This document shows positions 1 through 27,863 of a stretch of 27,863 nucleotides of DNA, piece after piece. The notes beneath the pieces are model-generated. The model searched no databases and was not told the DNA's origin. It saw only the letters and a program-made list of their open reading frames with translations. Made by a program: the position numbers and the translations under genes. Source of the DNA: a virus. Each line of letters begins with the position of its first letter. Position 1 is the stretch's first letter. Location of the stretch: the IMG/VR virus record IMGVR_UViG_3300048791_000073, positions 1 to 27,863 of that record. One strand, 5' to 3'.

Positions 1-169
1 CGCAATGATTTGTCACTGAATCATCCTTTAGGTGACAAAGTTTCGCTCCCCTTCATTTCCTTTCTCGGTCACAGGTATTGTCCACCATCCGTTGACCCAA
101 TAGGCTATCAACATTGGACTAATAATGTATTTTGTATCTATACACAATTAACAAAAGAATAATGAATTT
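1..169. other. Leader region with inverted repeat, no gene
   Basis: No convincing gene is seen. Positions 9-16 (TTTGTCAC) and 32-39 (GTGACAAA) form a perfect 8-bp inverted repeat with a 15-nt spacer, which could be an operator or a hairpin terminator of something to the left. The stretch before the first gene is AT-rich. A three-codon frame (ATG AAT TTA TGA, 162-173) overlaps the ATG of the first gene by four bases, imitating the ATGA junctions used throughout the block. Confidence 0.5.
92..140 (+). promoter_or_regulatory. Possible promoter of the + strand early block
   Basis: This is the AT-rich stretch directly upstream of the first gene of the + block. TTGACC and TTGGAC are possible -35 hexamers, and TAATAAT or TATACA possible -10 hexamers, but no pair has ideal spacing. 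The assignment rests mainly on position, because no other gap of this size precedes the + strand run. Weak. Confidence 0.25.
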
Positions 170-649
170 ATGACACCCAATCTCTCCTCCCTCACAACCA
201 CCGACAAAATCCGTCTAGCTGCGGAATTTGACAAGCAGAAACCAAGACCAATGACCACCCCAACAACCGAAATAGACAGTGTTGACGACAGTGTTGACGC
301 CAACCTAATCAGCCTTGAAAACTTTCCGCACTTGCACAAGAAGGTTGTCTATGCCGACTTCGCCCGCAAACTAGAGCGTGAACGGGATGAGGCGATAGAC
401 TATGCAAAACGTCAAGATAGAGTATTGCAAATATACTTGAACGAACTCACCCAACTCCGCAAGGTATGTGATGAGTTGGCAGAGTATGGAGACAGATTGA
501 ATGTTGCTAATGCCGACTTCTTGCATTTACTAGCTGGTCATTCACTTGATTGTGACTGTCCCCGTTGTGAAAGTTGTGTTGCATATCAAAAAGCCCTCAC
601 CAACTACTCCACCCTCCCACACGTCATCAAGGCGAAAGGGCTGAAATGA
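170..649 (+). CDS. Hypothetical early protein with coiled coil and Cys cluster
   Basis: 159 aa, function not recognised. The N-terminal ~45 residues are Thr/Ser/Asp-rich and look disordered; the DNA here carries a short duplication (agtgttgacg twice near 278-297). Residues ~60-115 are charged and heptad-like (ARKLERERDEAIDYAKRQDR), typical of the small coiled-coil proteins in phage early operons. Near residues 127-135 lies CDCPRCESC, a compact Cys cluster that could bind zinc. The ATG at 170 has no Shine-Dalgarno sequence. The stop overlaps the next ATG (ATGA at 646-649), so the two are probably translationally coupled. First gene of the + block. Confidence 0.7.
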   Translation: MTPNLSSLTTTDKIRLAAEFDKQKPRPMTTPTTEIDSVDDSVDANLISLENFPHLHKKVVYADFARKLERERDEAIDYAKRQDRVLQIYLNELTQLRKVCDELAEYGDRLNVANADFLHLLAGHSLDCDCPRCESCVAYQKALTNYSTLPHVIKAKGLK

Positions 650-774
650 TTAACTTCATCCTAGGATTTATTTGCTGCTATTTAATTTTCGATTTTATCT
701 GGTTAGTAATCGTATTCAAATGGCTATCTGGTGATATTGAAATAACTCTTAAAAAGAAAGAAAACAAACAATGA
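646..774 (+). CDS. Small membrane protein (42 aa)
   Basis: Starts at the ATG overlapping the previous stop (ATGA), giving a 42-aa protein that begins MINFILGFICCY. A longer frame from 574 is open, but its first 24 residues lie wholly inside the previous gene and look random, so I prefer 646. Residues 2-26 are one strongly hydrophobic segment, followed by a short charged tail ending KKKENKQ, consistent with one membrane helix and a cytoplasmic basic tail. It overlaps the next gene by four bases (ATGA at 771). No function is assignable; small inner-membrane proteins in phage early operons are common. Confidence 0.65.
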   Translation: MINFILGFICCYLIFDFIWLVIVFKWLSGDIEITLKKKENKQ

Positions 775-1001
775 AAACAGCGGAAGAATGGATAACCGTA
801 GAGCCTCTAAATATACTGGATGGTGAACTGCCACTACACCAGATACGCAGAATCCAACTCGACGCCTTCAAAGCTGGTGAGAGGTTTGCGGCGGAAAAGC
901 TGGACGAAGTAACTGCTGCTGGTGAAGATTCATACTCAATGCGCGAATCATGTCAGGAGGCCATCCTCACCGACGCCAACAACCGAAACACACTACCATG
1001 A
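771..1001 (+). CDS. Hypothetical early protein (76 aa)
   Basis: 76 aa, soluble, acidic, no recognised domain. The middle (IQLDAFKAGERFAAEKL) is an amphipathic helix of a kind common in small phage proteins. It starts on an ATGA overlap with the upstream membrane protein and ends on another ATGA overlap with a 20-aa frame at 998. The overlaps at both ends and the protein-like composition support it as a real gene. Function unknown. Confidence 0.65.
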   Translation: MKTAEEWITVEPLNILDGELPLHQIRRIQLDAFKAGERFAAEKLDEVTAAGEDSYSMRESCQEAILTDANNRNTLP

Positions 1002-1060
1002 TAAATTTACTGGAAGAAGACAATCTATTTTGTTGGTGGAAAATGATTACATACGAATAA
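998..1060 (+). CDS. Possible 20-aa mini-protein
   Basis: A 21-codon frame (begins MINLLEEDNL) starting on an ATGA overlap with the upstream stop and ending 4 nt before the next ATG at 1065. It fills the gap between two genes exactly, and that packing is the main reason to take it seriously. It is short, acidic, with a WW pair and no clear membrane segment. It could also serve only to carry ribosomes to the next start. Confidence 0.4.
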   Translation: MINLLEEDNLFCWWKMITYE

Positions 1061-1064
1061 CAAT

Positions 1065-1403
1065 ATGACCACCATCCAAGCAGAACAAAAGGCAAGAGAG
1101 TTAGCAAATGGAATTGCTAAAACTTACTTCAAAGCTAATGAAGGAAGTATTTTCAAAGAAGTTAGCCTTAAATACCAAAAACAATTAACAGAACAAATAA
1201 TTAAAGAATTAGAACTCACCCTCCTAATACAAAAAGCCGATGCGTTGGATACAAAATGGCAAGAGATTAAAGCACTCCAAGAATATCAAGAGCATCACTT
1301 TAATGGTGATGTTGGATATATTCACATATGCGATTTACCAGAATTTATTGAACAATTAAAACAAGTGTTAGAAGCTGCAAAACAGAAAGGTTTTGAACTA
1401 TGA
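1065..1403 (+). CDS. Hypothetical helical protein (112 aa)
   Basis: 112 aa, almost entirely predicted helix, rich in Lys, Glu and Gln (for example KYQKQLTEQIIKELELTLL, then LPEFIEQLKQVLEAAKQKG). No known domain recognised. The start follows an A-rich tract (gaataacaat) with no Shine-Dalgarno sequence, like most starts here. The stop overlaps the ATG of the next gene (ATGA at 1400). Confidence 0.65.
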   Translation: MTTIQAEQKARELANGIAKTYFKANEGSIFKEVSLKYQKQLTEQIIKELELTLLIQKADALDTKWQEIKALQEYQEHHFNGDVGYIHICDLPEFIEQLKQVLEAAKQKGFEL

Positions 1404-1717
1404 AACCTCAAGACATTATTGAAGCAATAGCCGTATTGGATGGATTTTTAATCAATGGAACATTCAACGATGAGCCATTATTTTTCAAAGAACATAAAGG
1501 TGTAACTTGGCAATACCTTCCACCATACCTCACCTCCCGTGACGCCATTGTGCCGGTGATTGAGAAGAACTATCCAGACAAGATTGCTGCCTCTTTAGTG
1601 CAAGTTTTGCAAAATAGTCCGGGCTGCAATCGCGTCACAAACGCTTGGATAATGACAGCTACTCCCTCCCAACTCTGCGAAGCCCTGTTAAGAGCCACTG
1701 GAAAGTGGATTGACTAA
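1400..1717 (+). CDS. Phage ABA-sandwich-like small protein
   Basis: 105 aa. Two segments match the pattern of the small phage family carrying the 'phage ABA sandwich' fold: PPYLTSRDAIVPVIEK (residues ~47-62) and, at the C-terminus, TPSQLCEALLRATGKW. Family members usually combine a Y-L-x-S-x-D-A-I core with a C-terminal R-A-x-A-x-L-x-A-x-G-x-W motif; their role is unknown. The family call rests on motif memory, not a search. Coupled to the upstream gene by ATGA; followed four bases after its stop by the ATG of a 24-aa hydrophobic peptide. Confidence 0.6.
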   Translation: MKPQDIIEAIAVLDGFLINGTFNDEPLFFKEHKGVTWQYLPPYLTSRDAIVPVIEKNYPDKIAASLVQVLQNSPGCNRVTNAWIMTATPSQLCEALLRATGKWID

Positions 1718-1721
1718 ACTT

Positions 1722-1796
1722 ATGATACCTATTCCAGTTCAAGTTTTTATTTACACCGGAGCGTTTGCTCTTTTTGCATGGGTTTACTATGTATAA
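1722..1796 (+). CDS. 24-aa single-helix membrane microprotein
   Basis: A 25-codon frame beginning MIPIPVQVFIYTG and ending AWVYYV. The whole peptide after the prolines is hydrophobic and aromatic, long enough for one membrane helix. It sits in the gap between the ABA-sandwich protein (stop 1717) and the next gene (1818). Hydrophobic microproteins also occur at 646 and 4715 in the same block, which makes a genuine gene more likely. No function known. Confidence 0.45.
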   Translation: MIPIPVQVFIYTGAFALFAWVYYV

Positions 1797-1817
1797 AAGA
1801 CTTATTTTCTAAATAAC

Positions 1818-2261
1818 ATGTCCCACTCCCCCTTTACTAACCTTGGTTCAAACCAAGACCCTGATGACTGGCACTCCCAAGCTCTCGACCGTGAAATAGA
1901 AAAACAAAACAACAAAAATATGCAACCAAACACAGAATTCAAAAATCCATTTCTCGACGTTCCAAAAGAAGAAGTAACACGTTCAACACTAATTGTTCCA
2001 CATAAAATTCAAGCAATAATAAAAAACTTCGAGCCTAAAGATGGCGCGATTCAGACAACAATAAGTATTTTACTACAAAAACTAACCCATGAACTCTCAA
2101 CCAGTGGAATTGAAACAGCCGATAGAAACGCCTATCACCGAGCAGTCTCCAACTGCACCCTTACCCTCGGTGGAGTTACAACAACTGATACAAAACGAAG
2201 CCCCACTGCTAAGTCTCCCACCCGGAGTAAGTCTCCTCGCGCCACCAAAAGCATTAGTTGA
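1818..2261 (+). CDS. Hypothetical protein, C-terminal part overlapped by next gene
   Basis: 147 aa. Residues 1-105 look like real protein: an Asn/Asp/Gln-rich N-terminus (NLGSNQDPDDW), then HKIQAIIKNFEPKDGAIQTT and ILLQKLTHEL, a helical segment. After ~residue 110 the sequence turns into Ser/Thr/Lys/Pro-rich material (KSPTRSKSPRATKSIS) that looks like a read-through tail. The last 173 bases are overlapped in the +1 frame by 2089-2409, whose composition looks more protein-like there. Either the two genes really overlap or one gene changes frame near 2090-2150. The ATG follows ttctaaataac with no Shine-Dalgarno. Confidence 0.6.
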   Translation: MSHSPFTNLGSNQDPDDWHSQALDREIEKQNNKNMQPNTEFKNPFLDVPKEEVTRSTLIVPHKIQAIIKNFEPKDGAIQTTISILLQKLTHELSTSGIETADRNAYHRAVSNCTLTLGGVTTTDTKRSPTAKSPTRSKSPRATKSIS

Positions 2262-2409
2262 TATGACACCAGAAGAAATGTCAACTTGGCATGGAAAGTT
2301 GCGTGACCATAGAAACTTTCAAACAATGCAGGCGCATTTAGCATCTGTATCAATAAAAACAGAAAAGAAAACAAGTAAAAAACCCGTAGATATGAGTGAT
2401 TTTGTATGA
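2089..2409 (+). CDS. Hypothetical protein with Pro-rich linker
   Basis: 106 aa in the +1 frame relative to the preceding gene, overlapping it by 173 nt. The N-terminal half is rich in Pro, Gln, Glu and Leu (QPIETPITEQSPTAPLP), like a flexible linker. The C-terminal half (DMTPEEMSTWHGKLRDHRNF, then charged residues ending KKPVDMSDFV) is helical and basic. The stop overlaps the next start (ATGA at 2406), which anchors this frame as the translated one at the 3' end. It may be the 3' part of a single frameshifted gene with 1818-2261. Function unknown. Confidence 0.6.
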   Translation: MNSQPVELKQPIETPITEQSPTAPLPSVELQQLIQNEAPLLSLPPGVSLLAPPKALVDMTPEEMSTWHGKLRDHRNFQTMQAHLASVSIKTEKKTSKKPVDMSDFV

Positions 2410-3395
2410 ACTTACCCCCTATTCCCTTAACTGACGGAGCTTTCTTAATTGATAACTCTAGTCTTGAAAAACTACGCTGTCCGCGTGCCTTTGAATACTC
2501 GGAACTATGGCATAAAGTTCCTATAGCCGAACGAGCTGGTGCGAACTTTGGCTCAACAATCCATCGAGGCTTGGAGAATCGTTATGCACTTCTTGGCACT
2601 AATCCAGTCGACCAACTAACGGAAGTCTTAATCGAGTCCGTTATGCGTCAATGGCTTGATGAAAACCCGCAGCCAGAAAACGAATTTCGTAATTTCAATC
2701 ATGCTTGTAAAATGATGGCGGTGTATAATAACATTTACAAGAAAGAAGAGTGGAAAATTCTTACTAACCAGCAAGGAAAGCCAATTATTGAGGCGACTTT
2801 TGCGTTACCGTTTGGGAACGTTAAAATAGGAACAGATATTGTTTCTACTGCACAAGGAGAATATAACGAAGATGTAACTGTCCCCATCATCTACTGCGGC
2901 AAAATCGACCTAGGTATCGAAGACCATAACGGCATCTGGAGCTTTGACCACAAGACCACTTTCCAATTCGGCGACACTTTCGACAAGCAAATGTCAATGG
3001 ACGGTGGACAACTTGGTTACTGCTGGGCGTTACAGCAAGTTACCGGCAAGAAACCACAAGGCTACATCATTGATGCTATTCGAGTCCGACGCCCCACAAA
3101 GAAAGATGAGTTTGCGGAAAAAAGCTGTATTGATGGAACAGACTTTAAGCGAACTCCTTATTATGTTTCTCAAGACATGCTTGATGAATGGAAGAATGAT
3201 GTTTTAACTCTAATACAAAACATCTTCGCTTACTCGGCCAACGGACACTTTCCTAGACATCGCTGGAACTGCACGAATAAATTTGGCTTATGTGATTATT
3301 TTGATGTTTGTAGCACAGTAATAAACCAACGAGAGCAGATTCTTAATTCGAGTCTGTTTGAAGAAAACAAATGGAGTAAAGGATTGAAGGTATGA
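2406..3395 (+). CDS. Cas4/RecB-like PD-(D/E)XK exonuclease with Fe-S cluster
   Basis: 329 aa. The nuclease core is visible: H53 in STIHRGLE, D168 in YCGKIDLGI and D181-H-K183 in WSFDHKTT, matching H, D and D/E-x-K of the RecB/Cas4 superfamily. Four cysteines are placed as in iron-sulfur members: C25 (KLRCPRAFEY) and C289, C296, C302 (WNC-x6-C-x5-C near the C-terminus). In phages such proteins usually act as recombination exonucleases that make ssDNA for an annealing or Sak4-type partner, and a Sak4-like ATPase lies 211 bp downstream. Length is usual for phage members. ATGA overlaps join it to both neighbours. It is not evidence of a CRISPR locus; no array is seen. Confidence 0.88.
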   Translation: MNLPPIPLTDGAFLIDNSSLEKLRCPRAFEYSELWHKVPIAERAGANFGSTIHRGLENRYALLGTNPVDQLTEVLIESVMRQWLDENPQPENEFRNFNHACKMMAVYNNIYKKEEWKILTNQQGKPIIEATFALPFGNVKIGTDIVSTAQGEYNEDVTVPIIYCGKIDLGIEDHNGIWSFDHKTTFQFGDTFDKQMSMDGGQLGYCWALQQVTGKKPQGYIIDAIRVRRPTKKDEFAEKSCIDGTDFKRTPYYVSQDMLDEWKNDVLTLIQNIFAYSANGHFPRHRWNCTNKFGLCDYFDVCSTVINQREQILNSSLFEENKWSKGLKV

Positions 3396-3610
3396 AACTA
3401 AAAAAACTAACACTAGATGATAAAGAAATCGTGCAAGCTGTGCAAATGTTTCTTGCAACTCAAGGCATAACTTGTCCAATTCATTGTGTTTCAAAACCAT
3501 ATAGTTGGTCTGAAATGGAAGTTACCTTTCAATTTGAAATACCAGAAGAAAAACCGCCAATAACCACGCCAGAAGAACTTGGCGCAGCGATTGAGAAAGG
3601 TGTTGTATGA
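3392..3610 (+). CDS. Hypothetical protein (72 aa)
   Basis: 72 aa between the nuclease and the Sak4-like ATPase, joined to both by ATGA overlaps (3392-3395, 3607-3610). Residues 1-35 form a helix plus a C-P-I-H-C motif, followed by MEVTFQFEIPEEK and an acidic C-terminus. No domain recognised. Its fixed place inside the recombination module suggests an accessory role, which is inference from position only. Confidence 0.6.
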   Translation: MKLKKLTLDDKEIVQAVQMFLATQGITCPIHCVSKPYSWSEMEVTFQFEIPEEKPPITTPEELGAAIEKGVV

Positions 3611-4383
3611 AATTGATAAGAGAACTCCGAATGGGCGCTCCTAAAACATTCAAAACAGGAGCCGTTGTCGGTTCTTACCCTAAACCCCTTCTCTATTTCG
3701 GCTTTGACCATGGAGGGATTGACGTAATCCCCGCGACTAAAGTCGAACCTTTTGATTGTTGTCACGCTGATATTGACTTCGTCAAAGCTGGCGCGTTTAA
3801 CTTAACAGAACCTAAAAAACCTATAACTTGTATTGATTATTCAACAGTCTGTCCTATAATTTTAAGTCTTGACTACCTTCCAACCAAAAGTCAAGAAGGG
3901 ATGCAAACGTTCTATCGAGACTATAATCAACTCACAGGAAAAACCGTAATCCCATACAAGACTATAGTTTTTGATTCTGTCACTGGCTACATGGACATAA
4001 TCATGTCGCATTTGTCCTCCTTCAATCCTAACGGTATGGCCGATGCACGTTACTGGGCATTTCAAGTTGGACAAAAGGTAAGGCAACTTATTCTTTCTTC
4101 GACATGTCTTCCTGCTCATGTAGTTTTCATCATGCACTCTACCATCGAAAAGGATGAACTTACTCAACAAATTCGAGAACTTCCTTCGGTGTATTCAGGC
4201 CTTCGGAATGATATTTGTGGCTTGTTTTCACAAGCGTTTTATGCTACGAAAAATAACGGTAAGCCAGTCCTTTGGACAAATGATAAACTCTTTGTTAAGG
4301 GTATTGGACCTAGGTGGCCAGCAAATCTTCCACAAGAACTTGCACCTGATTTTAAGTCAATTTATGGAAAGGAAGTTATATGA
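3607..4383 (+). CDS. Sak4-like RecA-fold ATPase (recombinase)
   Basis: 258 aa. It has the layout of the Sak4 single-strand annealing/recombination ATPases: a P-loop at the very N-terminus (M9-GAPKTFKTGA, Lys16), a strand with FDHGG, a Walker B at YKTIVFDSV (Asp123) and a later HSTIEKDE region at the position of the polar sensor. The P-loop is unusual: the Gly before Lys-Thr in GxPKxGKT is Phe15. Phage Sak4 proteins bind ssDNA and promote annealing with an SSB partner, and an SSB-like gene follows two genes later. ATGA overlaps at both ends. Family call fairly sure, enzymatic competence less so. Confidence 0.8.
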   Translation: MKLIRELRMGAPKTFKTGAVVGSYPKPLLYFGFDHGGIDVIPATKVEPFDCCHADIDFVKAGAFNLTEPKKPITCIDYSTVCPIILSLDYLPTKSQEGMQTFYRDYNQLTGKTVIPYKTIVFDSVTGYMDIIMSHLSSFNPNGMADARYWAFQVGQKVRQLILSSTCLPAHVVFIMHSTIEKDELTQQIRELPSVYSGLRNDICGLFSQAFYATKNNGKPVLWTNDKLFVKGIGPRWPANLPQELAPDFKSIYGKEVI

Positions 4384-4715
4384 AAACTAAACCCGACCTC
4401 AATCTCGAACGAATGTCGCATGAGAAGGTTAATAACATAATCAAAGAAGTCACTGATAAAATAGTTGCTCCAACGAAGACCTTCCGTGATGAAATTGTCG
4501 AACGCGCCAATCTTATTACCAAAGAAATTCATGACGAGTTCATGCGTCAGAATAAAATCCGTATTATCCCAATGACAAAGAAAGACGCTGTGGATAGTCT
4601 TTGTGAACTTTACAAAATAAAATATAACACCTGGACAAAGGATGAACTTCTTGAAAACCTTTCCCTTCTCCAAGCGTGTTATCATGGAGAGTCTTACCAT
4701 AACTCTTTAATATAA
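4380..4715 (+). CDS. Hypothetical charged helical protein (111 aa)
   Basis: 111 aa, mostly helix with mixed charge (KVNNIIKEVTDKIV, then RANLITKEIHDEFMRQ, then TKKDAVDSLCELYKIKY). No domain recognised. Starts on an ATGA overlap with the Sak4-like gene. Its TAA shares one base with the ATG of a 26-aa membrane peptide (TAATG at 4713-4717). Position suggests membership of the recombination module. Confidence 0.62.
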   Translation: MKTKPDLNLERMSHEKVNNIIKEVTDKIVAPTKTFRDEIVERANLITKEIHDEFMRQNKIRIIPMTKKDAVDSLCELYKIKYNTWTKDELLENLSLLQACYHGESYHNSLI

Positions 4716-4795
4716 TGCACCACATCGCCACTTTGCTATTGTTAATCCTCGTTACAATAGCGATAGTAGAAACTATACGAGGAAATAAAAAGTAG
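4715..4795 (+). CDS. 26-aa single-helix membrane microprotein
   Basis: A 27-codon frame starting on a TAATG junction with the previous stop. It begins MHHIATLLLLILVTIAIVE and ends in a short basic tail (RGNKK). The hydrophobic stretch of ~17 residues plus positive tail is a textbook single membrane helix with a cytoplasmic C-terminus. The coupled start and the occurrence of other hydrophobic mini-genes in this block argue for real expression. Function unknown. Confidence 0.5.
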   Translation: MHHIATLLLLILVTIAIVETIRGNKK

Positions 4796-4820
4796 AAAAC
4801 AAAGAAAGCTAAGAAATCGT

Positions 4821-5279
4821 ATGATAACAGCCCCTCCATTAGACTTGGACTTAAATACAGTCGACACATCAATGCCGCTCATAGCAGACGGCTCGATTGT
4901 TGACTTAAGTTTCGTCAAAGTCGAAGAGAAACCAACCAAAACACCGGGAGTTGAAATGCTCTCATTGGACATGGTGACAACTGGACCGAGTAAAGCGCAA
5001 GATGGTGCAGACCTTGGTGCGGGCATCCATGTCTTCCATAACCTTGTGCTCTCTCCGTCGGGTAAAGGAACATGGGATATGGTTGCAAGAAACATTGCAT
5101 CGGTAACTCAAGCGGCAGGAGTCACTACGACCTATGGTGACCTCGTTGCGAATCCGGTTGCTGTGTTGCAAGGACAGAACGTTCGTGCTAAAATTCGTGT
5201 TGTGCCGGAAGGTGTTACGAAAGAAGGCAAGGCGTTTAGGGCAAAGAATGAAGTGTCGGTGTTCATGAAGGTTAGTTAA
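4821..5279 (+). CDS. Putative ssDNA-binding protein (DUF669-like)
   Basis: 152 aa. After an acidic N-terminal segment (DLDLNTVDTS) the protein is rich in beta strand: DGSIVDLSFVKVEEKP, MLSLDMVTTG, HVFHNLVLSPSGKGTWDM, and QGQNVRAKIRVVPEG-TKEGKAFRAKN near the end. This order (strand, strand, loop with a helix, then a strand with G-x-x-V-x-A-x-I) resembles the OB-fold phage SSB-like group often labelled DUF669, commonly encoded next to Sak4 ATPases and Cas4-like nucleases. There is no acidic C-terminal tail like that of cellular SSB. The call rests on composition and context. A hairpin lies immediately downstream (5293-5316). Confidence 0.55.
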   Translation: MITAPPLDLDLNTVDTSMPLIADGSIVDLSFVKVEEKPTKTPGVEMLSLDMVTTGPSKAQDGADLGAGIHVFHNLVLSPSGKGTWDMVARNIASVTQAAGVTTTYGDLVANPVAVLQGQNVRAKIRVVPEGVTKEGKAFRAKNEVSVFMKVS

Positions 5280-5292
5280 TGAAGCAAACCGG

Positions 5293-5324
5293 TGCTCCAG
5301 CGGTATATCTGGAGCAATAATTTT
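5293..5324 (+). terminator. Hairpin between SSB-like gene and ParB-methyltransferase
   Basis: TGCTCCAG (5293-5300), an 8-nt loop, CTGGAGCA (5309-5316): a perfect 8-bp stem followed by ATAATTTT. It resembles a weak intrinsic terminator. Because the next start codon is at 5328 it could equally control translation. It sits in the largest + strand gap between two main genes, so attenuation between the recombination and replication genes is plausible. Confidence 0.5.
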
Positions 5325-5327
5325 AAC

Positions 5328-6650
5328 ATGAAGATAGTAATAAACGACATCAAAATCGGCCCTCGTCAACGTCTTGACCTCGGTAATATAACGGAACTAG
5401 CTGACTCGTTAAAACGCCTTGGTCAAATTCATAACATTGGCGTCAACGAAAACAACCTTCTTATATGGGGACGCCGCCGTCTTGAAGCTGCACGTCTTCT
5501 TGGTTGGCAGGAGATTGAAGCTACGGTAAGAGCCGATCTTACCGACATTGACGAGCAAGAAATCGAACTTGAAGAAGATATTAAACGAAAGAACCGCACT
5601 TGGCAGGAAGAAACAATTGCTATGGCGAAACTCTACGCATTAAAGTCTCGTCAAGCACGGGTGAAGAATGAATCCTTTGGAGTTAGAGAAATGTCTGACT
5701 ACATCGGCGTGTCAACTGCTATTGTAAGTCAATACGTCTTTAATGTTGCTGTGCCTTTGCTTAATGAACCAAAAGATAAAGAACTGTGGGAAGCAAAGAA
5801 CTTTACTGCTGCTCTTGAAGTCCTGCGTGCACGACAAGAAAAAGAAACTGCAAAAGAAATGGAAAAACGTCATGCTGCTGCTAAAGACGCTATTGCGAAA
5901 ATGGTTGTTGTAACAACAAGTAATCCTTCCTCTCCAAGTTCTGTTAAGATTCTAAACGAAACTCTCATGCCGAAAAAGGTTGGAATGACGTTAAGTCTCC
6001 GCGACCGCGCTATGGCGTATAATCAAGCTTTTTCCCACCTCGGTCCACCGAACACTGACCTTTTTTACAGCAATAAAAACGACCGCGAGTTCATCACCGG
6101 CTTCTGGTTCGTTGGCGGTGCAAACATATCAGAACTCTATGGCAGTTATCAAATTGAATACCTTAAACGCATTGAATCACTTTTTCCTGACGCAATTAAA
6201 GTTATACATCTTTTTGTTGGCAGTCTTCCTCCATCAGAAAAGTATCTACGTGTAGGCTTACCTCAAGGAGAAACAAAACCCGATATTGAATGTGACGCTC
6301 ATTATTTGTCGAGTAAATTGCCTTTTAAGTGTGATTTGGTGTATGCCGACCCACCATATTCAGTGGAAGACTCCGAACATTATCAAAATTCAATGGTTAA
6401 TAGAGAACGGATTCTTGAAGAATGTGCATTAGTTCTTAATGATAATGGTTATGTTGTTTGGATTGACCAAGCACTTCCTATATTCAAAAATGAACTCCTA
6501 TCCTTCGTCGGCGCAATCGGATACATTCGTTCAACAGCAAACCGTTTTCGCATAGTATCAATCTTTCGTAAAGCAAAAATATGTCCAACTATCAAATCAT
6601 CACTCCCAAGCGAAAGCACACCCTTACCGAAGACGGCGGACTTTGTATAA
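5328..6650 (+). CDS. ParB-N domain fused to DNA methyltransferase
   Basis: 440 aa from ATG 5328. A GTG 12 codons upstream (5292) is open but would translate through the hairpin, so I reject it. Residues 1-~115 are a ParB/Srx-like domain: INDIKIGPRQR, then W47-GRRRLEAARLLG. Residues ~125-150 look like a helix-turn-helix (VREMSDYIGVSTAIVSQYV). From ~214 a class I SAM methyltransferase follows: motif I-like HLFVGS (His294) and motif IV D341-P-P-Y, typical of N6-adenine/N4-cytosine DNA methyltransferases. It likely recognises and methylates phage DNA, protecting it from host restriction. The repeated 22-nt element lies at the domain junction (5942-5963), just before in-frame Met214. The C-terminal ~24 residues are overlapped by the next gene. 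Confidence 0.82.
   Translation: MKIVINDIKIGPRQRLDLGNITELADSLKRLGQIHNIGVNENNLLIWGRRRLEAARLLGWQEIEATVRADLTDIDEQEIELEEDIKRKNRTWQEETIAMAKLYALKSRQARVKNESFGVREMSDYIGVSTAIVSQYVFNVAVPLLNEPKDKELWEAKNFTAALEVLRARQEKETAKEMEKRHAAAKDAIAKMVVVTTSNPSSPSSVKILNETLMPKKVGMTLSLRDRAMAYNQAFSHLGPPNTDLFYSNKNDREFITGFWFVGGANISELYGSYQIEYLKRIESLFPDAIKVIHLFVGSLPPSEKYLRVGLPQGETKPDIECDAHYLSSKLPFKCDLVYADPPYSVEDSEHYQNSMVNRERILEECALVLNDNGYVVWIDQALPIFKNELLSFVGAIGYIRSTANRFRIVSIFRKAKICPTIKSSLPSESTPLPKTADFV
5942..5963 (+). promoter_or_regulatory. Repeated dyad element, copy 1 (inside ParB-methyltransferase gene)
   Basis: TGTTAAGATTCTAAAC followed by GAAACT: 20 of 22 bases match the copy before the helicase gene. It is followed three bases later by ATG (5967), in frame with the gene (Met214, at the start of the methyltransferase domain). 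It may serve as an internal promoter or start signal for a separate methyltransferase product and the polymerase genes beyond. Confidence 0.6.
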
Positions 6651-6874
6651 CCTGCTCGAATGACTTTCTTGAGGGTTTAACTTTCAAAGTTGCTTGTGAA
6701 CTTATTCGTCTAAAAGGTTGGCAGCTTGTGCCAGTATTAAGTGCTAATGTCTTTGAGTTTCATGGCTCGACGTATGAGGTAATATGGAAAGGTGCAAGTG
6801 TAAGAAGCATTGTTAAAGATGGCGAGGAGATAAACTGGCACGAATTGCCGGAACAGTTGAAAGGATTACTTTGA
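6581..6874 (+). CDS. Hypothetical protein (97 aa)
   Basis: 97 aa, overlapping the end of the methyltransferase gene by 70 nt in another frame. Here the 97-aa frame looks more protein-like, so the methyltransferase probably lost an earlier stop. The protein has a C-x-x-C (LCITC, residues ~22-25), then a mixed alpha/beta stretch (FKVACELIRLKGWQLVPV, FHGSTYEVIWKG) that could be a small alpha-beta fold. No domain recognised. Its TGA overlaps the TTG start of the polymerase (TTGA, 6871-6874). Confidence 0.6.
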   Translation: MSNYQIITPKRKHTLTEDGGLCITCSNDFLEGLTFKVACELIRLKGWQLVPVLSANVFEFHGSTYEVIWKGASVRSIVKDGEEINWHELPEQLKGLL

Positions 6875-9558
6875 ACATAGCAAATCGTTTCCCCACCCAA
6901 CACAGCAACCTCCGTATTGCCCTTATTGGTGACTCACCCGAAAAAGATGACGTTCAATTCATGACACCTTTTAGCGGGACATCTGGACGCTTTCTTGCTG
7001 CGTTATTAAGTCGAGCAGGGATACAAAAAGAAGCCTGTTATCAAGGTTTTGTTTATCCTTCTTACTGTCAAAACATTGAAGCTGTTAATTGGGCAGGTGA
7101 CGAAATCCAAAACGGTTTATATCAGCTTTCCGTCGACATGAAGGAGTTCAAACCTAACATTGTTATCTTACTTGGTAACGTTCCGTTAAAAGCCGCTAAA
7201 GACCCGACAACACATCATCCATTAAAACCTAATTCTTTTCAATTTAAGAACTCAAAATGGCGCGGCTCATTATTTCTCGGTGTTGAGAAAAGTCCTTTTG
7301 AGGGAATTAAGTGCATAGCAACATATCACCCAGCTTACTGCTTAAGAGACTATGAAACAACTCCAATGCTCCAGTTCGACCTTAGAAAAGCGGTGCGTGA
7401 AGCATTTACGCCGCTCCTTACGCTCCCTCAACGAAAACTACGAGTTACTTTATCAGAACCAGAACTTATTTTCGAACTACGACGAATCAGAAACGAAAAA
7501 ATTAATGTCGCAATTGACATTGAAGGCGGAATTGACACAATGTCTTGCATATCTTTTGCAACGTCCGAAACAGAAGCCTTCATTGTTGCCTTTGACAAAG
7601 CCTCAACAGAAATCTGGCGTGAAGTCGCATTAACCCTTGAAGATTCTTATGTTCCTAAAATACTACAAAATGCTCTTTACGATAGGTTTGTTCTCCATTA
7701 TAGTTATGGTATTAGGGTTCGTGGTGTTACCCACGATACCATGCTTAAACATTGGGAACTCTATCCCGAACTTGAAAAATCCCTCGGAGTCCAAGCAAGC
7801 ATTTATACCGACGAGCCTTACTATAAGTTCGAACGAAAGTCCGGCGATGACGATACTTTCTACCGATATTGCTGTAAAGATAGCGCAATCACGCTTGAAA
7901 TCTCAAATAAACTCGACTCCTTCCTTAGTGACAATCGAAGTTTGGAACACTACAAGCTTAACGTTAAATTGCTCAACCCGATTTTATACATGGAATTACG
8001 TGGTATTAAATACGATGTTGATGGCGCAGCAAAACGACGACAAGACTTACTAAACCAGTTATTCGTCGCCCAAGCCCAACTAAACGGCATGACAGGTCAC
8101 GGGTTTTCGTGGACAAAAGGAATAGATGAAATCAAGAACAAAGCGCGGGAAATCATGTGGCGGAAGGACGGGAAAGCTCCCCTTAAACCCTATGTTAATT
8201 CCGTTGCACGCCTTCACACCCTTTTGGCAAGCGTATCTCCTGGGCCAGCCGTCCTTGGCGAAATCGAAGACCTTTGTGAAACGTCGTTAAACGTTGGCTC
8301 GGCTAAACAATTTCAACATTACTTATATGAAATCCTCAAATTGCCAGTCCAGATGTCGAACGTCCGTGGACAAGAACCACACCCTACCTCAGACTACGAA
8401 GCACTGCTCAAGCTCTCAAGATGGTGCACGCAAAACAAGCACGAACAAGGATTTGCTGTTTGCCAAAAAGCTATTGAAATACGTGCTCTCCAAACACGGC
8501 AATCCATGTTGGCAATTTCCGCAGATAAAGACGGACGTATACGGTGTGGCTATAACCTTGTGGGTTCCAATACTGGTCGTATCACATGCTATGAATCTCC
8601 AACGGGTTCAGGTTACAATCTGCAAACCATCCCGAACTACACCAACATCAAAGAAGCCCCTGGTGGTGTCTTGGGAGACCGTGACTTGTTCCTCGCGGAC
8701 AACGGTTACTACATCTTCCAGTGTGACCTTAGTGGAGCAGACGGATGGACAGTGGCGGCGTATAGTGCAATGCTTGGTGACTCGACTATGCTCGACGATT
8801 ACAAAGCGGGAATCAGCCCGTTCAAAATCCTTACCCTTATGCTTCGGGGGTTACAAGTCTCAGGAGACCGACAAGAACTATCGCAACAGGTTAAAGTTAT
8901 TGGCAAAGACGACTGGGACAGGTTTGCGTGCAAGCGAGTCCAACATGGCGGCAGCTATCTCGAAGGCGGTTTAACCATTAGCCGTAACATCCTAAAGGAC
9001 TCCGAAGGCAAACTTTATATGACGCCGAAAGAATGTGACGTTTTGAAAGAATTCTTTTTCAAACGTTATTGGGGTGTTCGTAAGTGGCATGATTGGATTG
9101 CACGCCGACTAAAGGAATCTTCAACTTTAACAATGGCTTCTGGACACAAGCGACAATTCTTTGGTCGACCGGAAGAAGTTTTAACAAAAGCGGTAGCGGC
9201 AGAACCTCAACATAACACAACATATGCAACAAACCTCGCAATGTGGAGATTGTGGACAGATAGTGACAATCGCGTGCCCAATTTGTCAAGACGAACAAAT
9301 GGCAATAATCAATCCACCAGTGATAGAGTTACTATGCCTGCAATGCGGAACGTGGTTCAATCCTTACGAATCGAACCCCTCCACCAAGTCCATGACGCGC
9401 TTATTGGTGAGTTTAGAAAAACAGAAACTGAATGGGCTAAAGTTAAAATTAAAGAATACTTCAATAACACTTTACAAATCGCCGGTCAATCTATTGTTAT
9501 ACCCTTTGAAGGTGGTTATGGAACTTCTTGGGGTTCACTTGAACAAGGTAAAATATGA
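6871..9558 (+). CDS. polA: Family A DNA polymerase with N-terminal UDG-like domain
   Basis: 895 aa, replicative polymerase. Residues ~14-165 resemble the uracil-DNA glycosylase superfamily: GDSPEKDD (20-27), PFSGTSGRFL, VILLGNVP and YHPAY (His153). A similar fusion is, to my memory, known in SPO1-type phage polymerases. The 3'-5' exonuclease motifs are D216-x-E218, D271 (NALYDRF) and D337 (YCCKDSA). Palm and fingers: motif A D619 (CDLSGAD), motif B around K688 (CKRVQHGGSYLEGG), motif C H841-D842-A843. The usual Glu of HDE is Ala843. The start is TTG on a TTGA overlap with the previous gene. Between ~800 and 832 there is an extra segment that encodes a zinc-ribbon-like sequence in the +1 frame. 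Confidence 0.92.
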   Translation: MNIANRFPTQHSNLRIALIGDSPEKDDVQFMTPFSGTSGRFLAALLSRAGIQKEACYQGFVYPSYCQNIEAVNWAGDEIQNGLYQLSVDMKEFKPNIVILLGNVPLKAAKDPTTHHPLKPNSFQFKNSKWRGSLFLGVEKSPFEGIKCIATYHPAYCLRDYETTPMLQFDLRKAVREAFTPLLTLPQRKLRVTLSEPELIFELRRIRNEKINVAIDIEGGIDTMSCISFATSETEAFIVAFDKASTEIWREVALTLEDSYVPKILQNALYDRFVLHYSYGIRVRGVTHDTMLKHWELYPELEKSLGVQASIYTDEPYYKFERKSGDDDTFYRYCCKDSAITLEISNKLDSFLSDNRSLEHYKLNVKLLNPILYMELRGIKYDVDGAAKRRQDLLNQLFVAQAQLNGMTGHGFSWTKGIDEIKNKAREIMWRKDGKAPLKPYVNSVARLHTLLASVSPGPAVLGEIEDLCETSLNVGSAKQFQHYLYEILKLPVQMSNVRGQEPHPTSDYEALLKLSRWCTQNKHEQGFAVCQKAIEIRALQTRQSMLAISADKDGRIRCGYNLVGSNTGRITCYESPTGSGYNLQTIPNYTNIKEAPGGVLGDRDLFLADNGYYIFQCDLSGADGWTVAAYSAMLGDSTMLDDYKAGISPFKILTLMLRGLQVSGDRQELSQQVKVIGKDDWDRFACKRVQHGGSYLEGGLTISRNILKDSEGKLYMTPKECDVLKEFFFKRYWGVRKWHDWIARRLKESSTLTMASGHKRQFFGRPEEVLTKAVAAEPQHNTTYATNLAMWRLWTDSDNRVPNLSRRTNGNNQSTSDRVTMPAMRNVVQSLRIEPLHQVHDALIGEFRKTETEWAKVKIKEYFNNTLQIAGQSIVIPFEGGYGTSWGSLEQGKI

Positions 9559-9577
9559 TGGAATACGTTATTACTAA
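9224..9577 (+). CDS. Possible overlapping CxxC-rich frame inside polA
   Basis: An open frame (+1 to the polymerase) of 117 codons. Its first ~50 residues hold three CxxC pairs in zinc-ribbon-like order: CGDCG, ACPICQDEQ, then after ~18 residues CLQCGTWFNPYE. The CPIC...CLQCG part falls exactly where the polymerase frame carries an unusual ~30-residue Asn/Ser/Arg-rich segment. The remaining ~65 residues are Lys/Leu-rich and look like shadow translation of the polymerase. It could be a nested gene, the remains of an inserted zinc-ribbon fragment, or chance. Confidence 0.25.
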   Translation: MQQTSQCGDCGQIVTIACPICQDEQMAIINPPVIELLCLQCGTWFNPYESNPSTKSMTRLLVSLEKQKLNGLKLKLKNTSITLYKSPVNLLLYPLKVVMELLGVHLNKVKYDGIRYY

Positions 9578-9692
9578 TGTCATTATTCCAATGCCCACGA
9601 ACGACCACCAAAAGAAAATGGAATGGTCTTGGCGCATGAGTTTTTACTTTCAGCAGTTCAAAAAAGGAAACTTAAATAAAGGCAAAATATGA
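9555..9692 (+). CDS. Hypothetical 45-aa protein
   Basis: A 46-codon frame joined by ATGA overlaps to polA (9555-9558) and to the next gene (9689-9692); this double coupling makes it a convincing gene. It begins MMEYVITNVIIPMPTND, continues with KMEWSWRMSFYFQQFKKG and ends basic. Aromatic residues are frequent. No domain recognised and no clear membrane segment. Confidence 0.6.
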   Translation: MMEYVITNVIIPMPTNDHQKKMEWSWRMSFYFQQFKKGNLNKGKI

Positions 9693-9883
9693 GACTAACT
9701 TTATCTCAACTGATAAAAGACTTAAAAGACTGCAACCCTAACATGGAAGCGGCTGTTGTTTTCAAACCTGGTCGTTCTTTTACTAATAAAAAAGGACGTT
9801 ATGTCTCTTTTTCAGAAGTGCGTGAATACAAAAGAGTCTATTCTCGTCATCCACTACAAATAGTTATAGAACTAGAAGATTAA
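9689..9883 (+). CDS. Hypothetical protein (64 aa)
   Basis: 64 aa, basic, alpha then beta: MRLTLSQLIKDLKDC then AAVVFKPG and, near the end, PLQIVIELED. The N-terminal L-x-x-L-I-x-x-L-x-x-x-N-P pattern is common in small phage proteins of unknown role located near DNA-metabolism genes. Starts on an ATGA overlap; the ligase start follows its stop by three bases. Confidence 0.6.
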   Translation: MRLTLSQLIKDLKDCNPNMEAAVVFKPGRSFTNKKGRYVSFSEVREYKRVYSRHPLQIVIELED

Positions 9884-9886
9884 CAT

Positions 9887-10849
9887 ATGAAACACCAATC
9901 CGTCCTTAAAGGTCCTAATGAAATACTTCCTTTCGACCATCCTACAATTCGCTACCCCCAACTCGCCTCGACTAAATTCGACGGTTTTCGTTGCTTGAAT
10001 TTGTGTGGAGAACAACTCTTATCCCCTGCATTAAAACCCGTTCGTAATCATAACCTTACTAACCATCTTCAAAACTTTCTTACTTATTGTTTTAATAACC
10101 GTCTTGTAACTGACGGTGAAATCTGGTCACCAAAAAGAAAATTTCACGAAGATGTGAAAGAAGAAGGTATTAGTTCTATCCTCACCACCCACACAAGAGA
10201 AATTCCCGACGATATTGGTTATTACATCTTCGACTTTATGACAGAAGAAGAATGGGATAACAACACGGAGCAACCTTTTATTAAAAGGTATCTTAACTAT
10301 AAACAAACACTTCTTGGCTTTCCTCACATTCATCTTGTAGAACAATGGCATATAACTAATCCTATCGAGGCTGAACATTTTTTTACTGGCCAACTCGACC
10401 TTGGTCACGAGGGAATGATTTTAAGACAACCAAGTGCCGGATATAAACATGGTCGAGCAACAGAAAATCAAGACTTCATTTGGAAGTTCAAAGAATTTAT
10501 TACACAAGATGCAATGATTGTAGGAATTGAAGAACAAATGAAGTTAAAAGAAGGTGTTGAACGAACAAGAGATTCTCGTGGTTACCTCGAACGCCGCTTT
10601 GAACAAGAACTTTACGAACCAGCAGGTAAGGTTGGAGCTTTTATTGTGCAACAAGAAGGACAAGAGTTTAAGGTCAAACCTGGCAAAGGACACAATGATT
10701 ATATTAAAACCTCGTGGTTTCAAGACTGGATGCAGTTTCCCGAAAAATGGAAAGGAACGCATATTGAGTTTAAGTTCATGCCTCATGGTTCTAAAAATAA
10801 ACCCCGCATCGGTTCGCTTGTTCGCTTTCGTCCTGACCTTGATATTTAA
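9887..10849 (+). CDS. ATP-dependent DNA ligase
   Basis: 320 aa, the size of T7-type minimal ligases. Nucleotidyltransferase motifs are in order: motif I K30-FDGFR (Lys30 accepts AMP), a later DGEIW, motif III GYYIFDFM, motif IV HEGMILRQP, motif V FIWKFKEF. The C-terminal ~100 residues form the OB-fold, ending KPRIGSLVRFRPDLDI. It seals nicks during phage replication and recombination. The start follows gattaacat with no Shine-Dalgarno. The stop is 30 bases before the helicase start, and the repeated 22-nt element lies in that gap. Confidence 0.93.
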   Translation: MKHQSVLKGPNEILPFDHPTIRYPQLASTKFDGFRCLNLCGEQLLSPALKPVRNHNLTNHLQNFLTYCFNNRLVTDGEIWSPKRKFHEDVKEEGISSILTTHTREIPDDIGYYIFDFMTEEEWDNNTEQPFIKRYLNYKQTLLGFPHIHLVEQWHITNPIEAEHFFTGQLDLGHEGMILRQPSAGYKHGRATENQDFIWKFKEFITQDAMIVGIEEQMKLKEGVERTRDSRGYLERRFEQELYEPAGKVGAFIVQQEGQEFKVKPGKGHNDYIKTSWFQDWMQFPEKWKGTHIEFKFMPHGSKNKPRIGSLVRFRPDLDI

Positions 10850-10857
10850 GTAAATCT

Positions 10858-10879
10858 TGTTAAGAATCTAAACAAAACT
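10858..10879 (+). promoter_or_regulatory. Repeated dyad element, copy 2 (before helicase)
   Basis: TGTTAAGAATCTAAAC followed by AAAACT ends directly at the helicase ATG (10880). It is the reference copy: 21 of 22 bases identical to the copy inside the 2,024-aa gene. The core GTTAAGAATCTAAAC is an imperfect 15-bp dyad centred on the AAT. Confidence 0.7.
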
Positions 10880-12118
10880 ATGAGCTATTTAGCTGATTAT
10901 TTATACTACTTCTCTGGCACAGAAGTTCCTACTGAGTATGCCTACTGGTCTGGCTTATCAATTCTAGGCCACGTTCTAGGTCGCAAGTGCTGGATTAAGC
11001 ATGGTGACTATTTTAAGTTCACCGGCGCAATCTTTGTAACTCTTGTTGGCGAAGCTGGTTCTGGAAAAAATACAGGCTTAAGCGTTAATAAAAGAATAAT
11101 GCTTAAAAGTTTTCCAGAATACTTAATCTCTGCGTCGATACAAAGTCGTGAAGACATTGCGTGGCAAATGGGAGAAGATAATGCAAAATCTCTAAAAACA
11201 TGGAAAGATAAAAAAGGCCTGATACAACAATTTCGTCCTTTCTATATTCTTAATAACGAACTAGCTTCGTTTTTATCAGTTGACAAGGTTCGTATGGTTG
11301 AGTTCCTAACTGAGGTTTTCGATGGTGAAGACTTCAGCACAGGATTCAAAAAGGACCGAAAGGACGACCCAACACGAAAGCAATGGTTTTCTGACCCACA
11401 TGTTTCCCTTCTTGTGGGAGCTGTTCCATCTTTCTTTATGGACTCATTAAGAATGGATTTGTTCTCACGGGGACTTGGTCGTCGAATGATTATTGTAAAT
11501 GCTAGTAGAACAAAGTGTCTACCAAATCCCAAGTTTCCTCCGGGTGCCGAGGACGCTTTAGCGCGTGCCGTTATTCATCTAAAGCACGCAGAGAAGTTTG
11601 TTGGTGAGGTAAAACTAGGTCGCCAAGCAACGGCTTGGTGGGAAACTTGGTATCAAAACCATCGAAACAATCGTCCTCTTGACCCTATTTTAAGTCAGTT
11701 TTGGGTAACTGAACCAATGCAAGTATTAAAACTCGGCTTACTTCTTAACCGATGTGAGTTCCCTTTTAAGCCTGAACTTGAAGACGCACATCTTATCGGC
11801 GCAGCAGACTTGCTTGAAAGACTTAAACCAAATATTGTCCGCTTAACCAGTGGAATAGGTCGTAATGAACTTGCTGGCATTGGAGCGCAGCTACTTGAGT
11901 TTATCGAACGAACTGGCGGGATGCAGACAGAGGTTAACATCTTAAAATACTTTCGACGCTATGCCCGTGACCCAGAGTTTATGGAAATTATTAACTCTTA
12001 TATTAAAACTGGCGAACTTATTATATCCAAAGGAAAGAAACAAGGAGAAACTATTGAGCGGATGTTTTACTTTACACCAGAAGGTTATGAAGCATGGAAG
12101 AAAGGACAGGGAAAGTAA
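10880..12118 (+). CDS. DUF3987-type replicative helicase-like ATPase
   Basis: 412 aa. The P-loop is at residues 57-65 (GEAGSGKNT, Lys63). The residue after Lys is Asn rather than the usual Thr/Ser. A Walker-B-like strand follows at FYILNNELASF, then HVSLLVGAVPSFF and LFSRGLGRRMIIV with candidate arginine fingers. The N-terminus (YAYWSGLSILGHVLGRKCWI) and overall order match the DUF3987 proteins that stand in for replicative helicases in many phages. The C-terminal ~100 residues look like a winged-helix domain (ELIISKGKKQGETIERMFYF). No primase domain is present. Last gene of the + block; a terminator follows. Confidence 0.75.
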   Translation: MSYLADYLYYFSGTEVPTEYAYWSGLSILGHVLGRKCWIKHGDYFKFTGAIFVTLVGEAGSGKNTGLSVNKRIMLKSFPEYLISASIQSREDIAWQMGEDNAKSLKTWKDKKGLIQQFRPFYILNNELASFLSVDKVRMVEFLTEVFDGEDFSTGFKKDRKDDPTRKQWFSDPHVSLLVGAVPSFFMDSLRMDLFSRGLGRRMIIVNASRTKCLPNPKFPPGAEDALARAVIHLKHAEKFVGEVKLGRQATAWWETWYQNHRNNRPLDPILSQFWVTEPMQVLKLGLLLNRCEFPFKPELEDAHLIGAADLLERLKPNIVRLTSGIGRNELAGIGAQLLEFIERTGGMQTEVNILKYFRRYARDPEFMEIINSYIKTGELIISKGKKQGETIERMFYFTPEGYEAWKKGQGK

Positions 12119-12269
12119 GTTTACGCTCGATATAGGCTATTCTGATTTTTCGTGACAGATATATCGGAAAAGCAATCAAAGCAGCGGGTGCTTAAAAGGC
12201 AACGATAAAGATAAGGCAATGCCTTTTTTAGCTCCACAGCCAAAAAGAGAAATAGCGTAAAAGCGTAGC
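12119..12269. other. Convergent intergenic region
   Basis: Gap between the end of the + block and the last gene of the - block. CGATATA (12128-12134) and TATATCG (12160-12166) form a 7-bp inverted repeat with a 25-nt loop. The terminator-like AAGGC-AAT-GCCTT with T-tract lies at 12213-12229. No tRNA or coding sequence is visible. Confidence 0.6.
12213..12229 (+). terminator. Intrinsic terminator after the + block
   Basis: AAGGC (12213-12217), loop AAT, GCCTT (12221-12225) followed by further Ts. An upstream AAAAGGC at 12194-12200 can pair with the same right arm to give an alternative longer hairpin. Correctly placed ~95 bases after the helicase stop. On the - strand the same hairpin lacks a good T-tract. 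Confidence 0.6.
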
Positions 12270-12449
12270 TTAACCCCTCCCACGCCAATTCAAATGATGC
12301 TGTTGTTTCTTGCTAACAATCCTATTTCTCGGTTGTGTATTAAACATAATGTTACATGCCTTATTATGAAATAATAACCCTTGGATACGTAGGAACTTAT
12401 CTACATCCATGTTGATTAACCTTTTACAACCTGAACATTGAATAGTCAT
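12270..12449 (-). CDS. Small CxxC protein (59 aa), third gene of the PSD operon
   Basis: A 59-aa frame starting on an ATGA overlap with the stop of the decarboxylase gene (12446-12449). It begins MTIQCSGCKRLINMDVDKFL; a third Cys follows at residue 32 (HNKACNIMF) and the C-terminus is basic, rich in Arg, Lys, His and Gln. CxxC followed later by H/C suggests a small zinc-binding fold, but a fourth ligand is not obvious. The coupled start and fit to the gap argue for a real gene. Its position places it with the amidinotransferase and decarboxylase; no function is assignable. Confidence 0.55.
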   Translation of the reverse strand: MTIQCSGCKRLINMDVDKFLRIQGLLFHNKACNIMFNTQPRNRIVSKKQQHHLNWRGRG

Positions 12450-13183
12450 TTTACGTCGTATGCTCCAATATCCTTTACCCTTACTAAAGCATCCACTCCC
12501 GCTACCACATGGTGATTTACTTTTGCAAGGACTTCGTAACGTTCTTCATTTGCTTTCAGTGGAATTACTAAATCAACTTGACTTCCAAATCGCACAATCC
12601 CAAACCGTTCTCCCTGTTGCTGACATTCATAACCCCAATTTGCAATTTCATCAACGTCACGTTCTGCTACTTGAACCATGTAATAACTTGTTTTTATTTT
12701 AGGGGAATACATCCTTGTTATGCAACGCTCATTCGGGAACAAATAACCCATATCGTCAGGATGACTCCCCTTCCCGTGCATCAAGTCATCTTGCTCAAGC
12801 ATCATTGAAAAGTTATGAGTGAATAAATACGGAGTCTTATGAACCTCGGACAGATACCCTGCTGTGGGACAACGATTAACGTGAACGTCATATTCCGTCA
12901 TGTATATTCCAATACACAAAAAGTCACCTGATAAATGCTTATCATCGAGCAAGTCTTTAGGTGTGAATTTACGCCCCTTAACAACAACAATCGCTTCATC
13001 TGCTGCAACCTTTGGGTGAGCATAAATAACAATTCCGTCAGCAGGTGCAAGAAACATTTCGGGACGAAGGAACACCGGACGGAGCGGGTCACGAAAAAAT
13101 TCGACGCCATAGCGGTTACCGAGGTTTTCTTTTTTGATACGGAGAACTTCGGGAGATTTAATCCAAGTTTGTAATGGTTGCAT
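12446..13183 (-). CDS. Phosphatidylserine decarboxylase-like pyruvoyl enzyme
   Basis: 245 aa. Predicted proenzyme of the PSD family, which makes its pyruvoyl group by self-cleavage. The catalytic triad is recognisable: D49 in LAPADGIV, H101 in EYDVHVNRCPTAG, and S201 in VRFGSQVDLVIP, with cleavage expected between G200 and S201. The family N-E-R segment (FPNERCITRM, from ~149) is also present. The short length and FGS (instead of LGST) match the compact PSD type found in archaea and some bacteria. It lacks an N-terminal membrane segment. In cells PSD converts phosphatidylserine to phosphatidylethanolamine; here the substrate could differ. It starts on a TAATG junction with the amidinotransferase gene, so they are probably made together. 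Rare cargo for a phage. Confidence 0.88.
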   Translation of the reverse strand: MQPLQTWIKSPEVLRIKKENLGNRYGVEFFRDPLRPVFLRPEMFLAPADGIVIYAHPKVAADEAIVVVKGRKFTPKDLLDDKHLSGDFLCIGIYMTEYDVHVNRCPTAGYLSEVHKTPYLFTHNFSMMLEQDDLMHGKGSHPDDMGYLFPNERCITRMYSPKIKTSYYMVQVAERDVDEIANWGYECQQQGERFGIVRFGSQVDLVIPLKANEERYEVLAKVNHHVVAGVDALVRVKDIGAYDVK

Positions 13184-14112
13184 TAGAAAATATAGTTAAG
13201 GTGGCTGACAAAACAACTTAATTTAGCACCACTAGCTTCACATTCACTCAAATCAAAGTAAGTAATCTCTTTCCCAAGTTCATGACAAATCAACTCAAGA
13301 CGCTCGTTCTTATTCTTCTGGTCATCGTAGCCCTCTTCGCCACGTCGCAGGTAAGCAAGATTCGAGGAGTTGTAAAGAGCATCCTCAATTACAAGACTAT
13401 TCGCTGCGCCTGTATACGCATCGTTTTTACTGATAGGCCAGACCGTTGCAACTTTCTCAACCGCCCGAATCTGGTCTCTTTCCATTATTTCACAACACAT
13501 CATTACATTATACTCGTTCATCGGAAGAACGCTACAATCAAGATGATAGAGCACTTCATCAGTCTCCTTAATCGGTAGAATCTTACAACCAAACGTATCC
13601 ATTAACCACCTATGAGCACGAATGTCAGTTCGAAAACCATAACCACCAATGTAGATGTTGTCCCGCAAATACTTGAGTTCAGGTTCTCCTTCAAACTTGA
13701 AGGGGCATTTTACTACTTCATATCCCAACTGCGTAAGCAATTTGGCTGCAACCCACTCCTCGCCCTCACGCCCATCGGCAGTGAAGTTAGACAATACTAT
13801 AACGTTACGACCTTTAAGATGCGGAAGGAAAGCGAAGCAGTTTACATAGGTTTGGTCTTGCAACCCCTTTAGTGGTGGAAGAAGGTATGTAAGACTATTA
13901 GCTGCTAACACGTTATAAAGATTATACCACTGAGCTAAAAATTTCGGTCTATTTATCTCTTGCGTAGCTAACTCCTCCATTGTCTTGTTGTTCTTAATCT
14001 TATTATCAACAAAAGCGGGTGGACACATCACCATCACTGAATATGGATATTCACTCGGCGTCTTCGGCATCCACTTGGGGGATGCTTCGTTGTTATTATT
14101 TTCTTTAGGCAT
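13183..14112 (-). CDS. Amidinotransferase/DDAH-family guanidino-modifying enzyme
   Basis: 309 aa. Matches the pentein-fold amidinotransferase/DDAH/arginine deiminase superfamily along its length: LQDQTYVNCFAF (residues 84-95, family PD-x-x-x-x-N), REGEEW, FEGEPEL (140-146, at the usual E-G-G-D site but changed), GGYGFRTD (156-163), the His motif YHLDCSVLP (H190, D192) and a C-terminal SGAKLSCF (catalytic Cys300). These enzymes form a covalent Cys-amidino intermediate and either transfer the amidino group to an amine or hydrolyse it. Transferase versus hydrolase cannot be decided by eye. First gene of the three-gene operon, preceded by the repeated dyad element; its TAA shares a base with the PSD ATG. 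Confidence 0.8.
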   Translation of the reverse strand: MPKENNNNEASPKWMPKTPSEYPYSVMVMCPPAFVDNKIKNNKTMEELATQEINRPKFLAQWYNLYNVLAANSLTYLLPPLKGLQDQTYVNCFAFLPHLKGRNVIVLSNFTADGREGEEWVAAKLLTQLGYEVVKCPFKFEGEPELKYLRDNIYIGGYGFRTDIRAHRWLMDTFGCKILPIKETDEVLYHLDCSVLPMNEYNVMMCCEIMERDQIRAVEKVATVWPISKNDAYTGAANSLVIEDALYNSSNLAYLRRGEEGYDDQKNKNERLELICHELGKEITYFDLSECEASGAKLSCFVSHLNYIF

Positions 14113-14115
14113 AAA

Positions 14116-14137
14116 TGTTTTGTTTAGAATCTAATCA
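14116..14137 (-). promoter_or_regulatory. Repeated dyad element, copy 3 (before amidinotransferase)
   Basis: On the - strand TGATTAGATTCTAAAC followed by AAAACA, three bases before the ATG at 14112. It begins exactly with the TGA stop of the 2,024-aa gene. The core TTAGATTCTAA is a perfect 11-bp palindrome around its central base. Confidence 0.7.
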
Positions 14138-17100
14138 AAACCTTCCTCCAAAATGAGGAGCACGTGGAGCACGAGGTGCTTGCATACCTCTTGGACGATT
14201 ATCAACTGGTGGTTGAATTTCTGTAAAGAACTTTGTTGCAATATCCTGTTGTTGTGCAAGCACCTTATCATAAAGGTCTTTTTGATGTGGAGTTAAAGTT
14301 TTTACAAAAATAGCATCCGTATTTTTATCCATCTGCCCGCGGTTATCTGCATACGTCTTAAAAAACTTCTGCATATCTTCCATCGCACTGTGCTGTGGGT
14401 CGGGGTCGTATTGATGTTCTTTTTCTAATTGTTGAAGACGTTGTTGATAAACGTTCTTTGCAGTAACAATATCTCCCTTCCCCAGTGCATCAATTAAAGG
14501 TTGATTTTGTCCTACTTCAAAATCAGGTTGTTTCGCTCGACCCAACTTGTAGAGAAACTGTCTCCGCAAGTTTCCTACAATCGTCCTTGGACTTGACGCA
14601 GGTTCCGCTTTAATCCCCGCAGAAGCCATTAACTGACGTTCTGTTTGTCCGGGGTAACCACCCTTAACAACTGGTTGCAAAGGAAGTGGAAGGGGAATTA
14701 AGCCTTCGACTGCACTCTTTACTGTCTCTCCTGTTGACAAAGGTCTTCCTAGGTAATCCCTCTGTTCCTTAACTGTTTCTGCTGCTCTAAACAACGGACT
14801 CTCTTTATTCGAGAAAATCTGTGACGCGGTTTGTAACGCCGAGTCCCCTTTCGCGAAGTAGCGGACAATGTCATGGGTAATTTCCATCGGCAAACTCAAC
14901 GGACTAACCCAAAACCCATTAGCCCCACCGGGAACCCAAGCATCAAGTTTATGATCTTCTTCGTTGTCCCAAGTGGGATGACCAGTCGTCGCAAGATTAG
15001 CAACCTGCGTTCCAACAAAAGTCCAGAAGATTAAATTACTCGTTCCACGAAGTAACGTCCCCGCGACAGGTTTCTTCCCCTGTGCAAGTTGCCTGACATA
15101 CCCTACTGCTTGTCCTGCACTTTTCGCCTCGGTCTTGAGCATTGATTCTACCCATTGTGGTGCAAGGAAAATTAACTTTGAAAGGTCTTGGGAAGTCTTA
15201 CCCCTCCAGATACCTTGACGACCGAGGTTACCAAAATTGGTGTTGATTTCTTTCACCACTTTAGTAGTTGCCTCCGCATCAGTTAAATCTTCTTTCCGCA
15301 ACCGTGTATACTCCTTCACCGCAGCATCCATCATAATCCCACGAGTGAGCTTTTCAAAAATCCACCGATTTGCGGTGGCTGGAATCCCCGCAACCTTTTC
15401 ACCAATTTCTCCTCCAAGGTATTTTCCAATCGCCGGCATCAGATGAGTCACCACTTCCGAATCCAACCCCTCTTGAATCCTGCCAACATTCAATCCACCT
15501 TTAATCAACCTCTGCGCGACGTCACGATTATCCTTTGCATAATCATACGCCTGTTTAGTAATATCCCCATTACTCAACGCGGCATCAAGGTCTTTATCTT
15601 GATACTCAAGCAAGGACAACCCCTTTCCATACCCTCTTACTCCAAGCGATAATCCCTTCACAAACATCCGCATCGCATGGTAACTATCAAACACCAACAT
15701 TGAATGTTTCAAGCCGCCAACCCCTTGCAACAACCCTTTCCCAACCGGCATCCCCTTAAACTCAAACTGCCGAATCCTACTCAACGAAGTAATCGAATCA
15801 AAGATATTCCGATACCCGCGATGAATTGCAAAGCCACGACCGGCAACTCCCCAAGTTTCATATCCTCTTGGCGGAACCATGTCAACCTTTCCTGTCTCTG
15901 TATTCTTCCGAGCAATCAAATTCTCAACGATTGGTTTCTTTGTCGTCGGGTCTTTAATCTCCTTCATCCCTTCTAACCACTTCACGTCATTCACCATCTG
16001 CTGACCGGAAGCAAGACGATTCTCGACAAGGTTTGCGGCGTTCCATGACTTAATTGCTTTTCCGTATCCTTGGTCGATAGCGTCATAAAGGGTAGAAAAA
16101 ACCCTCTGCTTCAAAAAACCTTTATCCCCGCTTCCACCACCCGCACCGAAGAAAGTATCCGCAAGGGTGTCTGGAATCTTGGAAACATCGTAAGCGTGTT
16201 TAATGTATCCCTCACGCTCTGACACATCCAACCCCGCAGACCTTTCCTCGTCAAGTTCCTTTGCATGGTAATCATTAACCTCTTTCACCAAAGGTTGCAA
16301 CTTGTCCCAATTCGCTTTTGCAAACGTTGCGGCAGCTAGACCTTGAGAGTCGCCTTTAGCTTTCGCGGAAGCGATAAACTTATCTAGTTCCTTCTGATTC
16401 CCGTTTGCTTCGATTGCAGCAGTGGTTGCATTAAGGGCTTGTTCGCTTTGTGCACCGAAATCTTTCTTCGCCATTGCAACTAATCCATTCTTCACCTGAT
16501 TCGCGTAAATCTTCGCTTGGTTATCTGCCGCGTCCTTTGCACGAATGATTGCATCTTTTGGTGCGGAGGTTTTGATTGACGTAACAAACTTATCCCTCAA
16601 TGTTTCAAGAGGAGTTTTTTGCTGTGCAAGTTGACTTAACGTCTTCCCTACAAACCCCCCCGGACGCTGTGGACGCTGTGGAAAAATCGCACCACTCTTC
16701 CCGTAAAGTGAAAACTCTTTAGGAAGTGGTTTCGCGGTGGATTTGATGGGGAAGAGACGGCCACTTACCGAAGTCTTAGGAGTGCCGTCGGGGTTGCGGA
16801 AGATGAGGTCTTTACGTATATCGCCTTCAATTTCTAGTTCTTCGGGTGTTTTAATTACAGATACATCCACCGCGCCACGCTCCTTCACCTCTTGTGCATA
16901 GGAATCTGCTTCGGCTCTTGTATCAAATAACTGAGTCTCACTATCATACTCGACCATCCAAGGGCGGTTAGGTAACGAGATCCCCGGGTCTCTTACAAAC
17001 GCATTCTTGTGCTCCCCAAGACTCACCTTCTCACCCTTACTCCCCGTCAACTCCTCAAGAATCTTTGGGAGAGTGCGGTCGTAGTGGAGACGCATACCGG

Positions 17101-20100
17101 GGGCTTGGGTTATATCCTTTTCACTAGGAGTTCTTTGTCCCATTGGTCTATCACTATATCTTACTTCATGTAGTGCAGCTACATCATGCCCCTCCGTCAT
17201 CATCGCTGTCTCTGCATCACTAATCGCTATCGCATCAGCACCTTCAGAACGAGCGTGGTCGACAGCGGCTTTCAGGGCGAGACGTTCGTAGTGAGAGAGG
17301 AGGGGGTCTTGCGACACATTATCTCGACCACCACCCCGTATATCTCCAGATTTTATCATCTGCTGTTCTTCTCTCGCACGCTGCGCCCAATCACTCTGCA
17401 CTTCAATCACATGAAACACCTTCTTAGGCAAAAATTCACTAGGCTTACCCTCAGTATAGTAAGCACGCCCTAAAGATTCGTTGTCATCCTTTATCCGGTC
17501 TTTGGGTATGTTTAACTCAACAATTTCAGGTTGCTTATGCCCGTTACGCTTCAGCATTTCTTTGTAAAACTCAGCATCCTCTATATTATCAAAGACGTGT
17601 AATCCTTTACGTCCAAATGACGATGTTGCTTTGACGTCTGTTCTCCCTTCTTTCAGTGCTTTTGCATCGGTTGTAACATGATAGTATTTATCTCCAGCTT
17701 TCGGCAAGGTTTCCATATACCCACGCACGAAGCCTAGGGTGTTTGGTGGGAAGTTGTGGGAGGAGGGGGACTTGTCTGGACTAGCTTTCCACCTAGCAGC
17801 ATCTTCTGGTGACAAATCTTTACCTGACCAGTCAGCACCATACTTCTTATTGAACTCATTCTGTAAATCTTTCTGTCCCGGCTTCACCACCGCAATCTCC
17901 ACATACCCTGGCATCTCACGCTCGGACTTGGGAGCAATACCTTCCCAGGAAGAACGTTTTTCACGATTGAAACCCTGACGTTCTATCGTTATTTCATGCT
18001 CGAAATCCACATAATTTTTCTTTGCCTCAAGGAAGTTTTTGGCAAGTTCATTTTGTTCTTTAGTAAGTTTACCTTCTAAAGACATTTGGCCTAAATCTTG
18101 TTCATCCGTAGGTAATCTTTGTGTTTCGAGTTGGTGTTGAAGTTGTGTATATTTTTCAATGTGAGGATTTTTTGGCTCATTGAATTGTGGAGTATTCCCA
18201 AACTTCCTAACCTCCACCTTCGGTGCGTTGCTCTCCGCCCAGTCCTGTGTCTCCTGCACACTCCTTGGCTGATTCAAAAAGTTCATCAAACCAGCAGACT
18301 GCAATGCTTGAAACGTAGCACTCGCTTCTCCTAACTTATTCCTTAACCGATTCCACATCTGTCCGGGGTCTATTTTTACTGTCTTATTACTACCAAATAA
18401 AGAATCCCACATCTCCCTCGGCGCGATAACAAAGCCACCTTCTTCTCCAGTCTTGTTTAGATTCTTAACAGAACCTTTAACAACCATTCCCTGACTTGTT
18501 GGAGCCGATAGTATTCTTTTTACCAACCTTCCCTCAAGTTCGTTCTTCGCAGCGATAAGATTTACAAACTTATCATGCGCTGCTTTCTGACTTAATGAGT
18601 CCTGCGACACCCTATCTGGGTGCATCTGACTTAAAAGGTTCTTAAAAACCATCTGTAAGACACGGCGTTTCTCTAACAACTGTCCCTGTGTCAGCTTTGC
18701 AAATGGCACACTTCCAACCTTGGGATTGATACCAAGTTGTTGAAACAACGCTTCCGTCTTGACCTTTTTAATACTTAGACCATAAGAGCCGATTTTGTTA
18801 ACACCCTTAACTTCGGTCGACGGAGACAACGGATTTTGTTCTTTAGTAGGAAAAATAGAACCTGCTTCCTTAAAACGACTAATAAGCTGATTATTTTTAT
18901 CTACTTCTCTCCCTAACGCATCAACCTTCTTTCCTCCTACAAGAGAAATAGGATACTTTACTCCCCCATTGACTTCGCCATTGCTTCCGCTTCCTGGTCG
19001 GACTGGCTTTCCGGCTGTTCCGGGTATGTTTTCTTGAGGTGCTTTTTGTATTTGTCCTTGAGGGAGACTTTGCCCTTTCCCTTCTTGAATGGGGATTTTT
19101 TGCCCTTGGCTTTGTTCGACTGCATTTGCTGTTGTTCCTGCTGTTGCATTTTGTTCTCCTTGTTTTTGTTGAATTTGTTGAATTTGTTTATCCGCATCGT
19201 AGATAACATTTCCTTGTTTATCGTAAACCTTTTGAACATCACTTAAATTTAACGGACCTTGTCTACGTTTGTCACCCGGGTCATCAGTAAGTTTAGATAC
19301 CTTTTGGTGAGCAGAATCTTTATACTGAATGATAACCCCATCATCTCCAGTGGCGTAAGAATTATAGTGAGATTCTATAATAGGTTCTGGTTGATTCGGC
19401 ATCAACTTCCCCTTATCAAACGGAGAAGTAGAAGCCGTAGTAGGTTCTTTTGAAGCGGCGGCATCAACCTTTATGTTTGGCGCAACAGTCGCTGCGTCTT
19501 TGGTAGGACTACTACGGCTTAAAGAATTAAAGTATGCGGCATATTCGGGCGAACCGGGAGATGGGCGGACGAAGGGTTTGGGTTCGGGTTTAGGAAGTCC
19601 AGCGAGGATGTGTGGTGCGATTGCACCAAAAGCCATTAGTCCACCCTGCCCAGCTTCACCATAATTCATCGTCCTTTGCGCTCCCGTTTCATTAGGAGTT
19701 GGTGTTGGGATTATACCTGCACGAGGTTTTCCCGCAAACTCTTTTCCAAGTCCTCGTCCAATAGCTTGTCCCGCTGCTGGTATAAAAGCAAGACCAAGTA
19801 ACTTTGCCGCCGCTAATCTTACCCCCGGATTCAAATCCTCTGTTGTCGGTCCACCAGCAAGCAAAGCCAAACCTCCAGGAGTTGCAATAGCGTTAACAAA
19901 TTGTTCGCCTAACGAACCGATAGCTTGAGGCACAGTTGTCGGGTTCGGATTAGGATTGAATACAGGTTTCTTCGACCCAAATAAAGCTGCTGGTGCTTGT
20001 TGTAAGGATTGTCCTATATTATAACCAACAATTCCCTGTGGTCTTGTAGACAAAGAAGATTCAAGCCTTTGAAGAAAACCTGGATGCGCTTCATTTAACT

Positions 20101-20209
20101 GCGGAATATCAGAACGATTTGAATTAAGGGTAGCAAACCGCCCCTGCGGTATTAAATCCGCAAAGGCATTACTCGACGAAGAAGGAATCAAGTCGTCAAA
20201 CGCGCCCAT
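14135..20209 (-). CDS. Giant ejection/polyvalent virion protein with J-domain
   Basis: 2,024 aa, in the place of T7 gp16. The N-terminus carries two copies of the phage F-x-D-L-I-P motif (FDDLIP, FADLIP). Residues ~325-420 are a Gln-rich linker. Residues ~485-560 look like a DnaJ domain: LFQQLGI, then FKNLLSQMHPDR with H530-P531-D532, then HDKFVNLIAAKNEL. Residues ~840-1010 match an enzyme-like domain of large polyvalent phage proteins: KYYHVT, VFHVIEVQSDWAQ (near 935) and LALKAAVDHARSEGADAIA. Residues ~1190-1850 are helical with hydrophobic stretches (FLAPQWVESML, NLIFWTFVGTQVANL), as in LPD38-type ejection proteins that line a trans-envelope channel. It is likely packaged and injected with DNA. 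Start follows a Q-rich gene by one base. A repeated dyad element lies inside at residues ~580-588. Confidence 0.8.
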   Translation of the reverse strand: MGAFDDLIPSSSSNAFADLIPQGRFATLNSNRSDIPQLNEAHPGFLQRLESSLSTRPQGIVGYNIGQSLQQAPAALFGSKKPVFNPNPNPTTVPQAIGSLGEQFVNAIATPGGLALLAGGPTTEDLNPGVRLAAAKLLGLAFIPAAGQAIGRGLGKEFAGKPRAGIIPTPTPNETGAQRTMNYGEAGQGGLMAFGAIAPHILAGLPKPEPKPFVRPSPGSPEYAAYFNSLSRSSPTKDAATVAPNIKVDAAASKEPTTASTSPFDKGKLMPNQPEPIIESHYNSYATGDDGVIIQYKDSAHQKVSKLTDDPGDKRRQGPLNLSDVQKVYDKQGNVIYDADKQIQQIQQKQGEQNATAGTTANAVEQSQGQKIPIQEGKGQSLPQGQIQKAPQENIPGTAGKPVRPGSGSNGEVNGGVKYPISLVGGKKVDALGREVDKNNQLISRFKEAGSIFPTKEQNPLSPSTEVKGVNKIGSYGLSIKKVKTEALFQQLGINPKVGSVPFAKLTQGQLLEKRRVLQMVFKNLLSQMHPDRVSQDSLSQKAAHDKFVNLIAAKNELEGRLVKRILSAPTSQGMVVKGSVKNLNKTGEEGGFVIAPREMWDSLFGSNKTVKIDPGQMWNRLRNKLGEASATFQALQSAGLMNFLNQPRSVQETQDWAESNAPKVEVRKFGNTPQFNEPKNPHIEKYTQLQHQLETQRLPTDEQDLGQMSLEGKLTKEQNELAKNFLEAKKNYVDFEHEITIERQGFNREKRSSWEGIAPKSEREMPGYVEIAVVKPGQKDLQNEFNKKYGADWSGKDLSPEDAARWKASPDKSPSSHNFPPNTLGFVRGYMETLPKAGDKYYHVTTDAKALKEGRTDVKATSSFGRKGLHVFDNIEDAEFYKEMLKRNGHKQPEIVELNIPKDRIKDDNESLGRAYYTEGKPSEFLPKKVFHVIEVQSDWAQRAREEQQMIKSGDIRGGGRDNVSQDPLLSHYERLALKAAVDHARSEGADAIAISDAETAMMTEGHDVAALHEVRYSDRPMGQRTPSEKDITQAPGMRLHYDRTLPKILEELTGSKGEKVSLGEHKNAFVRDPGISLPNRPWMVEYDSETQLFDTRAEADSYAQEVKERGAVDVSVIKTPEELEIEGDIRKDLIFRNPDGTPKTSVSGRLFPIKSTAKPLPKEFSLYGKSGAIFPQRPQRPGGFVGKTLSQLAQQKTPLETLRDKFVTSIKTSAPKDAIIRAKDAADNQAKIYANQVKNGLVAMAKKDFGAQSEQALNATTAAIEANGNQKELDKFIASAKAKGDSQGLAAATFAKANWDKLQPLVKEVNDYHAKELDEERSAGLDVSEREGYIKHAYDVSKIPDTLADTFFGAGGGSGDKGFLKQRVFSTLYDAIDQGYGKAIKSWNAANLVENRLASGQQMVNDVKWLEGMKEIKDPTTKKPIVENLIARKNTETGKVDMVPPRGYETWGVAGRGFAIHRGYRNIFDSITSLSRIRQFEFKGMPVGKGLLQGVGGLKHSMLVFDSYHAMRMFVKGLSLGVRGYGKGLSLLEYQDKDLDAALSNGDITKQAYDYAKDNRDVAQRLIKGGLNVGRIQEGLDSEVVTHLMPAIGKYLGGEIGEKVAGIPATANRWIFEKLTRGIMMDAAVKEYTRLRKEDLTDAEATTKVVKEINTNFGNLGRQGIWRGKTSQDLSKLIFLAPQWVESMLKTEAKSAGQAVGYVRQLAQGKKPVAGTLLRGTSNLIFWTFVGTQVANLATTGHPTWDNEEDHKLDAWVPGGANGFWVSPLSLPMEITHDIVRYFAKGDSALQTASQIFSNKESPLFRAAETVKEQRDYLGRPLSTGETVKSAVEGLIPLPLPLQPVVKGGYPGQTERQLMASAGIKAEPASSPRTIVGNLRRQFLYKLGRAKQPDFEVGQNQPLIDALGKGDIVTAKNVYQQRLQQLEKEHQYDPDPQHSAMEDMQKFFKTYADNRGQMDKNTDAIFVKTLTPHQKDLYDKVLAQQQDIATKFFTEIQPPVDNRPRGMQAPRAPRAPHFGGRF
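18449..18470 (-). promoter_or_regulatory. Repeated dyad element, copy 4 (inside the giant gene)
   Basis: On the - strand TGTTAAGAATCTAAAC followed by AAGACT: 21 of 22 bases match the copy before the helicase. It encodes VKNLNKT in the giant protein, just after the J-domain. The next in-frame ATG is Met600 at 18412, 37 bases downstream, so an internally started shorter product is conceivable. Confidence 0.6.
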
Positions 20210-20210
20210 A

Positions 20211-21008
20211 TTATTGTAGGCTTAAACCATATTGCTGTTGAAGACGTTGATGCACAGCTTGAGGATTTGCACCTTGTTGAATAGCTTGCTGTGCTTGTTG
20301 CATGATGGCGTTAGTATCGAAACCACCTTGTTGAAAAGAGGGTTGGTTAGTCTGCTGCGGTTGTTGCTGTCCTAATCCCTGCTGTGGTAACTGACTCATT
20401 GCTCTTGTCGCAAGATTACTGAAGTTCTGTTGAATCTGTGGTGGAATATTATTAGTAACTAGCAAAGACCTTAACCAATCATTATTAGCTGATAACGCAT
20501 TACCAAATTGTTGGTTTCCTGTTTCAGGCATCGTCTGTCGTGGAGTTGAAAATAACTGATAACCCGGTGGCGCGCTTTGTTGTGGATTAGTTGGTGTATT
20601 TCCTAACGCTTGTGCGGTTGGTTGTCCTGTTCCTAATCCACCACTTTGCGCTTGCGGCGTTGGGATAAGTGCATTACCATTACCAAGACTAAAAGGACGT
20701 TGTGCCTCGTTTTGTGCACGAAGACCTTCAATAATGTTACGCATTTGCTCATTACTATCTTGGTTTTGAAGTCCTTGTTGACGAACATCAAGCATCCCTG
20801 TATGATAACGCGCTGTCTCACCTGCTCGTTGTTGTGCCAACATCATCTGCAATCCTGCCATTACTTGTTGTTGCTGCATTTGATGCTGTTGTAACGCTAA
20901 TTCGTATCTTTCTTGCGGACGTTGAATTAACGCTTGCCCTAATGTTTGTCCCAGACCAGCACCATAAGATGCTGCGTCTGGCCAGAAGTTATTTCCTATG
21001 TATCCCAT
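20211..21008 (-). CDS. Gln-rich internal virion protein (gp15-like position)
   Basis: 265 aa, second of three ejection-type genes. The N-terminus (FWPDAASYGAGLGQTLGQAL) precedes a long helical Gln-rich region (HQMQQQQVMAGLQMML), a Pro/Gln/Asn-rich middle and a C-terminal QQAQQAIQQGANPQAV. Gln is by far the commonest residue. Homology to T7 gp15 cannot be shown by eye; the assignment rests on gene order and composition. It starts one base after the stop of the gp14-like gene (TAATATG) and ends one base before the giant gene. Confidence 0.6.
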   Translation of the reverse strand: MGYIGNNFWPDAASYGAGLGQTLGQALIQRPQERYELALQQHQMQQQQVMAGLQMMLAQQRAGETARYHTGMLDVRQQGLQNQDSNEQMRNIIEGLRAQNEAQRPFSLGNGNALIPTPQAQSGGLGTGQPTAQALGNTPTNPQQSAPPGYQLFSTPRQTMPETGNQQFGNALSANNDWLRSLLVTNNIPPQIQQNFSNLATRAMSQLPQQGLGQQQPQQTNQPSFQQGGFDTNAIMQQAQQAIQQGANPQAVHQRLQQQYGLSLQ

Positions 21009-21009
21009 A

Positions 21010-21684
21010 TTAGAATCCTGTGGTAAAAGTGCTACCCCAATTAGGAGTTAATGATTGTAACTTTGCTGCATTAAGCATTGAAGCTGTTCCCGGATATGCC
21101 ATGTAATTAGATGTTACAGCAGGTGCAGCACTTGAAAGCCCTGCACCAAGTAATCCACCAAAACTTCCAAGTAAAGAACCCGCCGCTTGCAACCCCTGTC
21201 CTGCTTGACCAGCAGCTTGAAGATAAGTGGGAAAATTTCTTGCTGCCTGTTGTGACTGGTTACCTATCACACCAAGTTGACTATTTGCTTGAAGGTCTTT
21301 CAAATACTGCTGTAATGGATAATTCGACTGACCAAAGTAATTTGAAGCCGAAGCGTTAGATAAACCTTGACGAGCTGTATTATCAGCGTTATTCTGTCCT
21401 CCAGATGAAGGCTGTGATAAAGACAATGGAGTTTGCTGCGCTTGTGCAATACTATTTGCAGCTTGTTGTTGACCCTGTTGTATTTGCTGTTGTGCAGCAC
21501 CGGGTGTTGATTGTGCTAACGATTGTTGGAATACCTGTTGTCCTTGTTTAGCATAATTATTCTGTTGATTGATTTCATTCTGCGTTGCCTTGTTCATTGC
21601 GTTACTAGATTTCTGAACACCTATTTCAGAAACACCAGCACCAGCCGCAGACATTAGTAAGGGAATTGCTATTTGCCAGCACAT
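21010..21684 (-). CDS. T7 gp14-like internal virion protein
   Basis: 224 aa. The N-terminus MCWQIAIPLLMSAAGAG closely follows the MCW-x-x-AIP start of T7-type gp14, the smallest ejection protein, thought to insert in the outer membrane at infection. It continues with a long Gln/Asn/Ala-rich helical region (TQNEINQQNNYAKQGQQVFQ) and a Gly/Ala/Ser-rich, membrane-compatible stretch (AGSLLGSFGGLLGAGLSSA). It is in the expected place, before the gp15- and gp16-like genes. Confidence 0.72.
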   Translation of the reverse strand: MCWQIAIPLLMSAAGAGVSEIGVQKSSNAMNKATQNEINQQNNYAKQGQQVFQQSLAQSTPGAAQQQIQQGQQQAANSIAQAQQTPLSLSQPSSGGQNNADNTARQGLSNASASNYFGQSNYPLQQYLKDLQANSQLGVIGNQSQQAARNFPTYLQAAGQAGQGLQAAGSLLGSFGGLLGAGLSSAAPAVTSNYMAYPGTASMLNAAKLQSLTPNWGSTFTTGF

Positions 21685-21688
21685 AATT

Positions 21689-22303
21689 TTATCCTAGTTG
21701 ATAAGTTGAGGGTAAGAAACCTTGTGAACCACCGAGAGAATAAGGATTGTTGTAAAGATATGATGTTGCAGGATTATACGTTCCCGCGTTCTGCTGACCA
21801 AGATATTGTTGAGCAAAGTTGTTAAACAACGAACCAATCGGTTGAAAGCTCGATGGCGCACCAAATCCCGCTGCGGTTGAGATAGCTTGTTGTGACAATG
21901 CTTGTGGATTTGTTGCTGTTTGTGCTTGACCAATAAGATTTGACTGTTCTTGACCAACCTGTTGTTGAAGTTGTTGCGCATTAGCAAGTCCTTGTTGTGC
22001 AATGTTCTGCGTGTTTGTTGTATTAGCTTGCTGTAATTGATTGTTTAACCCTTGCGACACAGAATTTTTACCATAAATACCCTGGTCGGCTAACTTAAAA
22101 CCAAGCTGGTTTTGTGTCTGCTGGTATTGTTGTTGCAACTGCGGTAACGCATAACCTTGATAAGACTGATTTACGTTATTAAAAAACTGAGGCGTGAACC
22201 CAGAAAAAGCCTTGTTAATACCCGACACAGCCTGATTAGTATTTGCTTCCTGCTGTGCTTGCTGTTGAGCTAAAGCATCCGAACTATTAGAAGGTGTGCA
22301 CAT
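21689..22303 (-). CDS. Gln/Asn-rich virion protein
   Basis: 204 aa, very rich in Gln, Asn, Ala and Ser: ALAQQQAQQEANTNQAV near the N-terminus, then YALPQLQQQYQQTQNQLGFK, and a Tyr/Asn/Gly-rich C-terminus (YNPATSYLYNNPYSLGG). No domain recognised. Adjacent to the gp14-like gene with the same composition, so probably another internal or tail-connected virion component. Three bases separate its TAA from the next ATG. The sequence before its own start (acaatctaatt) is A/T-rich with no Shine-Dalgarno. Confidence 0.62.
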   Translation of the reverse strand: MCTPSNSSDALAQQQAQQEANTNQAVSGINKAFSGFTPQFFNNVNQSYQGYALPQLQQQYQQTQNQLGFKLADQGIYGKNSVSQGLNNQLQQANTTNTQNIAQQGLANAQQLQQQVGQEQSNLIGQAQTATNPQALSQQAISTAAGFGAPSSFQPIGSLFNNFAQQYLGQQNAGTYNPATSYLYNNPYSLGGSQGFLPSTYQLG

Positions 22304-22305
22304 AA

Positions 22306-22692
22306 TTAGATTGTTTTTGCAAACATATCGCAGTTACCAAACTTGTTATATCCAAAGCGTTCCATATAGGAACGGTAAGGAGAGTTAGGAGAACAGGGAA
22401 CACATATTAAATTACTACCCATTTGACTTATTGCTCCTTCTATGTATTTTAAAATTTGAATTGAGTCAATAGCCTTTACTTTATTAGTATCCTGCCATGT
22501 TAAAACCATAGGAATTGAAGCAATACTTAAAAAACCTACATAATCCCCATTCTTCATTGTAACATGCGTTGGTGCAAAAACAAAATGGTCGTCAGCTTGA
22601 GCCATTCTTTTTAGAGTTTCAAGGTCTTCGACTACAACACGTCGAATTTGAATCAATGGTTCTTTAAGCGACTTTGTCATCTCCGGGTTCAT
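22306..22692 (-). CDS. GNAT-like acyltransferase-fold protein
   Basis: 128 aa. The order IQIRRVVVEDLETLKRMA, FVFAPTHVTMKNGDYVGFLSI, PMVLTWQDTN, ILKYIEGAISQMGSNLICVP and a C-terminal YRSYMERFGYNKFGN fits a small GNAT fold: N-terminal helix, beta arms, and a C-terminal helix-strand pair. The Gly-rich acetyl-CoA loop (R/Q-x-x-G-x-G/A) is not clear, so catalysis is doubtful. Similar proteins are common between tail and ejection genes of podoviruses. Met5 (22680) is an alternative start. Both starts overlap the end of the upstream gene (22664), suggesting coupling. Confidence 0.6.
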   Translation of the reverse strand: MNPEMTKSLKEPLIQIRRVVVEDLETLKRMAQADDHFVFAPTHVTMKNGDYVGFLSIASIPMVLTWQDTNKVKAIDSIQILKYIEGAISQMGSNLICVPCSPNSPYRSYMERFGYNKFGNCDMFAKTI

Positions 22693-24001
22693 AATAAAAA
22701 ACTAATTCACTTAATTTTGCAAGTTGTCCAATGTAGTAAGTATCTGTCCTTATCGCACTTAACTGCACATGATAACCTTCATCTGTCCAATCTTGTGTGC
22801 CAAGTTGAAAAGAGCCAATAAGTTCTGTAGAATCAGAAACACCGACTTCATCTGCAATCTTTTGTAAGGCAGCACTATTATTACCTACCCCAATGTAATC
22901 CATTGAACCGTATAATGTCCATTTTCCCTGCAATGCGTAGTCAATAGCTTGTGCTGTCTTTAATGCACCAGCTTTTCGTAAGTCAAGCCAAGGAGTGGTA
23001 ACCACAGCTGCAACACTATCATACATATAACCATTGCCTGTTCCATAAGGATTTCCATAAGAACCTATAAAATTATATGAACCATTGGGTAAAGGTATAT
23101 CCGTAAAACCACGAAAATAAACCACAGAGTTCCAAATACGAAAACTTGTAATTGTAAAGGTTAATGTCGTATCTCCAAATACTGGAGTATAGGTTGCCCA
23201 CGCTACAATCTTTGCAGAAGGAAAATAACTTAAAGCATAAATAGTGTTCGTTGAAGGAAAATAAACCATATAACGGTTACCTATTGGTTCAACAACTGAA
23301 CATATACCGTTAAGCTGTGTCTGTGTCTGTCCATCAATCTGAGTTTGAATAAGATAATCAACAGGACTTCCAATGTCACTAATGTAACCATTAAGATTGA
23401 TTGTCTGCACCCGTAAAGACCTTACTCCACTATCGGATGGAAAGGGAACGTCGAAGTCCCCTAGTGATGCTGTTGCAAAAGGTGAGACCGTGCCTATGTT
23501 TGATAGCACCTGTTGTTGTGCAATGTTTGCCGGATTTGCATCAATGACCCATATTTGAGTCGTGCGACGAGAAAATAATGCTATCCTACCCTGAAAAGGC
23601 GCAAGACTTAACAAGACTTCGGACTGTTGACTTTGATTCGCTATATTTAGAGCAAACGCTCCAGGTGCTTGTTGCTCCCATCCAGTTGAGTCTCCATTAT
23701 CTGAACCATACCAGTAATTAGCTGACACGAAATGAACTCGACCATAAAGAGTTATAGCTGTTGTTGGCACTACAGGACTAATCGAAGCAGCCGATGCAAC
23801 ATTTTGCATCCTACCAACCCCCAAAGTAAATGTCTGTCCTGATGTCACAATATCAAATCCGTAACCATTGCCGACTGCCCATGTGCCAGCAAAGGTTACT
23901 TGATATAGTGCACCCTGTCCTACAATAGCATCAACACCGTTAGCCATAGGTGTTAAAGTCTGTGCCGAATGACCACTAGATTGATTAACAGTTGTTACCA
24001 T
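22664..24001 (-). CDS. Tail nozzle/stabilisation protein, C-terminal part
   Basis: 445 aa, beta-rich. The segment LFSRRTTQIWVID, then NIGTVSPFATASLGDFDVPF and SDSGVRSLRV (residues ~145-205) follows the pattern of tubular nozzle proteins (T7 gp12 type) and tail stabilisation proteins: F-S-x-x-x-x-x-x-W, G-T-x-S-P and G-V-x-S-L. The preceding gene carries the matching N-terminal pattern, so the function seems divided between two products. The start follows the upstream TAG by one base (TAGTATG). Confidence 0.65.
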   Translation of the reverse strand: MVTTVNQSSGHSAQTLTPMANGVDAIVGQGALYQVTFAGTWAVGNGYGFDIVTSGQTFTLGVGRMQNVASAASISPVVPTTAITLYGRVHFVSANYWYGSDNGDSTGWEQQAPGAFALNIANQSQQSEVLLSLAPFQGRIALFSRRTTQIWVIDANPANIAQQQVLSNIGTVSPFATASLGDFDVPFPSDSGVRSLRVQTINLNGYISDIGSPVDYLIQTQIDGQTQTQLNGICSVVEPIGNRYMVYFPSTNTIYALSYFPSAKIVAWATYTPVFGDTTLTFTITSFRIWNSVVYFRGFTDIPLPNGSYNFIGSYGNPYGTGNGYMYDSVAAVVTTPWLDLRKAGALKTAQAIDYALQGKWTLYGSMDYIGVGNNSAALQKIADEVGVSDSTELIGSFQLGTQDWTDEGYHVQLSAIRTDTYYIGQLAKLSELVFYYEPGDDKVA

Positions 24002-24002
24002 A

Positions 24003-25862
24003 CTAATAGTTAGTTATTGTAATAGTTGGAGACGTTACTACCAGTTTTGGTGATGAACTATCAGTAACCGTGCAAGCAATTACAATAGTTTCATTTGCAG
24101 TTACACCAAAAAGTCCACTAGTTGGAGCTATACCATTAACTGTAACACTTGCTGCAGTTGTGCTTGAAAGACTTGCTACACCAGAACCACCATACTTTAT
24201 CACATCCGATTGAATAAACCAGTAATATGTATAAGGAGCTGTTCCACCCGATATATTCAAAGACTCAACTTGAGATGAGTGAACAACACCATCTTCAGTT
24301 TGTTGTGTTGAAGGAACATTTAACAGCACAATTAACGACGTTACTACATTAAGAACAAGAGCAAGACTTCCATCAGTTGGTGTGCCAGAAGTTGTTGTAA
24401 CGGTGTAAGTGTTTGGTAACGTATCAGAACTTAATCTTGTCAATTTACTAATCATTACTAACGCACTCAAACCTGTTGCATAGGCAACGTATCCTCCGTT
24501 ACTACCACTATATGCAGTTATATTTGCGGCAATAGCTACATACCAAGCATTGTAGTTTGTTCCAGATGCAGTGACTGTCCCGCTTAAAAGATTGGTTGAA
24601 CCATTGATGATAACGCTACTACAGGCAACACCACTTGATGGTGCGGTAACAGTAAAAGCTACATTATCAATAATAACATTTCCAGTTACCACAGTCTTCA
24701 CCACATAACCATTTAGTGTTATTCCAGTATTAACAGCAGTGATGATAACCTGACTTGGTGGTGTGCTATTTGTATTTGCTGTTGCGGTATATTGTAAAGG
24801 TGATGCAATATAAGCACTTATTTGTGCAGCAACTGCTGTAGCAAGCTGTGCTGCTGTTGTTATTGTTCCACTAAAATTAACTGCGCCACCAAGAATATCA
24901 ACTCCGTTCACATAAACATGTGCTACACCACCCGTCGAGCCCTCAAGGATGAAAAAGCTACCAATAGCAGAAACTCCCGACTGTGGAGGAATAGGATTAA
25001 AAAGTTGATTGATACTTAATGTGCCAGCCCCAGATGTTATAGCCTGAGTCGCGCCATTAACTGTCGAAGCTCCAGTTGGGTCAGTAATAACAGGAGAATA
25101 GGTTAAACCAACACTAGACCAAAAAGTGAAAGTGCCTCCACTTGGTGTGGAAACAAACCAGTTAGGAGTAACAAGGGTATTAAGTGTTGATAGGATTGTA
25201 TTTGATAGCGTTACTGCAAGATTTTGATTTGACGTCCAACCGCTCAACACCGTCCCATTAACCCAAGCATCAATAGGAACAGCGTTTTGATAAACAAAAG
25301 TTAAACCATCAGAAAACGTTGCTACAACCCAAGCAAAACCACCATAAGATGTTGAGCAAGGAACAGAAACTAAAAGGTGTTTTGTAATATCATACCTCGC
25401 ACCTTGCAAGACACCAGGATGTTGTAACCGTTGATATGAAACATTATTATACCATCCACCAGGGTCTGTTCCACTTCCAAAAACTAATAAACCATTGGCT
25501 GAGGTTTCTAAACCATAAGTATTCTTACTTACAAAAATTGAAGTATAAGTCCATATGGTTGGTGTTGTTCCCGTTGCAACAAAAATTACTCCATTTGCAT
25601 TAGATGCTGCTCCAACATTTGTAAAATCATCTCCTACAATATAGCCAGAGATGATATAAGTTGCGCCTATTATCAACGTTCCCGATGTTAAAACTGTATC
25701 TCCCGCATACGATGCGTTAATAAACGCCTTTCGTATTTCAATCTCCGCGCCTTCATTAACGTGACAATCCTGTAACGTTTGTAGCGTCCCAGCTTGAGAC
25801 GTTAAAGCAGAACGACGGGTATCTAGGCCGCCCTTAAAGTTAGAGAATGAAACAAAAGGCAT
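24003..25862 (-). CDS. Tail nozzle-like protein, N-terminal part, with Ig-like C-terminus
   Basis: 619 aa. The N-terminus (FSNFKGGLDTRRSAL, then LQDCHVNEGAEIEIRKAF) matches the start of nozzle/stabilisation proteins, where a G-G-L segment is followed by N-x-x-x-x-x-x-G-x-x-x-x-R. Residues ~58-110 hold an inserted module of the tail-fibre type (GATYIISGYIVGDDFTNVGA, then NGVIFVATGTTP). The middle is Thr/Val/Ser-rich beta sequence. The end (~530-619) is an Ig/PKD- or SprB-like domain: SGGTAPYTYYWF and ACTVTDSSSP. Such domains often bind host surfaces. Preceded by a copy of the repeated dyad element. Confidence 0.65.
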   Translation of the reverse strand: MPFVSFSNFKGGLDTRRSALTSQAGTLQTLQDCHVNEGAEIEIRKAFINASYAGDTVLTSGTLIIGATYIISGYIVGDDFTNVGAASNANGVIFVATGTTPTIWTYTSIFVSKNTYGLETSANGLLVFGSGTDPGGWYNNVSYQRLQHPGVLQGARYDITKHLLVSVPCSTSYGGFAWVVATFSDGLTFVYQNAVPIDAWVNGTVLSGWTSNQNLAVTLSNTILSTLNTLVTPNWFVSTPSGGTFTFWSSVGLTYSPVITDPTGASTVNGATQAITSGAGTLSINQLFNPIPPQSGVSAIGSFFILEGSTGGVAHVYVNGVDILGGAVNFSGTITTAAQLATAVAAQISAYIASPLQYTATANTNSTPPSQVIITAVNTGITLNGYVVKTVVTGNVIIDNVAFTVTAPSSGVACSSVIINGSTNLLSGTVTASGTNYNAWYVAIAANITAYSGSNGGYVAYATGLSALVMISKLTRLSSDTLPNTYTVTTTSGTPTDGSLALVLNVVTSLIVLLNVPSTQQTEDGVVHSSQVESLNISGGTAPYTYYWFIQSDVIKYGGSGVASLSSTTAASVTVNGIAPTSGLFGVTANETIVIACTVTDSSSPKLVVTSPTITITNY

Positions 25863-25863
25863 A

Positions 25864-25885
25864 GGTTTTGTTTAGATTCTAATCA
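25864..25885 (-). promoter_or_regulatory. Repeated dyad element, copy 5 (before nozzle gene)
   Basis: On the - strand TGATTAGAATCTAAAC followed by AAAACC, ending one base before the ATG at 25862. Like copy 3 it begins exactly with the TGA stop of the upstream gene, and TTAGAATCTAA is a perfect palindrome around its central base. It opens the long tail and ejection gene run. Confidence 0.7.
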
Positions 25886-26296
25886 AGACTTGATTCCACG
25901 GTCACTATCAAATGATGATTGGCCGAATTCGTTCACAGCGATGTAAATTAGTTTTGCTTCATCTTCTGGAACAAAGTTATCTTGACAAAGTTCAAGTAAT
26001 CCACTATCACATTCTTGTTTACTTAAAGTAACATGAACCCACACTTCATTGATAAATTCTTCAAGTGTATCACGATATCCACAATCATGCCAGACTGCCG
26101 GCAAGAATGAGTTAGTAGATTGAATGTTTAACTTGACAAATTTCGGAGCACTTAACCCGTCTGTAGTTGAACTATCAGCCCCACGAAAAAGTCTACCTGA
26201 ACGAAGTCTAGTTTCTAATTGTGCCCCAATAAACGTCATGTTTGTGCCGTCGAGACACAATACATTGAGAGGTTTGTTGGGGTAGACGAATGGCAT
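25883..26296 (-). CDS. DUF1353-family protein
   Basis: 137 aa from the ATG at 26296, placed one base after the stop of the upstream gene (TAATATG). An open extension to 26347 would overlap that gene and looks random. The family pattern is clear: STTDGLSAPKFV (D-G-x-S-x-P), then FLPAVWHDCGYRD (H-D-x-x-Y) and SKQECDSGLLELC. DUF1353 proteins are phage proteins of unknown biochemistry found near lysis or tail genes; the conserved D, H and D suggest metal binding or hydrolysis, which is inference. The next gene start is preceded by the dyad element that begins with this gene's stop codon. Confidence 0.72.
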   Translation of the reverse strand: MPFVYPNKPLNVLCLDGTNMTFIGAQLETRLRSGRLFRGADSSTTDGLSAPKFVKLNIQSTNSFLPAVWHDCGYRDTLEEFINEVWVHVTLSKQECDSGLLELCQDNFVPEDEAKLIYIAVNEFGQSSFDSDRGIKS

Positions 26297-26297
26297 A

Positions 26298-26534
26298 TTA
26301 TTTAGCAAGTGCCAACATTGCAACTCCCTGTGCTGATGTAGGGTCAATTCCAGCAGTAGTAAGTTGTGCTTGCATATGCTGTTGAGCGGTTTGACTCAAT
26401 GATGCAGTAAGTGTAGCCCACTCCGCCGCTGTGACAGTTCCATTAGTTTCCCATTTAGCAATAAGGGAAGTAATCAATGTTACGGCACTTGGACCAAAGG
26501 TTGAAAGGAGAGAGATAATAAGTGTGACTGGCAT
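26298..26534 (-). CDS. Small membrane-associated phage protein (78 aa)
   Basis: 78 aa: a hydrophobic N-terminal helix (TLIISLLSTFGPSAVTLITS, residues 4-23), then KWETNGTVTAAEWATLTASL and an Ala/Gln/Thr-rich helix. The pattern of one helix plus W-E-x-N-G-x-V-T-x-x-E-W recurs in small proteins of phage lysis cassettes, but I cannot name the family. Lies between the lipoprotein and DUF1353 genes; four bases separate it from the lipoprotein stop. Confidence 0.6.
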   Translation of the reverse strand: MPVTLIISLLSTFGPSAVTLITSLIAKWETNGTVTAAEWATLTASLSQTAQQHMQAQLTTAGIDPTSAQGVAMLALAK

Positions 26535-26538
26535 ATAG

Positions 26539-26862
26539 TTATTTAGTTTCGAGGGTTGTTATTAGTGAACCAAGCTGACTAGCTTCAAGAATAAGACTAG
26601 CAGGAGCAAGTGCATTAGTTCCAGCTTGGTCAGCAGTTGCAGCAAGAGTAGCAGCAGCTTGAAGGTCATTGAAGGCTTTTGATACAACAGGAACATTATT
26701 AGTAGTAATAGTGCCTTTGATTACTAAGGAGTAGTAAGTATCAACAGCAGTAGATGCAGTTTGCTCTACAGTGAAAATTGTATTGTATGTTGTTCGTTGA
26801 CTAGATGTAGTGCACCCAATAATGGTAGTTGCAAGAACTAGTGATATGATTAGTTTTTTCAT
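26539..26862 (-). CDS. Small phage lipoprotein
   Basis: 107 aa with a clear lipoprotein signal: two Lys, hydrophobic core, lipobox IIGC (Cys17) followed by TTSS. The mature part is Ala/Thr-rich and helical (KAFNDLQAAATLAATADQ). Lipoproteins beside a holin suggest an outer-membrane spanin or lysis accessory, but it is longer than many o-spanins and no partner is certain. The signal itself supports a Gram-negative host. Confidence 0.68.
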   Translation of the reverse strand: MKKLIISLVLATTIIGCTTSSQRTTYNTIFTVEQTASTAVDTYYSLVIKGTITTNNVPVVSKAFNDLQAAATLAATADQAGTNALAPASLILEASQLGSLITTLETK

Positions 26863-26866
26863 TTGT

Positions 26867-27130
26867 TTATTGTTTTGGTGTTGTTGAAGTGGTTGATTCA
26901 GTGGTTATTTTGGGTGTAACTTCGATAGAAGTTGTATTAACTGGTTGTGTTGCATTACTCTTATGTGAAGCATAAAAGGTAACACCACACATAACTAAGC
27001 CTGTAACAAGCTCTTCAACACTTGCTGAATTTAGTGTGGCTGATGCTGCTGTTGCACCATGAGTGGCAAGTATGCCACCTACAATGGCAAGAACTTTACG
27101 GACGATACTATCAATTTGGTCTTGGTTCAT
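26867..27130 (-). CDS. Putative holin (Pam3-gp28-like)
   Basis: 87 aa. The N-terminus QIDSIVRKVLAIVGGILATHG and a second hydrophobic segment (ELVTGLVMCGVTFYASHK, ~40-57) give two membrane helices, with a polar Thr-rich tail. The order D-Q-I-x-x-x-V-R-x-x-L-x-I-V-G-G-x-L-x-x-H-G matches, from memory, the putative phage holins of the Pam3-gp28 type. Holins make the inner-membrane hole that starts lysis. The gap before its start contains TTGATAGATAAAC, resembling the repeated dyad element. Confidence 0.68.
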   Translation of the reverse strand: MNQDQIDSIVRKVLAIVGGILATHGATAASATLNSASVEELVTGLVMCGVTFYASHKSNATQPVNTTSIEVTPKITTESTTSTTPKQ

Positions 27131-27189
27131 AGTTTATTTTGTTTGTTTATCTATCAACTCTCTACATGGAATTGTTTGTAATGCGCGAA

Positions 27190-27537
27190 TTATTTGTCTG
27201 GATGGTCTAGTCGCCATTGCAAAATTGCCGTCTGCACCACCAACGTTGTCTGCCGGTCATTCTGCAACACCACAGCCTGCGCAAGCCGGTCTGCTGCCGT
27301 GCTTGTCCGCTCCACATCGGAACTAATTGGATGAATCGCCGCCGCCCAAAGACCTCCCACCACGAGCGCACCCGCAAACACTACGCTCCAGTCCGTTCGG
27401 CGCGACTTCGATATTTCATTCCCCATGGTGCGCAACAGACTGGTGATGTCATCAAGCTGGTTATTTATTCCTGTCACCGCCGTTTCCAGCTTGCCAATCC
27501 GTTCCGCGTGGTTGTTGTCCTTGTCAATTTGGTTCAT
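27190..27537 (-). CDS. Membrane protein with flanking coiled coils
   Basis: 115 aa. Residues 8-45 form a polar coiled coil (ERIGKLETAVTGINNQLDDI), residues ~50-68 one membrane helix (WSVVFAGALVVGGLWAAAI), and the rest a second helical region (AADRLAQAVVLQNDRQ). The positively charged SKSRR before the helix suggests an inside N-terminus and a periplasmic C-terminus. This layout suits a spanin-like or lysis-accessory protein, unproven. Its GC content is markedly higher than its left neighbours: two sampled 60-base lines give 57-58% against 38% in the holin gene. Confidence 0.62.
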   Translation of the reverse strand: MNQIDKDNNHAERIGKLETAVTGINNQLDDITSLLRTMGNEISKSRRTDWSVVFAGALVVGGLWAAAIHPISSDVERTSTAADRLAQAVVLQNDRQTTLVVQTAILQWRLDHPDK

Positions 27538-27652
27538 AAAATTTATTCCTCACATAAACCCACGTCGCCCTGACCATGACGGCAGCCATGCACAATGCGC
27601 CAGCCACAAGGCTCAAGACGCCGCTGCGTGAGATTGTTTGGGTGATGGTCAT
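27524..27652 (-). CDS. Small membrane protein (42 aa)
   Basis: A 42-aa frame starting on an ATGA overlap with the stop of the upstream structural gene (27649-27652) and overlapping the next gene's start by 14 nt. It begins MTITQTISRSG and continues with a hydrophobic helix (VLSLVAGALCMAAVMVRATW) and a short basic tail. The coupled start and membrane helix favour a real gene of the lysis/membrane cassette. GC-rich like the neighbouring 115-aa gene. Confidence 0.5.
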   Translation of the reverse strand: MTITQTISRSGVLSLVAGALCMAAVMVRATWVYVRNKFYEPN

Positions 27653-27863
27653 TGGTTCAAATTTGTAGTCAGTAGGTCGAAACTTCCGGCAATGCTAAAA
27701 TTAATGCCAGCAGAACCACCCGTGCCATTGTTGGTCGCGTGAATTGACAGAAAGGCGTTTGTGCCGCCCGGCCAGTAAAAAGCACCTGTGGAAACTCCGT
27801 AAGTTGTTGTCAAGTTGTTACCGGGAATATAGGCCATTAAAGCAGGGTCATCCACCCCGTTAG
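27649..27863 (-). CDS. Structural protein, C-terminal fragment (cut by window end)
   Basis: The frame runs off the right end of the window with no stop upstream, so the true start lies outside. The visible ~70 residues are beta-type and rich in Gly, Asn and Thr: YIPGNNLTTTYGVSTGAFYW, then IHATNNGTGGSAGINFSIAG. This resembles the end of a tail fibre, appendage or receptor-binding protein. Its stop overlaps the next ATG (ATGA). Confidence 0.55.
   Translation of the reverse strand, partial: NGVDDPALMAYIPGNNLTTTYGVSTGAFYWPGGTNAFLSIHATNNGTGGSAGINFSIAGSFDLLTTNLNQ

Follow-up and report, generated by a model that had tools for sequence, protein, structure and literature searches.

Organization of the locus

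The stretch of DNA analyzed here (the window), 27,863 bp in length, was an entire IMG/VR virus record, which may itself represent a genome fragment. Three coupled genes had been described in it, with no strand given, in the first-pass annotation, and these were recovered as minus-strand ORFs of 309, 245, and 59 aa. The features of the locus were as follows.

10856-10876, no strand assigned: dyad copy, 3 nt ahead of the ATG of a 412-aa ORF (10880-12118, plus strand)
12270-12449, minus strand: 59-aa ORF, CxxC...HxxxC mini-protein (phrog_2569, E = 0.0012)
12446-13183, minus strand: 245-aa ORF, decarboxylase of the phosphatidylserine decarboxylase (PSD) fold, pyruvoyl dependent, without a membrane segment (Pfam PF02666, AF2/Foldseek, hydropathy)
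13183-14112, minus strand: 309-aa ORF, predicted arginine dihydrolase-type (ArgZ/AgrE-like) guanidine-modifying enzyme (GME) (NCBIfam, PDB, AF2/Foldseek, residue mapping, conservation)
14119-14139, no strand assigned: dyad copy with 0 mismatches, 6 nt ahead of the operon ATG
14135-20209, minus strand: 2024-aa giant ORF directly upstream of the pair, putative internal virion protein
25867-25887, no strand assigned: dyad copy, 4 nt ahead of the ATG of a 619-aa ORF (24003-25862, minus strand)

As read from the sequence, the 309-aa and 245-aa ORFs overlap by 1 nt in a TAATG junction, and the 245-aa and 59-aa ORFs overlap by 4 nt in an ATGA junction. The catalytic residues named earlier for the two enzymes (H190 and C300 in the 309-aa protein; D49, H101, and G200-S201 in the 245-aa protein) were all present, and those five positions were invariant or almost so across 32 lineages of related loci. 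These lineages were obtained by collapsing a cassette set of 170 locus entries at 80% GME identity, and 30 of the 32 had the gene order GME-PSD.

Membership of the CxxC mini-protein in the operon stood only in part. Its ATGA coupling to the decarboxylase gene is real, but the phrog_2569 match is weak, and no relative of the ORF was found in the more than 200 loci fetched, so that it may lie outside the enzyme module. The placement of the operon at the end of the structural block, after virion genes, was borne out. Pfam yielded no match for the searched part of the 2024-aa ORF, which is therefore called a probable internal virion protein from its size and position. Elsewhere in the window, at 5292-6650 on the plus strand, a ParB-domain protein is fused to a DNA-methyltransferase-like C terminus (phrog_3816 and ParB phrogs).

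The dyad element claimed upstream of the operon also proved to be real, with a perfect copy at that position. The element, TTTGWTTAGAWTCTAAWCAAA, is palindromic, and five copies with ≤3 mismatches were found in the window, starting at 5940, 10856, 14119, 18452, and 25867, against 0.01 expected. Three of them (14119, 10856, and 25867) stand 3 to 6 nt ahead of start codons, and in all three CTAAACAAAAC comes next, toward the gene. Judged by this arrangement, the dyad probably serves this phage as an operator or a leaderless-type promoter, and the copy at 25867 suggests that the enzyme operon is tied to the late block.

The first enzyme resembles arginine dihydrolases

The 309-aa protein had been labeled an amidinotransferase, a name that is also an old GenBank annotation in Campylobacter phages. 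This label pointed to the wrong subfamily, as sequence, profile, and fold comparisons all placed the arginine dihydrolase ArgZ/AgrE first. The protein had no Pfam match at an E value of ≤1, and thus none to the amidinotransferase families, and no amidinotransferase family was among its NCBIfam matches, which included Arg_dihydro (1.8e-20), bifunctional ArgZ (7e-20), and dimethylargininase (7e-18). Since its score of 73.3 bits is far under the NCBIfam equivalog cut-off of 450, the protein was regarded as a superfamily relative rather than an ortholog. Sequence matches in the PDB were to ArgZ/AgrE only, with E values of 5e-15 from the single sequence and 4e-32 from a profile. For the AF2 model (pLDDT 90.5), the 13 best Foldseek matches were all ArgZ/AgrE; the match to 6jv0 (2.8e-20, TM 0.78-0.88) identified the pentein fold. 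DDAH followed at 3.7e-14, while the amidinotransferases SxtG, AGAT, and HsvA appeared at ∼1e-9, ranked 35th and lower and about 10 orders of magnitude below ArgZ/AgrE.

Residue mapping placed the active site at N42, D86, N91, R115, E141, R161, H190, D192, and C300, with C300, H190, and E141 forming the Cys-His-acid catalytic set. The equivalents of AgrE N22, D65, N71, R90, E93, E118, R139, H168, D170, and C264 were kept in at least 31 of the 32 lineages. N91 aligned with AgrE N71 in the profile alignment, the residue changed to Ser (N71S) in PDB entry 6juz, and R115 and R161 correspond to R90 and R139. The latter two arginines presumably grip the substrate carboxylate, as in DDAH and ArgZ. With these carboxylate-holding arginines kept, the substrate is therefore likely to be a free amino acid.

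The cyanobacterial ArgZ/AgrE enzymes (6jv0, 6lrg, and 6lrh) thus have their fold and complete active site in common with the 309-aa protein, but the latter corresponds to the N-terminal domain alone, without the ornithine cyclodeaminase domain, at ∼20 to 24% identity. On the evidence of sequence and model, the best reading of the 309-aa protein is a predicted arginine dihydrolase-type enzyme.

The second enzyme has the PSD fold and no membrane segment

The 245-aa protein matched Pfam PF02666 with an E value of 1.9e-25 (90.2 bits versus a gathering cut-off of 22). By sequence it was closest to bacterial phosphatidylserine decarboxylases, and it scored under every NCBIfam PSD cut-off. D49, H101, G200, and S201 were found in 32/32 lineages and are the counterparts of E. 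coli PSD D90, H144, G253, and S254; the second Asp is D99 (E. coli set D90/D142-H144-S254). The roles of D90, H144, and S254 have been described for the E. coli enzyme (PMC7952604). Compared with E. coli Psd and the short PRK05305 type, the phage enzyme has the same fold, Asp/His/Ser set, and internal G-S self-cleavage site, but it lacks the membrane anchor, carries GSQ (or GSM or GSA) in place of LGST, and at 245 aa is longer than the short-type PSD models (about 200 to 230 aa).

E. coli PSD is membrane bound via three N-terminal amphipathic helices (PMC7952604). In the phage family, 27 to 88 residues precede the PADG motif, and no segment with a mean hydropathy of >1.6 was found in the decarboxylases of the 32 lineages, a measure by which peripheral binding is still possible. 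The equivalent of Ser166, which binds phosphate in E. coli PSD (PMC7952604), was Ser or Thr in 28/32 lineages.

In Foldseek, the AF2 model (pLDDT 86) matched E. coli PSD (3e-7), then the tryptophan decarboxylase PsiD (2.6e-4), and then the arginine decarboxylase of A. oryzae (0.03). This last match was weak and structural only (probability 0.99, TM by query length 0.41-0.46), and no sequence-level match was found between the phage decarboxylase family and the fungal PSD-fold amino-acid decarboxylases. Like the predicted phage enzyme, PsiD and the A. oryzae enzyme are PSD-fold pyruvoyl enzymes acting on free amino acids, but they are fungal, larger (340 to 380 residues), and only 11 to 13% identical to it. 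The A. oryzae enzyme is cited as pyruvoyl dependent and is counted among three pyruvoyl arginine decarboxylases that arose convergently (PMC12283126). The PSD fold is therefore able to decarboxylate arginine, which does not imply that activity for the phage enzyme. The substrate of the 245-aa decarboxylase is predicted to be a basic amino acid, either ornithine or arginine, and this is the weakest step of the interpretation.

The two genes are paired and inherited together

Co-occurrence of the two families had been proposed as a check, and the pair did not prove accidental, as the genes were direct neighbors in nearly all viral contigs long enough to hold the two. Wider scans returned 166 GME-family loci with a PSD-family gene directly downstream, and the reverse test returned 178 PSD loci with a same-strand GME no more than 1.6 kb away; both figures are locus entries, with some contigs counted from both sides. 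Eight PSD loci were listed without a partner, seven from Campylobacter and one (L144) with the GME cut at the contig start. The main exception was the Campylobacter Fletchervirus group, in which both genes occur in one genome but are unlinked. Among GenBank phages, the pair was adjacent and in the same order in Bacteroides phages SJC03 and DAC16-23. In the first IMG/VR scans, it was adjacent in every non-Campylobacter contig with room, except L020/L062, where both genes were on the same contig in a different orientation. Pairwise identities of GME and PSD across the 32 lineages were correlated (r = 0.92), and median Ka/Ks values of 0.12 (GME) and 0.11 (PSD) indicated purifying selection on both genes.

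Scans of viral contigs with single sequences returned no homologues, and alignment-based searches were required. Many IMG/VR records are fragments, and gene absences in them are therefore soft. In the two Campylobacter phages PV052264 and PP921807 (H126 and H127), divergent or truncated GME relatives were seen, with matches split over several hypothetical proteins. A GroES-like co-chaperonin gene lies directly upstream of the Fletchervirus PSD gene in Campylobacter phage CP39 (L004, 8619-8915). In L054, a 176-aa ORF at 10880-11410 separates the pair genes and has a weak, subthreshold GIY-YIG match (E = 0.025).

The pair had been taken to belong to no standard phage pathway, which held: the pairing of an arginine enzyme with a PSD-fold enzyme in phages appears to be undescribed so far. 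The one marine AMG paper containing both gene names has them in its reference list only and does not describe the pair.

Gene neighborhoods in phages

In T4-like phages the pair was located directly after the major head protein gene, between it and PhoH, and it followed a giant ORF (1459-2548 aa) in the window and in L083, L060, L061, and L057. These sites, after the major capsid gene or giant ORFs, are late, virion-block positions.

A third gene, of the agmatine-deiminase family (PF04371), was found beside or between the pair in 9/32 lineages and in 7/14 whole pair-bearing records. It was present in the nearest relatives of the window (L083, L084, and L024) and absent from the window itself. 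The phage protein keeps the GHxD and Cys motifs of agmatine deiminase/PAD_porph PF04371, but it is shorter than bacterial AguA and falls under the equivalog cut-off. When two PF04371 proteins were searched with tblastn against 50,697 GenBank phages, matches were confined to the pair-bearing Bacteroides phages, one fecal record, and weak unannotated records. The fecal record, MT836602 (marked UNVERIFIED), carries the PF04371 gene and neither pair gene. The matches in Listeria and Enterococcus "phage" records that lack annotation were weak (21 to 23% identity) and were excluded from the phage genes.

No base-modification partner was kept beside the pair. Spermidine synthase (PF01564), AdoMet decarboxylase (PF02675), and N-carbamoylputrescine amidohydrolase (PF00795) were absent from 15 to 16 pair-bearing records, and a PS synthase of the CDP-alcohol phosphatidyltransferase type (PF01066) was absent from 16, with controls working in both cases. 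Genes resembling dCTP deaminase and GMP reductase lie directly downstream of the pair in Bacteroides phage SJC03 (L002, 12838-14320), and likewise in the Bacteroides-type loci L020, L021, and L022/L054.

Copies in bacterial genomes

A scan of 84,980 species yielded eight loci, of which six had both genes, on contigs that were chromosome-like or from MAGs; of the remainder, L075 was on a phage-like MAG contig and L077 was cut at the contig end. In the four Xenorhabdus loci (L078-L081), PSD-GME was followed by an ABC exporter in those that were read, and in L078 genes for aminobutyraldehyde dehydrogenase and GABA transaminase lay on the other side of the pair. In Saprospiraceae (L082), GME-PSD was followed by a MatE transporter, and in Acidobacteria (L076), a MATE exporter was found ∼1.4 kb beyond PSD-GME. 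Searches of related groups (149, 395, and 396 genomes) found the pair in one or two genomes each, limited to Xenorhabdus and the starting genomes, and a common bacterial operon was thereby ruled out. An exporter would suit a diffusible small product rather than a lipid or DNA modification. The chromosomal copies are possibly a captured viral pathway for an exported amine.

A proposed route from arginine to an amine

The reading that we consider probable is that the pair forms a two-enzyme viral cassette by which arginine of the host is turned into a small cationic amine. The families and active sites, the coupling and co-inheritance of the two genes, the purifying selection on them, and the gene context of the cassette were computed; from these we infer the substrate of its second step, its product, its timing, and its purpose. 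In the first step, the 309-aa protein would bind free L-arginine and strip its guanidine by Cys/His chemistry, yielding L-ornithine, ammonia, and CO2. The 245-aa protein would generate its pyruvoyl group by self-cleavage at G200/S201 and, acting in solution rather than at the membrane, would decarboxylate a basic amino acid, yielding either putrescine from ornithine or agmatine from arginine. In those related phages that have the third gene, agmatine might then be handled by the agmatine-deiminase-family protein. The operon would be expressed with the late genes through the common dyad element, so that the amine would build up during DNA packaging and virion assembly. It could serve as a DNA counter-ion in packaging, support late translation, or feed host spermidine synthesis. 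As no downstream polyamine genes were found, the viral route would end at putrescine or agmatine, and the host would complete the pathway.

Of the three suggestions made in the first-pass annotation, its polyamine-like route came closest, but with removal of the guanidine in place of amidino transfer. Two observations sit poorly with the cassette reading: a route through a dihydrolase and ornithine decarboxylase has no need of the agmatine-deiminase-family gene, and exporters next to the bacterial copies could equally signal another secondary metabolite. No assayed activity for any member of either family was found in the open-licence literature.

As a precedent, phage-encoded pyruvoyl enzymes with another fold have been proven biochemically to decarboxylate ornithine and arginine (Li et al. 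2023, PMC9992855). The same survey reported no phage arginase and found agmatine deiminase in chloroviruses only, and its text mentions neither dihydrolase nor phosphatidylserine. Those SpeD-derived enzymes are phage encoded, pyruvoyl dependent, and proposed to raise polyamines (PMC9992855), as predicted for the cassette, but their fold, that of AdoMet decarboxylase, is unrelated to that of the window enzyme. Read as an amine pathway, the cassette would bring a new enzyme route to phage polyamine metabolism, a theme already known.

Alternative interpretations

The alternative that survives best, although we regard it as unlikely, is that the cassette makes another arginine-derived metabolite. 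For instance, an amidino group might be moved to an acceptor amine and the product decarboxylated, to give a guanidino-amine that is inhibitory to competitors or host functions and is exported by the capturing bacteria. It would accommodate the ABC or MATE exporters adjoining the bacterial copies, the additional PF04371 enzyme in 9/32 lineages, and the lack of detected downstream polyamine genes, and guanidine-modifying enzymes do change from hydrolases to transferases, or the reverse, without a change of fold. The comparisons of the first enzyme speak against it, with SxtG, AGAT, and HsvA at 1e-9 versus ArgZ/AgrE at 1e-20, no amidinotransferase among the Pfam or NCBIfam matches, and a complete dihydrolase active site.

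The DNA-base and lipid head-group readings, both raised earlier for this locus, are disfavored. Phage hypermodification pathways use amino-acid adducts and decarboxylation. Here, the PSD-fold enzyme might decarboxylate an amino-acid adduct carried by a base of the phage DNA, with the guanidine of the adduct edited by the GME. Fletcherviruses, which have altered DNA, carry both genes, and GMP reductase-like and dCTP deaminase-like genes occur near the pair in Bacteroides-type loci. This reading is nevertheless improbable: no base-modification partner is conserved by the pair, bacterial chromosomes also carry the pair, beside exporters of small molecules, and the conserved R115 and R161 indicate a free amino acid. 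Moreover, the alteration of Fletchervirus DNA is reported in PMC8713573 (citing Crippen 2019) as replacement of guanosine by deoxyinosine, with no guanidino base mentioned there.

Conversion of phosphatidylserine to phosphatidylethanolamine, altering envelope charge, would agree with PSD being the closest sequence family and with the Ser/Thr kept at the Ser166 position in 28/32 lineages. We give this reading very little probability, since no membrane helix or hydrophobic segment was found in the 32 lineages, unlike the membrane-bound E. coli PSD (PMC7952604), the PS synthase of the CDP-alcohol phosphatidyltransferase type was absent from the 16 records, and the universal partner of the decarboxylase is an arginine enzyme and not a lipid enzyme.

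Each arginine split by arginine dihydrolase yields two ammonia, and decarboxylation uses up a proton, so that arginine depletion or ammonia release could act in counter-defense or in controlling pH; the decarboxylase would then draw the reaction forward or consume protons. The pair lies among late virion genes, not with early or defense genes, and this is the least probable reading of all.

Implications

Through this interpretation, two families entered in phage databases as of unknown function, or annotated as a lipid enzyme and an amidinotransferase, turn into a single pathway of two steps that can be tested. In marine T4-like phages, gut Bacteroides phages, and others, pairing of the two genes is near-obligatory. 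The cassette is also present in cultured phages, namely the DAC16/SJC03 group of Bacteroides thetaiotaomicron and the NCTC12673 group of C. jejuni. More broadly, and with some doubt, we put forward a mobile, hitherto unrecognized amine pathway that combines an arginine dihydrolase-like enzyme with a PSD-fold decarboxylase, which would be the first in prokaryotes or viruses to use a free basic amino acid; the pathway may have been assembled mainly in viruses, spread over distant tailed phages, and sometimes been picked up by bacteria, where it is coupled to an exporter. If the two-step pathway is confirmed, a non-homologous viral route to amines would be added, the reach of PSD-fold enzymes to basic amino acids would extend beyond fungi, and arginine consumption would be tied to late virion assembly.
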